From Cyclobacterium sp. SYSU L10401 (GTDB taxonomy: Bacteria; Bacteroidota; Bacteroidia; Cytophagales; Cyclobacteriaceae), in the NCBI RefSeq assembly GCF_010993705.1, contig NZ_WOFO01000014.1:1-64000 (forward strand): 64,000 nucleotides of DNA. Reading direction: 5' to 3'. This document shows positions 1-64,000 of this stretch, piece after piece. Within the stretch, counting starts at the first letter, position 1, and the number at the start of each line of letters is the position of its first letter. The position numbers and the translations under genes are program-made. Under the pieces are notes generated by a model. The model was not told where the DNA came from, made no database searches, and saw only the letters and a list, made by a program, of their open reading frames with translations.

Positions 1-400
1 GTTCCTACATTGGAGCTTTCCGTTGCTGTAGTACTGATACCAGGTTCTGTGCTAACTTCCGTATCCCCATTGACCAGACCGGTATAGGTAAACGTCAATG
101 TTGGATTCGCTTCGCCGTATATTTTAGACTTGTCATCTGCCGTGATCGTCAGGGCGGCTTGTGTGACTTCCAGTTCGCCGGCTGCCAGGCTGATGTCATA
201 GTTCGCATCCGAGCCCCCGGTTAAAGTAACCGGATAGGTGCCTACGCTAGAGCTCCCTGTGGCAGTCGTGCTGATACCCGGCTCCTCACTCACTTCCGTA
301 TCCCCATTGACCAGACCGGTATAGCTAAAGGTCAGGGCTGGATTCTCCTCACCGTAAACCTTGCTCTTATCATCGGCGGTGAGGGTCAACGCGGCTTTAT
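1..400 (-). repeat. tandem MBG-type repeats, 79-residue period
   Basis: The stretch encoding YTGLVNGDTEVS occurs twice, 237 bp apart (start of the plus-strand match ACTTCCGTATCC at 55 and 292), so the repeat is exactly 79 codons. Each unit begins with LTxTADDKSKxYGE and contains PGISTTAT, the pattern of MBG domains. The second unit is cut by the window edge, so more copies may follow. Confidence 0.85.
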
Positions 401-3400
401 CAATTACTATTTCTCTTTCAATAGGGGTGAGCGCCAGGTTAGTATCATTTCCCTCCTGAGTGGCCGTGACAGTCGTTGTTCCTGCCTTTAAAATTACTGC
501 CTGATTATTAGTAATGCTTATAATGGTGGGATCCGCTGACGTATAGGTGACAGTCAATCCTTTATCCGTCTCTTCATCGCCAAGTGTAAAGGATTCATCG
601 CCATAGGTTTTAGAAGCAATTTCGGGAAACGTAAGGGATTGCTCGTGTTTAAGTGTCTCAAAAGAGATTTCGGATCCATAAGCTGTACCCTCACTATTCG
701 TGGCAAAAGATCTCACATAAAGGGTTGTATTGGGAGGCAGACTACCTACAGTTTGAGAAAATGCTCCCACTCCGGTCCCCATTGTAACTTTGTTGTCGGA
801 TGTTAAGGGAGTACTTGTGGTAGCCCACACTACTCCTCTTTCGTTAATAGCGGCACCTCCATCATCGCTTACCTCACCGCCGAGGATTGCGGAGGTAGCA
901 GTAACTTCCGACGGAGTGTCAGTTGCCACTGTGGGGATTAGTATAGGTTCATCCACAACCTCTTCCACCTCAACACTACTAGGTCCGGATACCTCAAATG
1001 TTACATTTCCTACATCGCCTGAAGAGTAACTCGTCATAACGATACTGTAGGTAGTGCCTCCCATCAAATTTATACTGGTAATTTTCGATTTTAAACCCCC
1101 GTCTGGATGGTCATCGTTTGCAATCATTAGGCCAGTAAGCGGGGAGGATGGGTCAAAACTGGAATACACTAGCAAAAAGCTATCGCTAAATCCAGTTGTA
1201 TTGGTAACCTCTATAGAATAATCACCCGTTACTTCCGGTGTAATTGTTCTGATAAAATAATTGTAGTCCGTTGTACTTACTCCTGAAAAATCTGTTGGAA
1301 GCAATTGTGCGGTATAATCACTATTATCCGGTTCGGGACGTTTGAACACCAGGTCATCTTCCAGATCTCCGGAAAATGTAGTAACTATAATAGAAGAAGC
1401 CGTCGTAAAACTCTCCTCAGTCCCATAACTCGTGCCTTCGCTGTTGATGGCGTAAGCACGGACAAAATATTCGGTCTCGGCAGTAAGCCCTGTAATTTCA
1501 TCAGAAAAGCTACCGTCGCCATCTCCGATTTGTACTTTGGTGTCTGATGTAGTAGGTGTACCCGTGGTGTTGTACACGATCCCGCGATCGGTTACGGTTG
1601 CACCTCCGTTGTCGGTTACCTCGCCACCAAGAGTTGCTGAAGTAGCGGTAATTCCTGATGCAGCTGTGGTGGTAACAGTGGCAAGCACACCAATTACAGG
1701 ACTATTCACCTCAATATTGTTGAGCGCAGTCCAGGTGTCATCACCTCCCTGCTTGTAAAAACGTATCTCATCAACATTAGTAAAAGCTGAGGAAAGTATT
1801 CCCAACTGAGATAGGTGCACATAACTTTCGTCGGTATTCCCGGCAAATGTAACTGCATCCTTGGAGCTTCCATTATCAAAGGCCTCGATGATAAATGTAG
1901 CTCCATCCCATGTTCCCCAGTCCATGAAATCTAAGCTCTCCAATGAGAAATTGTCTCCATTGGCAGACTTTATAGCCCATCCGTAATGTTCTAAGGTAGC
2001 CCCATAAGTAACGATTGGCGGATATGAAGGCCAGTCATCACTATCATGATATTCCAGAGGATCAGCGGTCAAAGCTGTACCAGAACTATTTATGGGATAA
2101 ACTTCTATGTCTATATCAGAAATACTTACAGACCCTCCTTCACCGTCCACTGCCTTAGAATCTGAAAAACCATCATCGTTTGAAAACGAGATTGTTGGAT
2201 TAGCATTCAATAAAACAGAAGGTGCATCTGTAGTAAAACTCACCTCATCTCCATAACTCGTGCCTTCACTATTGATGGCATAAGCGCGTACATAGTACGT
2301 GGTTTCTGCGGTAAGGCCGGTAATGGCTTCCTCAAATGCGCCCGTTCCGTTTCCGTCTTGTATTTTGGTATCTGAAGTGGTTGGATTAGAGCTGGTAGCA
2401 TACACAAAACCGCGTTCGGTTACGGTTGCACCACCATCATTTGTAACTTCACCATTAAAAGTAACTCCTGTGGCGGTAATGGAGGTTGCTGCTGAAGTGG
2501 AGACGGTTGGCATTACAACAGTAGATGGAATAACATAAGCCACGTTATCTAAATAAAAATTTATATCTGTAGCTTCAATCCATACTTCATCAATATTCGT
2601 AAAATCAGGGTTCCCAGAGACATCTATATCTCCGTTAAAATTTACATTTACTGTACTCCCAACTTGTGCTCCATTTCTACGCGCTTTTAAAGTTCCGGTG
2701 GTGCTTGCAAAACCTGCATCTTGTAAGTAAATGCTAGATAAAGTAAATTCACTACCATCATGCCTGCTAATAGTCCATTTTGTAATACCTCCAATATCTG
2801 TATTATTATCATAAAGAGCCCCTGTTCCTCCAGCTCCTTCGTTTGATTTAAAAGTTATCAAATCATTTGCGTTTGGAGCGTTTATTTCAAAATTTAGTGG
2901 CCCAATGGCAGTGGATTTCCCTAAGGTATTAGAAATAGTATTTGTTATCCCTAAATTATTAAAATCAAGTGTCGCAGGTCCTGAAGGTACTGCACCTGAT
3001 ACTATATTGCTTAATGTTATATTTCTTATTGTAAAAGCATCTACAGAAACGGTACTTGGATTAATTGTTATTTCAATTTCCGAAACTCCTGTTACTGGCA
3101 ATGAGGCGTTAGTATCAAAAAAAGCACCTATTGATACTCCAGATGTTGAAGATGTAAGCGATTTTGTGCCATTTAATGTCATGGTACGAATAACTGTACC
3201 TACAGAATTTTTAAAAACAATTTTTGTGTTTGTTGTGTAATCTGCATCTGAAGCAGGATCTAAATAGTTAGAAATACTTAAATCATTTACATCAAAAGAA
3301 ACGGCGTTTTCGCCATCAGCCTTTAGAGTGATTACATCTGTACCTCCTGCTGTTGTTAGTTTTGAAAATAGTTCGGACCCCACTATAGAGCCCGTAGTTC

Positions 3401-3572
3401 CTGTAGCATTATTACTAACCACCAAAACAGAATTTGTTGAAATCGTTTTAAATCCCGACCCAGCGGAATTATCAGCCCCCAACCCTCTAAACTGAGTGAA
3501 AGACTGAGCATCGACTCGAAATAAAGAAAGATATAAAACGAAAAATATTGAAAATTGAACAATTTTTTTCAT
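1..3572 (-). CDS. large modular secreted surface protein (FN3-like and MBG repeats), C-terminus outside window
   Basis: An open frame runs from an ATG at 3572 to the left edge without a stop, giving 1190 visible residues. The first 23 residues form a Sec signal peptide ending in VDAQ. After two beta-rich segments (about residues 25-350) there are three FN3-like modules (about 353-448, 628-724 and 879-974) sharing the core GGATVTxRGxVY and a YVRAYAxNSEGTSYG-type end. A segment resembling a pre-peptidase C-terminal domain lies between the second and third. From about residue 1058 the protein turns into MBG-type repeats. This architecture is typical of Bacteroidota cell-surface adhesin-like proteins exported by type IX secretion, but the C-terminal sorting domain is not in the window, so that route is inference. 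Ligand or enzyme activity is unknown. Confidence 0.85.
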   Translation of the reverse strand, partial: MKKIVQFSIFFVLYLSLFRVDAQSFTQFRGLGADNSAGSGFKTISTNSVLVVSNNATGTTGSIVGSELFSKLTTAGGTDVITLKADGENAVSFDVNDLSISNYLDPASDADYTTNTKIVFKNSVGTVIRTMTLNGTKSLTSSTSGVSIGAFFDTNASLPVTGVSEIEITINPSTVSVDAFTIRNITLSNIVSGAVPSGPATLDFNNLGITNTISNTLGKSTAIGPLNFEINAPNANDLITFKSNEGAGGTGALYDNNTDIGGITKWTISRHDGSEFTLSSIYLQDAGFASTTGTLKARRNGAQVGSTVNVNFNGDIDVSGNPDFTNIDEVWIEATDINFYLDNVAYVIPSTVVMPTVSTSAATSITATGVTFNGEVTNDGGATVTERGFVYATSSNPTTSDTKIQDGNGTGAFEEAITGLTAETTYYVRAYAINSEGTSYGDEVSFTTDAPSVLLNANPTISFSNDDGFSDSKAVDGEGGSVSISDIDIEVYPINSSGTALTADPLEYHDSDDWPSYPPIVTYGATLEHYGWAIKSANGDNFSLESLDFMDWGTWDGATFIIEAFDNGSSKDAVTFAGNTDESYVHLSQLGILSSAFTNVDEIRFYKQGGDDTWTALNNIEVNSPVIGVLATVTTTAASGITATSATLGGEVTDNGGATVTDRGIVYNTTGTPTTSDTKVQIGDGDGSFSDEITGLTAETEYFVRAYAINSEGTSYGTEESFTTASSIIVTTFSGDLEDDLVFKRPEPDNSDYTAQLLPTDFSGVSTTDYNYFIRTITPEVTGDYSIEVTNTTGFSDSFLLVYSSFDPSSPLTGLMIANDDHPDGGLKSKITSINLMGGTTYSIVMTSYSSGDVGNVTFEVSGPSSVEVEEVVDEPILIPTVATDTPSEVTATSAILGGEVSDDGGAAINERGVVWATTSTPLTSDNKVTMGTGVGAFSQTVGSLPPNTTLYVRSFATNSEGTAYGSEISFETLKHEQSLTFPEIASKTYGDESFTLGDEETDKGLTVTYTSADPTIISITNNQAVILKAGTTTVTATQEGNDTNLALTPIEREIVIDKAALTLTADDKSKVYGEENPALTFSYTGLVNGDTEVSEEPGISTTATGSSSVGTYPVTLTGGSDANYDISLAAGELEVTQAALTITADDKSKIYGEANPTLTFTYTGLVNGDTEVSTEPGISTTATESSNVG
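650..2513 (-). repeat. three FN3-like modules in the surface protein
   Basis: Homologous modules lie at about 2230-2513, 1400-1690 and 650-937, separated by non-repeated domains. Each carries a TAT(S)AxLGGEV-type start, a GGATV(T)xRG core, a DTKxQxGxGxGxF loop and a final NSEGTSYGxExSFTT. The first two are closest at protein level; the third has diverged (DDGGAAINERG, SFATNSEGTAYG). The order of modules and the diverged third copy suggest growth by module duplication rather than recent slippage. Confidence 0.8.
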
Positions 3573-4171
3573 GAGGGTATTATTTTAATAGTTGTGATAT
3601 AGATTGGGGCACTCGTATTTGTATCATAGTCCACGCCACCATTCCCAAGTCGATGGAGCTTGAATTGGGCTATAAAAAGCGAAGCCAAAGGAGGCTTTAC
3701 ATAGCTAAACATACGATGGGACCAAAGGTAAAAATTCTCCATTTTATACTGATTTCGTTTTTTTGAGAAACAGATTAATTGCCGAAAAGTACAGTGTTTT
3801 CGATGGATTATCAGCTTTTATATGTTCCATTATCTGATTTTGAAACAAATAGCCAGAGAATAACATTTTACCTCTTTCAAAATGCAAAAAACAAAAATTG
3901 AAAATAAAGGGGCAAACAAAATATTTTTCTTAAAAAAGGAATAGGTGAAAAATCCGGATAGAATGTTCCCTGTGACCCTGCAAGCAGCTCAGTGGTTTAG
4001 GCTGTTGTACCGAAGATAATCGTACCATTTACGGGCTACTTTTTTAAAATGGGAACCTTAGCTGACTCGCTATATATTTTGAATAAAAATCCCAAAAAAT
4101 CACCCAACATAAAGAAGAAAATTCTCCTTGGCTTGAAGGCTGGAAAATGGCTCCACTTTTTTGTCAAACCA
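3573..4171. other. 599-bp intergenic region, no gene recognised
   Basis: This AT-rich stretch separates the large surface-protein gene from the AraC-type regulator gene, both on the minus strand. I see no convincing reading frame. It contains a possible minus-strand -7 box (3723-3730) and a small hairpin AAGCC/GGCTT near 3683-3698. A plus-strand frame starting at 4049 runs antisense into the regulator and is taken as a shadow. Confidence 0.6.
3723..3730 (-). promoter_or_regulatory. possible -7 box TACCTTTG for the surface-protein gene
   Basis: The minus strand reads TACCTTTG, matching the Bacteroidota -7 consensus TAnnTTTG. No clear -33 TTTG is present about 20 bp upstream. It would give a leader of about 140 bases. 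The same octamer lies in front of three other genes in this window. Confidence 0.35.
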
Positions 4172-5401
4172 TTAATTTTCCTGAAAGACTTTCCAATATT
4201 CGTTCGGGCTCATTCCATACTTTTTCTTGAAGGCATTGAAAAAAGTAGTACGGCTGCGAAACCCACAATATTCCCCCAGGGATTCCACCGTATAATCGTC
4301 CAAATAACCCTCCTCTATTTTCGTTTTGGCCAGCTTTACCCGGTACTCGTTTACCAGGGTTTTAAAATCAGAACGATAGTAATGGCGGAAATACACGGGC
4401 AAATCCCTGACCGGCACTTGAAGCCTTTTGGCCAGATCTCCCACCAAAAGTCCCTGCTTTCGGTAGATTTGTTCTTCGAAAAAAAGCGCCTCAATGGCTT
4501 CTCTTACTTGCTCATTCAGGAGAACCCCGGATTCATTCCCAATCGTAGTTTCATCTGCCTGTCCTGAATGGTCGGGGTCTGCACCCTCTGTTTTTTGCAT
4601 TCCTGACAATTGTCCCGGTTCTCTCCAATTCATAGGTTCCCCATTCCACTTAAATACCCACTCTGGATTCAACTGGATATACACACTCAAAATCAACATG
4701 CAAAACAAAATCAAATAGGAAGCATAGGTCTGTACAAAACCCAAATCAGCACCTGCCGCCACCCCGGCAAAGAAGGCGACTCGGAAGGCAAAATACCCCA
4801 GATTTATTCCTCCAATCAAAACGATGGCCACAAAGAGCCAGTTTTTACTCCAGGATTTAGTAAGGAAACCATCCGGGAACGACCCCTTTCGATACAGGAT
4901 CCAACAACTGAGAGTGAAATAGCTGGCTATCAATATAACTCGAACAGCGTTAACCAAATTGGGATGAATCAGCCCCCTGGCCAATAGATCCAATTGATAA
5001 GGAGAATCCACTACTTCTCTGGCAATAGCCAGTTTTTCAGGTCCGGGAATCAGATAAAAGGGAGTCAATTCCAGAAAATGGACCGCTGCAGGTATAAAAT
5101 GCAAAACATCCTTCCTTTTCAAGCCTTTCACATTCGTGGCATTGTTTCGGATAAAAAAATAAAAAAACGGTGCCGCTAAAAAGCCCAGGGGACTGCAAGT
5201 ACGCATCAAGTGCGGCTGCACAAGAATGAACTCCATTTCGTACCATAAAATAAATACCAAAAAATACACTCCATAAAAAAGCAGAGACCATCCTAAATAA
5301 TAATTTCTGATTTGTCCTTTATTACCATTCAAAATTAGGACCAGGGCATTTAGCACTGAGAATGAAAGAATAAGCAATTTAAATATCAATACTCCGGACA
5401 T
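4172..5401 (-). CDS. AraC-family regulator with N-terminal multi-pass membrane domain
   Basis: The 409-residue product has about seven hydrophobic segments in its first 230 residues, then a hydrophilic linker and a C-terminal AraC-type double helix-turn-helix (about residues 310-405). The last helix-turn-helix shows GEYCGFRSRTTFFNAFKKKYG followed by SPNEY, the family signature. It is probably an inner-membrane sensor that regulates transcription directly; its ligand and target are unknown. I chose the ATG at 5401; an in-frame GTG at 5407 would add two residues. It is monocistronic: the upstream neighbour on this strand ends at 5624 with about 220 bp between. The AraC domain is certain, the membrane-sensor reading is strong inference. 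Confidence 0.85.
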   Translation of the reverse strand: MSGVLIFKLLILSFSVLNALVLILNGNKGQIRNYYLGWSLLFYGVYFLVFILWYEMEFILVQPHLMRTCSPLGFLAAPFFYFFIRNNATNVKGLKRKDVLHFIPAAVHFLELTPFYLIPGPEKLAIAREVVDSPYQLDLLARGLIHPNLVNAVRVILIASYFTLSCWILYRKGSFPDGFLTKSWSKNWLFVAIVLIGGINLGYFAFRVAFFAGVAAGADLGFVQTYASYLILFCMLILSVYIQLNPEWVFKWNGEPMNWREPGQLSGMQKTEGADPDHSGQADETTIGNESGVLLNEQVREAIEALFFEEQIYRKQGLLVGDLAKRLQVPVRDLPVYFRHYYRSDFKTLVNEYRVKLAKTKIEEGYLDDYTVESLGEYCGFRSRTTFFNAFKKKYGMSPNEYWKVFQEN

Positions 5402-5623
5402 GAGCACACATAAAAATCCATTTTACAAGGTTAAGATTTGTCATTCGTAGGGTTAACAAACCTTAATTCACCGAAAAATAAAGTTTTTCAACAGAAAAAA
5501 CAACTTACTATCTATCGGGTTCATTCGTAGTATTAATCGAAACGAAACTGTTCCCGCCGACTTTTCAGGGGATAATACCGAAGCCATTCAGCGGACTCGG
5601 TCCGAAAAACCAGGGGAATCTAC

Positions 5624-6667
5624 CTATGAAACGTTCAAATGGGTACGGGCATGAAGCAGGGCCTCCTGGGTTGATTTTACCCAAGCCGCTTTGTTTGGAG
5701 GAAGCAGTTGATCCAGCTCTCGCTCCCTGTCCGGATCTTGCTTCCCTACTCTACGTATATATACCGCTTCCACTCTTCCCGGAAAATCCCGAATAACCTC
5801 TGCATATAGCTCCGGGTCATGCTGTCCACTGTCTCCTATCAACAGGAATTGCTGCTCTGGAAAAAACTCCATAAGAAAACGAATCTTTTCCAATTTATGA
5901 TCGTGGTTTCCTCCTCCGGATTTCCAGATGTTTCTCAGATTTACATGGCTGTCCTTCAGTAAAATTGGTCCTACAGGAATATCCCGGTATCGGAGAAAGT
6001 CTCTGATCAGTTCAAACAAATTCCAATCACTGCTGGACACATAAAAAACGGGGTATTCCCCATTGGCCGAAAGCAGGCGATAAAAATCACTTACTCCTGG
6101 AAAGGGTCTTCTGGTATAGGCGTTTTTAGAGACAGATAGCCACAACTTTTCGCCCAGATTAGTGGCTTTGGAGACGATAATCGTGTCATCAATATCAGAA
6201 ATAATGGCCCTGGGATAAGTTTTATGAATAAAATGGATCTTTTTTTCCACCAACGGCTCACTGGATTGCAGGTCCTCCTCAGGCTTGAGGGACAATTGAA
6301 TCTTGTCAGGGATTTCTTCCATCTTGTCAGGAAGTGGCATCATCACTTCAAAAATCCCCTCACTATCTGTAGTAAGGTCAGTTTGCTGATCTCCAATTTG
6401 AAGCCCCAGTCCTGCATCCGGCACACTGCTGCCCGAATACCGGCGGATGGTGGCCAGTAAATTTTGCAAGGCACTTTTATCTTCGGAAGGACGACTTTGG
6501 GTGTAGGCCTCCACCAGGCGACCCTTCAGAAAAACCTGCGAGCGGTTACTTAAAACCAGAAAGACCTCTATCCGAACCTCATCAAGTTTTCCTATTTTAC
6601 GCTTTATTTTGGAAAAAGTATAACGGAAAGGCCAGGTGAGCCACCTGAAAACAAACAATTGTTTCAT
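5624..6667 (-). CDS. App1-type phosphatidate phosphatase-like protein
   Basis: The C-terminal half carries the App1/DUF2183 catalytic region: SDIDDTII (the DxDxT nucleophile motif of HAD-like phosphatases), PVFYVSSSDWNLF, and a late LIGDSGQHDPELY. In yeast the App1 family dephosphorylates phosphatidic acid; bacterial substrates are poorly known. The N-terminal 150 residues look like a beta-rich accessory domain. The start at ATG 6667 is preferred over an in-frame TTG at 6673 that overlaps the tolC stop. Only 2 bp separate it from the TolC gene, so it is the last gene of the tetR-ABC-HlyD-TolC operon, which suggests a link with envelope lipid handling or export. That functional link is inference. 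Confidence 0.8.
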   Translation of the reverse strand: MKQLFVFRWLTWPFRYTFSKIKRKIGKLDEVRIEVFLVLSNRSQVFLKGRLVEAYTQSRPSEDKSALQNLLATIRRYSGSSVPDAGLGLQIGDQQTDLTTDSEGIFEVMMPLPDKMEEIPDKIQLSLKPEEDLQSSEPLVEKKIHFIHKTYPRAIISDIDDTIIVSKATNLGEKLWLSVSKNAYTRRPFPGVSDFYRLLSANGEYPVFYVSSSDWNLFELIRDFLRYRDIPVGPILLKDSHVNLRNIWKSGGGNHDHKLEKIRFLMEFFPEQQFLLIGDSGQHDPELYAEVIRDFPGRVEAVYIRRVGKQDPDRERELDQLLPPNKAAWVKSTQEALLHARTHLNVS

Positions 6668-6669
6668 GC

Positions 6670-8064
6670 TCAAGGTACCTCAAAACCCAGGCCAGCGGCA
6701 TTCCTGACTTTAGAAAAGCCAATATTCTTTTTGACAAACAGGGAATTATTGACGAGTAAGGCATCAAACAAGCTGGTTTCCCTTGCATTGATTAAAAACA
6801 AGGAACTTTCTCCCATTTCAAATTTGGTTCTTTCACCTTCCACCAACCGCTCCAGACCATTGATGTTATCACTGAATGTGGCCAGTTGTCTGTTCAATAC
6901 CTGAAAGTTGTTGAATTCCTGTTCCAGTTTTGCCCTGAGCTGCTGAAATTTGAGGTCTCTTTTATTGTTGACCATATTGATTTTGGTTTTGGTCAATCCC
7001 AACCCGCCCCTTTCTTTTCTCAAAAGCAGGGGTGTAGAAATTTTAACACCAAATTTGTAGTTGTTTTCCAAAAAACCTACTCCTTCCATCCCTCCAAAAG
7101 TTTCGGTAAGAAAATTGTATTTGAGTTTGACCTCTGGCTTCAATTGCTCCGCTTTATACCTTCGGTCAATTTCCAGGTAATTCAAATCATAGTCCAGCAG
7201 CCTCAACTCAGGATGGCTGGCGATGAGTTCCCTGAAAACCTCCATGTCCGGCATACCGGAGACGTATTCGTCTAAAACCTGGGGGAAAATGCCCGGTTCT
7301 AAAAACAGTGGATTCTGATCACTGTCCCAAAGGTAAACATTCAATTCCTGTGTACGGGCAAAATAAACATTTTCAGCTTCCTGTAGCTGTATCGTCCGGT
7401 TCAATACCTGTGTATATGACTCCACGGTGTCAATCGCCGGTAAATCTCCCTGCTCAAAACTGGATTTGATCCCCTCAAACCGGATAGAAGCCAGGCGTAG
7501 TCCTTCTTCCCTTACCATCAGATCCGCATAAGCTCCTGCCCATTTCCAATAGGCATCGGTAGCGTCCAGGTACAAGTCATTCAGGGTTTGTTTTCTTTCT
7601 TCCTCCCTGGCCAGGGCATAAATTTTGGCTTGCTGTAAGGCAGCTCTTCTTTCATCAATAAACAGTCCCTTACCCACATTCACAGCGGCTCCTACGGCAA
7701 AAAGCCCATTTTCAGGCACATTTCGCTCTGAATTCAGGTAAGTACCCTGGTTTTGTTCTACCGTCCCCTGAAACTCCACACCTCCTAGTGTGGGCACCTT
7801 AATACCGGCTTCCCGTTTGTTGTAATATTCTGTATCCTGATATTGCTTCTCATCCATACTGCCGTACAACTTGGGGTCAAAGCCTCCTCTGGCCATCCTT
7901 ATCTCCTGCCTACCCAACTCCAGGTTGAGGTCTGCTTGTCTGGCTACAGGATGGTAATCCAGGACCCAGGCCATAAAATCGGTATAGTTCAGGGTTTCCT
8001 GGGCTTGTAAAGGTCCGAAAACCCCAAACCAAAAGGAACAAAATAGAATCAATGCATATTTCAT
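6670..8064 (-). CDS. TolC-family outer-membrane channel protein
   Basis: A 464-residue protein with a Sec signal peptide (cleavage near LQA-QE) and the two long helical halves of the OEP/TolC family, recognisable by LDATDAYWKWAGAYADL-type helices and a second copy starting near residue 340. It should form the outer-membrane and periplasmic tunnel of a tripartite efflux or type I secretion system. It overlaps the HlyD gene by 4 bp and is followed after 2 bp by the App1-type gene, which places it in the middle of one operon. The length is normal for the family. The exported substrate cannot be read from the sequence. Confidence 0.9.
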   Translation of the reverse strand: MKYALILFCSFWFGVFGPLQAQETLNYTDFMAWVLDYHPVARQADLNLELGRQEIRMARGGFDPKLYGSMDEKQYQDTEYYNKREAGIKVPTLGGVEFQGTVEQNQGTYLNSERNVPENGLFAVGAAVNVGKGLFIDERRAALQQAKIYALAREEERKQTLNDLYLDATDAYWKWAGAYADLMVREEGLRLASIRFEGIKSSFEQGDLPAIDTVESYTQVLNRTIQLQEAENVYFARTQELNVYLWDSDQNPLFLEPGIFPQVLDEYVSGMPDMEVFRELIASHPELRLLDYDLNYLEIDRRYKAEQLKPEVKLKYNFLTETFGGMEGVGFLENNYKFGVKISTPLLLRKERGGLGLTKTKINMVNNKRDLKFQQLRAKLEQEFNNFQVLNRQLATFSDNINGLERLVEGERTKFEMGESSLFLINARETSLFDALLVNNSLFVKKNIGFSKVRNAAGLGFEVP

Positions 8065-9416
8065 TTTTGCTGATTTTTCATTTCTCTGACTTCTTTCAGG
8101 GTGTAATAGTCAGGTGGAAAACCATTCATTTGTCGCCATATCTCATACCACACCGGTACATCGTTCAGCAGGGCGATACCATCTGCTCCGGAGCCTACCC
8201 GCAAGGCTTCCGGCCAGGGATCTTCATCCGGATCTTGCACCACCAACAAGCGGTATTGGTTGTTCGTACTGGTAAAATTATCAATGGCATATACCCTTCC
8301 ACCAAAGGTGCCATTGGAGAGCTGTGGCCAACCTGAAAAAACGATGGCAGGCCAGCCATCAAAAATAAACCTGATCTTATTGCCCACCTTTACCAGCGGC
8401 AGATCAATTGGGTCAATGTACATTTCAACTGCCAAGGAGTAATTTTGAGGCATGATACTGACGATTTCTGCTCCCTCCTTGATGGTTTCTCCCAAACCCA
8501 CCTGAATGGCTTTGGTGATATAGCCGTCCTGGGGTGCCAGGACAAAGTACATGCCCGACCTCACGGTATAGTTGGAGAGTTCATTTCTCAATTTATTTAC
8601 CGTCGCTTCAGCGTCATACTGACTGGACAAGGCAGAAAACTTGTCTGAATTTACTTTCGCCAGTTTGTCCCTGAAATCATTGTCGATGGCATTGAGTTCC
8701 AGGGTGGCGGATATCACCTCATTTCTGCTACTCAGCAGTTTGTTTTCAGCACTTATTTTTTTGGCCTGCGATTCCTGCAATTTTATCCTTCTGGCTTCCA
8801 GATCGGTCAGGGATTTCAAACCTTCCTCGTACAGCGTTTCCATCCTTTCATATTGCCTCTCAGCCACAGTAAGGTTTACCTTTTCTGCTTCCAGCATGAT
8901 GCTGTCCGAAAGCACACTCAAATTGGCTTGCTGCAACTTGTTCTGGGCTTGTTCCTTTCGCAACCTGTTATTTTGACTCAGCGCCTGAAGTTGTTGTTCC
9001 TGGGCTTTGATTTTTTCCTCATAAGACCTTACCGACAGCTCCTTGGCATCTACCTGAAGTCTTGTCCTTTCCAGTAATTCAGGATCCATATACTGATCCT
9101 TGATCTCTGATATAAATAAAATCGTATCCCCCTTCTGCACAAAATCCCCTTCCTGAACATACCACCTTTCTATCCTGCCGGGTATCACCGAATGAATGGT
9201 TTGTGGGCGGTGTTCCGGCTTAAGAGCAGTTACCATTCCCTGGGAGCGAAAATTCTGGGTCCAGGGTAAAAAGAGGAATACGAACCCAGCCAATAATATG
9301 TACAAAAGAATCCTGACCCGCTTTCTGCTCTGATCACTTGGAATGGTCATGCGGTAACTATCAAACAAAAAGGGATTGATTTGCCCTTTTACAGAGTTTT
9401 TAGAAATATTAAGCAT
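8061..9416 (-). CDS. HlyD-family membrane-fusion (adaptor) protein
   Basis: The 451-residue protein has one membrane segment at about residues 36-53 with a short cytoplasmic N-terminus, then a lipoyl/barrel region (IPGRIERWYVQEGDFVQKGD), a long coiled coil (about 115-265) and a second barrel half (APQDGYITKAIQVGLGETIKEG). This is the classical HlyD layout that links an inner-membrane ABC exporter to TolC. It starts 5 bp after the ABC gene stop and overlaps the TolC gene by 4 bp, so the three components are co-expressed. The long coiled coil fits direct docking to the TolC-like partner. The cargo is unknown; no peptide or toxin gene is next to it. Confidence 0.92.
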   Translation of the reverse strand: MLNISKNSVKGQINPFLFDSYRMTIPSDQSRKRVRILLYILLAGFVFLFLPWTQNFRSQGMVTALKPEHRPQTIHSVIPGRIERWYVQEGDFVQKGDTILFISEIKDQYMDPELLERTRLQVDAKELSVRSYEEKIKAQEQQLQALSQNNRLRKEQAQNKLQQANLSVLSDSIMLEAEKVNLTVAERQYERMETLYEEGLKSLTDLEARRIKLQESQAKKISAENKLLSSRNEVISATLELNAIDNDFRDKLAKVNSDKFSALSSQYDAEATVNKLRNELSNYTVRSGMYFVLAPQDGYITKAIQVGLGETIKEGAEIVSIMPQNYSLAVEMYIDPIDLPLVKVGNKIRFIFDGWPAIVFSGWPQLSNGTFGGRVYAIDNFTSTNNQYRLLVVQDPDEDPWPEALRVGSGADGIALLNDVPVWYEIWRQMNGFPPDYYTLKEVREMKNQQK

Positions 9417-9421
9417 GGCTG

Positions 9422-11134
9422 TTAACTTTTGTTATTTTTATTGTACTGCTGGAAAGCATTGAATGATCCTTCAAAGGTTAATCTACCGGAGGTTAATTCT
9501 AAAATTTTATCTGCTCTTCGCATAATATTTTCATCTGAAGACACCACTACCATGGTCCAGGGGCCTGAAAACATGTAGTCTAGCAGCATCTGGGCTTCCT
9601 CTCCATTGAGGTAACTGAGGTCTTCCTCCAAAAGCAGCAATTTGGGACCAAAGCATAGGCTCCTGGCCAGAATGATTTTACTGATATTGGCATTGCTCAA
9701 ATGCTTGCCCTCAGGCAATAACATGGTATCCAAATCATCTTTTAACTCATAGATATAATCCTTCAAGCCTACGATTTCAAGGATCTCACGAATTTTTTGT
9801 TCTGAAATGACATCATTCCCAACGGTGATGTTCTCGCGAATGGTACCATGAAAGATGGATTGTCGGGAAAGGCTGTCCCCAATCATGGATCTTAGTTTTT
9901 CTAAGGAAAGGGTGTCCATGGGTAGCTTATTGACGATGATATTGCCCTGATAGTCTTCTATCAATCCTGCCATCAATTGCAGAAAGGTACTTTTCCCTGA
10001 GCCGCTTTTTCCTGTAATGACTACCTTTTCACCTGGATTGATTTCTACATTGATGTTGACAAGATTGGGATTTTTTTTGTCTCTGGGATGATAGGTTAAA
10101 TCCCTCAAATGATAGGACAAACCTGATTCGGAAAGTCCAAAGGCCTTATCCACTCCCTCGGACCGTTCCAGTTCCAAATCCATGATCAAGCCTAATTTTT
10201 CTGTGGCTGTAAGCGTATCATATACGGTTTCCAAGCTTAAAATGAGCTTTTCTACAGAATTTATGATCAATACAATAATGATTTCGGCAGCAACAAATTG
10301 TCCTATACTGATCTCATTGTTCATTAAAAGAATACTACCTGCTACCAATAGGGTGACAATGATGGCAGCCTTAAAACCAATCATTACTTTATACTGCAGG
10401 ATCAAAACGGCAAAATGAGAGTTCCTGAATCCGACATAATTGCTTACCAATTGATCTACTTTTCTGAAGGGTAGTGGAGAAAATCCGGATAACTTGAAAG
10501 TACCCAAGGTCCTTGCAATCTCTTCCAGCCAAAATGCCAACTCATATTTGGCTGTGGATTCCTTCAGGCTTTCTTTCATCCCCCGGGGACTGGTCAGCTT
10601 AAATATCAGGTATAGGATCAAAACCAATGCAAAGGAAAAAATGATGAAAAAAGGATGGTAGACAGAGAGTAAAATCAAACCAAAAAATACCTGAAGGGAA
10701 GCTGTACTGAAATCAATCAATAATTTGGATAACCCCTTTTGAAGCACGATGGTATCAAAAAACCTGTTGACGAGCTCTGGGGGAAATTTACCGCGCAAGG
10801 CCTCCGTTTTGATCCGGGGCAGTCGGTAGGCAAATTCCATGGCCGATTTGCCAAACACCCGCTGTTGCAATTTCTCTGTCAGATAAAGCTGGCTGATCTG
10901 AAGGTAGCCCCCAAATATAACCCCCAGTGCTACAATGACCACCAGCAAAACCCAGGAAGAAGTCATTCTCCCTCCCAGAATAAAATTGAGGATGGCCTGA
11001 ATACCTAAGGGAAGGGACAAGGAAACCAATCCGTTGAGGATGGCATAGAAATAAATGGCGTAGATCTCTTTCTTTTCATCCTTAAGCAGGCTGAAAAATC
11101 TTTTTAATGGCGTATTGATCAGATTTTCATTCAT
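9422..11134 (-). CDS. ABC exporter (fused permease-ATPase) with degenerate nucleotide-binding motifs
   Basis: The 570-residue protein has an N-terminal exporter-type transmembrane domain (about residues 20-300) and a C-terminal ATPase domain. It has no N-terminal C39 peptidase. Walker A is intact (GKSGSGKST, 375-383). The other motifs deviate: the signature LSGGQ is LSNAN (479-483), Walker B reads LLLLEE in place of LLLLDE (E503-E504), the D-loop is SYLN, the H-loop pair Ala-His is Ser-Ser (532-533), and the Q-loop glutamine appears to be Ser. Such changes are expected to weaken ATP hydrolysis unless a second subunit completes the site; none is encoded nearby. The gene overlaps tetR by 8 bp and precedes hlyD by 5 bp. 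The family assignment is certain, the activity is not. Confidence 0.88.
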   Translation of the reverse strand: MNENLINTPLKRFFSLLKDEKKEIYAIYFYAILNGLVSLSLPLGIQAILNFILGGRMTSSWVLLVVIVALGVIFGGYLQISQLYLTEKLQQRVFGKSAMEFAYRLPRIKTEALRGKFPPELVNRFFDTIVLQKGLSKLLIDFSTASLQVFFGLILLSVYHPFFIIFSFALVLILYLIFKLTSPRGMKESLKESTAKYELAFWLEEIARTLGTFKLSGFSPLPFRKVDQLVSNYVGFRNSHFAVLILQYKVMIGFKAAIIVTLLVAGSILLMNNEISIGQFVAAEIIIVLIINSVEKLILSLETVYDTLTATEKLGLIMDLELERSEGVDKAFGLSESGLSYHLRDLTYHPRDKKNPNLVNINVEINPGEKVVITGKSGSGKSTFLQLMAGLIEDYQGNIIVNKLPMDTLSLEKLRSMIGDSLSRQSIFHGTIRENITVGNDVISEQKIREILEIVGLKDYIYELKDDLDTMLLPEGKHLSNANISKIILARSLCFGPKLLLLEEDLSYLNGEEAQMLLDYMFSGPWTMVVVSSDENIMRRADKILELTSGRLTFEGSFNAFQQYNKNNKS

Positions 11135-11804
11135 CTTTCAAAGTTTTAAATACCCAATCAAAATAAAAACCTAATTTTTGCTCTCCCACGAGACCGGATT
11201 CCGTCATTTTTGGCATATGCTTTAAAAAAAATGCATGAAGTAAAGTAGATTCCACCAAGGTCGACACCAGGGTTTTCGGGTAAGTGTATTTAGGATTAAT
11301 TTCGCCGACAATGGCTGCAATCCTGTCTGTAAATCGATAAAACTGTTTGAAGAAGCCACTGCTATTTTCCTCATCAACCTCCTTGGTCAAAAAAGCTTTG
11401 TAGGATTCCTGGGTGACCAGCAAACGTAAATTTTGAATATCCATGTACTCATTTTTTTTATAGACAGGACCTTCCACCAGCAGTTGGATCGCTATTTTCA
11501 TTTTATCCCTCGGATCATGTAAATTAGAAGTAGCAAAAACAAGGTTATGCTCCAACCATCCCCAGTACCAATTGGTAAGGTAGACCAGGAGCTTGTGCTT
11601 ATTTTCAAAATAACGGTAAATGGCCGCCTCTGTACTGCCTACAGTTTCCGATAGTCTTTTGAAGTTAAAACTTTCCAACCCCAAAATAACAATAAGGTTG
11701 GGACTTTCACGAATAATTTTCTTTCCCAGGTCTGAACTAAGTGGATCTTTCAGGTATATCTCACTGTTTACGGGAACAACAAAACTGGTTAAAATCTGTT
11801 CCAT
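11127..11804 (-). CDS. TetR/AcrR-family transcriptional regulator
   Basis: The 225-residue protein has an N-terminal TetR helix-turn-helix (about residues 28-80) with FNFKRLSETVGSTEAAIYRY followed by FENKHKLL, and a helical ligand domain. It is the first gene of the exporter operon and its end overlaps the ABC gene by 8 bp, so it very likely autoregulates the whole five-gene unit. A perfect 17-bp inverted repeat with 6-bp arms lies 50 bp upstream of its start. The inducing ligand is probably an exported compound, as is usual for TetR-controlled efflux, but nothing in the sequence identifies it. Confidence 0.9.
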   Translation of the reverse strand: MEQILTSFVVPVNSEIYLKDPLSSDLGKKIIRESPNLIVILGLESFNFKRLSETVGSTEAAIYRYFENKHKLLVYLTNWYWGWLEHNLVFATSNLHDPRDKMKIAIQLLVEGPVYKKNEYMDIQNLRLLVTQESYKAFLTKEVDEENSSGFFKQFYRFTDRIAAIVGEINPKYTYPKTLVSTLVESTLLHAFFLKHMPKMTESGLVGEQKLGFYFDWVFKTLKDE

Positions 11805-11853
11805 ATGAATTTCAATAGTAAAACTTTATGGCGCAATATACGAACAAACTAAA

Positions 11854-11870
11854 AGTAAGTTTTACTTACT
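11854..11870. promoter_or_regulatory. inverted repeat, candidate TetR operator
   Basis: The 17 bp read AGTAAG-TTTTA-CTTACT, a perfect 6-bp inverted repeat around a 5-bp spacer. It lies 50 bp upstream of the tetR start. Two related half-sites with AGTAAAA or its complement flank it (near 11817 and 11878-11885). Size, symmetry and place fit a TetR-family operator. Binding is inference. Confidence 0.55.
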
Positions 11871-11923
11871 GAAAGAAAATTTTACTAATTTTTAAAAAAA
11901 AGATTTGGAAGTAAGGATTTGTC

Positions 11924-12319
11924 CTACTCCATATCTGGCTCATAACTGATTTTTCCTAAACCATAAAGGTATAACACCTTGGAAATACGCAACATCAGGG
12001 GCAATAAAATCAGGTTGAAAAATAGCACTGATCCAATATATACCATCAACTCTGGGTCATTGAATAAAAAATTGAGTACAACCATGACGGTGATAAAGAG
12101 GGCTACGGATAGCGCATAACTGATGTACATGGCTCCATAATAGAAATCCGGTTCCGGAACCAAATCTACCCCACAGCTGGGGCAAGTTTGGTTTACCTCA
12201 GTTAATTTCCTGAAACTGAACATGGAAACAGGGAAAATATTTCCCTTTCTGCACCTGGGGCATTTACCTTTAAAAATGGCTGCTGTAAGACTTGTTTCTT
12301 TTTTCATTGCTGTATTCAT
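11924..12319 (-). CDS. DUF983 family membrane protein
   Basis: The 131-residue protein begins with two zinc-ribbon knuckles (CPRCRKGN and CPSCG, about residues 20-55), followed by two hydrophobic segments (about 68-90 and 95-115). This is the DUF983 arrangement common in Bacteroidota and Alphaproteobacteria; some relatives sit near cytochrome oxidase genes, but the function is not established. Its ATG directly follows the stop of the 67-residue gene with no base between, so both are translated from one message. An in-frame ATG at 12307 is an alternative start. Confidence 0.85.
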   Translation of the reverse strand: MNTAMKKETSLTAAIFKGKCPRCRKGNIFPVSMFSFRKLTEVNQTCPSCGVDLVPEPDFYYGAMYISYALSVALFITVMVVLNFLFNDPELMVYIGSVLFFNLILLPLMLRISKVLYLYGLGKISYEPDME

Positions 12320-12523
12320 TTAACGGATTTCATCCAGGTCATAGTCTTTGCCTTTGCCCCATTGTAACAATTCTTCTAAATCATAGTACTCCAAAGTATC
12401 CAGGTCCTTGACCCTGAAGTTCTCTCTTCCTTTTCTTTCCATGATTTCCAGCATTCGTATTTCTCCATAATTTACGAGCCGGTACACCCGGCCTACCCTG
12501 ATATTGTCAATGGCTAGTGGCAT
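12320..12523 (-). CDS. small conserved-looking protein, 67 residues, function unknown
   Basis: A short acidic and basic soluble protein starting MPLAIDNIRVGRVYRLVNYG and rich in Glu, Asp, Arg and Tyr. It has no signal peptide, membrane segment or cysteine. It is taken as real because its stop codon abuts the DUF983 start exactly, its codon use resembles its neighbours, and nothing larger overlaps it. The first 35 residues could fold as a small beta-barrel that begins with a VGRVYRL strand. I do not recognise a named family. Confidence 0.65.
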   Translation of the reverse strand: MPLAIDNIRVGRVYRLVNYGEIRMLEIMERKGRENFRVKDLDTLEYYDLEELLQWGKGKDYDLDEIR

Positions 12524-12791
12524 GTGGTTTATAATTAAAATTTATCCTATACAGGGCCTTGAAGGGTCATCCCTTACTTTATTTAAGTGCCAACATCAGA
12601 AAAGAAAAATTGTTCCTTCCGATTTAATTTTGATGCTCTCTAAAACAGAAAAGCCTGAATACTTTTGGACACAAAGTTATAATCATTCTTTATTTTATAT
12701 ATCGTTAAGACCTGAAAGTTATTTTGGGTCAATAACTTCAAATTCACTTAGAATCTATTAATTTTGCAACTCATTTAAAAAACTGCTGAAA

Positions 12792-14684
12792 ATGACCGTC
12801 ACAAAAAAATTCATCATTGATTTTGACAGTACTTTTACAAAGGTTGAGGCCCTGGATATTTTAGGTGAAATAAGCCTGAAGGATGACCCTGAAAAAGCAA
12901 AAAAACTCCAGGCAATCAAGGACATCACCGATCAGGGAATGGAAGGCAAGCTGACATTCAGGGAAAGCCTTGTCCAGCGGCTGGATATACTCGATGCCAA
13001 CAAAGAACAGATTTCCGAACTGATAGCTGCCCTCAGAAAAAAAGTTTCCGATTCGTTTCAACGCAACAAAGAATTTTTGAAAGAAAATGCATCGGATATA
13101 TTTATTATTTCCAATGGATTCAAGGATTTTGTAGCGCCGATTGTAACGGAATACGGGATTAAACCTGAGAATGTATTTGCCAATGAATTTGAGTATGCAG
13201 ACTCTGGTAAAATCATCGGTTTCAACAAGGATAACCCACTTTCCAAGAATAATGGAAAACCTGAGACCATCCGAAAGCTGAATCTGGAAGGAGATATCTA
13301 TGTGATCGGAGACGGCTATACCGATTATGAAATTAAAGCTTCAGGGGTGGCCAATAAATTTTATGCGTTTACTGAAAATGTACACCGAACCAACGTTTCA
13401 TCCAAAGCAGACCATATTGCCCCCAGCCTGGACGAAATATTATATGTGAATAAAATGAATAAAAAATTTTCCTATCCAAAGAGCCGGATCAGTGTCTTGC
13501 TCCTGGAAAATGTGCACCCTATTGGCGTTGAGCTGATGAAGGAAGAAGGATACCAGGTAGAGGTCATCAGTTCTGCCTTATCTGAGGAAGAGCTGGCCGA
13601 AAAAATCAAAAAAGTATCCATCCTGGGCATAAGGTCAAAAACCCAGGTCACTAAAAAAGTCCTGGAAAATGCCAATCGCCTGGTAGCCATTGGGGCCTTT
13701 TGTATCGGCACCAATCAAATTGACCTGGAAACCTGCCAGGAAAAAGGCATCGCCGTATTCAATGCCCCTTTTAGCAATACCCGATCAGTGGTAGAACTGG
13801 CGATAGCTGAAATCATCTTTTTAATGCGCAGGCTGACGGACAAGACCAGCAGCATGCATCAGGGCGTTTGGGACAAAAGTGCATCGGGAAGTTTTGAAAT
13901 CAGGGGCAAAAAACTCGGGATCATCGGCTATGGAAACATAGGTTCTCAACTTTCTGTTTTGGCAGAAAGCATGGGGCTGGATGTATACTATTACGATGTC
14001 ATAGAAAGATTGGCTCTGGGAAATGCCACCAAGATCGATTCACTCGATGAATTGCTCAGCACCTGTGATGTAATTACCTTACATGTGGACGGGAGAAAGG
14101 AAAATGAGATGCTGATCGACCAGGAGAAGCTGGCTTTGATGAAAAAAGGGGCTTACCTGATCAATCTGAGCCGGGGCCATGTGGTGGATGTACCAGCCTT
14201 GCGGAATGCTTTGGAAAGCGGTCACCTGGCAGGTGCCAGCATTGATGTATTTCCAAGTGAACCAAAAAACAATTCTGAACCCTTCGTTTCAGAACTGATT
14301 GGCTTGCCCAATACCATTCTGACACCACATATTGGGGGCAGCACCTTAGAAGCCCAGCAGAACATCGCCAGGTTTGTTCCTGGAAAAATCATCGAATACA
14401 TCAATACCGGAAACACATATAATAGTGTCAACTTTCCCAATATACAGTTGCCATTTCTACAGGATGCCCACCGGCTGATCCACATTCACCTCAACGAACC
14501 AGGGATCATGGCCAGAATCAATAAGGTATTGGCAGATTATGAAATCAACATCGTGGGTCAATACCTGAAGACCAATGAAAAAATAGGTTATGTCATCACC
14601 GATATTGACAAAGCCTACAGTAGTAAGGTAATCGACGAACTGAAGGCCATTAACGGTACCATACGTTTCAGGGTTTTGTACTGA
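12792..14684 (+). CDS. serA: fused phosphoserine phosphatase-like / D-3-phosphoglycerate dehydrogenase
   Basis: The 630-residue protein joins two enzymes of serine synthesis. Residues 1-210 are a HAD phosphatase domain of the SerB type: IIDFDSTFTK (nucleophile D10, acid D12) and VIGDGYTDYE as the metal-binding motif. Residues 230-550 are a D-isomer-specific dehydrogenase with the dinucleotide motif GIIGYGNIGSQ and catalytic Arg (NLSRGHVVD), Glu (DVFPSEP) and His (TPHIGGST). The last 75 residues form an ACT domain (HIHLNEPGIMARIN), probably binding serine for feedback control. The protein could catalyse the first and third steps of the pathway; the second (SerC) is not in the window. A strong terminator follows, so it is likely transcribed alone. 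Confidence 0.88.
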   Translation: MTVTKKFIIDFDSTFTKVEALDILGEISLKDDPEKAKKLQAIKDITDQGMEGKLTFRESLVQRLDILDANKEQISELIAALRKKVSDSFQRNKEFLKENASDIFIISNGFKDFVAPIVTEYGIKPENVFANEFEYADSGKIIGFNKDNPLSKNNGKPETIRKLNLEGDIYVIGDGYTDYEIKASGVANKFYAFTENVHRTNVSSKADHIAPSLDEILYVNKMNKKFSYPKSRISVLLLENVHPIGVELMKEEGYQVEVISSALSEEELAEKIKKVSILGIRSKTQVTKKVLENANRLVAIGAFCIGTNQIDLETCQEKGIAVFNAPFSNTRSVVELAIAEIIFLMRRLTDKTSSMHQGVWDKSASGSFEIRGKKLGIIGYGNIGSQLSVLAESMGLDVYYYDVIERLALGNATKIDSLDELLSTCDVITLHVDGRKENEMLIDQEKLALMKKGAYLINLSRGHVVDVPALRNALESGHLAGASIDVFPSEPKNNSEPFVSELIGLPNTILTPHIGGSTLEAQQNIARFVPGKIIEYINTGNTYNSVNFPNIQLPFLQDAHRLIHIHLNEPGIMARINKVLADYEINIVGQYLKTNEKIGYVITDIDKAYSSKVIDELKAINGTIRFRVLY

Positions 14685-14702
14685 TGCCAGAAAAATTCTA
14701 AA

Positions 14703-14734
14703 GGGGGAGACTGCCAGGTGGTCTCCCTTTTTTT
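14703..14734 (+). terminator. Rho-independent terminator after the serA fusion gene
   Basis: GGGAGAC (14705-14711) pairs with GTCTCCC (14721-14727) around CTGCCAGGTG-like loop bases, followed by a run of seven or more T. It starts about 20 bp after the stop codon. The hairpin core closely resembles the one ending the RNA gene at 15580-15615. Confidence 0.88.
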
Positions 14735-14833
14735 GTGGTTTTTTGTGATTATTCTTCTATTTTTATGGAAACAAGTGTGTCTCAAAATTCACTTCAGTGA
14801 AGGATATTGGCAAACCACCAAACCCAGGAACCA

Positions 14834-15277
14834 ATGAAAGCATTTTTTAAATCTTTATTTGCTTATGGGCATGAGAGCAACCAAAGACTATGGGAAGCGA
14901 TGATGGAACACCAGGATAAAACCCCTGAGAAATCCATCCAACTGTATAACCATATCCTCAATGCCCATCAAATCTGGAACAACCGGATTGACCCTAAAGC
15001 TGCTCCTTTTGGGGTATGGGCGATGCGGCCGATTCAGGATGAAAGGGTGATTGATCTTGAAAATCATGCCCATACAATTAACATATTGGATAATTACCCC
15101 CTGGAAGCCATCATTTCATACAGCAATTCAAAGGGCCAGGTTTATACCAACAGCGTAAGGGACATCCTTTTTCACCTTGTCAACCATTCCACGTATCACC
15201 GCGGACAGATTGCCTCAGACTTCCGGCAGAATGGCCTGGAACCTCTGGTTTCCGATTACATCCTGTTTAAAAGGTAG
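14834..15277 (+). CDS. DinB-family protein
   Basis: The 147-residue protein from ATG 14834 (an in-frame TTG at 14807 would add nine residues) is a four-helix bundle of the DinB/YfiT type. The C-terminal helix LFHLVNHSTYHRGQI supplies two of the usual three metal-ligand histidines; a third (NHILNAHQIW) lies near residue 48. Family members bind a divalent metal and include thiol transferases and stress proteins, but most, as here, have no assigned reaction. It stands alone between two terminator-like elements. Confidence 0.8.
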   Translation: MKAFFKSLFAYGHESNQRLWEAMMEHQDKTPEKSIQLYNHILNAHQIWNNRIDPKAAPFGVWAMRPIQDERVIDLENHAHTINILDNYPLEAIISYSNSKGQVYTNSVRDILFHLVNHSTYHRGQIASDFRQNGLEPLVSDYILFKR

Positions 15278-15579
15278 TAGAAGGATTGATAATTTTTTTG
15301 GGCAATAGGACAGATTTTAATAAAGCCTATTGACCCAGAGCATCCGAAAGACCATGCTTTGGTTATTCCTTCAAGACCTTTTTCATTCTCAATTTTACTT
15401 ATGGGCCCCTGAGCTACAACGGACTTTATGGGATTCTCAAAAAACTAACGGCCGCTGTCTAAACATAACATTATCCACCATTTTAAAGATGCTGGATAGT
15501 TGGCATGGGCTTACTTATCGTCTTGCATCCCCAAACTAAAGCTGCAGAGGCAATAGCATGCCTTTTTACTCCCCCCTAA
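15278..15579. other. 302-bp stretch between DinB and the RNA gene, no gene recognised
   Basis: Only a 69-codon plus-strand frame (15330-15539) is open here. It has no recognisable domain, no hydrophobic pattern and skewed composition, so it is not called. No terminator hairpin follows the DinB stop. Confidence 0.5.
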
Positions 15580-15615
15580 AACACCAAAAGGGAGGCCGCC
15601 AGGCGGTCTCCCTTT
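15580..15615 (-). terminator. terminator of the candidate RNA gene
   Basis: AAAGGGAGGCCG (15587-15598) pairs with CGGTCTCCCTTT (15604-15615) over 12 bp with one G-U pair and a 5-base loop. On the minus strand it is followed by TTTTGGTGTTTT; on the plus strand there is no T run, so it works for minus-strand transcripts. Confidence 0.75.
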
Positions 15616-15820
15616 AACAGGGTCCGGATCATGGAGTGTTACAAACCTCCGATATGACAGGATTTGAGCTGCACCATCTCCGCAACCTTCCACTGTTAAC
15701 CTGCATCCTAAAAGGATACGAGGTCTTTCCAAAGGAAAGATGAGGCCTGGTTTTGAAGCGATGCTTCACTCGGCATTTTAATCAACTTGTGAAGTTTGAA
15801 CATGTCGCTGACCCGAACCT
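15580..15820 (-). ncRNA. candidate structured non-coding RNA of about 240 nt, unknown class
   Basis: The minus strand carries a complete transcription unit: a -33/-7 promoter (15826-15857), a body and a terminator (15587-15615). The two ends of the body pair: 15809-15819 with 15621-15631 form 11 bp including two G-U pairs, and just inside 15791-15798 pairs with 15642-15649 (8 bp, one G-U). Within these lie consecutive hairpins TGAAGC/GCTTCA (15754-15768), TCTTTCC/GGAAAGA (15724-15740) and GCATCCT/AGGATAC (15703-15719, extended by ACCT/AGGT), each with a 3-base loop. Weaker pairing is possible in 15650-15697. No coding frame longer than 31 codons is present. It does not match the consensus of tmRNA, RNase P, SRP RNA, 6S RNA or the common riboswitches that I can check by eye. 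Confidence 0.65.
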
Positions 15821-15825
15821 TAATT

Positions 15826-15857
15826 CAAATATACAATCTATTCCAGCAAACCTCAAA
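15826..15857 (-). promoter_or_regulatory. promoter of the candidate RNA gene (TTTG-N20-TATATTTG)
   Basis: On the minus strand TTTG (15857-15854) is followed after 20 bp by TATATTTG (15833-15826), matching the Bacteroidota -33 TTTG and -7 TAnnTTTG boxes with normal spacing. The predicted start is near 15820, immediately before the first base of the closing stem. Confidence 0.7.
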
Positions 15858-16067
15858 TCAGGAAAGGATTCGACTGTCAATAAGCAAAAATGGATGGGTT
15901 GAAAAAAGCAATCTGGAAAAATTTCCTGTAAATTGCGGTCGAAAACAGCGAACATTAGATTGTTTTAAAGTTTAATTTTACTAATTTAAATTTTGCTGAT
16001 TTTAGAATAATATTTAATACCTCTGATAAATTATATCTGAAGTAATCCAATAATTTAATCATTAAGA

Positions 16068-16991
16068 ATGTATCAAATCAAAAAGATCATTGTTTGTCTG
16101 GATCAGAGCGATATGGACGAAACTCTGGTGAAATTTGCCGCATTTATAGCAAAGACCAACCAATCTAAAAAAATTTACTTCACAAATGTAATTCGCAACC
16201 TTTCCATACCTAAGGATATTCTGGCTGAATTCCCAAACCTTATCAGCAATATGGTGAAAGAAAGGGAAAATCAGATGAAAAAAGTTGTTGCCGAAAACTT
16301 TGATCCCAATATTAAAGTCAGTAGCTCCTATATAGTAAAGGAGGGGCAACTCTCAAAAAAAATATTGAAACTGGCCAATGAAAAATCTGCTGATCTGATT
16401 TTGGTAGGAAGAAAAACCAGCTTGCCCGGTTCCGGGGTGGTTTCTCAACGGCTAGCCAGAAGGGCATCGTGTTCCCTGCTGATTGTACCTGAAAACAGCC
16501 AGCCTAAAGTAAAAAAACTATTGGTTCCAAGTGACTTTTCTGATTATTCCAAGGATGCACTGGAGGAGGCCATAGAGATCGCTGAAAAAAATGAGGGGAA
16601 ATCTGAAATCTTTTGCCAAAATGTATATGCGGTTCCATCAGGGTACCATTTTACGGGCAAATCTTATGAAGAATTTAGTGAAATCATGCTCCAAAACGCC
16701 ACCATCAATTATAAGAAGTTTATCCGGAAAATAGACACCAAATCCAGCAAGATCAAACCCCTTTATACCAAGGACGAAGACGATGATCCTGTGGTAGATA
16801 TCATCAGCAAGGCCGGGGAGATCAAGGCCGATATGATCATTATAGGTGCCAAGGGAAGGACGGCAGCTACAGCACTTTTTATCGGTAGCATGGCAGAACG
16901 GCTGATACAAATGAATGATAAAGTACCCTTATTGGTAACCCGACCAAAGGGCAAAAATGCTGGTATCATAGAGTACATTCTTGAAATTTAA
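16068..16991 (+). CDS. universal stress protein with two tandem UspA domains
   Basis: The 307-residue cytoplasmic protein has two UspA folds, about residues 1-145 and 148-295. The second keeps the ATP-binding pattern G-2x-G-9x-GS (GAKGRTAATALFIGS); in the first the corresponding GRKTSLPGSG region is partly degenerate. Tandem Usp proteins bind ATP or AMP and respond to stress or energy limitation; the partner is unknown here. The gene is divergent from the RNA gene, with about 250 bp of AT-rich DNA between, and it is likely monocistronic. The start ATG at 16068 gives MYQIKKIIVCLDQS, the usual first strand. Confidence 0.9.
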   Translation: MYQIKKIIVCLDQSDMDETLVKFAAFIAKTNQSKKIYFTNVIRNLSIPKDILAEFPNLISNMVKERENQMKKVVAENFDPNIKVSSSYIVKEGQLSKKILKLANEKSADLILVGRKTSLPGSGVVSQRLARRASCSLLIVPENSQPKVKKLLVPSDFSDYSKDALEEAIEIAEKNEGKSEIFCQNVYAVPSGYHFTGKSYEEFSEIMLQNATINYKKFIRKIDTKSSKIKPLYTKDEDDDPVVDIISKAGEIKADMIIIGAKGRTAATALFIGSMAERLIQMNDKVPLLVTRPKGKNAGIIEYILEI

Positions 16992-17074
16992 TCTTTTCAC
17001 ATACAAAAAAAGATCTTTTAGGACTTTGTAAATATATTTCATAACTTCAAGTTTGAATCAAAAATAACGTTAAC

Positions 17075-18028
17075 ATGAGATTTAGGACCTCCATATTGGT
17101 AATCATTTGTCTTTCATTAGTCAGTTGGGATGCGGATGCACAACTGCTTAAGCGAATAAAAAGAGCAGCCTCTGAGGGCGTTTCCAGGGCCGTAGAAAGA
17201 ACCGTGGAAAAAGAAGTGGCCAAAGCCACCCAACGACAATTGGAAAAAGCTTTCAGTAACCTTTACGGAGATATGGGCAGCACAGCTGATGGCTCGGAAG
17301 GAGGCAATTACGACTTTAGCAAAATCATGGGATCCATCAATACGGATGTAGAAACAGAAAGTTCCTACAGTTTTTCCGGATTGGCAGTGATGGAAATAAA
17401 CAGCACAGATGAAAAAGGTAAAGCTCAGGACCCGATTGTGTTCAATTCCTTTTTATCAGATAATCCGGATTTTTTCGGAATGGAATTTATTGATCCGGAA
17501 AGTAAGAATACGGCAGAAAAGGCCGTGATCATAATGGATCATAAAAACCAGGCAACAGTAATGCTCATGGACAATGAAGATGGGAAATCCAGTATGGCCT
17601 TTTCCATAGACTGGGAAGGCATGATGGAGGGAGCAGCCGCAATGGAAGAAGAAGATGAAGCCTCCACAATGGATGCCGAAAATTTCTCCTTCGAAAAAAC
17701 AGGCAGTACCAAGGATATCCTGGGTTACACCTGCGATGAATACAGGGTAATGAGTGAAGATATGGAGGGAAGTTATTGGTTAAGCCAATCCGCCATAGTA
17801 GGAATGGAATCTTTTTGGAGTAAAAACAGTCCCTTTATCACGAAAAAGATGAAAGAAGAGAATCAGGAATACTTCAATAATTTACCGGAAGGAAATATTC
17901 TTGAAATGGACTTTACCAGTAAAGAAGATCAAAGCAGGACGCAAATGAAAATGATTGAGATAGATACCAACAAAACCAGTAACTTTGATCTGGCAGAATA
18001 TCCAAACGCAATGAAGGCTGCCAAATAA
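17075..18028 (+). CDS. secreted DUF4412 domain protein
   Basis: The 317-residue protein begins with a Sec signal peptide (cleavage after about residue 22, ADA-Q). A charged helical segment follows (about 23-65), with repeated Arg, Lys and Glu. From about residue 85 it matches the DUF4412 pattern: a repeated beta layout ending in GYTCDEYRVMSEDMEGSYWL and a methionine-rich C-terminal part. It is probably periplasmic or outer-membrane associated. The function is unknown. The next gene starts 22 bp downstream with TTG, so DHFR may be read from the same message. Confidence 0.8.
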   Translation: MRFRTSILVIICLSLVSWDADAQLLKRIKRAASEGVSRAVERTVEKEVAKATQRQLEKAFSNLYGDMGSTADGSEGGNYDFSKIMGSINTDVETESSYSFSGLAVMEINSTDEKGKAQDPIVFNSFLSDNPDFFGMEFIDPESKNTAEKAVIIMDHKNQATVMLMDNEDGKSSMAFSIDWEGMMEGAAAMEEEDEASTMDAENFSFEKTGSTKDILGYTCDEYRVMSEDMEGSYWLSQSAIVGMESFWSKNSPFITKKMKEENQEYFNNLPEGNILEMDFTSKEDQSRTQMKMIEIDTNKTSNFDLAEYPNAMKAAK

Positions 18029-18050
18029 TCTGTTCTAAAAATTACCTGTA

Positions 18051-18557
18051 TTGATAGTTTCAATAATTGTAGCCAGGGCATCTAATGATGCCATAGGCAT
18101 TAATGGAGAATTGCCCTGGCACCTTCCTTCTGACCTCAGACATTTCAAAAAAACGACCATAGGCCATCATGTGGTGATGGGTAGGAAAACTTTCGTTTTA
18201 TTAGGCAAACCCCTACCGGGAAGGCCCCACATTGTGGTGACAAATAATCCGGATTTTAAAGTCCCGGAGGGTCATCATGTAGTCCATGGAATAGAGGAAG
18301 CCTTGCAAATAGGTAAAGACAAAGGACTGGAAAAGCTCTTTATTTTAGGTGGGGCGGAAATTTACAAACTCGCACTTCCATTTACTGATGAAATGATCAT
18401 CACGGAGATAGATGCCAGTCCTGACGCTGACACTTTTTTTCCAAAATTTGATCCCGGAGAATGGCAAATTGCACATAAAGAAACCATTAAGAAAGATGAT
18501 AAAAACCAATATGATCATGCCTTTGTGACCTACAAACGAATGGGAAGTCCACATTAA
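18051..18557 (+). CDS. folA: dihydrofolate reductase
   Basis: A 168-residue enzyme that reduces dihydrofolate to tetrahydrofolate with NADPH. The N-terminus VSIIVARASNDAIGINGELP, then WHLPSDLRHFKK with the catalytic acid D, the NADPH-binding VVMGRKTF and the late FILGGAEIY are all present. The length is typical for chromosomal DHFR. The start is TTG at 18051, the only initiation codon that leaves the first beta strand complete; no ATG lies upstream in frame. No thyA is next to it. It lies 22 bp after the DUF4412 gene. Confidence 0.95.
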   Translation: MIVSIIVARASNDAIGINGELPWHLPSDLRHFKKTTIGHHVVMGRKTFVLLGKPLPGRPHIVVTNNPDFKVPEGHHVVHGIEEALQIGKDKGLEKLFILGGAEIYKLALPFTDEMIITEIDASPDADTFFPKFDPGEWQIAHKETIKKDDKNQYDHAFVTYKRMGSPH

Positions 18558-18656
18558 GCCCTTGTTTTCCTTCATGCGGAGAAATAAAGGCAAAAATTAC
18601 CTTTCCCTAAGCGGAAACTTTTTAATTTTGGTTCACAAAAGTCAAAATCCTACCTC

Positions 18657-19916
18657 ATGCATCAACCTGTAAAAGCAGAAATCATTTCCATAGGTGACGA
18701 ACTGCTATATGGCCAGATCCTGGACACCAATAGCAAGTGGTTAAGCGAAGAAATGGATAAAATAGGAGTCCGCGTAGTGAGGAAAACAACCGTAGGTGAT
18801 GACAAAGAGTCCATGTTGCAGGCTTTTATGGCCGCTTCTCAAAAAGCAGCTATTGTTTTGATGACTGGAGGCCTGGGTCCTACCAAAGATGACCTGACCA
18901 AAAATATTCTGGCTGATTTTTTTGGTTCCCAATTAACCCTATTCCCCAAAGCCCTGGAAGATGTCAGAAATTTATTTGAAAGCCGGGGAAAGGAATTGAC
19001 TGCCACCAACCGAAACCAGGCCTACCTGCCAGCCAACTGCCAATACATTCACAATGCCGTTGGCACGGCACCGGGAATGTGGTTTGAGGAGCAGGGGACA
19101 ATCTGGATGTCTATGCCAGGGGTACCCCATGAAATGAAGTACCTGATAGAAAAAGCCGTGATTCCCCGGTTAAAAGAAAAATTTACACTACCCGTAATTT
19201 ACCATAAACTGGTAAAGACGGTAGGCATCGGAGAAAGCTGGCTCTCAGACATCATTACTGCCTGGGAAGACCAATTGCCTTCCCATATCCGGCTGGCCTA
19301 CCTACCCTCTCTGGGGGAAGTAAAACTGAGACTGACCGGGTTTGGTGACGATCAGGAAAGCATTACCAGGGAGGTCGATGAACAGATCGATCGATTGCTT
19401 CCACTCATTGAGCCATATGTCTACGGGTTTAACCATGATACGTTACCCTCCGCCATAGGACATTTGCTTGCCCAAAGAGGAAAGACCGTTGCGCTGGCAG
19501 AAAGTTGTTCCGGGGGATACATCTCACATTTAATTACTGGAATACCGGGATCCAGTGAATACTTCAACGGTGCGGTGGTACCCTATCACAATGCTTTCAA
19601 GGCAGCTGTATTGGGACTGTCTGAAGACATGCTGGACAGTAAAGGTGCAGTCAGTGAGGAAACTGTCATAGAAATGGCAAAACAGGTTCGCTTAAAATTC
19701 AATGCTGACTACGGCCTATCCTCCAGTGGCATTGCGGGTCCGGGGGGAGGTACTTCGACTAAACCCGTAGGCCTGGTTTGGATCGCCTGTGATGATGGTC
19801 ATTCCTGCCATACCAGAAAACTTCAACTTACCAAAGACAGGACCGTAAACATTCACCTGACAGCTGTGGCGGCATTAAACTTATTGAGGAAGACCGTTAT
19901 ACAAAAATCAGATTAA
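18657..19916 (+). CDS. cinA: CinA family protein (nicotinamide-nucleotide amidohydrolase)
   Basis: The 419-residue protein has the full CinA layout: an N-terminal MoCF-biosynthesis-like domain (about 5-170, SIGDELLYGQILDTNSKWL and MTGGLGPTKDD), a linker domain, and a C-terminal PncC amidohydrolase domain (about 255-415, AESCSGGYISHLITGIPGSS and SSGIAGPGGG). The C-terminal domain deamidates NMN in pyridine nucleotide salvage; the N-terminal domain has ADP-ribose pyrophosphatase activity in studied relatives. ATG 18657 is followed by the usual first strand. It is transcribed after folA with a 100-bp gap, so coupling to folA is uncertain. Confidence 0.95.
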   Translation: MHQPVKAEIISIGDELLYGQILDTNSKWLSEEMDKIGVRVVRKTTVGDDKESMLQAFMAASQKAAIVLMTGGLGPTKDDLTKNILADFFGSQLTLFPKALEDVRNLFESRGKELTATNRNQAYLPANCQYIHNAVGTAPGMWFEEQGTIWMSMPGVPHEMKYLIEKAVIPRLKEKFTLPVIYHKLVKTVGIGESWLSDIITAWEDQLPSHIRLAYLPSLGEVKLRLTGFGDDQESITREVDEQIDRLLPLIEPYVYGFNHDTLPSAIGHLLAQRGKTVALAESCSGGYISHLITGIPGSSEYFNGAVVPYHNAFKAAVLGLSEDMLDSKGAVSEETVIEMAKQVRLKFNADYGLSSSGIAGPGGGTSTKPVGLVWIACDDGHSCHTRKLQLTKDRTVNIHLTAVAALNLLRKTVIQKSD

Positions 19917-19970
19917 AATTTAAACCGATTCCCTTTGCAAAATAATGACTTAAATTTAGTTTTATATTTA

Positions 19971-19996
19971 AGGAGGTTTCAACAAGAATGAAATAA
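19971..19996 (+). promoter_or_regulatory. consensus Shine-Dalgarno and a two-codon mini-ORF before E2
   Basis: AGGAGGT stands at 19971-19977. Eleven bp further, ATG-AAA-TAA (19988-19996) forms a mini-ORF, and the E2 start ATG follows at 20000. Strong Shine-Dalgarno sequences are uncommon in Bacteroidota. The arrangement could load ribosomes that terminate and restart at the E2 start 3 bp away, or be chance. Confidence 0.4.
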
Positions 19997-19999
19997 GCT

Positions 20000-21280
20000 A
20001 TGGCGATAGTAGAAATGGTGATGCCCAAAATGGGGGAAAGCATTATGGAAGGCACTATTCTTTCCTGGCTAAAAAAGGAAGGGGATAAAATCGAACAGGA
20101 TGAATCTGTTCTGGAAGTGGCTACAGATAAAGTGGATACAGAAGTCCCTGCTACCCATGCCGGCACACTCAAGTCTATTCTTGCCAAAGAAGGGGAAGTA
20201 GTGGAGGTAGGAAAACCGATTGCTCTCATTGAAACAAGCGTTCGCCTGGAGGATGAGGTTAACAATGACCCTCCGGAGCCTGTTTCGGAACCCCCTTCTT
20301 CAGAAAAAGAAATATTGCAGGATGTCCCAGCCTTTACTTCCCTGATCCTTGGAGCCGACTCACCCAAAGAAAAAACAACGGACGAAAGGTTTTATTCTCC
20401 CCTTGTTCAAAGCATAGCCAAAGCGGAGAAAATCAGTCCCAAAGAATTGGCTCAAATCCCCGGGACGGGCAAAAATGGCCGGGTGACCAAAAATGATATA
20501 CTTGCTTTCGTAAAGGAAAGGAAGACATCTGTTTCAGAGGCAGGTGAAACATTCCCTCCGGTAGAAGAGGCTGCGGACGAAATCATCCAAATGGACAGGA
20601 TGCGGAAAATGATTGCGCAACGCATGCTTGATTCCAAAAATATTTCTGCCCACGTTACTTCTTTTGTAGAAGCTGATCTTACCGGAATTGTTCTTTTCCG
20701 AAACAAAATCAAAGAGGAGTTTCGGAAAAAAGAAGGTGAGGGAATCACTTTTACTCCATTTTTTGTGATGGCCATTGCAAAAGCCCTCAGAGACTTTCCT
20801 ATGATCAATATTTCCGTGGAAGGAGACCGTATCATTAAGAAAAAAAATATCAATATAGGTATTGCTGTGGCCCTTGCTAATGGAAACCTGATCGTTCCGG
20901 TAATTAAAAACGCAGATCAATACAACCTGACAGGACTTTCCAAAAAAATCAATGACCTGGCTGTCCGTGCCAGGGAAAATAAACTGCATGCAGATGAACT
21001 CAAGGGAGGGACCTACACCCTTTCAAACATAGGATCATTTGGAAATATCATGGGTACTCCCATTATCGTACAACCTCAGGTGGCAATTCTGGCAGTAGGG
21101 ACCATCACCAAAAAACCTGCTGTGATCGAAACGCCAACAGGCGACCTGATAGGTATCCGACACAAGATGATTTTATCCCATTCTTATGATCACCGGGTAG
21201 TAGATGGAGCGCTAGGGGGCATGTTTGTGAAAAAGGTGGCTGATTACCTAGAAAATTTTGATATGGATACCAAAATTTAA
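20000..21280 (+). CDS. 2-oxoacid dehydrogenase E2 (dihydrolipoamide acyltransferase)
   Basis: The 426-residue protein shows one N-terminal lipoyl domain (about 4-78) with the lipoylated lysine in EVATDKVDTE, a peripheral subunit-binding domain (about 130-168, SPLVQSIAKAEKISPKEL) and the catalytic acyltransferase domain (about 190-425) with HSYDHRVVDGALGG carrying the active His and Asp. It transfers acyl groups to CoA in a 2-oxoacid dehydrogenase complex. The DKVDTEVP sequence and single lipoyl domain fit a branched-chain 2-oxoacid or 2-oxoglutarate enzyme better than pyruvate dehydrogenase, but E1 and E3 genes are absent here, so the substrate is open. Its stop is 1 bp from the stop of the convergent kinase gene. 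Confidence 0.93.
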   Translation: MAIVEMVMPKMGESIMEGTILSWLKKEGDKIEQDESVLEVATDKVDTEVPATHAGTLKSILAKEGEVVEVGKPIALIETSVRLEDEVNNDPPEPVSEPPSSEKEILQDVPAFTSLILGADSPKEKTTDERFYSPLVQSIAKAEKISPKELAQIPGTGKNGRVTKNDILAFVKERKTSVSEAGETFPPVEEAADEIIQMDRMRKMIAQRMLDSKNISAHVTSFVEADLTGIVLFRNKIKEEFRKKEGEGITFTPFFVMAIAKALRDFPMINISVEGDRIIKKKNINIGIAVALANGNLIVPVIKNADQYNLTGLSKKINDLAVRARENKLHADELKGGTYTLSNIGSFGNIMGTPIIVQPQVAILAVGTITKKPAVIETPTGDLIGIRHKMILSHSYDHRVVDGALGGMFVKKVADYLENFDMDTKI

Positions 21281-21281
21281 A

Positions 21282-24170
21282 TTACCTGGATAGGGTGAGG
21301 GCACACTCCTTAATTTTATCGATTATCTGTTGAATTTTTACTGGTTTGGTAAGGTAATCCGTCATCCCTATTTCCAGGGCTTTGTCCACATCTTCCCTGA
21401 ATACACCAGCAGACAAGCCTACAATACTTGCTAATTTCCCATGAGGAAGGGTCCTGATAATCCTGGTTGCTTCCATTCCATTCATACCGGGCATCTGATT
21501 GTCCATGAAAATCAGATCAAATTTGTGCTCTTCTACTATTTTTACAGCCTCCATTCCATTCATAGCTATATCTGGAGCATATCCCATTTGCTCCAGAAGC
21601 ATGACCATAAACTTGAGGTTAATATCATTGTCTTCTACCACCAGAATTCTTAATGGATAGTCTTCGGCCAGCTTCTCAAAGTCAACGACCTCTTTCGTGC
21701 CTGATATTACGCTTAGTGACTTGTTTTCTTCTCCGTTAATATGGGATATCAGGGTAAAGGAGAAAACAGAACCTACACCTAACTCACTTTCTATTTGTAA
21801 AACCCCTCCCATCAATTCAATGAGTTTATTGGCTATGGCCAAACCAAGTCCTGTGCCTTTATACTCACCGTTGGAAGATGCACCCACCTGGGTAAATGGC
21901 TTGATTAATTCAGGAAGCTTTTTCTGATCGATTCCAACCCCGTCATCCTGCACCGAACAAGTTATAATAAGGTTGTTGGTAAACAATTTCTCACCATTGA
22001 GGGACACCAGTATCCTTCCCCCTTTTTGTGAATATTTCACTGCATTTCCTATGATGTTGAAAAAAATTTGCGCTAATTTTTCCTTATCCAAAACGATTGT
22101 CTCTGGCAGTGATTCATGAATTTCCATCTGGATTTGCAATGATTTTTCCCTGAACATTCCGGAGAAAATATTAATGATACGTTCCATCTCCTGTTGCAAG
22201 TTAAACAGCACCGGATGCAGTTCCATTTTTCCCGCTTCTATCTTGGAATAATCAAGGATATCGTTTACGATATGAAGCAATGACTCTCCCGAATCCCCAA
22301 CAATGGAAAGCAACTCTTTTTGTTCTTTGGAAAGTTTCGTTTTGTAAAGCAATCCAGTGATTCCCAGCAATCCATTCAAAGGAGTCCTTATTTCATGACT
22401 CATGTTGGCCAAAAAATTAGATTTCTCCTTATTGGCCACCTCTGCCTCTTCCTTGGCTTCCCGTAATCCTTTTTCCCACAACTTCTGCCCGGTAATATCT
22501 CTGGCCACGGACATCATCCGTCCTTCATCCAATTTAAAAAACCTGACCTCAAAGAACCTCCTACCAATGTCCAGAAAAAGATCCAGTTCTTCGGTTTGCA
22601 TTTTGCCCGTCATCACCGCACGTTTAAAAGCCCGCATGGCCTTTTCTCCGGAATCACCTGAAAGTATATCACTGATATTTTTCCCTAAGGATTTTTGAGG
22701 AGGTTGTAACAAAAATTCATCATTCTGGACATAATAATCAAGAAAATCACCCTGGTTATTGTAAATAAAAATGATGTCAGGAAGGCTATTCAAAACGGAC
22801 CGAAGCCTGTTTTCACTCCTGATCAATTCCTGATCTGCGATGTATTTATCATGAATGTCAGAACAAATCCCAACGTCCCCTGAAAAGTGTCCTGCTGCAT
22901 TATAGATCAGTTTTTCAAATATTTTCACCCTGATAGGTCCGCCAGATTTCCTATTCATGGTCGCTTCAAAATAATAAAAATCTTTCTTTGTTTTGATAGC
23001 TTCTTTCTTGCTGACCAAAAAAGAAGTCGAATCATCGGACATCAAATCCGATGGATTTAATTTTAAAAATTCCTCCGGACTGTATCCCAATACTTCTTCT
23101 ACATTGTCACTGACCTGATAGGGGATCAATTGTTCATCATGATAGTAAATAAAACCCTTGGATTGCTGTAATAAAATCGTTTGCTGTTTCAGTAGCTGAT
23201 CCAAATCCTTGGATTTTTTCTCCAACAAGAGGTTGTTCTCACTGGTGACTTTAAAATACCTTGACAGAAAGAATACAAATAATAAAAGTAAAGCAAAGAG
23301 GGAAAGAAAAAAGTAGAAGTATGTTCCGAAGATTCCAGATACTATGGAGGATTTGTCCTGGGAAAAGACAAAGGCCAAAGGGGCATTTAACCTAATCAGT
23401 GAAAAGGGATACTGTATCAATAAATTATTCTTACCTGTTCCAGCAGCATCATATTGGACCCATCCTTCATATTCACCCCTCAGGCCTCCGTCGATTTCCC
23501 TGGCTATTTCAGCTTGAAGAGAATGGTCCAGCAAAATCGGCTTTCGGCCATCATTCCCTGCCGGGTCAAAAAATTGCCCATCCATATAGACCAGCTTATG
23601 GGTATCGGGGCCCAGGTAGTAATTGGCAAGGTGATTGATAAAGTATTTCTCCAGACTAAGTTTTACCAGAATAGTTACATTTCCACGGTTCGACTTTATC
23701 CTGAAGCAATTCCGGCAAGGGTCCTCTCCTACTGCCAAATTGGATTCATTTACTGAAAAGTAATTAGCATCGGAAACATGGTATTTCTTTTTAAAGTTAC
23801 CCTTCTCTATAATCAGGGTGTCAATAAGGTTGATGTAATTGTTCAATAACCTGCGCACCCTGGTTTCATCTATAGGGATTTCTTCCAGGCCGGGGTTTGA
23901 ATTTACTGGTCTTTCCTGATTATTGGCATAAAAAATCAGGTCTTCATTCAGGTTATTAAAGTTTCTTTGGGCCTCGTTAGCTGCCAGTTCAACCTGCCGG
24001 TTTAAAAACACTTTTCGGTTTTCCACCAGGTTTTCCGACAAGGATCGGTAAAAGAAAAATGCCAGCATGATGGTAAACAAAATCGCAACGATACTCAAAC
24101 CTATAAGCCACCAAAACTTTCTGGTCTCTTTCAGGTTCTTATTCCCTTTACTTTTCTTTCTTTTAGTCAT
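21282..24170 (-). CDS. hybrid sensor histidine kinase with extracytoplasmic sensor and receiver
   Basis: The 962-residue kinase has two membrane segments (about 20-43 and 292-318) enclosing a periplasmic sensor of about 245 residues that contains CxxC (DPCRNCF). Two PAS domains follow (about 335-450 and 460-580), then HisKA with the phospho-accepting His near 590 ([12 protein letters not shown]), an ATPase domain (about 690-805, GTGLGLAI) and a receiver (about 835-955) with phospho-acceptor Asp in [12 protein letters not shown]. No HPt domain is present, so a separate phosphotransfer protein is needed. Its start overlaps the gene for a Cache-like lipoprotein by 8 bp, which suggests that the two form one sensing unit. 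Confidence 0.92.
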
Positions 24171-25164
24171 GGATATCCAATAAGTACCAATCCATTATAT
24201 TCATCTTCCGGCAATAGGTCTGAAACAACCTGCCGGCCATGTCAAAACTGTGGTGATTTTCTTTCTCCAATAAAAACTTGGAAGCCATTCTTCTTACCTC
24301 TTTGCTTTTGCTCTTGAATAAATTAAAATCTTCCCTTCTGAAGCTATCAGAATTGATGGTTTGAATGTAGGCATGGTTTTTCAGGGGAGGTAGGCTTAAG
24401 GCTTCGATGGCTTCTGCCTTCCCCGCTACTACAGTACCCTGGCTATCGATCAACATGAGCTTTTTATCATAATTCTCTAAAAATGAATCCATAAGATCTG
24501 ATAGCGTAATATCAAAACCCAACACCCCCTTCAATTCATTATCATGGTATACCGGATGGATCAGGGACAAAATCCAGCCCCTCCCCACTGGATCAATATA
24601 AACCTCCTCAATCCAAACAGATTTCCTGTTAGGATTCCGAACCTCATCGGCCATGTAGTAAAAATTGAAAGCGGTAACATCAATGTCCTGCTCAATTGAA
24701 TTTAAAAGGTCGTAAGGAGGATACAACCTGCTAAAATTACTGGACGAATTGAAATATACCTGGCAGACCATAGGCCTGGTTTCTGTTATTTCCCGGAATG
24801 CCTCATCGAGCCATTCAGTGGTAAAAACTTCCCGGACCGACCGGTTTTTATTCTCAGCCAACAAGGATATAAAAACAGTGCTCTCTTTTCCATTATCAAG
24901 GGCATTGTAAAAAAAACCGTTATCATCCGTGAGAAATTTATCCTCATTGACAAGTGGTACCAGACTATCGGACTTTTCAAATAAGGCAGAGGAATAAGCT
25001 GCCAACTGAGATATATCGTCTTCCAAAGGCTTTAAATCAGCCTCTACCTTTTGAATCACCGAATCTAAAAGCAAAAAATGACTATCCGATTCCACCTTTC
25101 TATCCGATTGACAGGCCGGAGAAATCAATAAAATCAAAATTGGTATGAAAAATAAATATTTCAT
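24163..25164 (-). CDS. lipoprotein with Cache-like (PDC) sensor domain
   Basis: The 333-residue protein begins with a lipoprotein signal (lipid-accepting C18 in ISPACQS). A long helix (about 28-70) leads into a sensor-like alpha/beta domain with the double-Cache features [21 protein letters not shown] and [19 protein letters not shown]. It lacks any transmembrane or catalytic domain, so it cannot signal alone. Its C-terminus overlaps the hybrid kinase gene by 8 bp, and the kinase has its own periplasmic domain; a direct sensory partnership is the natural inference. The ligand is unknown. It follows the 79-residue gene by 26 bp. Confidence 0.78.
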
Positions 25165-25190
25165 CTTTGAATATTTAAATATATCCCAAT

Positions 25191-25430
25191 TTAAATATTT
25201 TCCAATGCAATATGAAGCGATTGGTGCATTTCGTCGAATCTTTCTTTGACATTTTCGAAAAACTGGCCTTCAAACAACTGATCAAAATCTTTTTCATCCA
25301 AAACATCTATGGCTGGAACCTTAAAGGTTTGCTCCGCCATACCTGAATCAAATTTTAGCAAATACTTATTGTTCCATTCAAACAAACTGATCCTGATGCC
25401 CTCCTTACTGGTTTCCCGTACTACCCTCAT
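25191..25430 (-). CDS. small protein of 79 residues, function unknown
   Basis: A soluble acidic protein (starts MRVVRETSKEGIRISLFEWN) with an N-terminal beta-hairpin-like half and a helical C-terminal half (FDQLFEGQFFENVKERFDEM). It has no signal peptide or cysteine. Its ATG overlaps the OsmC stop in the ATGA manner, which supports it as a real gene. I do not recognise a named family. Its place between OsmC and the sensor lipoprotein suggests co-expression only. Confidence 0.65.
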   Translation of the reverse strand: MRVVRETSKEGIRISLFEWNNKYLLKFDSGMAEQTFKVPAIDVLDEKDFDQLFEGQFFENVKERFDEMHQSLHIALENI

Positions 25431-25843
25431 ACCGGCCTGACCACTTTAGCGGTGTAATTGATTTCAGATTTCAAAGAAGAGGCTACAGAACAGTATTTTT
25501 CGACGGCCAGGCGGACCACCTTTTCAAATTCTGCCTGGGTGGCATCCGGTGAGGTCAATTGAAACAACAAGTGAATGGATTTGTAAAATGAAGGCACACC
25601 ATCATTTCTGACACCTTCTGCTTCAATTTTAAAATCTGTTACCTGCTTTCGTTTCTTCTTCATCATCAAAACCGCATCAACAGCAGAACAACCTGCCAAT
25701 CCGGAAAGTAACAGCTCCATGGGTGACTGGTGCTTTTTGTTTTCTCCGGCATACATGTCAATGTTGACTTTATTTCCTGTGGCATTTACTGACTCATATT
25801 CATAATCAGCGATCATTTTTAGGGTGACCTTCTTTGTATTCAT
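25427..25843 (-). CDS. OsmC-family peroxiredoxin-like protein
   Basis: The 138-residue protein contains both conserved cysteines of the OsmC/Ohr fold: one in SGLAGCSAVDAVLMM (about C52) and one in EKYCSVASSL (about C116). OsmC proteins reduce organic hydroperoxides with a thiol partner. The short form with KKKRKQVTDFKIE matches the OsmC (YhfA-like) branch better than Ohr. It is the first gene of a likely operon with the 79-residue protein, the Cache-like lipoprotein and the hybrid kinase, which may hint that this kinase responds to redox or peroxide stress; that is inference. Confidence 0.88.
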   Translation of the reverse strand: MNTKKVTLKMIADYEYESVNATGNKVNIDMYAGENKKHQSPMELLLSGLAGCSAVDAVLMMKKKRKQVTDFKIEAEGVRNDGVPSFYKSIHLLFQLTSPDATQAEFEKVVRLAVEKYCSVASSLKSEINYTAKVVRPV

Positions 25844-25910
25844 AATAAATCTTAAAGTAATAAAAATTAACTTTTTGACAATAACTTTGGACTAAAACCT
25901 GGTTTTTTGA

Positions 25911-25918
25911 CAAAGATA
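25911..25918 (-). promoter_or_regulatory. possible -7 box TATCTTTG for the osmC operon
   Basis: The minus strand reads TATCTTTG, fitting TAnnTTTG, 68 bp upstream of the osmC start. No -33 TTTG at the usual distance is visible (one lies only 12 bp away), so the call is weak. Confidence 0.35.
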
Positions 25919-26087
25919 GGGAATGAAAAACAAAAAAAACATAAAAAAGCAACTTCCAGGCCTGTCCTGGGCAGTCCTGATAAAACCCCTCTGTTATTTG
26001 GACCGGATCTACTTGCAAAACATGAGCAATATCCTATTTTTACAATTGGCTTTCCCTGACCTTTACCCATTCTAATCTGGAAAAAAT

Positions 26088-27167
26088 ATGAAATTCTCCC
26101 TTTATTTAGGCAAATACCGCGGCATTAAAGTATTTATACACTGGACCTTTTCACTACTATTGTTATGGATAATTATTGCCAACACCCAATCAGGAACCCC
26201 GCTGGCAGATACAGGCTGGACCCTGTTATTTATTCTTTTAATCTTCCTATGTGTCATCTTACACGAATTTGGTCATGCGCTCACCGCACAAAAATATGGC
26301 ATTCAGACCAAAGATATTATTTTATTGCCCATAGGAGGATTGGCCAGACTGGAAAAATTACCTGAAGACCCCAAAGAAGAACTTAAAGTCGCTTTGGCGG
26401 GTCCTTTGGTGAATCTGGTTATCTTTCTACTTTTATCAATTATCCTATACTTTACCGGCATTAATTTTAATTTTTTGGAATCTCCGAAACTGGACGGCTC
26501 AAGTATATGGTTGTTTTTGGCATCGGCCAATTTTTTCCTGGCTGTTTTTAATCTGCTGCCTGCCTTTCCAATGGATGGAGGCAGGGTGTTAAGGGCAGTG
26601 CTTTCCTTCAAAATGTCCCGGGTAAAGGCCACAGAAATAGCGGGTGGTATCGGGCAGGTCATGGCCATATTGTTCGTTTTCTTTGGCTTGTTTAACAACC
26701 CCATTTTGGTATTGATCGGGATTTTTATATTTCTGGGCGCCCAGGCTGAAGTCAATCAGACCAAACAGCATTCTTTTTTGGAGGGATTTAATGTTGGAGA
26801 TGCGCTGATGAGTAAATTCCCGATTTTGGCCTATGACGCCCCGCTGCAGAAAGCAGTTGACAAGCTCCTGGATGGCCAGGCAACTCATTTTGTAGTGGTG
26901 CGAGAAGATTCCCCCATAGGCACCCTTAGCAGGGAGGGTATCATCCTGGGTCTTCAAGAGCAGCATGCCCTGATAAGCATTGAAAAAGTTACCGATAAAA
27001 ATCCCCTGAAGCTGGAAATGCATTTACCTCTGGAGGAAGCACTTAAAAAAATGGCCGCTGAAAATAAAAAATTGGCCCTGGTTTATGAGGGGAATCACTT
27101 CATAGGAATCCTGGATCAGGAAAACATTTCTGAATTTATCATGGTAAAAAATGCCCTGGTCCGATGA
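26088..27167 (+). CDS. site-2 protease family zinc metalloprotease with C-terminal CBS-like region
   Basis: The 359-residue membrane protein carries the M50B active site: HEFGHALTAQ (HExxH) in a membrane helix near residue 62 and the third ligand in LPAFPMDGGRVLRA near residue 160. About six membrane segments are visible up to residue 225. The remaining 130 residues look like a pair of CBS motifs (about 235-355, VGDALMSKFPILAYDAPLQK), often sensing adenine nucleotides. Such proteases cut within membranes, mostly in signalling. The start ATG at 26088 gives KFSLYLGKYRGIKVFIHWTF, the usual N-terminus of this subgroup. It overlaps the P-ATPase gene by 4 bp. Confidence 0.9.
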   Translation: MKFSLYLGKYRGIKVFIHWTFSLLLLWIIIANTQSGTPLADTGWTLLFILLIFLCVILHEFGHALTAQKYGIQTKDIILLPIGGLARLEKLPEDPKEELKVALAGPLVNLVIFLLLSIILYFTGINFNFLESPKLDGSSIWLFLASANFFLAVFNLLPAFPMDGGRVLRAVLSFKMSRVKATEIAGGIGQVMAILFVFFGLFNNPILVLIGIFIFLGAQAEVNQTKQHSFLEGFNVGDALMSKFPILAYDAPLQKAVDKLLDGQATHFVVVREDSPIGTLSREGIILGLQEQHALISIEKVTDKNPLKLEMHLPLEEALKKMAAENKKLALVYEGNHFIGILDQENISEFIMVKNALVR

Positions 27168-29809
27168 TCCGCATACCCGATCATCCACATAGTTGCTCAT
27201 CCGAAGAAATCATAAAAAGCCTGCAAACCTCTGAATCCGGCTTATCCTCCACTTCGGTAGCACAAAGAAAACAGGAATTTGGCTTAAATGAAATCCCCGA
27301 CAAGAGCAGAAAACTCATGTGGGGTATTTTATTCAAGCAATTTCAAAACATCATGGTGTATATCCTTTTGATAGCCGCACTGATTTCCTTTCTGACAGGA
27401 CATCAGGTAGATGTGATTGTGATCCTCGCCATTGTTTGTATTAATATTGCTATTGGATTTATTCAGGAATATAAGGCCGAAAATGCCATGCGGGCGCTAA
27501 AAGGTTTTATCGTTCCTCAATGCACGGTAATTCGCGACGGGAAATTATTGACTATCCCTTCCAAAGACCTTGTTCCCGGAGATTTGATGAGTTTATCCGC
27601 CGGTGACCAGGTGCCTGCTGATGGAGTAATCTTCCAAAGCCATGATGCCCTGGCCATGGAGGCTTCACTTACCGGAGAAGCTTTACCGGTCGAAAAAAAC
27701 ACCAATCCCTGCCCTGCGGAAACAGGGGTGGCTGACCGAAAAAACATGGTTTGGAAGGGCACTTTTCTTACCAGTGGCGACACCCTGGCATGGGTTACCG
27801 CTACCGGCCTGAAAACCCAATTTGGTATGATTGCAGACAGTTTATATGCCATCCCGCCCAAAGATTCAAATTTTAAGATAAAATCGGATAAACTGGCCAA
27901 ACAAATGGCCATACTGGCTATATTAAGTGCCATCATATTATTCCTTGTCGGGTACTTTTTTCAGGAAATTCCTGTAAATGAGCTACTGTTGATATCCATC
28001 GCAGCATTGGTATCCGCCATTCCGGAAGGATTACCAGCAGTACTCTCCATTGTGCTGGCCATCGGCTCCTACCGAATGTCCAAGCGAAATGCCATTATCC
28101 GGGAAATATCAGCTACGGAAAGTTTGGGCACAGTAAGCACCATTGTCACCGACAAAACCGGTACCCTTACCCAAAACACCATGACCATCAATAAGCTTTG
28201 GCAAGTTGGAGGGCATGAAGTCTCCGTTTCCGGAGAAGGCTGGGAGGACAAAGGGGAAATAACCGGAGAATCGGCAGACATCGCTTCCATGGATCAGTTG
28301 CTGGAAATTGCAGCACATTGCAACAACGCCTCCATTTCGGTCAACGAACGCGGAAAATATAAAATCACCGGAGACCCTACAGAAGCTGCCTTTGCAGTGC
28401 TGGCCAAAAAAGCAGGTGTCAAAAAAGAACTGACCATTCAGGAAGACTTTCCCTTTAATACCAGTTTAAAATACCGATCTGCTATTGTAGAAAAATCAGG
28501 CCATCTTTTTAAATTTTACATAGGAGCACCTGAAATTATCCTGAAAAAATCAGCCCTATACATGGGTAAAGCGGGCACCAAACCCTTTGGGCCTAAAGAG
28601 TCGACGCTAAGCCACGAAAAATTAGATGACTGGTCCAAAAAAAGCTACCGGGTACTGGCAGTGGCATTCAGGCCATTGAATGGGAAAGGATCCGAAGAGG
28701 AAGAGAAAATGATATTTTGTGGGTTTGCGGCCATGATTGATCCACCCCGGCCTGAGGTGCCCGGAGCAGTAAGTGCTTGTCATGAAGCAGGTATCCGCGT
28801 GATTATGGCCACTGGTGACCATGCCCAAACGGCCCTGGCAATAGGTAAAGCAGTGGGTATCGTTTTGCCCGGGAAAGAAAAAGTAATGACCGAAGCAGAG
28901 CTGGTCAAATTAGAGGAAGCGGATTTTGATAAAGCCATAATGGAAGTAGACATTTTCTCCAGGCTTAGCCCACTTATGAAGCTAAAGATTGCCAAATCCC
29001 TGCAAAATCAAGGTGAATTAGTAGCCATGACCGGCGATGGCGTCAATGATGCTCCGGCATTGAAGCAGGCCAATGTAGGGGTGGCCATGGGGATCATGGG
29101 TACGGATGTAGCCCGGGAGGCCTCTTTGGTCGTCCTGGCAGATGATAATTTCGCCACCATCGTTACGGCCGTAGAACAGGGGAGAATCGTTTTCAACAAT
29201 GCAAGAAGGACAAGTTTTTTTCTGATTACAACCAATTTTGCGGAAATTCTCACTTTGATTGTAGCCATCGGAATGGGATACGCCTTACCCCTGACTGCCA
29301 CTCAAATCCTTTGGATCAACCTGGTAACAGATGGTTTTTGTGATAAGGCCCTGGCCACTGAACCAGGTATGGGGGATGAATTAAAGAACCCTCCAGTAAA
29401 CCCCAGAGAAAACATCATCAATAGAGATATTCTACCCTCGTTATTCCTTAACACCATATTTATGACCGGTCTGGCTATGAGCGGTTTTCTGTATTACCTC
29501 CCGCAAGGACTCGAAAAGGCAAGGACAATTGTTTTTATCATTTTGGCATTTACCCAACTTTTCAATGTTTTCAATATGCGAAACCTAAAAGGTTCTGCCT
29601 TCAAAGTTGGATTATTCTCCAATAAATGGGTAAATTATGCTTTGTTCATTTCGGTATCTATTCAGGTACTCATTATTGAGGTTCCCTATCTAGCCCGCCT
29701 GTTTGAATTTCAAAACATATCCATTTTGGAATTTTTAGCCTGGGCCTTTTTATCCTCTTTTGTCTTGTGGATCAACGAATTATATAAACTAATCTTTATA
29801 AAAAAATGA
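27164..29809 (+). CDS. P-type cation ATPase, Ca2+ type (P2A-like)
   Basis: The 881-residue pump has an N-terminal actuator domain with LTGEALPVEK (near 172), phosphorylation motif DKTGTLTQN (Asp near 330) and hinge GDGVNDAPALKQA (near 625). Ion-site residues match Ca2+ pumps: IPEGLP in M4 (near 287), N and E in TTNFAE of M5 (near 690), and NLVTDG in M6 (near 720). It should export Ca2+ or Mn2+ using ATP. In M6 the sequence after NLVTDG is FCDKAL in place of the common LPATAL, which may alter specificity. It overlaps the protease gene by 4 bp (ATGA) and the CoA-transferase gene by 4 bp, so the three are translationally coupled. Confidence 0.92.
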   Translation: MIRIPDHPHSCSSEEIIKSLQTSESGLSSTSVAQRKQEFGLNEIPDKSRKLMWGILFKQFQNIMVYILLIAALISFLTGHQVDVIVILAIVCINIAIGFIQEYKAENAMRALKGFIVPQCTVIRDGKLLTIPSKDLVPGDLMSLSAGDQVPADGVIFQSHDALAMEASLTGEALPVEKNTNPCPAETGVADRKNMVWKGTFLTSGDTLAWVTATGLKTQFGMIADSLYAIPPKDSNFKIKSDKLAKQMAILAILSAIILFLVGYFFQEIPVNELLLISIAALVSAIPEGLPAVLSIVLAIGSYRMSKRNAIIREISATESLGTVSTIVTDKTGTLTQNTMTINKLWQVGGHEVSVSGEGWEDKGEITGESADIASMDQLLEIAAHCNNASISVNERGKYKITGDPTEAAFAVLAKKAGVKKELTIQEDFPFNTSLKYRSAIVEKSGHLFKFYIGAPEIILKKSALYMGKAGTKPFGPKESTLSHEKLDDWSKKSYRVLAVAFRPLNGKGSEEEEKMIFCGFAAMIDPPRPEVPGAVSACHEAGIRVIMATGDHAQTALAIGKAVGIVLPGKEKVMTEAELVKLEEADFDKAIMEVDIFSRLSPLMKLKIAKSLQNQGELVAMTGDGVNDAPALKQANVGVAMGIMGTDVAREASLVVLADDNFATIVTAVEQGRIVFNNARRTSFFLITTNFAEILTLIVAIGMGYALPLTATQILWINLVTDGFCDKALATEPGMGDELKNPPVNPRENIINRDILPSLFLNTIFMTGLAMSGFLYYLPQGLEKARTIVFIILAFTQLFNVFNMRNLKGSAFKVGLFSNKWVNYALFISVSIQVLIIEVPYLARLFEFQNISILEFLAWAFLSSFVLWINELYKLIFIKK

Positions 29810-31107
29810 AAGTTAATTTAAAAACAGTGAGTCCGGATGAGGCCGTTAAGAAAATTGAAAGTTATCAAAGGGTATTTGTTCATGGTAGTGCCGCTACGCC
29901 AACAGTTTTACTGCATGCGCTGGCTGGAAGAAAGGAAGAACTGCAACATGTGGAAATTGTATCCATCACCACCCTGGGAGAAATGCCTTTGGCCAGCGAA
30001 TCTTGTAAAGGAAGCTTTTTTATCAATTCGCTATTCGTTTCTGAAAATGTCAGAAAAGCAGTAAATAGCGAGCAGGGCGGGTATGTGCCTATCTTTTTGA
30101 GTGAAATAGGCCGTCTTTTCAGAAAACAGATTTTACCTATTGATGTAGCCATGGTACAGGTATCTCCTCCGGATAGTCATGGATTTTGCTCCCTGGGTAC
30201 TTCCGTTGATGTAGCCAGGCCGGCTGTAGACACTGCCAGGTACATCATAGCACAGGTCAACCATCAAATGCCCAGAACCATGGGTGATGGCCAGATCCAT
30301 GTCAATAATATCGATGTGGCCATAGAAGTAAATGAACCCCTTCCTCAGGTGGATTATTCAGCCAAACTGGATGAGGCTGATTATAAAATCGGAAATTATA
30401 TAGCAGAAATGATCGATGACGGTTCCACCCTACAATTGGGTATAGGAGGTATTCCAGATGCTGTTTTAAAATCCCTTGGGCAACACAAGGATCTGGGAAT
30501 TCATACCGAAATGTTTTCTGACGGAGTTATTGATTTGTTTGAAAGCGGCGTGATAACCAACAAGTTTAAAAAGAAACACCCAGGTAAAGTGGTGTCTTCA
30601 TTTGTAATCGGCACACAAAAAGTCTATGACAGTATCCATGACAATCCGGCCTTTTCCTTTCATGAAGCAGCCTATGTCAATGATACGGCTGTAATCAGAA
30701 AAAATCCAAAGGTCATTTCGATTAATTCCTGTGTGGAAATTGACCTTACCGGCCAGGTTTGTGCAGATTCCATTGGAAGTTACCATTATTCAGGTGTAGG
30801 AGGACAAATGGATTTTATGAGAGGGGCAGCCCTTTCTGAAGATGGTAAACCCATCATGGCCTTGAGGGCAAGCACCAAAAAAGGGAAAGCTAAAATCGTC
30901 CCCTTTCTGAAAGAAGGGGCGGGAGTGGTGACTACCAGGGCCCATATGCACTATGTGGTCACAGAATTTGGATCGGCTTACCTGTACGGTAAAAACCTAC
31001 GCCAAAGGGCACATGAATTAAAAAAAATTGCAGCTCCTGAGCACCAGGAAGAATTGGACAAAGCTATTTTTGAAAGGTTCGGTAATTTCACTTACCCCCT
31101 CCGATAA
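29806..31107 (+). CDS. acetyl-CoA hydrolase / CoA-transferase family enzyme
   Basis: The 433-residue protein belongs to the acetyl-CoA hydrolase/4-hydroxybutyrate CoA-transferase family. Typical motifs are LGIGGIPDAVLKSL, the catalytic Glu near residue 235 in GIHTEMFSDGVIDL, and the late GGQMDFMRGAALSEDGKP followed by VVTTRAHMHYVVTEFG. It moves CoA between carboxylic acids or hydrolyses acyl-CoA; the acid cannot be told from sequence. It ends a three-gene unit with a membrane protease and a Ca2+ pump and has no obvious metabolic partner there. A long hairpin follows at 31115-31168. Confidence 0.9.
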   Translation: MKVNLKTVSPDEAVKKIESYQRVFVHGSAATPTVLLHALAGRKEELQHVEIVSITTLGEMPLASESCKGSFFINSLFVSENVRKAVNSEQGGYVPIFLSEIGRLFRKQILPIDVAMVQVSPPDSHGFCSLGTSVDVARPAVDTARYIIAQVNHQMPRTMGDGQIHVNNIDVAIEVNEPLPQVDYSAKLDEADYKIGNYIAEMIDDGSTLQLGIGGIPDAVLKSLGQHKDLGIHTEMFSDGVIDLFESGVITNKFKKKHPGKVVSSFVIGTQKVYDSIHDNPAFSFHEAAYVNDTAVIRKNPKVISINSCVEIDLTGQVCADSIGSYHYSGVGGQMDFMRGAALSEDGKPIMALRASTKKGKAKIVPFLKEGAGVVTTRAHMHYVVTEFGSAYLYGKNLRQRAHELKKIAAPEHQEELDKAIFERFGNFTYPLR

Positions 31108-31114
31108 AAGTAAA

Positions 31115-31168
31115 CCTATGGAATTAGCTGTAGTGACCCAATAAAAAGGCAACAGCCAATTCCATGGG
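31115..31168. terminator. long hairpin between convergent genes, possible terminator
   Basis: CCTATGGAATT (31115-31125) pairs with AATTCCATGGG (31158-31168) over 11 bp including one G-T pair; after one mismatch GCTGT pairs with ACAGC (5 bp). The loop is about 20 bases. A T run (31179-31185) begins 10 bp later, so the terminator role for the plus strand is plausible but not classical. Confidence 0.45.
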
Positions 31169-31172
31169 ATAC

Positions 31173-33050
31173 TTAAGCTTTTTTTAATTGAAGGGTAAAT
31201 TGAGTACCTAAACCGGCAATACTTTGCACATCGATTTTGCCACCATTCAGGGTTAAAAACTGCTTGACCAATAACAAACCCAAACCGGTGCCTTTTTCAT
31301 TCGCTGTCCCTACCATGGATGGAACCCGACCCTCATTCCCCCCATTGATCAAGCCTTGATGGACTTCATCGATACCTACTCCGGAATCCTTGATGTGACA
31401 ATAAATAAATTGCTCATCTTCATCATAAAAAACATGTATCGTACCATACTCGGGAGTAAATTTGATTGCATTGCCGATCAGGTTTTGGACAATGATCTTA
31501 AAATGGTTTTTATCTATCCATGCACGGCTGGAAAATCCCGGCGCCACCTGGTGTTGAATATCCAGAAATTTAGTCCTGATCTGAAAATTTAAATGATCTA
31601 AAACCTTGTCCACCACTTGGGACATGTCCACCCCAACAGGACTTGCATCCATACCATCCATTTGGGTATTGGCCCAGGCCAGCAAATCATCCAATAAATT
31701 CTCTGTATTTTGAACCTGATCTGATAATAGAGAGAAAACTTCATCTTCCTCCTGTTTATTAAAAAAACCCTGTCCTCTCATGTCAAGAAGTTGCTTGATG
31801 GCATTAATGGGAGATCTCAAATCATGGGAAATGATAGATAATAACCTGGTTCTTACCTGATTCAACTCCTTTAAAGATTGGTTTTGCTGGGAAATTAAAT
31901 CCTTTTGCTGCCGTATGGCATCGTTTTTCTTTTCCAGGGAACGGTTGAAATGGTTTTTTAGGCGTAAATGCCTGGCAAAAAAATAAAGCAAGCTTGCCAA
32001 TAAAACCACTAAAATCCCCAAAAAAAGCATCAGTTTATAATGTTGCTGGATCAGGTTGTTGTCCCTTTCCTTCTCTGCTCTCAGCCGCTGGTTATCTGCC
32101 TGGGCAAGGTTCAACTGAAGCCTGGCCATCTGCCGGTTTTTAGCAGCATCATAAAGGCTATCGCTATAGGCCTTGTGGGACTTCAAATGAAAATAGGCTT
32201 TATCAAAAACACCCATTTCACGATAAATGCGGCTTAATAATCCTGTCACCTGTTGCAAATCCCAATGGGCGCCATGAGCCTCTGCAATCGCCAGCGCCTG
32301 CTCCCCTAGATCCCGGGCAGATGCCAATTCTCCTTTGTCATAGCGAAGTGATGCTAATCCGGTCAGGGCAAAGGACCTCTCCCAATTGGTTATCAGCAGC
32401 TCTTCCTGTAAGACTTCAGTATACAAATCCTCTGCCTTGACGAGGTCTCCCATTTCATGGTGTACCCTGGCCATTCTGTTTCTTACCATAAGGTTGAGAA
32501 CAGAGGCCTTATTTGTCTCTAAAAAGACCATTGCCTTTTCCAATTGCCCCATAGCCATGTCAAAATCGCTCAATTCATCATAGGCAATACCTAAATTGAA
32601 ATGGATTTTTGCCCGCCCCAGACTATCTCCAAGAATGGTATTGATCGCCAGGCATTCTTCCAATTGCTGAATGGCTTCCTCGTATTCCTTATCCACCATT
32701 TGGATGAGAGCCCTTCCATTAGTAGCATAAGCAACTTCCTTTACTGAATTGGCCTGATCCCCAAAATCCTTTGCCTGAGCAAAATGCTCCAATGCCTTAT
32801 CATAGCTTCCCGATATATAATGGACCCTACCAGCCTGGTTATGGATCTGTGCCAGAAGTAATGGATCATTGCTTGCTTTACCAAGCTCCAAAGCCTGGTG
32901 CATCAAATCCAGGGACGCTTCCTTTTGGTCATATTGAATGGCTTTTGCCTCCTCGAGTAAAGACTCAATCTTACCCGAAGCCTGTCCCATCACCAGAGAT
33001 TCCGAAAAAAAAGTCATTGCAAGTAAAAAAATGATGCTTTTATAGGTCAT
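31173..33050 (-). CDS. TPR-containing sensor histidine kinase
   Basis: From ATG 33050 the 625-residue protein starts with a Sec signal peptide (MTYKSIIFLLAM, cleavage near MGQ-AS), followed by about eight TPR units (about 30-300), a coiled segment, one membrane helix (about 328-350), HisKA with His near 408 (SIISHDLRSPINAIKQ) and an ATPase domain (about 510-625, GTGLGLLLVKQF). The TPR array is thus periplasmic, a common Bacteroidota arrangement for protein or peptide sensing. A longer frame begins at 33122, but a good promoter (33093-33123) overlaps it, so 33050 is preferred. It has no receiver; its response regulator is not adjacent. Confidence 0.88.
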   Translation of the reverse strand: MTYKSIIFLLAMTFFSESLVMGQASGKIESLLEEAKAIQYDQKEASLDLMHQALELGKASNDPLLLAQIHNQAGRVHYISGSYDKALEHFAQAKDFGDQANSVKEVAYATNGRALIQMVDKEYEEAIQQLEECLAINTILGDSLGRAKIHFNLGIAYDELSDFDMAMGQLEKAMVFLETNKASVLNLMVRNRMARVHHEMGDLVKAEDLYTEVLQEELLITNWERSFALTGLASLRYDKGELASARDLGEQALAIAEAHGAHWDLQQVTGLLSRIYREMGVFDKAYFHLKSHKAYSDSLYDAAKNRQMARLQLNLAQADNQRLRAEKERDNNLIQQHYKLMLFLGILVVLLASLLYFFARHLRLKNHFNRSLEKKNDAIRQQKDLISQQNQSLKELNQVRTRLLSIISHDLRSPINAIKQLLDMRGQGFFNKQEEDEVFSLLSDQVQNTENLLDDLLAWANTQMDGMDASPVGVDMSQVVDKVLDHLNFQIRTKFLDIQHQVAPGFSSRAWIDKNHFKIIVQNLIGNAIKFTPEYGTIHVFYDEDEQFIYCHIKDSGVGIDEVHQGLINGGNEGRVPSMVGTANEKGTGLGLLLVKQFLTLNGGKIDVQSIAGLGTQFTLQLKKA

Positions 33051-33092
33051 GATGCCATAATTGATGGTATAATAAAACCAAGTTACCGCAAA

Positions 33093-33123
33093 CAAAAATA
33101 GATAATACAATAAAAAAAACAAA
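33093..33123 (-). promoter_or_regulatory. promoter of the TPR kinase gene (TTTG-N19-TATTTTTG)
   Basis: On the minus strand TTTG (33123-33120) is followed after 19 bp by TATTTTTG (33100-33093), both boxes and the spacing matching the Bacteroidota consensus. The predicted transcript starts near 33086, 36 bases before the chosen ATG, which decides against the longer frame from 33122. Confidence 0.65.
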
Positions 33124-33180
33124 TAAAATTTGTATTAAAAAAATTTAATAAAATAAAAGTATTTTAAAAGCAAAAAAATG

Positions 33181-33464
33181 CTATTGAAACATATTTTTAA
33201 TCAGCCATTGGGCTGCATGAAAACAGCACCTTGCATATAGCCCACTACCTGGAGGGGTAGCAGATGAACAAAGGTAAATCCCTTTGGCGGAAGTACAGTA
33301 AGGGGAAAGTATCAAGGCGGTCCTGATAAATACCTGGGTAAGGTCAATTCACTGGTACTCATGCCTCCCCCTACCTGATCCGTCCCTCCGATCAACAATA
33401 CCTTTAACCCGGATTTTTTATTAGGTTTCGTTGTGAAGGCTGAAATTGCAAGAAAATCAGGCAT
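33181..33464 (-). pseudogene. internally deleted remnant of a phytoene-dehydrogenase-like FAD oxidoreductase
   Basis: Two out-of-frame pieces of one protein family lie head to tail. The first (33464-33312, 50 codons, MPDFLAISAFTT...) contains KSGLKVLL and TDQVGGGMSTSELTLP, which fit the FAD-binding N-terminus of NAD(P)/FAD-dependent oxidoreductases. The second (33324-33181, 47 codons) contains LSPYCTSAKGIYLCSSATPP and GSG...FHAAQWLIKN, which fit their extreme C-terminus. The middle 400 or so residues are missing and the glycine-rich dinucleotide motif is lost, so the product cannot work. The first piece starts in a TAATG overlap with the upstream aminotransferase stop, indicating that the intact gene once was the second gene of that operon. 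Confidence 0.72.
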
Positions 33465-34798
33465 TAAGCTCCTTTCGACTCAAAATCATGATTGCTTTTT
33501 TCTGTGGCCAGTTGGGATAAAGCAAGTACAAACCTATCCAGATCTGCTGGCCTGGTATACACATGCGGTGAAATTCTCACACAATTAATATTGCCATAAC
33601 TTATGGAGGTGGTATGTATTTTATATTGGTTCAAAAGCTTCTGTCCCAATTCCTGGGGAGTCAAACCCTCTACCGAAACGCCTGCTATGGCACAGCTGTA
33701 GGCGGATTTCAGGGAAGTGTGAATTTTCACCCCGGGTATGGTCATGGCCTTTTCAGCCCAGTAGTTTTTCAGGTATCGCACCCTTTCTTCTTTTCTTTTG
33801 GCGCCAATTCCGTTGTGAAAGTTCAGTGCTTCACCTATCCCCTGTTCCAACGGAAAACTTCGGGTACCCAGGGTTTCAAATTTCCTGATATCCGGACTCT
33901 TGGGGTCTCCATTGCAAAGCAATGGCCAGACTTTTGAAATTTTATCCTTTTTTATCCAAAGCATACCGGTCCCAATGGGAGCGGAAAGGTATTTGTGCAG
34001 GCTGGTCCCAAAGTAATCTGCTTCCAGATCCGGAATGTCAAAATCCAACAGGCCAAATGAATGGGCGCCGTCTACGATCACTTCCAATCCTTTCTCATGG
34101 GCCATCTGACAAATTTTCTTTACCGGCATGATTTGTCCCACCCAATTGATTACATGGGTGACGTGGAGGATTTTGGTCCGGGAAGTAATGGCCTGCCGGT
34201 AGGCATTGACAATCGTTTCATCATCTTCAATGGGGAAATCAAAAGAAATCTGTTTGTAAACAATCCCCTCTCTCTGCTCCCTTTGGCTCCAGGCCTGCAT
34301 CATATTGGGATAATCCTGTTTACAACCAATGACTTCATCACCTTTTTCCAAATCCAACCCATAAATGATCGTGTTCAGGGCCTCTGTTGCATTTCGGTTA
34401 ATCGCTATCTCCTCCGGATCACAACCTCCCAGCAGGGCCAGTTTTTCTCTCAATGGCTCCCTTCCCTGATCTAATATACGCCACATATAGTAAGACGGGG
34501 CCTGATTAGACATCTGGCTATACCGCTCTACCGCCTCCAACACCAATTGAGGGCTGGGAGAAACTCCCCCATTGTTCAGGTTTAGCACAGGAGCGGAACT
34601 TGCAGGGTAACCCTGCTGAATAAGGGCCCAAAAATCTTCATTTTCCGCCATTCTATGCGGTGTTAACCCTTGATACAATTCATTTTTTTCTGCTATATCT
34701 GCCGCAAGTCCTTGCCGGTACAGGCTGTTTACAGAGAAAGCACCGGTGAGAATGGCTGCTTTTTTGAAAAACGCTCTCCTATTCGTTACTGATTTCAT
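33464..34798 (-). CDS. Tat-targeted class V aminotransferase (isopenicillin N epimerase-like)
   Basis: The 444-residue PLP enzyme starts with a twin-arginine signal (TNRRAFFKKAAI, hydrophobic stretch to about residue 24), so it is probably exported folded. The fold-type I core shows NATEALNTII, VDGAHSFGLLDF with the PLP-binding Asp, and the Schiff-base lysine in GTSLHKYLSAP. The closest group is isopenicillin N epimerase-like or cysteine desulfurase-like class V enzymes; an exported PLP enzyme is unusual and the substrate is unknown. The stop overlaps the start of the FAD-oxidoreductase remnant (TAATG). A TACCTTTG box lies 33 bp upstream. Confidence 0.87.
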   Translation of the reverse strand: MKSVTNRRAFFKKAAILTGAFSVNSLYRQGLAADIAEKNELYQGLTPHRMAENEDFWALIQQGYPASSAPVLNLNNGGVSPSPQLVLEAVERYSQMSNQAPSYYMWRILDQGREPLREKLALLGGCDPEEIAINRNATEALNTIIYGLDLEKGDEVIGCKQDYPNMMQAWSQREQREGIVYKQISFDFPIEDDETIVNAYRQAITSRTKILHVTHVINWVGQIMPVKKICQMAHEKGLEVIVDGAHSFGLLDFDIPDLEADYFGTSLHKYLSAPIGTGMLWIKKDKISKVWPLLCNGDPKSPDIRKFETLGTRSFPLEQGIGEALNFHNGIGAKRKEERVRYLKNYWAEKAMTIPGVKIHTSLKSAYSCAIAGVSVEGLTPQELGQKLLNQYKIHTTSISYGNINCVRISPHVYTRPADLDRFVLALSQLATEKSNHDFESKGA

Positions 34799-34830
34799 TT
34801 TAATAAAATTTAGTTAGTGGTATCTATTGA

Positions 34831-34838
34831 CAAAGGTA
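34831..34838 (-). promoter_or_regulatory. possible -7 box TACCTTTG for the aminotransferase gene
   Basis: The minus strand reads TACCTTTG, a match to TAnnTTTG, 33 bp before the ATG at 34798. No clear -33 TTTG is visible about 20 bp further up. Confidence 0.45.
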
Positions 34839-35020
34839 TAAAACATATTTTGTTGCTGTAGGGTAATTTATAACTTAAAAAACAGACTTAGCTTGCAAAA
34901 TAGTCAATTATATTGGTTTTTGCCGTTAGTCTCCTGCAAGATTTACTCCTTTAATGACTGGGAAAAATTTGCTTCCGGAGGCATTTTATCGGAATTTTGA
35001 ATATTTTATGCAGAAAGAGA

Positions 35021-35971
35021 ATGAGAGACATTAAATTGGTAGAGGTAAGGTCGGAACTGGCGGCAGGGACCAGGGGTGCCAGCATGGGTATTGATGCCCT
35101 CAAAGTAGCCAGTCTGGATAAAAAATCTGACTTTTTCACCAAATTTGATCCGGTCAATGTTAAGGATGCCAATGATTACCTATGGCGGGGAAACGAACAC
35201 CCCTATGCCAAGTACATCGACGGGGTCTATGAGGTAATCCACCATGTGTACGCTACCATCCGTGACCTGAGGGAGAAGAGAAAATTTCCCATTGTTTTAG
35301 CCGGGGACCATTCTACCGCAGCCGGCACCATTATGGGTATCAAAGCAGCCCATCCCGATAGAAGACTGGGCGTGATCTGGATAGATGCACATGCTGACCT
35401 GCACTCTCCTTATACCAGCCCTTCCGGTAACATGCACGGCATGCCGCTGGCCATGTGTCTGGGCATAGATAACCTGGAACAAAAACAAAACGAGCCGCTT
35501 CCGGGTACGGTTGCCTATTGGGAAAAACTCAAGTCCCTGGGTGGAGACCAACCAAAAATATCGCCTGAAGATATCGTATTTATAGGGGTAAGATCTACTG
35601 AAGAGCCGGAAAACTACCTTATAGAGCGGTATGGTATCACCAATATTTCCGTTGCAGAACTGAGGGCCTCCGGCATCGAGCTGGCAGCGTCTAAGGCATT
35701 GCAAATCCTAAAGAATTGCGAACAAATTTACATCTCCTTTGATGTTGACAGCCTGGACACTTCCATTTCCAAAGGAACAGGTACTCCCGTTCCTGATGGG
35801 CTTACCGTGAGTGAAGCCGTTCAACTCAACGAGGAACTAATCAAAGACAAAAGGGTATGTGCCTGGGAAATTGTAGAAGTCAACCCCACACTGGACACGG
35901 AAAATGCCATGGCAGAAAATGCCTTTGAAGTGCTGGAATCTACTACCAGATCTCTGGTACAAAACTTCTAG
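35021..35971 (+). CDS. rocF: arginase
   Basis: The 316-residue ureohydrolase should convert arginine to ornithine and urea. Manganese-binding motifs are complete: GDHSTAAG, WIDAHADLHSP and SFDVDSLDTS. The SGNMHGMPLAM segment after the second motif favours arginase over agmatinase or formimidoylglutamase. The start is ATG 35021 (RDIKLVEVRSELAAG follows); an in-frame TTG at 34997 would add eight residues without family support. It converges with the NUDIX gene, with only 10 bp between the stops, and appears monocistronic. Confidence 0.9.
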   Translation: MRDIKLVEVRSELAAGTRGASMGIDALKVASLDKKSDFFTKFDPVNVKDANDYLWRGNEHPYAKYIDGVYEVIHHVYATIRDLREKRKFPIVLAGDHSTAAGTIMGIKAAHPDRRLGVIWIDAHADLHSPYTSPSGNMHGMPLAMCLGIDNLEQKQNEPLPGTVAYWEKLKSLGGDQPKISPEDIVFIGVRSTEEPENYLIERYGITNISVAELRASGIELAASKALQILKNCEQIYISFDVDSLDTSISKGTGTPVPDGLTVSEAVQLNEELIKDKRVCAWEIVEVNPTLDTENAMAENAFEVLESTTRSLVQNF

Positions 35972-35981
35972 AACGCAAATC

Positions 35982-36404
35982 CTATTTTATCAGATTCTGG
36001 CCCGAAAATATCCTGGCAAACTCCCTCACATTCGGATACATGTTGGCTGCTTCAAGTACTTCCCCGGAAGAAAAAAACCGGACGGCACAGCATTCCGGAG
36101 ATGGAACAAACTGCAGGTGTTCCAGTTCAGTAATATACATGACATTGGCGATAAAAACTCCGTGGTGGTTTTTTACCGTGAAAAAGCAGCAAGGTTGCCC
36201 TGCAATCGACTTGGTTTTGAGCTGCATTTCTTCCCATATCTCCCTTTGGATGCCCTCCTGGGCAGTTTCACCAAAATCCAGTCCCCCACCCGGCAATTCC
36301 CACATTCCGTTGTCTTCCCTAACCAACAAAAATCTACGGTTCTCATCCAGGATGAGGCCCTTCACACTTAGCCTGTAAAAACATTCCGGTATATCCAAAG
36401 GCAT
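35982..36404 (-). CDS. NUDIX hydrolase
   Basis: A 140-residue protein from ATG 36404 with the Nudix box GGLDFGETAQEGIQREIWEE followed by MQL; the usual Gly near the end of the box is Gln. The N-terminal FLLVREDNGMWELPGG is the normal substrate-binding strand pair. It hydrolyses a nucleoside diphosphate derivative that cannot be named. A longer frame to 36458 would overlap the nitrilase gene by 50 bp; the internal ATG lies 4 bp after that gene ends and is preferred. It is the last gene of a four-gene operon. Confidence 0.85.
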   Translation of the reverse strand: MPLDIPECFYRLSVKGLILDENRRFLLVREDNGMWELPGGGLDFGETAQEGIQREIWEEMQLKTKSIAGQPCCFFTVKNHHGVFIANVMYITELEHLQFVPSPECCAVRFFSSGEVLEAANMYPNVREFARIFSGQNLIK

Positions 36405-36408
36405 GAAT

Positions 36409-37368
36409 TTATTGGTTTTGCTTTTTGGACAGCCAGGCCACTTTCTGTACCGGCTCATGGTCCTGCCCTAAAATGTCCCGGTAAAGTGCTGGTCTCCGTG
36501 CATTTTTGTACCGGTGCCCACCAGCCTGTTGCAGCTTTTCGGGACTTAGCGTAGCCAGGGCAACATCATCATCCAGTTTTCGGCATTCTGCCACGATGTC
36601 TCCAAAAGGATCAATAATCATCGAACATCCATTTTTCAACTGGTCATCATCCATTCCAATCGGGTTGGAAAAAACAGCATAAATGGCATTGTCATAAGCC
36701 CTTGCGGGGAGCCATTTCATCAACCATTGCCGGCCCTTCATTCCATCAAACTCTATCCTTAGGGAGGTAGGGTCTTTGTGTCTGTTTTCCCAAAGCCGGG
36801 GATCCACAAATCCTGCCCCTGGCCGGGAAGAGGGGGTACACATGGTTACGTGTGGCATAAATAGTACATCTGCACCCAAAAGACTGGTAGCACGGACATT
36901 TTCTATGATATTGTTGTCATAGCAAATCAATATACCGCATTTCCATCCATGAATTTCAAAAACACAATAAGCTGATCCCGGGGTAAGGTGAGGATTGATA
37001 AAGGGATGAAGCTTATGGTATTTGGTTTTCAATCCCTCCCCATCAACACAGACGTAACATTTATACATGCGACCATTCTCATCCTTCTCGAAAAGCCCTG
37101 CAAGAATGGTGATTTCATGCCGCCGGGCGATTTGGATGAGCCTTGTTACACTGGGCCCATTGGGGACAAATTCTGCCAGCTCAAGCATTTGCTCCCTATC
37201 CAGCTTACGGGCAAATGTATACCCGGTAATGGAGCATTCATGGAAAGCAATCACCTTCGCTCCCTCACTGGCAGCCTTTTGGCTCAATCTCTCTATAGTG
37301 GCCAGGTTATAGGCTTTATCCCAGCTTTTGTGTTCAAATTGGGCAGTGGCTACGGTCAAATCTTGCAT
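36409..37368 (-). CDS. nitrilase-superfamily carbon-nitrogen hydrolase
   Basis: The 319-residue enzyme has the complete catalytic triad of the family: E44 (IAFHECSITGY), K119 (TKYHKLHPF) and C149 (GILICYDNN). It hydrolyses a non-peptide C-N bond, probably an amide or carbamoyl group; relatives include beta-ureidopropionase and N-carbamoylputrescine amidase, and it is not clearly either. It lies 18 bp after the GH18 gene and 4 bp before NUDIX. The C-terminal 35 residues are basic and unique. The arginase gene nearby would fit amine metabolism, but it is on the other strand. Confidence 0.88.
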   Translation of the reverse strand: MQDLTVATAQFEHKSWDKAYNLATIERLSQKAASEGAKVIAFHECSITGYTFARKLDREQMLELAEFVPNGPSVTRLIQIARRHEITILAGLFEKDENGRMYKCYVCVDGEGLKTKYHKLHPFINPHLTPGSAYCVFEIHGWKCGILICYDNNIIENVRATSLLGADVLFMPHVTMCTPSSRPGAGFVDPRLWENRHKDPTSLRIEFDGMKGRQWLMKWLPARAYDNAIYAVFSNPIGMDDDQLKNGCSMIIDPFGDIVAECRKLDDDVALATLSPEKLQQAGGHRYKNARRPALYRDILGQDHEPVQKVAWLSKKQNQ

Positions 37369-37386
37369 AAATCGTCATTTAAGGGG

Positions 37387-38367
37387 CTACCGGATTTCTT
37401 TTTTTATAGCATCCAACAATGAATACTCTCCTGGGCTGTCTGCCTGGATATGCCAAATCATTACTCCTCCCAAACCTTTTGCCCTGGCTAATGCGGTTTT
37501 GCGTCCGATAAGTTCAGGCCCATTGTAATACAAGATACCCCCTTCCTGAAAGACCAGGCTATCCTGCTGGTATGCCATGGGGTAATCCTGGATAATCTGC
37601 CGGTATCTCAGGCTTCCGGGAGCCCCGGGACCAAAACCATAGCCGTAAAACGGCAAGCCGAGAAGTAACTTTTTCGCTGGTACCCCCCTTTTTTCCATAT
37701 AATATTGAATATCCTCTTCCGCATTTTCAAAAGGAGCATGCTGTCCGGGTTTATCCAGGTTCCAGGGACCGGTGGCATCATAGGACATGATGTTGATGTG
37801 GTCATAAAGTGCTAAAATCTCATCAGGTATACTATCTCCATTCCAGGTGGCCAATGCTGCCGTCATCAATTTCCCGGAACGCTTTAGTTCTGCAGACAAA
37901 GCTTTTACAAAAGGTCCATAATTTTCATTGATCAGGCTGTTCTCTAAATCTACATCAACTCCATCAAAATCATAGGCCAGCACCAACTCCAGTATTTTTT
38001 CTACCCAGAGGTCTCTGTTTTCTGCTGTCATCAAATCGGCTAAATATTCCGGAGGCGACCCTCCACCAATAGAAATAAAAACCCTCACTCCATTTTCTCT
38101 GGCAGTTTTCACTACTTGCTCATATGCATTATTGGCGGCGAAATTCCCCTCTCTGTCCGGCTGAATGAAGGCCAGGTTGATGTCTGTGTAGGCAGACCAA
38201 TCTACCTCTTCAAGCCCTCCTGCCCAGTCATCCTGGCTGAACAGATAGCCTAAAACCCTTAAATTCGGTTGCTCAACCCTAATATCGGGAGGCATATTGG
38301 TACAGCCAAAAAACCCAATCAACGGAAGTAATAGGCGAATGAACATGGTCTGGCATTTATTTATCAT
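37387..38367 (-). CDS. GH18 family glycoside hydrolase lipoprotein
   Basis: From ATG 38367 the 326-residue protein begins with a lipoprotein signal (C22 in GFFGCTN). The GH18 active-site motif is intact: D135-G-V-D-V-D-L-E142, with E142 as acid/base. SIGGG (about 99-103) marks the preceding conserved strand. GH18 enzymes cleave chitin, peptidoglycan-like or N-glycan GlcNAc linkages; a lipid anchor points to the periplasm or cell surface. An upstream in-frame ATG at 38397 is less likely because the signal peptide would not be at the N-terminus. It is followed by the nitrilase gene after 18 bp. Confidence 0.88.
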   Translation of the reverse strand: MINKCQTMFIRLLLPLIGFFGCTNMPPDIRVEQPNLRVLGYLFSQDDWAGGLEEVDWSAYTDINLAFIQPDREGNFAANNAYEQVVKTARENGVRVFISIGGGSPPEYLADLMTAENRDLWVEKILELVLAYDFDGVDVDLENSLINENYGPFVKALSAELKRSGKLMTAALATWNGDSIPDEILALYDHINIMSYDATGPWNLDKPGQHAPFENAEEDIQYYMEKRGVPAKKLLLGLPFYGYGFGPGAPGSLRYRQIIQDYPMAYQQDSLVFQEGGILYYNGPELIGRKTALARAKGLGGVMIWHIQADSPGEYSLLDAIKKEIR

Positions 38368-38422
38368 ACAATTTACTTCCCTTCTTTTAGAAGGCAATGA
38401 TTTGGGTTGAAATTTTCTGGAA

Positions 38423-39232
38423 TCACCAAACCAGTGTCGCCAGCACGGGCAAATGATCGGAAGCGTAGGTTTCGCTGATCACCCGGTGTTCCTTTACCTG
38501 AAATTTATTATCTGGTCTGTAATAAATAAAATCTATGGTCCTATTGGGATCCACAACCGGTATGGTGGGAGGGCAATTCTCCCTACAGGTTCTTTCAAAA
38601 TGACTATCCAATTCATCGATGGCGTCAGAGCCAATCAGGGCATTGAAATCTCCTGCCATGATCACCGGTAAAGGCTCATCCTTCAAATAAGATGTAATGT
38701 CCTTTGCCTGATTGGTTGCATTGGTGCTGCTACTGAAATCCAGGTGGGTGGAGGCAAATTTTATTTTCTCTCCATCTGGCAAGGTAACCTGCACCAGCAA
38801 CAAGGTTCTTGGTTCGGTCCCCTCCGCTGAGCTCAGTTGTAAAGCAAGCTTATTCTCAATGGGGAACCGCGATAAAATGGCATTGCCATATTCTCCTCCC
38901 TGGTAGGGAATGGATTTTTCAAAGTAAAAATGCATTCCTGTCAGGTCCGCTAATGCCTTTGCCTGGTGCAGCCCGGGTCCTGACCGTTCGGTATGAACAT
39001 CCACCTCTTGCAGGGCTACCAAATCAGCTCCGCTCTCGATAATCACCTGAGCAATGGCCGGTAGGTCTATTGAGTCTGGTATTGACGGGGGATTGGCATG
39101 ATGAATGTTATATGCCAACACTTTCAACTCATTTTGGGTGTATGCAACCTGAGGGGCCATCATGCCAAAGAGAAAGCCCGCTGAAAACAGAAAACGGAGA
39201 AAAAAAGAAAAGATAAATTGGAAAACTTTCAT
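38423..39232 (-). CDS. secreted endonuclease/exonuclease/phosphatase family protein
   Basis: The 269-residue protein has a Sec signal peptide (cleavage near YTQ) and the metal-dependent EEP fold: ALQEVDVHTERSG (Glu ligand), the central STHLDF, AGDFNAL (Asp and Asn) and the final SDHLPVLATLVW (catalytic Asp-His). Exported members include phosphodiesterases, DNases and sphingomyelinase-like enzymes; the substrate is unknown. It is the first gene of a unit with GH18, nitrilase and NUDIX (gaps 55, 18 and 4 bp). A TACCTTTG box lies 31 bp upstream. Confidence 0.88.
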   Translation of the reverse strand: MKVFQFIFSFFLRFLFSAGFLFGMMAPQVAYTQNELKVLAYNIHHANPPSIPDSIDLPAIAQVIIESGADLVALQEVDVHTERSGPGLHQAKALADLTGMHFYFEKSIPYQGGEYGNAILSRFPIENKLALQLSSAEGTEPRTLLLVQVTLPDGEKIKFASTHLDFSSSTNATNQAKDITSYLKDEPLPVIMAGDFNALIGSDAIDELDSHFERTCRENCPPTIPVVDPNRTIDFIYYRPDNKFQVKEHRVISETYASDHLPVLATLVW

Positions 39233-39585
39233 TTGGAAAACAGGATTAGATTATTGGTTTGTCAAAGGTATTAAATCGGTACGAAAAAGTAGATTTACTT
39301 ATGGCGCTTATCTGCCTTTTAAAAAAATTAAAAGTTGATAGCCGCCTGCAAAATTCAAACCCATCCAACCCTTGCCAGGTTATTTTATTTCTTTTCATTG
39401 CAAAGTAATGGAAAGTTAACCTGTTTTTTCAACTCTAAAATAGTGAATTTTAAATGTTATTTTTTGATTTTTACACCTTACAATAGCTTATTTTAAGGAA
39501 TCCTTTGTAAAATTACATGACTATTTTTAGGATATGCTCCTATTTTTATTTAAAATCAACTTTAATTCACAGTTATAAGCTTAAC
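39233..39585. other. 353-bp divergent intergenic region
   Basis: An AT-rich region between the divergent EEP gene and the large kinase gene. It holds the -7 box of the EEP gene (39263-39270). The reading frame of the kinase is open from a possible ATG at 39517, but the ATG at 39586 gives the normal start of the GAF-type domain. I see no other element. Confidence 0.5.
39263..39270 (-). promoter_or_regulatory. possible -7 box TACCTTTG for the EEP operon
   Basis: The minus strand reads TACCTTTG, a match to TAnnTTTG, 31 bp before the EEP start. A -33 TTTG at 19-22 bp is not evident. Confidence 0.45.
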
Positions 39586-42500
39586 ATGAACAGCAATGCT
39601 GCCCCTACTCCGGAAAATGAGACTGAAAGGTTGGAAGCTCTATTTGCTACCCAACTCCTGGATTCCCTACCGGAATCTTCATTTGATAGATTAACAGAGC
39701 TGGCTGCAGAAATCTGCCAAACCCCCATTGCGTTGGTCACATTTTTAGACCAGGACCGGCAATGGTTTAAATCCAAAGTAGGTTTAGATCTTTATGAAAC
39801 CAAAAGATCAGATTCCTTTTGCCAGTTCACCATTCTGCAGGATGATAAGTTTGAGGTGGAAGATGCCTCAAAAGACGTAAGGTTTGCAAAAAACCCCTAC
39901 GTAGACGGAGAGGGGAAAATCAGATTTTATGCCGGCTACCCGATTAAATCCGAAACAGGAATGAACCTGGGCACCTTATGTGTATTGGACAATAAGCCAA
40001 GAACACTGACTACCAAACAGGCAAATGCCCTGAAAACCCTTTCCAGGGAAGTGGAGACGTTGGTACAATTACAGCTAGAGCGATTAAAACTACAGAAACT
40101 GAATCGGAAACTGGAAAAGGTGCTGACCCACTTAGGTGACCTGGTCTTATTGATCGATAAAAATTTTGTGATCCGTGAATATTTTTCCGCCCGAAAAGAC
40201 CTTTTTTTCTTTACTTCTGAAGAATTTTTAAATAAAAAAATCAGCGATACCGGATTACCTGCAGACCATGTAGGGCTTTTTGAAAGCCTGTTTGCGGAAG
40301 TTTTTGGTACGGGGGAAAAACTTTACAAAGAATACCCTTTGGAGATTCGTGGAAAAATAGAATGGTTTGCTTTCACCTGCGAACCCATCTCCAAAGACCG
40401 TAAAGAGCTGATTTGCATCATCAATCATATCAGTCCCAAAAAGAAGCAGGAATTAAAAATAAAGGATCAGGAAAAGGAATTCAAAGAGTTTTTTGAGCAG
40501 GCACAGGGCATGATGTTAAAGCATGATTTAGAAGGGAAAATCATGCAGATCAACCGGGCCGGGGCGGCCATGCTTGGGTATGCTACCGAAGAAATACTGG
40601 GTTTAAACATGAAAAACCTAGCTGAGAAACCGGAATTGTTTGAGCAATATTTGGCAGAAATCCTTCAGAAAAAAAGCTTCAATGGCAAAGGCAGATTGGT
40701 ATCAAAGGAAGGAGTAACGGTAACTATACATTTTAACAATGTGCTTTTTGAATCCCACCTGGGGGAGGCCTATATTTTAGGAAATGGCCTGGATATGTCG
40801 GCCTACATCCGGGTACATGATGAGTTGGCAGCCGCCGCTACAAATATCTCCGAGGAAAGAGCATTACTGCGCACCATTATCGATAATATTCCCACCAATA
40901 TCTATGTAAAAAACACGCGTTTTGAAAAAACTTTGGTAAATAAGGCAGAGTTGGATTATCTGGGATTCAGGGATGAAAAACAAGTTTTAGGCTTGACCGA
41001 TGAGGAGCTCTTTAACACGGATACAGCCAGGGAAGCCAGGGAAGAGGACGAATCGGTGATGTTTGATGAGCATATCATCCTCAATAAGGAAGTGATACAG
41101 GAGCAAAAAAACGGAAAAAAGAGATATTGCCTGATATCAAAAATACCCTTAAAAGACGATTCTGGTAGAATAACCGGAATGGTTGGCCTTACCCACGATA
41201 TCAGCGAAAGAAAGAAGGCAGAAATCGCTTTACTGGAAAAAAGCAGGAGGTTGGATGCCATCATCAGGGGTACCCATGCCGGCACCTGGGAATGGAACAT
41301 CAAAACCGATGAGATCATTATTAATGACAGGTATGCAGGAATGCTCGGTTACACCATTGATGAGCTGTTACAATTCACTTCCAGCCAGTGGAATGACCTG
41401 TGCCACCCGGACGATTTCATTCACCGGGAACACCTGCTGCAAAAACATTTCGATAAAAAAACAGACCATTACCAAAGCGAAATCCGCCTTCGTCACAAAG
41501 ACGGTCATTGGGTTTGGATTCTGGACAGAGGCAAGGTTTTTACCTGGGACACCAAAACCGGAAAGCCTGCCTTGATGTATGGAACACATCAGGATGTCAG
41601 TTCCAGAAAAGAAATAGAAAACCAGCTCAAAGAGGCAAAAGAAAGTGCCGAAAATGCAAACAAAGCCAAATCTGAATTCCTGGCAAACATGAGCCACGAA
41701 ATACGCACGCCTTTGAATGGGGTAATAGGATTCACAGATTTACTGATGAAAACACCACTTTCTGACACCCAATTGCAATACATGAGTACCGTTTATCAAT
41801 CGGCACATTCGCTTTTGGATCTGATCAATGATATACTGGATTTTTCGAAAATAGAAGCCGGTAAGATGGACCTCTCTGTAGAACGAGCCGATATTTACGA
41901 ATTGGGTACTCAGGTGGCAGATATCACCAAATATCAGGCCCACTCCAAAGGCCTGGAACTGCTGGTTAATCTTTCTCCCGGGCTGCCCCATATCATTTAT
42001 GCGGATGATGTTCGTCTCAGACAGATATTGGTCAATTTGCTGACCAATGCCATAAAGTTTACCGAAAAAGGAGAGGTAGAATTCAAGGTGGAAATGATGG
42101 ACAAAACCATCAGGGAAGGTGTTCCTAGCCTCTTTAGATTTTCTGTCAGAGATACAGGCATCGGAATTCCTTACGAAAAACAAAAGAAAATATTTGAGGC
42201 CTTCTCTCAGGAAGATGCCAGTACCACAAGAAAATTTGGAGGCACAGGACTGGGACTGACCATATCAAATAAGCTATTGGAATTAATGGGCAGTCAATTG
42301 CAAATTGAAAGCGAACCCCAAAAAGGAAGCCTTTTCTATTTTGAAATTCATCTCCTGGCAGAAAGGGGAGAAGAAGAACAGTGGCCGGAAAATCACCATA
42401 TAAAAAAGGTGCTGGTGGTGGATGACAATGACACAAATCGGAACCTGGTTCAGGAAATCATGGAATCCAGAAACATCTCCTGCTACCAGGCTCCCAATGG

Positions 42501-43599
42501 AATGGCAGCATTGGCCTTAATGGAAAAGAAAAATGACATCGACCTGGTGTTTATGGATTTGCGCATGCCATTCCTGGACGGTCTCGAAACTACTGAGAAA
42601 ATCAGAAACTTTAAGCAACCGAAACTGGCCGGAGTCCCGGTAGTTTTACTCAGCAGTTCCAATGATGACGCATTGGACAGAGGCAAAATGGATACATTAA
42701 AAATCCATCATCGCATCATTAAGCCGATAAAAATCCGGCAATTAGCACAGGTACTTACTAAAATCAACGAGCCCTCCGCAGCAGAAGAGCTGGAAAGGGA
42801 AGAACATAGTATAGCCCAACAAAACATCCTGGCCAACAAAAAATATGTAGTACTGATTGCGGAAGACAATCCCATCAATATGAAATTATCCAAGATCATT
42901 TTATCCAAAATCAGTCCTACTATTCAAATCGTAGAAGCGGACAACGGTCTAAAGGCCTACGAATATATCCTCCGGCAAAAGCCGGATTTGGTCTTGATGG
43001 ATGTGCAAATGCCCATCATGAATGGATACGAAACAGCAAAAGCCATCCGATCGGTCAAAAATGGCCAGGATCTTCCTATCATTGCCCTGACTGCCGGTAC
43101 GGTAAAAGGAGAAAAGGAACGTTGCCTGGAAGCAGGAATGGATGATTACATGAGTAAACCCCTGATACAAGACAGCCTGACAAAAATGATTGTCAAATGG
43201 CTGCTTCCGGGGCAGCCTGCCGCCAATGCTGAGGGGCAAATGGAAGGGTCCCAGGACTTCAGAAACAAACATTTTGATAAAATTCATCTGCTGAGCTTAT
43301 TTGATGGAGACAGGGCTATTGGAAGGGAATTGCTCAAAATTGCCCGCACCACATTGGAGGAAAGTAGCGATAAGCTCAGGGAAGCACTAAAAAATAAGGA
43401 TGAAAAAATCCTGCTGGAAGTGGGCCATAAACTGAAAGGTTCAGCTGCAACTGCAGGTTTTTTCAGGCTATTGCCATTAACAGATCAGTTGGAAAAAAAA
43501 GCTGATGCTGATAATCCTCAGGGTCTTATCAACCTTGGGATTCTAGTACAGAAAGAACTTACCTATTTACTGGAGCATTTTGATGAATTCAAATTATAA
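39586..43599 (+). CDS. large phosphorelay histidine kinase: GAF, PAS, HisKA, ATPase, two receivers, HPt
   Basis: The 1337-residue protein has no membrane segment, so it is cytoplasmic. Order of domains: GAF (about 15-170, with CQTPIALVTFLDQDRQWF), four PAS-type regions (about 180-680), HisKA with His near 704 ([12 protein letters not shown]), ATPase (about 790-925, GTGLGLTI), receiver 1 (about 940-1060, Asp in VFMDLRMP), receiver 2 (about 1085-1205, Asp in VLMDVQMP) and HPt (about 1240-1335, His in GHKLKGSAA). All phosphorelay modules sit in one chain, so only an output regulator is needed from elsewhere. No such gene is next to it. A longer start at 39517 is possible. Confidence 0.92.
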   Translation: MNSNAAPTPENETERLEALFATQLLDSLPESSFDRLTELAAEICQTPIALVTFLDQDRQWFKSKVGLDLYETKRSDSFCQFTILQDDKFEVEDASKDVRFAKNPYVDGEGKIRFYAGYPIKSETGMNLGTLCVLDNKPRTLTTKQANALKTLSREVETLVQLQLERLKLQKLNRKLEKVLTHLGDLVLLIDKNFVIREYFSARKDLFFFTSEEFLNKKISDTGLPADHVGLFESLFAEVFGTGEKLYKEYPLEIRGKIEWFAFTCEPISKDRKELICIINHISPKKKQELKIKDQEKEFKEFFEQAQGMMLKHDLEGKIMQINRAGAAMLGYATEEILGLNMKNLAEKPELFEQYLAEILQKKSFNGKGRLVSKEGVTVTIHFNNVLFESHLGEAYILGNGLDMSAYIRVHDELAAAATNISEERALLRTIIDNIPTNIYVKNTRFEKTLVNKAELDYLGFRDEKQVLGLTDEELFNTDTAREAREEDESVMFDEHIILNKEVIQEQKNGKKRYCLISKIPLKDDSGRITGMVGLTHDISERKKAEIALLEKSRRLDAIIRGTHAGTWEWNIKTDEIIINDRYAGMLGYTIDELLQFTSSQWNDLCHPDDFIHREHLLQKHFDKKTDHYQSEIRLRHKDGHWVWILDRGKVFTWDTKTGKPALMYGTHQDVSSRKEIENQLKEAKESAENANKAKSEFLANMSHEIRTPLNGVIGFTDLLMKTPLSDTQLQYMSTVYQSAHSLLDLINDILDFSKIEAGKMDLSVERADIYELGTQVADITKYQAHSKGLELLVNLSPGLPHIIYADDVRLRQILVNLLTNAIKFTEKGEVEFKVEMMDKTIREGVPSLFRFSVRDTGIGIPYEKQKKIFEAFSQEDASTTRKFGGTGLGLTISNKLLELMGSQLQIESEPQKGSLFYFEIHLLAERGEEEQWPENHHIKKVLVVDDNDTNRNLVQEIMESRNISCYQAPNGMAALALMEKKNDIDLVFMDLRMPFLDGLETTEKIRNFKQPKLAGVPVVLLSSSNDDALDRGKMDTLKIHHRIIKPIKIRQLAQVLTKINEPSAAEELEREEHSIAQQNILANKKYVVLIAEDNPINMKLSKIILSKISPTIQIVEADNGLKAYEYILRQKPDLVLMDVQMPIMNGYETAKAIRSVKNGQDLPIIALTAGTVKGEKERCLEAGMDDYMSKPLIQDSLTKMIVKWLLPGQPAANAEGQMEGSQDFRNKHFDKIHLLSLFDGDRAIGRELLKIARTTLEESSDKLREALKNKDEKILLEVGHKLKGSAATAGFFRLLPLTDQLEKKADADNPQGLINLGILVQKELTYLLEHFDEFKL

Positions 43600-43675
43600 A
43601 GTGAAACTGTGGGCCTGAGTGGAATCTTCCTTAAATGGATCGGCTCTGAGAGAAAAGAGAACCGCCATTTTTTAT

Positions 43676-43683
43676 TACCTTTG
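43676..43683 (+). promoter_or_regulatory. possible -7 box TACCTTTG for prs
   Basis: TACCTTTG on the plus strand, 40 bp before the prs ATG, matches TAnnTTTG. A -33 TTTG is not visible at the right distance. Confidence 0.45.
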
Positions 43684-43723
43684 GTGTTCCTAAAAAACAA
43701 ACCACCAAAAAACAAATCCAACC

Positions 43724-44653
43724 ATGCCCGAGACCAAAATTTTCTCAGGTTCAAATACTCCCTATTTGGCTGAAAGTATTGCCAAAGCCTACGGCCAAAC
43801 CCTGGGCAACCTGACCCTTGCGAAGTTTAGTGATGGAGAAATGTCTCCCAGCTATAATGAATCTATCAGGGGTTGTAACGTATTCCTGATTCAGTCCACC
43901 AATCCTTCCGCCGACAACCTGCTGGAATTGTGTCTGATGATTGATGCAGCCAAAAGGGCAAGTGCCTACAAGGTATGCGCGGTAATTCCTTATTTTGGAT
44001 ATGCCCGGCAAGACCGAAAGGACCGGCCAAGGGTAAGTATTGCAGCTAAACTGATTGCCAACATGCTCACTTCAGCCGGAGCAGACAGGATCATGACCTG
44101 CGATTTGCATGCTGGGCAGATACAAGGATTTTTTGACATTCCTTTGGATCATTTAAACGGTTCTGCTATATTTGTGCCCTATTTGAAAAACCTGGATTTA
44201 GGTAACCTGATATTTGCTTCTCCCGATGTAGGAGGAGTGGGAAGAACCAGGGCTTATGCCAAGCATTTCGAAGTGGACATGGTCGTCTGTGACAAGCATA
44301 GAAAAAGGGCCAATGAAGTGGCATCCATGCAAGTGATCGGCGATGTAGAAGGAAAAGATGTGGTTTTGATTGATGACCTGGTGGACACGGCCGGTACCAT
44401 GTGCAAAGCTGCTCATATCTTATTAGACAAAGGTGCCAATTCGGTAAGGGCCATAGCCACTCACGGAGTACTATCCGGGAAGGCTTACGATAACATTGAA
44501 AATTCGCTTTTATCAGAACTGGTCATTACCGATACCATTCCGGCGAGGCAGGAATCTTCAAAGATCAAAGTACTCACAGTAGCAGATTTATTTGCCAAAG
44601 CCATTCATGCTGTCACAGGAAATACCTCTGTCAGTTCATTATTCATTCAGTAA
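43724..44653 (+). CDS. prs: ribose-phosphate pyrophosphokinase (PRPP synthase)
   Basis: A 309-residue enzyme making PRPP from ribose 5-phosphate and ATP. Diagnostic parts are FSDGEMSPSYNESIRG, the flexible loop region YFGYARQDRKDRPR, DLHAGQIQGFFDIP and the PRPP-binding VVLIDDLVDTAGTM. The length and motifs match class I bacterial enzymes. It is followed after 24 bp by rplY, a pairing seen in many genomes, and both are closed by the terminator at 45298-45335. The upstream kinase stops 124 bp earlier. Confidence 0.96.
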   Translation: MPETKIFSGSNTPYLAESIAKAYGQTLGNLTLAKFSDGEMSPSYNESIRGCNVFLIQSTNPSADNLLELCLMIDAAKRASAYKVCAVIPYFGYARQDRKDRPRVSIAAKLIANMLTSAGADRIMTCDLHAGQIQGFFDIPLDHLNGSAIFVPYLKNLDLGNLIFASPDVGGVGRTRAYAKHFEVDMVVCDKHRKRANEVASMQVIGDVEGKDVVLIDDLVDTAGTMCKAAHILLDKGANSVRAIATHGVLSGKAYDNIENSLLSELVITDTIPARQESSKIKVLTVADLFAKAIHAVTGNTSVSSLFIQ

Positions 44654-44677
44654 TTTTAATTTTAACCAAATATATTT

Positions 44678-45268
44678 ATGAAATCAATTGAGATTATAGG
44701 GTTTAAAAGAGCAAATCTCGACAGAAAATCCCTGGATGTACTTCGGGAAGAAGGAAATGTCCCCTGTGTAGTTTACGGTCCCGGTATCAAAGAGCAGATT
44801 CATTTCCATTCGCCTGCAATTTTATTCAGAGATTTGATATATACCCCGGAAGTACATATGGTAGACCTCAATATTGAGGGCACCAAAGTAAAAGCCATTC
44901 TCAGAGAGGCACAGTTCCATCCGGTAAGTGAGGTATTGCTCCATGCTGATTTTTTGGCGTTTAGTGATGAAAAGGCCATCAAAATGGAAATCCCTGTAAA
45001 GCCATTCGGAAGTTCTCCCGGTATCATCAAAGGTGGTAAATTGGAGATTAAGACCAGGACGCTTCTGGTCAAAGGCATGGCAAAGGATCTTCCCGATGAA
45101 ATACCTGTTGACATCTCTACCCTCGAATTGGGTAAATCTGTGAAAGTCAGTGATTTGAATGTAGAAAATTTTGAATTGCTGAATAGCCCCAACGTCACGA
45201 TTGCTACTGTAGGTATCCCTAGAGCATTGAGAGGCAAAAAAGGTGAAGAGGAAGAAGCTGAAGTTTAA
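44678..45268 (+). CDS. rplY: 50S ribosomal protein L25 (Ctc form)
   Basis: The 196-residue protein is the long Ctc-type L25: an N-terminal 5S rRNA-binding domain (about 1-90, with NVPCVVYGPG) and a C-terminal TL5-like domain ending in an acidic tail rich in Glu. It binds 5S rRNA in the large subunit. It is co-transcribed with prs (24-bp gap) and is followed by a strong terminator about 30 bp downstream. Confidence 0.95.
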   Translation: MKSIEIIGFKRANLDRKSLDVLREEGNVPCVVYGPGIKEQIHFHSPAILFRDLIYTPEVHMVDLNIEGTKVKAILREAQFHPVSEVLLHADFLAFSDEKAIKMEIPVKPFGSSPGIIKGGKLEIKTRTLLVKGMAKDLPDEIPVDISTLELGKSVKVSDLNVENFELLNSPNVTIATVGIPRALRGKKGEEEEAEV

Positions 45269-45297
45269 TCTTTTCCTATTGATTGAGAAACCATTCC

Positions 45298-45335
45298 AAA
45301 TCCTGCCCTGTTTTTTCACAGCGCAGGATTTTTTC
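45298..45335 (+). terminator. Rho-independent terminator after prs-rplY
   Basis: AAATCCTGC (45298-45306) pairs with GCAGGATTT (45323-45331); inside, CTGT pairs with ACAG around a T-rich loop. T residues follow directly, giving a classical terminator that separates prs-rplY from pth. Confidence 0.9.
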
Positions 45336-45384
45336 TTGGTAAACCATTAGGTGAGGCAATTGGTAATAAAACTTGAGATAAGCT

Positions 45385-45945
45385 ATGAAATACCTTATTG
45401 CAGGTCTTGGCAATATCGGACCTGAATATGAACTGACACGCCACAATGTAGGCTTTCTGATCCTGGATAGACTGGCAGACCAGGAAAAAATAAACTGGGA
45501 AAGCAACCGCCTCGCATTTACTTCACTTTTTAAGCATAAAGGACGGCAGATTCATTTAATCAAACCGACCACCTATATGAACCTCAGCGGAAAAGCGGTC
45601 AATTACTGGATGAAAGAATTGAAAATACCGAAGGAAAATGTTTTGGTGGTGGTTGATGATATTGCCTTGCCTTTTGGTAAATTACGGATGAAAGCAAAGG
45701 GATCTGATGCCGGCCATAATGGGCTTAAAAATATTGCCGAACTTACCGGAGGGCAGGACTATGCCAGGCTTAGGTTTGGTATAGGAAGTGACTTCTCCGC
45801 AGGTCGACAAATTGACTATGTGCTGGGCAGGTGGTCTCAAAAAGAAATGGACCTTCTGCCTGAAGCCATGGATCGGGCAGCCAGCATGATTGCTGCTTTC
45901 TGCACCATTGGACTCGAAAAAACCATGAACCAATACAACCAATAA
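45385..45945 (+). CDS. pth: peptidyl-tRNA hydrolase
   Basis: A 186-residue enzyme that releases peptides from peptidyl-tRNA dropped by ribosomes. Key residues are visible: the Asn and His of GLGNIGPEYELTRHNVGF, the Asp in VVDDIALPFG and the Asn in DAGHNGLKNI. Length and spacing are normal for bacterial Pth. The thiamine-binding-type gene starts 3 bp after its stop, so the two share a message, as with Wzi downstream. It starts 50 bp after the rplY terminator and therefore needs its own promoter. Confidence 0.96.
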   Translation: MKYLIAGLGNIGPEYELTRHNVGFLILDRLADQEKINWESNRLAFTSLFKHKGRQIHLIKPTTYMNLSGKAVNYWMKELKIPKENVLVVVDDIALPFGKLRMKAKGSDAGHNGLKNIAELTGGQDYARLRFGIGSDFSAGRQIDYVLGRWSQKEMDLLPEAMDRAASMIAAFCTIGLEKTMNQYNQ

Positions 45946-45948
45946 AAC

Positions 45949-46239
45949 ATGCCTCAGATCAATCTCGGGATTCAGATTGTACCCAAAAGTAAAACCCTGG
46001 ACAGCTACCCATTGGTAGATAAAGCCATTGCCGTCATCGCCGCATCCGGTGTGAAATATGAAGTTACCCCTTTCGAAACCGTTATGGAAGGACCTGAAGA
46101 TCAATTGATGGCCATTGCCAGGAAGGCCCAGGATGCCGTACTTGCTGCCGGAGCAGATGAAATATTGGTATATTACCGCATGCAGATCAGAGCCGACAGG
46201 GATGTGAGCATGGATGAAAAGACCCACCCTCATCGATAA
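45949..46239 (+). CDS. thiamine-binding family protein (YkoF/MTH1187-like)
   Basis: A 96-residue ferredoxin-like protein of the DUF77/MTH1187 group: the first strand INLGIQIVPKSK, the Tyr-Glu pair VKYEVTPFETVMEG and the late AAGADEILVYYRMQI. Relatives bind thiamine or HMP; whether this one does is untested. It lies 3 bp after pth; 11 bp separate it from the preferred Wzi start. The C-terminus is basic (HPHR). No thiamine riboswitch is seen in front of the unit. Confidence 0.8.
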   Translation: MPQINLGIQIVPKSKTLDSYPLVDKAIAVIAASGVKYEVTPFETVMEGPEDQLMAIARKAQDAVLAAGADEILVYYRMQIRADRDVSMDEKTHPHR

Positions 46240-46249
46240 GCATGCTCCC

Positions 46250-47980
46250 ATGAACCGGCGCCTCAACAAAAGTCGACGTATTGATACTTTTGAAAAGAAA
46301 ATGCTGTCCGGTGTGATCCTGCTTTGGATACTTTGCTTTTCAGAAATCATGGGGCAAAGCCTTCCGGTAAATTACCCCTTGATCCAGGACTACCTGAGAA
46401 GACAACAAGTGGCAGGAAAGTTTCCCCTTACCCACAGTTTTCAGCTTTTACCCCTTCAAGCTGAAGTTATCGGGCAGGCACCTTATAAGGAAGACAGCAT
46501 CACCAACCTGGATTTTGGAAAAGCCCTGCTTAAAGACGGTAAAAACTTTCAATTCCGCCTTTTGCCGGTGCAGCTAAGCCAACATTTCAATTCCTCCCAT
46601 CCCTACAGCCGAAATCAGGGTCCTCTTCTGCCCGCCAAAGGTTTCCAGCATATGATTGAGCTGGGTTTTCAGGCAAGCTGGGGACCTGTCAGCCTCCAGC
46701 TATACCCTCAGTTTCTTTATGCACAAAACCTTCCTTTTGAGGAATATGATCCTTCCCTACCGGAAATTTTTTTCATCCGGATAAGTAATTTTGTAGGCCG
46801 GCTGGATATCCCGGTAAAGCACGGCAGGCAGCCCATTCGGAGGACATTACCCGGAAACTCTCATATAAAAGTAAATTTTGGCGCTTTCGCTGCCGGCGTA
46901 TCTACAGAAAATCTATGGTGGGGGCCCGGAATACAGCAGGCATTGTTGATCAGTGACAATGCAGAAGGATTCCTGCATGCCACCCTACATACCCGAAAGC
47001 CAGCCAAAACGGCCATAGGCCATTTTGAAGGCCAGTACTTCATGGGCAAGTTGGAAAACTCCCAATTACCCTATTACAGTGACAGCAGTTTTGAACGTTT
47101 CAGAACATACCCTGATGATTGGCGCTATTTTACTGGTATTACCCTTAGCTATTCACCTAAATGGATAAAAGGATTGTCCTTAGGGGTCGGAAGAACCTTT
47201 ATGATGTACAGCAGGAAATTAGAGGAAAATGGCTGGGCGGCCTGGTTCCCCATCTTTGAAGGGCTACAGAAAGAGCGGGTTGGCCTGGAAACATCCAGGT
47301 TCCGGGAAACCGACCAGCATTTTACTGCCTTTGGACGCTGGGTTTTGCCAGAGGTAAAAATGGAAATATACGGTGAATTTATCCGTACGGACCACGCATT
47401 AAACTGGAGGGAATTGATACTGAATCCTGAACATGCCCGGGGCTACACCCTGGGATTCAGTAAAATAATCCCCCTACAGGAGAACAAACAGGTTCACATC
47501 AACCTGGAAATGACCCAGACGGAAAATAGTATCAATAACCTGGTAAAATACGAGGGCAGTAGTTTTAATTTTAACCATGGAGGATTGGGACTCTATGAGA
47601 ATTTCCAGGTTGTCCATGGTCTTACCCATAAAGGGCAGGTAATCGGATCAGGTCTCGGACACAGTGGGAATGGTGCAAGGGTTACCGTCAGTAGGACAAA
47701 TGGCCTGGACAGCTGGGGCTTTTCCCTGGAGCGGCTATCCAGAGACAATAATTTCTACAATTTCAATAAGGCCAACGGGCTGGACCTACTCCCCTGGGTA
47801 GACTTGAGCATGGGAGCCCACTTGGACAAAAGGCTAGGCCAATTGCTGGTATCAACCAGAATCCGGCTGATCCAATCGCACAATTATAATTTCGGGATCG
47901 TAGAAAGCAATTCAATTGGGGATTTCGGAAACAAGCGGCTAAATTTTCATTCCCGAATCAAGCTGGCTTATCTTTTCTGA
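46250..47980 (+). CDS. capsule assembly Wzi family outer-membrane protein
   Basis: From ATG 46250 the 576-residue protein has a basic N-terminus and a hydrophobic signal (MLSGVILLWILCFSEI, ending MGQ), followed by a beta-barrel rich in alternating aromatic residues. VSTENLWWGPGIQQALLISD followed by the GHFEGQ segment corresponds to the Wzi core, the outer-membrane protein that fixes capsule polysaccharide to the cell surface. It ends in an aromatic residue (LAYLF), as is usual for barrels. A frame from 46214 would overlap the previous gene by 26 bp. No other capsule gene is adjacent. A bidirectional terminator-like hairpin follows. Confidence 0.83.
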   Translation: MNRRLNKSRRIDTFEKKMLSGVILLWILCFSEIMGQSLPVNYPLIQDYLRRQQVAGKFPLTHSFQLLPLQAEVIGQAPYKEDSITNLDFGKALLKDGKNFQFRLLPVQLSQHFNSSHPYSRNQGPLLPAKGFQHMIELGFQASWGPVSLQLYPQFLYAQNLPFEEYDPSLPEIFFIRISNFVGRLDIPVKHGRQPIRRTLPGNSHIKVNFGAFAAGVSTENLWWGPGIQQALLISDNAEGFLHATLHTRKPAKTAIGHFEGQYFMGKLENSQLPYYSDSSFERFRTYPDDWRYFTGITLSYSPKWIKGLSLGVGRTFMMYSRKLEENGWAAWFPIFEGLQKERVGLETSRFRETDQHFTAFGRWVLPEVKMEIYGEFIRTDHALNWRELILNPEHARGYTLGFSKIIPLQENKQVHINLEMTQTENSINNLVKYEGSSFNFNHGGLGLYENFQVVHGLTHKGQVIGSGLGHSGNGARVTVSRTNGLDSWGFSLERLSRDNNFYNFNKANGLDLLPWVDLSMGAHLDKRLGQLLVSTRIRLIQSHNYNFGIVESNSIGDFGNKRLNFHSRIKLAYLF

Positions 47981-48001
47981 ATTGGCGCAGCGTAAATTAA
48001 G

Positions 48002-48034
48002 CAGCAGGCTTCACGTTTGGAAAGCCTGCTGTTT
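48002..48034. terminator. hairpin terminator between convergent Wzi and Dabb genes
   Basis: CAGCAGGCTT (48002-48011) pairs perfectly with AAGCCTGCTG (48022-48031) around a 10-base loop, followed by TTT on the plus strand and by TTAATTT on the minus strand. It lies 22 bp after the Wzi stop and 6 bp after the Dabb stop, so it can serve both. Confidence 0.75.
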
Positions 48035-48039
48035 ACTGA

Positions 48040-48462
48040 TTATTTTGCCCAGTAATCTATTACGGTTACATCTTTCATATGTGGGCTTAAAACTTCCACA
48101 AATGCCTGGTGATCAGGATGCGGTAAATAAACTTCACGGTCTGCTTCACTTTCAAACGTAACCAAAAAACAATGGGTAAGCCCGTTGTTTAGTCCCTCAG
48201 GACTATTGTTTGTTCCCCATTCAAAATCCTTAATTTGAGGGATTTTATCTTGCAAAGCAATAAAAGCATCTTCTACTTTTTTAATGTCTTCCTGACTGGA
48301 TTCCTCCTTAAAGGATAGCAAGACCACATGTCTCAACATGGCTTTTTCGGTTACATTTTGCTCCATTTCTATGGTTTTTTCTTCTGTTTCACTAGATGTG
48401 TTTCCGGATTGACAGGCTGCCGCCAACAATACCAGCATGGCAAATGAAAAAAATCGATACAT
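48040..48462 (-). CDS. lipoprotein with Dabb (stress-responsive A/B barrel) domain
   Basis: From ATG 48462 the 140-residue protein has a lipoprotein signal with C17 in LLAAACQSG, a short acidic linker, and a Dabb domain (about 42-138) starting MLRHVVLLSFKEESSQEDI and ending in HPHMKDVTVIDYWAK-like residues. Dabb proteins are small dimeric barrels with varied roles; a lipid-anchored form is most likely periplasmic. The longer frame from 48525 puts 21 residues before the signal and is rejected. It is monocistronic. Confidence 0.82.
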   Translation of the reverse strand: MYRFFSFAMLVLLAAACQSGNTSSETEEKTIEMEQNVTEKAMLRHVVLLSFKEESSQEDIKKVEDAFIALQDKIPQIKDFEWGTNNSPEGLNNGLTHCFLVTFESEADREVYLPHPDHQAFVEVLSPHMKDVTVIDYWAK

Positions 48463-48709
48463 GGTGTTTTTTGTTTTGGTTATCAATTGAACGATTAAGA
48501 AGTAAAATAAATGAAAAAAAACCATTTTAAAGCAAATTAGTATTTTTATTGTTCCCTTGCCAGCGTTTATTTTCTGATAACCTGGAGAATCAGGTGAAAT
48601 CTTATCTTTTGAATGACCCTCTTTCTACTATTTATTTACAGCAAATTCAATTATTTATGCTACTTTTATAAAAAATTTATTTATTCTGGGCCAATATTAT
48701 GATAAATAC

Positions 48710-48731
48710 CATTTACTTTTAAAAGTAAATG
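48710..48731. promoter_or_regulatory. perfect 22-bp palindrome upstream of the receiver gene
   Basis: CATTTACTTTT (48710-48720) is followed directly by its reverse complement AAAAGTAAATG (48721-48731), 55 bp before the receiver start. With no spacer it is more like an operator than an RNA hairpin. It shares the AGTAAA/TTTACT half-site with the sequence around the TetR operator. Confidence 0.5.
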
Positions 48732-48785
48732 CCATCAATTCAATCAAACAGCAATATTAAACAGCATTAAGGATCAGTAATTTTT

Positions 48786-49187
48786 ATGGATAAGATCGGA
48801 TTAACGTACATTGTGGATGATGACCCGCTATACAATTTTGGAGCAAAAAAACTTTTGGCACTCACTTCCTTCTCAGAAGATGCCTCCTTTTTTTTGAATG
48901 GCGAAGCTGCGTGGAAAGATTTTGAAAAAAGGATTCGGGAAGATGTGGTGCTTCCAGATGCCATCCTCCTGGACATCAACATGCCCATTATGAATGGCTG
49001 GCAATTCCTGGACAGGGTTTCGGAGGCAAATTTCACCCATCCCGTAAAGATTTTTGTCATCTCTTCCTCTATCAACCAGGATGAAATGGATCGGGCCAAG
49101 AACTATCCTTTGGTCGTTGATTACATCACCAAGCCGATGACCCTGGATAAATTTAAATTCCTGAAAAAACGTATTCTGGACTTGTAG
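48786..49187 (+). CDS. single-domain response regulator (CheY-like)
   Basis: A 133-residue receiver without an output domain. It has the acidic pocket VDDDPL, phospho-acceptor Asp in AILLDINMPIMNG, Ser in VISSSI and Lys in YITKPM. Such lone receivers pass phosphate on or bind partner proteins; several orphan kinases in this window lack a regulator and are possible partners. It has its own transcription unit, preceded by a perfect palindrome, and converges with the GH3 gene. Confidence 0.92.
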   Translation: MDKIGLTYIVDDDPLYNFGAKKLLALTSFSEDASFFLNGEAAWKDFEKRIREDVVLPDAILLDINMPIMNGWQFLDRVSEANFTHPVKIFVISSSINQDEMDRAKNYPLVVDYITKPMTLDKFKFLKKRILDL

Positions 49188-49222
49188 CTTCACAAAGGAC
49201 CAGCAATTTTACCCCTTTCCCA

Positions 49223-52165
49223 TCAATCTTCTGACTGATTTTTATCCATGGCCTGATAGACTTGTTCGAGTATGTTTGTCCTGATATTGAGGCGGTAGAT
49301 GTTTCTGTTTTCCCTTGACGGATAAACCCGGTTAGATAGGAAAACATAAACTATTTCATTTTCCGGATCTATCCAGGTATAGGTTCCGGTAAAGCCCGAA
49401 TGTCCAAAACTACTTTCCGGTGCACTTGGTGCTGCATTTCCATTGGGATCTCCCGGTTTATTGGGTCGGTCAAAACCCATTCCCCTATAATTGCCGGACT
49501 CACAATACACACACCTGGAATATGCTGAAACCACCCCGGGGGCAATGAGCTGCTGCCTGGCATAGTTACCGTCATAGAGGTAGAGGTGCATGAGTTTGGC
49601 CAGATCGTTGGCATTGCCGAACAATCCTGCATGCCCGCTTATTCCTCCCAGCATGGCTGCCCCCTCATCATGAACGGTGGCATGAAGTAACTGCTTTCTA
49701 AAGGCTGTATCTATCTCTGAAGGGACAACCCTGTCCAGCGAATAATTTTTATATGGATTGTAGGTAAGCGTGGCTGCTCCCAGGGGCTTGTAAAGGTTCC
49801 GCTCCAGGTAATCATAAAAACCCTCTCCAGTGATGGCCTCCACTACTTTTGGGGCTAAAATAAAAGAAAGGTCACTGTACACATATCCGGGTTCAGGATT
49901 TAAAGGTGAGTCCAGGATCTCCTTATAAATCTTTTGATCATATTTACGGTGGATATACAAATTATCAGCCACCCTGACCGGAAATCTTCGGGAAGAGTCA
50001 GATTTCATGGTAAACCATTTAAAGCTTCCATTCTTCCTGACGGTGGACATCCAGAAAGGAATCCAGGACCGCAGTCTGGCCTGGTGGGTCAATATATCAC
50101 TGTACTTCAAACCCGCTTTATTGGTGCCTCTTGCAGCCGGTAAATAAGTGCCCAGGGTTTCGTTTTCATCAAATTTCCCCAGACCTTTCAAATGCATGAA
50201 TGCTGCCAGCGACGTGCTGATTTTGGTAATGGAGGCCAGATCATACAGGTCACCTGACCTCACCTCCTGCAGGGAGTCATAGGTATGGTACCCAAATGCT
50301 TTGTGGTAAAATACCTGTCCTCCCTTTGCCAATAGTACCTGTCCCCCCGGAATGGCCCTTTCACGGATGGCCAGCTGCATCATGGAATCAATGCCCGTCA
50401 AATCTTCTGTGGCTATCCCCACTCCTTCAGGCTGGGTGTAGCCGATACGAAAACCGGCTGCTGTCTCCAAACCGTCTCCCAGGCCAAAAGCTTCATTAAT
50501 GGTCACCGGAAGTTTTCCCTTTGCCCCTATCCCCCCAAAAATTAACTGAGCCGTCAGGTCCTGTGTCAGCGGGGTTTCCTGATAGGCTGCAATCAGGCCT
50601 GAAGCCTGCTCCAAACCTGGAATTTTATCCAAACTATATACATTTCCAAAAATACTGACAACCACAGCCTGATTGGCCATGAGCTCCCTGATCAATACAT
50701 TCATTTCCGGCGTAATTCCAAAATCATTGCCTCCCTCCCGAATGCCTAATCCATGAACGCCCACCAGGACCAGCTGATACGCAGCAAGCTCCTGCTTTAA
50801 ATCATAAATGGCCTCCATATCTCCGTCGCCGGGAAATGTAAAATGATCCATTGGGCTGTATCGCTCCAAGCCTTTTTGAAATTCAGTAAGCTCATCGCTC
50901 CCCAGGGAAAGGGATGCAATTCTGGTGTTTTCCAAACCCTTTACAGGCAGTATGTTATCTTCATTTCTTAACAGGGTGAGCGAGGCCTCCGTTAATTTTC
51001 TGCTCAGGTACGCTGCCTTAGGGCTGTTCAAATCTGCTATCAGGTGATCTGTGTCTACGGGTTGAAGTCGGTCTAAGCTTAACCAAGCCTTGGCCTGGAG
51101 CACTTTAAGGACTCGTTGGTCTATCTCTTCCTGACTGATATCTCCTCTCTCCAGGGCCTTTTTGACTTCCCTGATCGTGGCAGGTACATCCATGGTATTC
51201 AAAAGCATGTCATTTCCCGCTAAAAGCGCTTTGACATCTACCACGCCCGGAGGGTAATAGCTGGCCACAGCCTGCATATTCAACGCATCAGTAAATACCA
51301 ATCCTTCAAACCCCATTTCCTTTTTCAACAAGTCAGTAACTATGGGCCTGGATAAGGTTGATGCCAAATTTGGGGTGTCATCCAGTGCAGGAATATTCAT
51401 ATGGGCCACCATGATGCTGCCCAGGCCCTGATCCATTAATTGCTGAAAAGGAAATAATTCTGTTTCCTGTAACCTCTTTTTGGAAAAATGGAGTACAGGC
51501 AGGGAATAATGGGAGTCAGCATCCGTATCTCCATGCCCGGGAAAATGCTTGGCAGAAGCCAATATTCCATGATCCTGCATGCCCCTCATGTATGCCAGTG
51601 ATTTTATGGCCACATTTTCCTTCTCCTCCCCGAAAGAACGAAAACCAATGACCGGATTGTTGGCATTGTTATTTACATCTACCACCGGAGCAAAATTCAC
51701 ATGGATACCTGCTCTTTTGGCCTGCCGGGCTACTTCTGCACCCATTTCATACAGGAGTTCCGGATCTGAGATTCCGCCCAGAGCCATTTGGTATGGGTAG
51801 CGCACGGTGCTATCCAGGCGCATGCGCAAACCCCACTCTCCGTCCAGACTGATCATCAGGGGTACCTTGGATTCCTCCTGGAAGCGATTGATCATATGGG
51901 CCTGCCTTACTGGTCCCCCCTGAAAAAAAATGATCCCCCCTACCCCATACTTGCTTACCAAACCCGATATGGAATCTACATGAACCTGATCCTTATTAGA
52001 ATAGGCAGGAATCATGATCAGCTGAGCAATGCGTTCCTCAGGACTGAGGCTGGCCAAAACAGAATCTGCCCAGGGCCGATATTTTTCATCCAGGAAAGGA
52101 GGCGCCTGCCCTTGTGCCAGGAGGAGTGGACCCGTAAGAAAAAACAGTGCCATGAAAAAAAGCAT
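49223..52165 (-). CDS. fusion of GH3 beta-N-acetylglucosaminidase and class C beta-lactamase-like domain
   Basis: From ATG 52165 the 980-residue protein has a Sec signal peptide (about 1-20, LLLAQG). Residues 30-330 are a GH3 NagZ-type barrel: KHFPGHGDTDADSHYSLP with the His-Asp pair and the nucleophile Asp in LVFTDALNMQAV. Residues 340-560 are the GH3 C-terminal domain. Residues 580-970 are a serine beta-lactamase/DD-peptidase-like domain with SxxK (ASITKIST), a YSD in place of YxN, and HSGFTG as the KTG counterpart. The fusion suggests cleavage of GlcNAc-MurNAc-type material and of peptide or ester bonds in peptidoglycan fragments. A divergent symporter gene starts about 200 bp away. The frame is open up to 52270. 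Confidence 0.9.
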   Translation of the reverse strand: MLFFMALFFLTGPLLLAQGQAPPFLDEKYRPWADSVLASLSPEERIAQLIMIPAYSNKDQVHVDSISGLVSKYGVGGIIFFQGGPVRQAHMINRFQEESKVPLMISLDGEWGLRMRLDSTVRYPYQMALGGISDPELLYEMGAEVARQAKRAGIHVNFAPVVDVNNNANNPVIGFRSFGEEKENVAIKSLAYMRGMQDHGILASAKHFPGHGDTDADSHYSLPVLHFSKKRLQETELFPFQQLMDQGLGSIMVAHMNIPALDDTPNLASTLSRPIVTDLLKKEMGFEGLVFTDALNMQAVASYYPPGVVDVKALLAGNDMLLNTMDVPATIREVKKALERGDISQEEIDQRVLKVLQAKAWLSLDRLQPVDTDHLIADLNSPKAAYLSRKLTEASLTLLRNEDNILPVKGLENTRIASLSLGSDELTEFQKGLERYSPMDHFTFPGDGDMEAIYDLKQELAAYQLVLVGVHGLGIREGGNDFGITPEMNVLIRELMANQAVVVSIFGNVYSLDKIPGLEQASGLIAAYQETPLTQDLTAQLIFGGIGAKGKLPVTINEAFGLGDGLETAAGFRIGYTQPEGVGIATEDLTGIDSMMQLAIRERAIPGGQVLLAKGGQVFYHKAFGYHTYDSLQEVRSGDLYDLASITKISTSLAAFMHLKGLGKFDENETLGTYLPAARGTNKAGLKYSDILTHQARLRSWIPFWMSTVRKNGSFKWFTMKSDSSRRFPVRVADNLYIHRKYDQKIYKEILDSPLNPEPGYVYSDLSFILAPKVVEAITGEGFYDYLERNLYKPLGAATLTYNPYKNYSLDRVVPSEIDTAFRKQLLHATVHDEGAAMLGGISGHAGLFGNANDLAKLMHLYLYDGNYARQQLIAPGVVSAYSRCVYCESGNYRGMGFDRPNKPGDPNGNAAPSAPESSFGHSGFTGTYTWIDPENEIVYVFLSNRVYPSRENRNIYRLNIRTNILEQVYQAMDKNQSED

Positions 52166-52367
52166 GTTTCCTGAAAAGATCGACTTGTATTTACCCTTAA
52201 AAATTGAAATGATGCAGGACACCACCTTTTTTGCGTTTATAATTTTTATCATTTTTTCGAATACCATCAAATTGACCTGAAAGATACCAATTTTGTCGCT
52301 TACCGTTAAAATGATTTAAAGAAATTGCCTATCATTGGAAGTTAATTTTCATTTCAATTAGGAAAAC

Positions 52368-53822
52368 ATGAGCCCACTTCTGGTTTTTGGCGTCATTGCA
52401 GGGTATTTTGCGCTTCTATTGCTGATCAGTTACCTGACCTCCCTAAAATCTGACAGCCTTACGTTTTACACCGGCAACAGGGAATCGCCCTGGTTTTTGG
52501 TGGCTTTTGGAATGGTCGGTGCATCCCTTTCCGGAGTAACCTTTATTTCTGTTCCCGGAGAGGTCGGCAATACCAACTGGGCTTACCTGCAATTTGTGAT
52601 GGGCAATATGGTGGGTTATGCCGTGATTGCCCTGGTATTGATCCCGCTATTTTATAAGCTGAACCTGATTTCCATTTACGAATACCTGAAAAGCAGGTTT
52701 GGCCACAAAACCTACCTTTCCGGGGCTACCATTTTTCTGATTTCCCAGACCATAGGTGCCTCCTTTCGCTTATTCCTGGCAGCCACTGTCCTGCAAATTG
52801 CCTTTTTTGATGCCTTCGGCATTCCCTTTTATGCTTCGGTTTTTTCTACCATGCTTCTGATCTGGCTATACACATACAAAAGTGGCATCAAAACCATCGT
52901 CTGGACCGACACCCTGCAGACCACCTTCCTGCTTTTGGCTGTTATCATTACCATCATCGTAATCGCTAACCAGCTGGGTAAAAGCGGGGGTGAAATCCTT
53001 GCCATCATCGGAGAAAGTGACCTGTCCAAAATCTTTGTTTGGGAAGGCAATACCAGTCAAAATTTCTTCAAAATGTTTGCCGGAGGGGTATTCATTACCA
53101 TTGCCATGAACGGGCTGGACCAAAATGTGATGCAGAAAAACCTGACCTGCCGCAATAAGGGAGAAGCCCAGAAAAATATCTTTTGGTTTGCCATAAGCTT
53201 TTTCCTTTCCAACCTGCTTTTCCTGGCACTGGGTATTTTGCTGTACCATTATTCAGGAGTAAATGGCCTGGCGCTGCCGGCTGCATCTGACGAGCTCTTC
53301 CCAACCCTGGCCCTGAATCATTTTGGCATTCTCGCAGGCGTAGTCTTTTTGCTGGGTATCACGGCTGCGGCCTTTTCCAGTGCAGACTCTGCATTGACGG
53401 CGTTGACTACTTCATTTTGTATTGATATTGTGAATCTTCCAGCCAAGGAAAACATCAACCAGGATCAGACCCGTAGGTGGATCCATATAGGCTTTACCTT
53501 CCTGGTATTTCTGACCATCGTGGTTTTTAATGAAGTCAATGACCGAAGTGTGGTAAGTGCGGTATTCAAAGCTGCCGGCTTCACCTATGGTCCCCTGTTG
53601 GGACTGTTTGCCTTTGGGCTGACCAACCAGCTGACAATCAGAGACCGCTGGGTACCGTACATCTGCCTGATCAGTCCCTCGCTCTCCTTTGTGATTGATT
53701 GGAATGCTGCCAGCTGGTTCAATGGCTTTCAATTCGGTTTTGAAATCCTGCTGGTCAATGCCGCCATCACCTTCCTGGGTTTATGGATCAGTTCCAGAAA
53801 TATCCTTTCACCGCATCAGTGA
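52368..53822 (+). CDS. sodium:solute symporter family transporter
   Basis: The 484-residue protein has about 13 hydrophobic segments of the SSS family. Typical parts are SLSGVTFISVPGEVGNTNWA near residue 58, the Na+-site helix TAAAFSSADSALTALTTSF near 330, and IYEYLKSRFG near 107. It should import a small solute with sodium. The subgroup cannot be fixed; the divergent GH3/beta-lactamase gene makes sugar or muropeptide uptake plausible. Its last 15 bp overlap the convergent small membrane protein gene. Confidence 0.9.
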   Translation: MSPLLVFGVIAGYFALLLLISYLTSLKSDSLTFYTGNRESPWFLVAFGMVGASLSGVTFISVPGEVGNTNWAYLQFVMGNMVGYAVIALVLIPLFYKLNLISIYEYLKSRFGHKTYLSGATIFLISQTIGASFRLFLAATVLQIAFFDAFGIPFYASVFSTMLLIWLYTYKSGIKTIVWTDTLQTTFLLLAVIITIIVIANQLGKSGGEILAIIGESDLSKIFVWEGNTSQNFFKMFAGGVFITIAMNGLDQNVMQKNLTCRNKGEAQKNIFWFAISFFLSNLLFLALGILLYHYSGVNGLALPAASDELFPTLALNHFGILAGVVFLLGITAAAFSSADSALTALTTSFCIDIVNLPAKENINQDQTRRWIHIGFTFLVFLTIVVFNEVNDRSVVSAVFKAAGFTYGPLLGLFAFGLTNQLTIRDRWVPYICLISPSLSFVIDWNAASWFNGFQFGFEILLVNAAITFLGLWISSRNILSPHQ

Positions 53823-54002
53823 AAAGGGCAACATGAACAAGGCAAAAATCATGGATAAGGTCAGGGTGACCCCAAACCCCAATAGCCGGAATGGCAACAG
53901 GATCAGCCAGATCAACGGATAAAGGAATAACAGCAAAATGGCAATGGGCCAGCAAAGAACAAAAAGGATGGCCCAAAGCACCAGGCCGGTAAATGCGCTC
54001 AT
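53808..54002 (-). CDS. small membrane protein, 64 residues, function unknown
   Basis: The product is almost entirely hydrophobic, with two membrane helices (about 5-27 and 30-60) broken by a PLIW segment and a single Arg (PFRLLG) between. It ends in FSLMR. It is believed real because strand-shadow frames rarely give such a clean two-helix pattern and the start ATG at 54002 is well placed. It overlaps the 3' end of the symporter gene by 15 bp on the opposite strand. I do not recognise the family. Confidence 0.6.
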   Translation of the reverse strand: MSAFTGLVLWAILFVLCWPIAILLLFLYPLIWLILLPFRLLGFGVTLTLSMIFALFMLPFSLMR

Positions 54003-54198
54003 GGTTAAAATTTAAGTGGTGTTTTTGAGTCCATTATTCCAATTGAATGCCAAATTATAAAAAATGCCTTTTGCCGCAATCAAGAGCCTTTCATAAATAA
54101 AGCACCGCAGGAGAAGTCCGTATTCGGACAGGTATTTGTCCGATCATAGCTTCCCTAGGCACTGAAGTAAAATGCATCCTGGCAAGCTGCTGGCTTTT

Positions 54199-55173
54199 TT
54201 ATATGATTAAAGCTTTGAATGTGGAAAGATAGAGGGATTTCAGAAAAGCCTGGTCTTCTTTGGATAGCTTCACGGTACCTGCAGTATTTTGAAGGGCCTG
54301 TTTGGGCGTTCGGATACCCGGAATCACCGTGGAAACCCCTTCAAAACCGAGGACAAAACTCAAAGCCAGCTGTCCCTTGCTGACGCCATATTTCTCCGCC
54401 AGGGGCCATACCTGGTCCAAAGCGCCCAGTAACGCATCAAGCTTTTCGGGAGGAAGCCTGAATTTGCGGTGGTCATCTTCGGGAAAACGGGTGTCCCTGG
54501 TAAATTTACCGGTAAGCAGTCCAAACTGAAAAGGCATCCTGGCGATCACCCCATGGCCAGTACCAGCCGCCTCTGATACGATCGGCAAAGCCTCTTGATT
54601 GAGGATATTCAGTACCAGTTGAAATCCCTGTCCCATCTCCCGGCCAATAAGGTACGCCGCCTCCGGATGGGGATCAAAAGTATTCAGGGAGACTCCCCAA
54701 TACCGGATCTTACCTTGCTTTTTCAATTGTTCCAAAGCTGCTATACTTTCCCCATTCTCCAAATCTGTCACTTTGGCGGTATGCAATTGATAAAAATCAA
54801 TGGTTTCTCTTTTGAGTCGCTTCAGGCTGCCCTCACAGGAGGCGATGATGTGTTTTTTGGAATAATCCATAAAAATACTGCCATCATCATTGATCCGGTG
54901 GCCCACCTTGGTAGCCAGCACGACTTCCGAATCTGTGGAAAACACCTCCCCTATCAACTCCTCAGAATGTCCCAGCCCATAGAAATCTGCAGTATCGAAA
55001 AAATTGACTCCCTGTTCACGGGCCTTTAAAAGTGCTTTTATGGAAGTGGCATCATCCACTGTGCCCCAACCTATGGGTGTATCACCCGCCATGGCAGGTC
55101 CCCCAATGGCCCATGCACCAAATCCTATTTCACTTACGTTTAAATCCGTGTTTCCAAATTTTCTGTAGTTCAT
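54199..55173 (-). CDS. aldo/keto reductase
   Basis: The 324-residue NADPH-dependent oxidoreductase has the catalytic tetrad of the family: Asp and Tyr in FFDTADFYGLGHSEE, Lys in VLATKVGHR and His in FYQLHTAK. The C-terminal STVIPGIRTPKQA binds the cofactor phosphate. The N-terminal VSEIGFGAWAIGG is typical of the YajO/Tas-like bacterial branch. The substrate is unknown. It is monocistronic, with a 200-bp gap downstream. Confidence 0.92.
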   Translation of the reverse strand: MNYRKFGNTDLNVSEIGFGAWAIGGPAMAGDTPIGWGTVDDATSIKALLKAREQGVNFFDTADFYGLGHSEELIGEVFSTDSEVVLATKVGHRINDDGSIFMDYSKKHIIASCEGSLKRLKRETIDFYQLHTAKVTDLENGESIAALEQLKKQGKIRYWGVSLNTFDPHPEAAYLIGREMGQGFQLVLNILNQEALPIVSEAAGTGHGVIARMPFQFGLLTGKFTRDTRFPEDDHRKFRLPPEKLDALLGALDQVWPLAEKYGVSKGQLALSFVLGFEGVSTVIPGIRTPKQALQNTAGTVKLSKEDQAFLKSLYLSTFKALII

Positions 55174-55529
55174 ATTAAATGTTTTTCCTGTAGTATTGAT
55201 TCACTAGATAAAAGGAAATACTTTCAATTTTAATAAAATGAGCAGAGTTTTAATAAATTTAATGATTTTATTGCTAAAAACTATTGAGCATACAGTTACT
55301 GGATATTTAATGAGCAGGTAATTACCTCGTGTGGCGCGTGAAAAATGTTGACCGTAGGGGGTACGGATTATTGGCGGTTTAAAAACAAAAAATACACTGA
55401 AATTTCTAATGTAATGACCAAAAGCTGCAATGTGGCTTAAGGTACGGATTCAACATTCAAAAAAACAGGGGTCTCGAAACCAATCGAAACCCCTGTCCAA
55501 AAATGTTTATTCTATCGGGTTAAAGGAAA
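55174..55529. other. 356-bp intergenic region with the SusCD terminator
   Basis: An AT-rich region between the aldo/keto reductase start and the SusD stop. It holds the strong terminator of the susCD-like unit (55458-55496). The remaining 280 bp must carry the reductase promoter, but I find no clear TAnnTTTG on the minus strand. Confidence 0.5.
55458..55496 (-). terminator. Rho-independent terminator of the SusC/SusD genes
   Basis: On the minus strand ACAGGGGTTTCG (55496-55485) pairs with CGAGACCCCTGT (55476-55465), 12 bp with one G-U pair and an 8-base loop, followed by seven T. It lies 34 bp after the SusD stop. Confidence 0.92.
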
Positions 55530-57131
55530 TTAATTTCCTCCGTCCCACCATGTTCTGGTGATCCAGTCATCACCTCCCATTCGGGAAATGGCACTGTTTA
55601 ATGATTCCTGATTCACACTACTTTCACCGGCAGGATAGGGTTGCCTACGCGGAATCTGGCCTGAGGAGAAGTTGCCAGGGAAATTTACGGGCGTCAACTC
55701 CGGGTACCCGGTTCGCTTCCAGTTATTCCAGGCCTCCACATAATTGGCAAAAATACTGGTCGTGGCCCAAATCTGCTCATTAATCATTTCCAGGGCAGCT
55801 TCAGTCGTACTCTGATCAAGTGAATTTGACTCCAGGTAATTGGTCGCATCAGCAGGAGAAACGCTTCCACCTCCAAATTTTCCAAGTGTAATAAAGGCTC
55901 CTTCTACGCCATTGCTATAGAGATCGGATGCAGAGCCCGAAGCAAAACCCCGAACAGCGGCATCAGCCAGCAAGAGTTGAACTTCAGCATATGTCAGGGC
56001 AAAAATGGGGGCATCTCTATCTCTGTAAATTCCGGTTGGCCTGGAGTAAGCTCCAATCAACGCAACATCTCCCCCTGAACCAGTCGGGCCGGGAAAATCA
56101 GGATGATTTGAAATATCAAACTGACCCCCTGTCAGGTCATAGCCATTTGGTAGACCAATTTGAACATCCGGATCAGTGTTTCCTGCAATCACCCCATCTC
56201 TATTGGCAGCCAGACCGGCAGGTGGTACTTCTGCCACGATAGGTAGCCTCGGATCATTGGTGGACTTCAGGAAATCAATCATATTATCAGACCACCTGAC
56301 TTCATAGACATCATCTACTACATTCAACGCATTGGCATTTTGATTGGCATATCCATTGGCCTGGTCAGAAGGAATTAAGGCATCATCATCGGTAGAATCA
56401 AAAACCCCTCCGGCTACTGCTTTCTGTACCCAGGTCTCTGCGGCTGCGGGATCTACGTTGACAAGTCGCAGGGCCATTTTCAGCATCACGGAATAGCCAA
56501 ACTTTCTCCATTTGGATAGGTCTCCATCATAAATTACATCATTCCTGATCGGATCTGCGGCCGGATTGAGGGAATTCAGGGCAGCCTCCAGGTCGGTCAA
56601 CATGGCCATATAAGCCTGAGACTGGCTATCAAATTCAGGTTGCGTAATCCCCTCTTCTGCCTGAAGTCCCTCAGAATAAGGCACATCGCCATAGACATCA
56701 GACACAAAGGACAGTGCACTTACTTTGAAGATCTCTCCTACGGCCATCAAATTGGTCAGTTCGTTCAATTCTGCCAGGCTTTGCATCTGGTTAAGCCTGG
56801 AGGCTACGGTATAACCATTGTTCCAGACTCCCTGAATATAGGAGTTGGTACTTCCGGATATCACATATTTATCTGCATTGGAATAGTAATTGGCTCCTCC
56901 TGTGGAGGTAGAAGCCAAAGCCTGAATCCACATGCTCTGGAATAGTATCGGACCTGAATACCCGGTAAGCATATTTCCATATCCGTAAGTAGCCACAGGC
57001 AATATGAGGTTTGGATCAAAAATATCAGCACCGGGCCTGTTGGGATCTGTATTTAGCTCTTCAAATCTATCATCACAGGAAGTGATGACCAAAAAGCTGC
57101 ACAGCATAAATAAATTGATATATTTTTTCAT
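55530..57131 (-). CDS. SusD/RagB-like nutrient-binding outer-membrane lipoprotein
   Basis: The 533-residue protein has a lipoprotein signal with C19 (VITSCDDRFEELNTDPNRPG). The rest is the helical TPR-like SusD fold of the SusD-like group with PYSEGLQ near residue 143 and the conserved YAEVQLLLADAAVRG near 385. It caps the SusC channel from outside and binds the nutrient. It lies 2 bp after the SusC gene. No glycosidase, peptidase or regulator adjoins the pair, so the substrate is unknown. Confidence 0.92.
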   Translation of the reverse strand: MKKYINLFMLCSFLVITSCDDRFEELNTDPNRPGADIFDPNLILPVATYGYGNMLTGYSGPILFQSMWIQALASTSTGGANYYSNADKYVISGSTNSYIQGVWNNGYTVASRLNQMQSLAELNELTNLMAVGEIFKVSALSFVSDVYGDVPYSEGLQAEEGITQPEFDSQSQAYMAMLTDLEAALNSLNPAADPIRNDVIYDGDLSKWRKFGYSVMLKMALRLVNVDPAAAETWVQKAVAGGVFDSTDDDALIPSDQANGYANQNANALNVVDDVYEVRWSDNMIDFLKSTNDPRLPIVAEVPPAGLAANRDGVIAGNTDPDVQIGLPNGYDLTGGQFDISNHPDFPGPTGSGGDVALIGAYSRPTGIYRDRDAPIFALTYAEVQLLLADAAVRGFASGSASDLYSNGVEGAFITLGKFGGGSVSPADATNYLESNSLDQSTTEAALEMINEQIWATTSIFANYVEAWNNWKRTGYPELTPVNFPGNFSSGQIPRRQPYPAGESSVNQESLNSAISRMGGDDWITRTWWDGGN

Positions 57132-57133
57132 AA

Positions 57134-60100
57134 TTAGTGCAATTTGAAATTTAAGTTGAATCCAATAGATCGGGTGGGCGGCAAGTTGGTTCCTTCAATT
57201 CCCAGGTAGTTGATATTGGCACCGAATGTAGCCTCAGGGTCAATATTCTCGGTCTTTCTCATCAATATGGCCAGGTTTCTAGCCACAACTGACGCTGTCA
57301 ACCCCTTAAATACAGGAACGGAATTAAACCACTTTTCCGGGAAAGCGTACCCAAAAGTCAATTGGCGGAGCTTGATAAAATCACCGTCGACCACACTGGT
57401 TCTGGTCACATTCTGCACGAGTGCCTGATAATAGTTTTCAGCAGGTGCCGTGATTTCATTGGTGGTGATACCGTTTTCTCTACCAACAAGGGTGTTCTGA
57501 TGCAAGCCCCTGAAGTGCGAATAAAATTCAGTGGCGGACAATACTTTGTTTCCAAAGTTATAATCTACCAAAAATGAAAAGGATACGCCTTTGTAATTAA
57601 ACTCGTTATTCCATCCACCATAATGCGTGGGCAATACAGAACCCCAATTTTTAAGCTCTCCCCTTACCGGCAAACCGGAATTATCTACTACGATGTCTCC
57701 ATTGGCATCGTACTGGTAATCATAAGCCCTGATTTGAGGACCAGGAAGACCAGGAACATAAGCCGTAACAGCATTCCCAAGGGTCGCCCTGTTCTGACCC
57801 AGATTGATCGGGTTGTTGTCCAGGTTAGTGCTCAGCACCTCATTTCTCACATTGGTAAAGTTGAATGAGGTTTTCCAGGTAAAGTCCGTGGTCTGTACCG
57901 GTATAGCGGTCACCATCAATTCCAATCCTTCATTATTGGTTGATCCGGTGGCTACTACTGCACTGTTAAAGCCTGAAGCGATACTGTAACTTGCATTCAT
58001 GATCTCGTTATTGGTCGTTTTCGAGAAATAAGCCACGTCAAAAGTCAGCCGGTTATTCAGGAAACTTAGATCCAGCCCCAATTCAATTTCGTCCGTAGTG
58101 AACGGTTTCAAGAAAAGATTGGGCAGACTCAAGGGAGATGATCCGGCTGCTACTCCATTAAAAGAGTTGGCTGAATTGTAGTAAAACTGGGTTTGGTAAG
58201 CTGCGAAAGGTTCGCCACTTGTCACCGCATAAGAAGCCCTCAATTTACCGAAATCCAGGGCAGGAATATTCAGTAACTGATCAAACAGAAATGCTCCCGT
58301 TACCGATGGAGAGAAGATACTGTTGTTGTTGGTCGGCAAGGTACTGTATACATCATAACGTCCCGTGGTAGTCAAGGTCAGAAAGTCCCTGTATCCAAAT
58401 CCCACGGAGTAGAAACCCGAAACCACTTCCCGCTCATTAAACCCATAAGATCGGTTAAATACCTCTACATTGAATGGGGAATACAATCCGGGAATCACGA
58501 ACCTGGATCCGCCTACGCCCACTTCCTCGAACCTGTTGTTTCGGAAGGTGCCTCCTAAAAGGGCATCTACTGAAATATCTTCATTCAGCATCAGATCGGC
58601 ACCAAACAAGGCATCCACATTTAATTCGGACCTGTTGGATAAACTTCTGCTGTTGAGGTTACCTTTTAAATCTGCTGAGAAGGCAATACCGGTAGGATCT
58701 ACTCCGAAAAAGTCATCGTTAGACACATCATTTCCCATACGGAGCAAGGCATAGACCTTAGGCGTAAAGCTATATTTGGCCGAAAGGGTGGAAATTGTTC
58801 TTTTTCTCCCCCTGTCATTGATCCCTCTATTGGTGATAAAATAGGGGTTGGTTACAAATATATCATCACTAAAAACAATTTCTCTTCCTTCCTCATCGTA
58901 GCCGGGTGCAAATATACTCGGCGCAATATTGGGAGCCAGGAACAAAAAGTTGTTCGGGTTTTTAGGGCCATCACTCAGGTTTGGAATGTTGGTGCTTTTC
59001 TGATCAATGTAATTGATCATGGCAGACACATTGAGTTTATCAGTGATATTCTGGTCAACATTCAGGTTGATATTCAGCCGGTCGTTACCACTGTTGGGTA
59101 CAATGGAGTTGGAATTCAGGTTCGAAATGGAAAGCCTGAAAGCACCATCTTCTCCAAGTCCTTTGGAAACCGATACCGAATTGGTCACATTGGTGCCTGT
59201 CCGGTAAAAATCCATGTAATTTTCACTGGAAGGGGCATAGGGATACTCGTTACCATCGTATCCGATCACAGTGCCTCCCATGGGTTCACCCCAGGCAAAT
59301 CTTCCGGTAGTCCGGGCATCGGCTTCGGATTGTGGTCTTTGTCCACCTCTACCCTGTCCATATTCATTCTGAAAGTTGGTGAAATCCATGCCCTGGTCTG
59401 TCATCACGTTCAGGTTATAGCTGAGTGACCAGTCCCCTCCTTTTTTAGCGGTTTTGGTGGTTATCAAAATGACCCCATTGGAAGCTCTTGCACCATAGAG
59501 GGCAGAAGCTGCCTGGCCTTTAAGTACAGTCATCGACTCGATGTCATCAGGGCTGAGGTTACCGATTCCATCTCCATTGTCTGATCCTCCCCATTGGCCT
59601 GCTGATCCTCTTTGTGAATTATCCATGGGCACCCCATTTATAACAAATAGAGGAGATCCTGTTCCCGAAATACTGGGAAGACCACGAAGCACAATGTTGG
59701 AGGATCCCTGGGGACCACCGTTGGTTCCTTTCACCACCAAACCAGCGACCTGACCTGTCAAGGAATTGGCAACATTTGGTTCCCTTGCTTTGTCCATCAC
59801 ATCGCTGTTGACAGTCGAGACCGCATACCCCAGTTTTCTTTTTTCCTTGGTCAAACCGAGAGCAGTCACCACTACCTCATTCAATTCACTGGCATCTTCA
59901 GACATTTCTACATCCAGTTGGCTGCGGTTTCCTACCGTAAACTCCTGATTTGAAAAGCCTATGAATGAAAATACCAAAACGGTGTTTTCATTGACATTAA
60001 TAGAATATTTTCCGTCCACATCAGTGGTCGTACCGGTTTGATTTGTCTTGTCCAGGACGGTAACACCGGGGATAGGCGTTCCATCCTCCTCAGCCACAAC

Positions 60101-60193
60101 AGTGCCTGTCAGGACCCGCGTTTGGGAATAGGCCTGAACGCTCAAAAAAAGCATTAAAGCCAATCCATACATGATTGATAAAATTATTCTCAT
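57134..60193 (-). CDS. SusC/RagA-like TonB-dependent transporter
   Basis: The 1019-residue outer-membrane protein has a Sec signal peptide (about 1-23, AYSQ), a carboxypeptidase-regulatory-like domain (about 25-110, GTVVAEEDGTPIPGVTV), a TonB plug with SPDDIESMTVLKGQAASALYGARASNGVILITTK in overlapping pieces (about 215-250), and a 22-strand barrel ending in FNLNFKLH. No STN signalling domain is present, so it is not expected to talk to an anti-sigma factor. Together with the SusD-like lipoprotein it imports a nutrient with TonB energy. A 600-bp region without genes lies upstream and must hold its promoter. Confidence 0.95.
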   Translation of the reverse strand: MRIILSIMYGLALMLFLSVQAYSQTRVLTGTVVAEEDGTPIPGVTVLDKTNQTGTTTDVDGKYSINVNENTVLVFSFIGFSNQEFTVGNRSQLDVEMSEDASELNEVVVTALGLTKEKRKLGYAVSTVNSDVMDKAREPNVANSLTGQVAGLVVKGTNGGPQGSSNIVLRGLPSISGTGSPLFVINGVPMDNSQRGSAGQWGGSDNGDGIGNLSPDDIESMTVLKGQAASALYGARASNGVILITTKTAKKGGDWSLSYNLNVMTDQGMDFTNFQNEYGQGRGGQRPQSEADARTTGRFAWGEPMGGTVIGYDGNEYPYAPSSENYMDFYRTGTNVTNSVSVSKGLGEDGAFRLSISNLNSNSIVPNSGNDRLNINLNVDQNITDKLNVSAMINYIDQKSTNIPNLSDGPKNPNNFLFLAPNIAPSIFAPGYDEEGREIVFSDDIFVTNPYFITNRGINDRGRKRTISTLSAKYSFTPKVYALLRMGNDVSNDDFFGVDPTGIAFSADLKGNLNSRSLSNRSELNVDALFGADLMLNEDISVDALLGGTFRNNRFEEVGVGGSRFVIPGLYSPFNVEVFNRSYGFNEREVVSGFYSVGFGYRDFLTLTTTGRYDVYSTLPTNNNSIFSPSVTGAFLFDQLLNIPALDFGKLRASYAVTSGEPFAAYQTQFYYNSANSFNGVAAGSSPLSLPNLFLKPFTTDEIELGLDLSFLNNRLTFDVAYFSKTTNNEIMNASYSIASGFNSAVVATGSTNNEGLELMVTAIPVQTTDFTWKTSFNFTNVRNEVLSTNLDNNPINLGQNRATLGNAVTAYVPGLPGPQIRAYDYQYDANGDIVVDNSGLPVRGELKNWGSVLPTHYGGWNNEFNYKGVSFSFLVDYNFGNKVLSATEFYSHFRGLHQNTLVGRENGITTNEITAPAENYYQALVQNVTRTSVVDGDFIKLRQLTFGYAFPEKWFNSVPVFKGLTASVVARNLAILMRKTENIDPEATFGANINYLGIEGTNLPPTRSIGFNLNFKLH

Positions 60194-60810
60194 AACTCGT
60201 TAATAAGGTTAGAAATAAATTGATTAAAGGAATTGCCAGATTTCACCTAAAATTTTCCTTATGGTTTTGATACTTTCAGGTCATTGACATTTAAGTTGAG
60301 TTGATAAACTTAGTGCGGGGGAATAACTTAATTGCCAGGACTTTAACCATGGAAATTTTTAAACGAAAAAACAGCCAATTGTTTCATTACCTAAAGGTAT
60401 GCATTATCTGATTTCAAAAAAAAGAGTTTTCATAATTTTTTTATTAAACACCTTTTCTTTGGTAAGATTATTTTTAAAGTCACAGTCCAATCCTAAGGTC
60501 AAAATAAAATTTATTCCTTTCAAAAATTATATTTCGACCAGGCCTTCAGGAAAAATAAAAAAATCAAGTAAATGAGGGGGCGTTTCTATATATTAAAATC
60601 CAGCAAGAAGCTTTCCCCTCTAACAGATGGAATGAGGGGATATAAATCTTATAACCAGGAGATTGCCTGCAACAAGATTTTTATAGTAAAACTGTATCCT
60701 ATAATCCAGGCAAATATCCTGCGAGCGGGGAAAAATAAAAAATCCGGGCCTTCGCTCAACACAACTTCTACATTTTGCGTCTGGTCATCAAAACCAAAAA
60801 ACTACATCCC
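60194..60810. other. 617-bp region without a called gene, upstream of SusC
   Basis: The region is AT-rich and lies between two divergent start codons. A minus-strand TACCTTTA (60399-60392) resembles a -7 box about 200 bp before SusC, but its -33 partner is only 15 bp away. An 80-codon plus-strand frame at 60572-60814 has no recognisable feature and is not called. No hairpin or regulator gene is evident. Confidence 0.5.
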
Positions 60811-61230
60811 ATGAAAACAACCGTATTTACTTTTGTGCTCGGCCTATTGTTTTTTTCCTGCATGGAAAATGAAGACCTATCTGCCCTCGGTTCAGAACCA
60901 TTCCCAGTGGGAAATTGGAGCAACCTGAACTATCAGGAAAATGGCTTTGCCATGGAGAAGGTAAATCAGCTACAGGAAAATACCTATGGCTACCGCTTTT
61001 TAAGCGATGGCAAATTGATCCACAGGGCCAATAGTGGCTGGTGTGGTACCCCACCCATTGTCACCACAGACTATGAAGGCCGCTGGGAAAAGGATGGGGA
61101 TATCCTTAAAGTAAATGTCCCCTTTTGGGGTGGAACCCATGTCCAGGAGTGGAAGATTACCAGCACTTCCGGTAATACCCTGCAAGTGGAAGTAATCAGC
61201 GAAGACAGGCAAATGGACGGCAACTCCTAA
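60811..61230 (+). CDS. small secreted lipoprotein, lipocalin-like, function unknown
   Basis: From ATG 60811 the 139-residue protein has a lipoprotein signal with C17 (LLFFSCMENED). The mature part is a beta-rich, Trp/Gly-containing domain: PFPVGNWSNLNYQENGF, then YGYRFLSDGKLIHRANSGWC, then YEGRWEKDGDILKV and a C-terminal VQEWKITS strand, a pattern seen in lipocalin-like Bacteroidota proteins. A frame from 60775 would add 12 residues before the signal and is rejected. The ligand is unknown. Confidence 0.72.
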   Translation: MKTTVFTFVLGLLFFSCMENEDLSALGSEPFPVGNWSNLNYQENGFAMEKVNQLQENTYGYRFLSDGKLIHRANSGWCGTPPIVTTDYEGRWEKDGDILKVNVPFWGGTHVQEWKITSTSGNTLQVEVISEDRQMDGNS

Positions 61231-61447
61231 TAAATGGAAAGATCCTTTTCCCACTGGAAAAAAACGAACAAAGCATAGGAGGAAACTGGACGGGAAAATC
61301 ATTTCAGTTTCCTCAAAGCTACTTTCTAAAAACGAGACGGTAAGAAATCAGGTTTTCGAACTTTCATCAGACTCATGTCCTTTCATCATAGAAATACCGA
61401 GTGGGTGGTGGCAAAGATAAAATGACCCCTGTCTTCTCATGTCCCTT

Positions 61448-64000
61448 TTATTGCACTGGAGCTTTCTTAAAATAAATTTTAAAGGTACTACCTTTACCCA
61501 GTTCACTTTCCACTTCGATGTCTCCGCCGGCATTGATGATCGTCTTTTTGACCAGGTACAAGCCTACCCCACTGCCTTCCACATGATTGTGCGCCCGCTG
61601 AAACATTCCGAAGATTTTCTTTAATTTATTTTCGGGTATCCCCAATCCATTGTCCTGTACAGAAAGTAGCGTAAAGTCAGCAGATTCCTCCGACCTTATC
61701 GTCACTTCAAGGGCTCGATCAGGGGACCTGTACTTGATGGCATTACTTAATATATTGGATAAGATACTGCGTAAGTTTTTTCTGGCAAAAGAGATTTCCG
61801 GTACTTCTAAATCCAGGTGAATGGTGACGTCTGACTTCACGATCAGGTCATTCATGCTAAATTCAACTTCCTCCAAAAGCTCCTTAATATTGACATCTTC
61901 ATAGCCGCCTACCTCGTTCTCAATTTTCGAAATATCTGAAAGCTCCTTGATAATCATCGTTAGATTGGAAATTGACTTGATGATCACGTCCATGGTTTCC
62001 TGGTCTTCCCTGGTTGGCAATTCTATGGACTCTTTTAAAAAGGAAACAAGAACCCCCAAATTGGCCAATGGGGCTTTCAAATCATGCGAAACAGCGTAAA
62101 TAAAGGTGTCATGATCCGCATTGATTCTTGAAAGTTTGTCCTGCACCTTCTTTAATTCGGTGATATCATTAAATGTGATTATCGCTCCACTATTTAAATT
62201 ATCAAGCTGTTTGACGTAAGGCATGGCAATCATCTGGTACCACCTTCCTTCCAGGGTTTGTACTTCTTTATTAACAGTAGCTGAGGAAGCAATCACCTGT
62301 TTGATATCATCCATTAAAGTAGAGAATCTAATATTGGTAGAAATATCACTGATGAGTCGTCCGATATCGCTTTCTTTCAGGTTGACCTGACGGATGGCTG
62401 AGGGTGTGAATTTCCTGAGAATTAAATCCTTATCTACATAGAGCTGGGCATTGATGGTGGACTTGAAGTAATTATTCAAGTCATCATTTAAATCGGCCAG
62501 CTCTTTTATCTTCAGCTGGTATTCATTGTTTACCGTTTGCAGCTCCTCATTGACCGACTGAAGCTCTTCATTGGTGCTTTGCATTTCTTCATTACTGGAA
62601 ATCAGTTCCTCGTTGTATGAAGAGATATTGTCATTGGAAGCAGCCAGGGCATCATAGGCTTCCCGTAGCTTTGCTTTGGCTTCAACGAGTTCACCTTTCA
62701 TGTCTTTAATGAATTGGCTGGTTTGTGCTTCCATCTTAAAGACATCAACTGGGGTGTCGGAGGTGTTTTCCATCTCAGCCTCGCTGAATAAAACAAGCAT
62801 GACATTTTGATCCGATGGATCCTCTGAAAGAAAAGGTTTTACCGAGACATTGATCAGGTGTTGTTCACCTTTAATGGAAACCTTTACATCTACTACCTTT
62901 GCCATACCACCGGTCTTTACGGCTTTGTGTAACGTGGTGGCGGTGGCTATGGAAAGCTCCTCAGGCAACATCTCAAGCAGGTTGAAATTAAATATTTTTG
63001 GAAGGAGGTATTTCTCATAGTCTCCACAGGTCTGAATGATTTCAAAATCAGTATCCACCCATATACCTGCCCCATAGCCGGATTCCTCCAACAAGGTTTG
63101 GTTGATGAGTTCCGTTAGGTTACTCTTGATGGTATTCTTTTGGATGCTCGCATTGTAATTTGGGTTGACCATTCGGTTTTCAAATCCGGGAGTGCTATAA
63201 GTAGTATCACGAAAATACCGGGCAACTTCGACGCTTTGAAAAATTCTCCACTTTTTGTCCACCTCACTGAAATATTTTCTCAAATCCCCCAGACTTTCAC
63301 TGGGACCCAAAAATAAGTAGCCACCCTTATTCAGGCAGAAATGAAGGGAAGAGAGGATTTTCTTCTGTAAAAGGGGGTTGATATAGATCAGCAGGTTCCT
63401 GCAGCTAATCAAATCTATCTTTCCATAGGGTGGTTGCTTTACGATATCATGGTCAGCAAAAATGATCATTTTCCGGATATTGTCCCTTACCTTGAATTGA
63501 TCCCCTTGCCTGGAAAAGTACTTCTTGAGCCGTTCCTCGGAAACGTTCCTGTTGATGTTCTCAGGGTAGACTCCTTTCGAAGCATGCTGCAAGGCTGCTT
63601 TGTCAATATCACTGGCAAAAATCTTTACTTCAAGATTTTTTCTTATTGCCGTAAGGTGTTCCGCAATTAGTATGGCCAGTGAATACGCTTCCTCCCCGGT
63701 AGCACAGCCCACTACCCAGACCTTCAAAGTATCCACCTGCAATTTGTTTTCTACGATGGCAGGGATAATTTTTTCTTCTATCACCTCAAAAGCTTCCTTA
63801 TCCCTGAAAAATTCAGTGACACTTATCAGAAATTCCTTGGCAAGAAAATTGATTTCATCCGGGTTTTCTTTTAAAGAGTCAGCATATTCTCTCAGTGAGT
63901 TAACCTTACTCCTGGTCATTCTTCTCACGATTCTTCTAATGATGGTAGGGCGTTTGTACTCTGAAAAATCAAGGGGAGTGTTTTCCTGGATCAGATCAAG
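61448..64000 (-). CDS. CheR-type methyltransferase / PAS / histidine kinase fusion, N-terminus outside window
   Basis: The frame is open to the right edge; 850 residues are visible. The first part is a CheR methyltransferase: the N-terminal helix FSEYKRPTIIRRIVRRM, the SAM motif VVGCATGEEAYSLAI, and the segment SCRNLLIYINPLLQKKIL. A PAS-like region follows, then a long coiled segment with repeated NEEL(Q) (about 445-500), another PAS, HisKA with His in IYAVSHDLKAPLANLG and an ATPase domain (GSGVGLYLVKKT). The family usually starts with a CheB methylesterase domain, which would be outside the window. No chemotaxis gene is adjacent, so the methyl acceptor is unknown. Confidence 0.9.
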   Translation of the reverse strand, partial: LDLIQENTPLDFSEYKRPTIIRRIVRRMTRSKVNSLREYADSLKENPDEINFLAKEFLISVTEFFRDKEAFEVIEEKIIPAIVENKLQVDTLKVWVVGCATGEEAYSLAILIAEHLTAIRKNLEVKIFASDIDKAALQHASKGVYPENINRNVSEERLKKYFSRQGDQFKVRDNIRKMIIFADHDIVKQPPYGKIDLISCRNLLIYINPLLQKKILSSLHFCLNKGGYLFLGPSESLGDLRKYFSEVDKKWRIFQSVEVARYFRDTTYSTPGFENRMVNPNYNASIQKNTIKSNLTELINQTLLEESGYGAGIWVDTDFEIIQTCGDYEKYLLPKIFNFNLLEMLPEELSIATATTLHKAVKTGGMAKVVDVKVSIKGEQHLINVSVKPFLSEDPSDQNVMLVLFSEAEMENTSDTPVDVFKMEAQTSQFIKDMKGELVEAKAKLREAYDALAASNDNISSYNEELISSNEEMQSTNEELQSVNEELQTVNNEYQLKIKELADLNDDLNNYFKSTINAQLYVDKDLILRKFTPSAIRQVNLKESDIGRLISDISTNIRFSTLMDDIKQVIASSATVNKEVQTLEGRWYQMIAMPYVKQLDNLNSGAIITFNDITELKKVQDKLSRINADHDTFIYAVSHDLKAPLANLGVLVSFLKESIELPTREDQETMDVIIKSISNLTMIIKELSDISKIENEVGGYEDVNIKELLEEVEFSMNDLIVKSDVTIHLDLEVPEISFARKNLRSILSNILSNAIKYRSPDRALEVTIRSEESADFTLLSVQDNGLGIPENKLKKIFGMFQRAHNHVEGSGVGLYLVKKTIINAGGDIEVESELGKGSTFKIYFKKAPVQ

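Follow-up and report, generated by a model that had tools for sequence, protein, structure and literature searches.

Genomic context of the candidate RNA gene

According to the open reading frames listed for the 64-kb window, by which we mean the whole stretch of Cyclobacterium DNA analyzed, and for 73 homologous loci, the candidate RNA gene is intergenic and lies on the minus strand. Its neighbors in the window are:

16068-16991, divergent from the RNA gene: universal stress protein gene (usp), the upstream neighbor
14807-15277, convergent with the RNA gene: DinB-like gene
12792-14684, plus strand, convergent with the RNA gene: serA-like gene

The product of the serA-like gene (12792-14684, plus strand) combines a HAD phosphatase domain (residues 8-179) with a phosphoglycerate-dehydrogenase-type domain and an ACT domain, and is possibly a serB-serA fusion.

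The neighbor count covers 73 of 98 model matches; the other 25, mostly close relatives and including L093, in which the match is cut off, were thinned by hand once the scores were known. Among the 73 loci, usp lies upstream on the opposite strand in 42 and serA lies downstream in convergent orientation in 24. All nine of the window genes looked for are missing at 19 loci, many loci being too short to cover both flanks. For the analyses of the closing stem, the alternative hairpin, the promoter and the reading frames, L071 and L088 were dropped, leaving a set of 71 homologs.

Fold and parts of the RNA

The minimum free energy (MFE) of the 251-nt stretch is -89.8 kcal/mol, as compared with -70.38 +/- 4.87 kcal/mol for dinucleotide shuffles (z = -3.99), and none of 200 shuffles was as low. 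Together with the homologs, the fold delimits the following parts:

15854-15857, minus strand: -33-like element TTTG, read from the sequence
15826-15833, minus strand: -7-like element TATATTTG, after a 20-nt spacer following TTTG
15621-15819, minus strand: RNA body from closing stem to closing stem (fold and homologs)
15809-15819, minus strand: 5' strand of the closing stem P1, paired with 15621-15631 (MFE fold)
15621-15631, minus strand: 3' strand of P1 (MFE fold)
15792-15797, minus strand: 5' strand of the inner stem P2, paired with 15643-15648 (covariation)
15772-15791, minus strand: 5' side of the central bubble, predicted pRNA template (conserved positions and aligned motifs; putative function)
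15755-15771, minus strand: 5' strand of the apical arm, in which GAGU, GCA and UUC pair with 15666-15681 (covariation)
15742-15754, minus strand: conserved AAAACCAGGCCUC, with AACC/GGUU and CC.C/G.GG pairing to 15684-15693
15724-15740, minus strand: first variable hairpin at the apical three-way junction (compensatory changes)
15700-15723, minus strand: second variable hairpin at the apical three-way junction (compensatory changes)
15683-15697, minus strand: conserved AACAGUGGAAGGUUG, forming the junction's 3' side (conservation)
15649-15670, minus strand: 3' side of the central bubble and its flank, with motif AGCUCAAAUCCUGUC, largely common to RF01693 and RF01685
15633-15650, minus strand: alternative 3' hairpin GGAGGUUUGUAACACUCC, which excludes P2 (constrained fold, weak statistics)
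15578-15615, minus strand: terminator-like hairpin (12 pairs, 15615-15587, in the MFE fold) and interrupted T tract

The general plan is thus that of an RNA of about 200 nt with a closing stem, a central bubble and an apical arm. A preliminary description, made from the DNA letters and a list of open reading frames, had reported that an 11-bp stem joins the two ends (15819-15809 with 15631-15621), using G-U pairs and no mismatch, and that a second stem lies just inside; both are borne out, the first as P1, which has exactly these properties in the MFE fold, and the second as P2 (15797-15792 with 15648-15643).

Promoter and 3' end

On the minus strand, TTTG (15857-15854), a 20-nt spacer and TATATTTG (15833-15826) stand where the preliminary description had placed a promoter, and the arrangement of TTTG and TATATTTG is one that we take to be of the Bacteroidota type. 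In 54 of the 71 homologs, as compared with 4.4% of shuffles, the motif TANNTTTG lies within the 60 nt preceding the core, and in 42 of these 54 its distance from the core is 25-30 nt. As TTG is found at the matching distance in only 16 of the 54 homologs having a -7 element (an uncontrolled count), conservation of the -33 element is far poorer than that of the -7 element. A scan for E. coli-type promoters was uninformative, since it returned four sites where 2.6 were expected. The transcript probably starts near 15819-15821.

The proposed terminator held up in part. Its 12-pair hairpin (15615-15587) is present in the MFE fold, but the T tract that follows is interrupted (TTTTGGTGTTTT), and a simple terminator scan returned no sites, this hairpin included. 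In 42 of the 71 homologs (an uncontrolled count) a T-rich tail, with at least 7 T in 12 positions, directly follows the paired ends, as for example in L160, L141 and L104, where the closing stem passes immediately into the tail. The closing stem itself may therefore terminate transcription there, and may double as the terminator in the tailed homologs, the Cyclobacterium gene having a separate hairpin instead.

Covariation and conservation

Homologs were aligned with MAFFT over the core (15797-15643) using 27 of 30 loci, L003, L008 and L012 being omitted as near-identical. The 36-pair structure examined, which leans towards its own sequences because it was drawn from the window sequence guided by an RNAalifold consensus of the same loci (44 pairs, 34 with double changes), was formed in 91.1% of cells, as against 82.0% when shuffled. 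Double changes were seen at 23 of the 36 pairs (13.1 +/- 1.9 when shuffled) and the covariation score was 0.290 (0.152 when shuffled), neither value being reached in any of 500 shuffles. Pairing fell to 53.8% or 40.7% when the partners were offset by a single position. In an alignment of 98 sequences, made on the model itself and so again leaning to the structure, 33 of the 36 pairs showed double changes, with a score of 0.460 versus 0.177. Compensatory changes, for which the preliminary description had suggested a search, are thus present in both alignments.

The closing stem, which lies outside the model, was stronger than 95% of pooled shuffles in all 71 homologs, and the ends of each RNA pair with one another at a mean of -23.5 kcal/mol, as compared with -13.8 kcal/mol for ends swapped between genomes. 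As the unit has homologs, covaries, and conserves both its closing stem and its -7 element, it is more than a chance fold.

Of three consecutive hairpins described previously, two (15740-15724 and 15723-15700) covary and are retained. The third, GAAGC-AUC-GCUUC (15767-15755), was rejected: in the homologs it pairs in 69.2% of cells versus 68.0% when shuffled, with 99 of 500 shuffles as high in pairing and 55 of 500 as high in covariation. The consensus fold instead pairs these bases partly to the 3' half.

Matches to known RNA families at the locus

At curated thresholds, Rfam gave no match in the 64-kb window, and ARAGORN found no tRNA or tmRNA in it; tmRNA, RNase P RNA and SRP RNA were rejected on these grounds. 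When 401 bases were scanned with Rfam at permissive settings, five matches were returned, of which the first two extend across the RNA on its own strand: RF01693, with 24.5 bits (E = 0.034; gathering threshold 60), and RF01685, with 22.4 bits (E = 0.78; gathering threshold 85), both below threshold. Over the 5.9-Mb genome of the same organism, the locus ranks first of nine RF01693 matches (E = 0.118), the next scoring 19.1 bits, and is the sole RF01685 match (E = 2.71). RF00013 has no match at the locus in this genome, its one match of 12.8 bits lying elsewhere (threshold 46.4). Taken alone the RF01693 and RF01685 scores are weak, since both models also match control genomes at E <= 10 (9 of 14 and 4 of 14, respectively), archaea included.

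A model from the same family recovers known 6S RNAs

To a covariance model (R1) built from 27 sequences of the same family, no Rfam 6S sequence contributed. R1 was searched against 296 genomes of the phylum and 194 of the order, and a second model, R2, against genomes of the family and the order. R1 matched 33 of the 296 phylum genomes, eight belonging to the family (the genome under study included) and 25 lying outside the order. From the latter, 22 matches were fetched as loci (L071-L092). Three of the fetched loci score above the Rfam gathering score: L072 (184.4 bits) and L080 (166.6 bits) for RF01693, and L076 (86.3 bits) for RF01685. RF01685 matches 17 further loci below its threshold (E = 0.0021 or better), two of which also match RF01693. 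At 20 of the 22 fetched loci, the R1 match overlaps a match of RF01693 or RF01685 and has the same orientation. The other two, L071 and L088, are R1 matches outside the class and have no Rfam support. R1, made without any Rfam 6S input, thus recovers 6S families already known from Bacteroidota at 20 of the 22 loci, through which the Cyclobacterium RNA is homologous to these families.

Among the motifs that align are AAACUCAaCA or AAACUCAUCA, GCC.C...GGA, CUCAAA.C.UGU (UUCAAA in L079) and GAGUUU; CCGAG aligns as well, and is absent in the 6S-Flavo locus L076. The preliminary description had regarded the RNA as undescribed, its branched form and motifs not fitting 6S RNA. This view has to be abandoned: in both its motifs and its architecture the RNA conforms to the 6S families known from Bacteroidota.

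Distribution

A DNA search gave matches in 32 of 59 genomes, including all 12 of the genus (the genome under study among them), at a single place per genome except for G021, which has two neighboring pieces. R2 found one match each in 179 of 196 family genomes; in the sample of 194 order genomes, R2 matched 32 and R1 matched 31. Of the 17 family genomes without an R2 match, 12 fall in three genera (five each in g260 and g266, two in g6) and five are single genomes; the gene may truly have been lost in them, may have diverged strongly, or may lie in assembly gaps. When R2 was repeated on these 17 at greater sensitivity, two faint matches appeared (L212, 22.1 bits; L213, 20.4 bits). We take both as chance matches rather than 6S RNAs, as 6S motifs were not seen in them and they look protein-coding.

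The intergenic position, the -7 element in 54 of 71 homologs and the presence of a single match apiece in 179 of the 196 family genomes characterize a free-standing gene with its own promoter. On this point the preliminary description, which had proposed a standalone housekeeping or regulatory RNA that Rfam does not recognize at threshold, is supported.

Comparison with known 6S RNAs

RF01693 (Bacteroidales-1, for which the name 6S-Bacteroidales has been suggested) is presumably the family to which Bacteroides 6S RNA belongs. Its 5' bubble begins with AAACUCAUCA, that of the Cyclobacterium RNA with AAACUUCACA, and the two have CCGAG, GGCC.CA...GUGGA, CUCAAAUCnUGUC and GGAGUUU (in Cyclobacterium GGAGGUUU) in common. 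In our own reading of its structure line, the RF01693 model (179 positions) also shows signs of a multiloop in the apical arm, like that of the Cyclobacterium RNA, and a branched arm, which the preliminary description had counted against 6S RNA, ceases to be an objection. The junction hairpins are longer in the Cyclobacterium RNA than at the RF01693-type loci L072 and L080.

RF01685 (6S-Flavo) resembles the Cyclobacterium RNA in its bubble motifs, such as AAACUCAACA and CUCAAAaCUUGUC in L076, in the GAGUUU of the 3' strand and in having an apical arm, but this arm is shorter and no multiloop is visible in the displayed portion of its structure line (108 positions). Both families were described by Weinberg 2010 (PMC2864571).

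The E. coli and B. subtilis type (RF00013) likewise has a closing stem, a central bubble and an apical arm; unlike it, the Cyclobacterium RNA has a branched apical arm, and the RF00013 model does not match at the locus. A possible 3'-strand hairpin may be a further likeness to E. coli 6S RNA, as the latter is outlined in PMC8876501.

A proposed mechanism of action

According to the same source, 6S RNA is a rod with a central bubble that mimics an open promoter; pRNA synthesis unwinds P2 and frees the polymerase, and in E. coli the freed 3' strand forms a hairpin, B. subtilis 6S-1 RNA being different in this respect (PMC8876501). Two further studies report a 6S RNA and two classes of pRNA found by dRNA-seq in Bacteroides thetaiotaomicron (PMC7366714) and the detection, in Flavobacterium psychrophilum, of known RNAs that include 6S RNA (PMC9723704).

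By analogy, the Bacteroidota-type promoter would drive an RNA of about 200-240 nt, which would fold into the closing stem P1/P2, the central bubble and a long apical arm with a three-way junction at its tip. As growth slows, this RNA would mimic an open promoter and occupy the holoenzyme of RNA polymerase with the housekeeping sigma factor. Once nucleotides are available again, the polymerase would start a short pRNA on the 5' bubble strand and run into P2; P2 would unwind, the freed 3' strand would form its own hairpin, and the polymerase would be released. Polymerase binding is suggested by homology to 6S RNA, and pRNA synthesis and a growth-phase role are predicted for the Cyclobacterium RNA on the same analogy.

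The putative release step is drawn from constrained folding. With a block of 18 or 22 nt on the 5' bubble/P2 strand, the 3' strand refolded into GGAGGUUUGUAACACUCC (15650-15633), while blocking 14 nt did not produce this hairpin, the end point of the block being assumed in each case. The GGAGGUUUGUAACACUCC region was more stable than the shuffle mean in 67 of 71 homologs but fell below the 5% quantile in only six of the 71; at the RF01693-type loci L072 and L080 the alternative hairpin was not seen. The modeled refolding would fit a release step of the E. coli kind.

Identity of the RNA and alternative explanations

We regard the unit as the single 6S RNA gene of the Cyclobacterium genome, with a promoter-mimic role by analogy to other 6S RNAs, and assign this reading a probability of about 0.93. 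It is very probably a version of 6S RNA that has diverged too far for the Rfam thresholds, and not a new kind of RNA.

A 6S-related RNA might instead act differently, by binding core polymerase without sigma or by binding a protein at the conserved three-way junction. Over 27 sequences, the junction strands (core 45-57 and 101-115) are indeed more conserved than the bubble (core 7-26 and 133-149), with 19 of 28 versus 10 of 37 positions invariant, and simple promoter mimicry needs no such conservation. Ms1 RNA of Actinobacteria, likened here by description, offers a precedent, having a 6S-like structure but binding core polymerase (PMC9130861). We nevertheless consider a different action unlikely, given that the bubble motifs are common to RF01693 RNA, that conservation extends to the closing stem, P2 and the apical arm, and that pRNAs are reported for Bacteroides 6S RNA (PMC7366714).

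Still less probable, to a degree that leaves it little room, is an unrelated and undescribed structured RNA whose likeness to the 6S families is accidental. Such an RNA would be expected to stay below every Rfam threshold and to lack an RF00013 match, as this locus does, and the weak RF01693 and RF01685 matches in control genomes would fit it too. It is largely contradicted by the overlap of R1 with these two families in 20 of 22 loci outside the order, and by the fact that the top match of each family in the organism's own genome is this locus.

That the unit is a cis-regulatory leader, a 3' untranslated element or a small coding gene can be dismissed as extremely improbable: a 73-residue open reading frame with a TTG start overlaps it (15511-15732, minus strand), but the neighbors are divergent (usp) or convergent (DinB-like, serA), so that a leader of a downstream gene was rejected, and a coding gene was rejected because no frame is conserved across the 71 homologs, of which 61 are interrupted by stops in every frame on the RNA's strand and 10 have a stop-free frame, their core lengths spreading over all residues modulo 3 (24, 19 and 28). 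The conserved coding frame that would have spoken against the preliminary description was accordingly not found.

Within the preferred reading of the unit as a 6S RNA, we tentatively raise a further idea, to which we give clearly less than even odds: the near-invariant junction strands AAAACCAGGCCUCA and AACAGUGGAAGGUUG may form a phylum-specific module of Bacteroidota 6S RNA that contacts sigma, another protein or some portion of the polymerase peculiar to Bacteroidota. If this were true, regulation would extend past promoter mimicry.

Among the titles and abstract openings listed, no description of a Cytophagales 6S RNA was found; the survey by Wehner et al. 2014 (RNA Biol 11:1468) may already list one. 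As none of 20 related loci of the order (the Cyclobacterium locus included) reaches an Rfam gathering score, annotation at Rfam thresholds is expected to miss this global regulator. R1 joins RF01693, RF01685 and the Cytophagales sequences into one Bacteroidota 6S group, and the RNA provides a testable case of a 6S RNA fit to a sigma factor that uses TTTG/TAnnTTTG, not the E. coli promoter.

Two minor observations concern the 6S-Flavo loci. Thirteen loci among L074-L092, all from one family, score 74.0-84.1 bits with RF01685. These values fall just short of the gathering score, 85, and suggest a threshold on the high side. In L085, a Flavo-1 RNA (RF01705, 69.5 bits) lies at 2443-2520, about 0.8 kb from the 6S-Flavo match.
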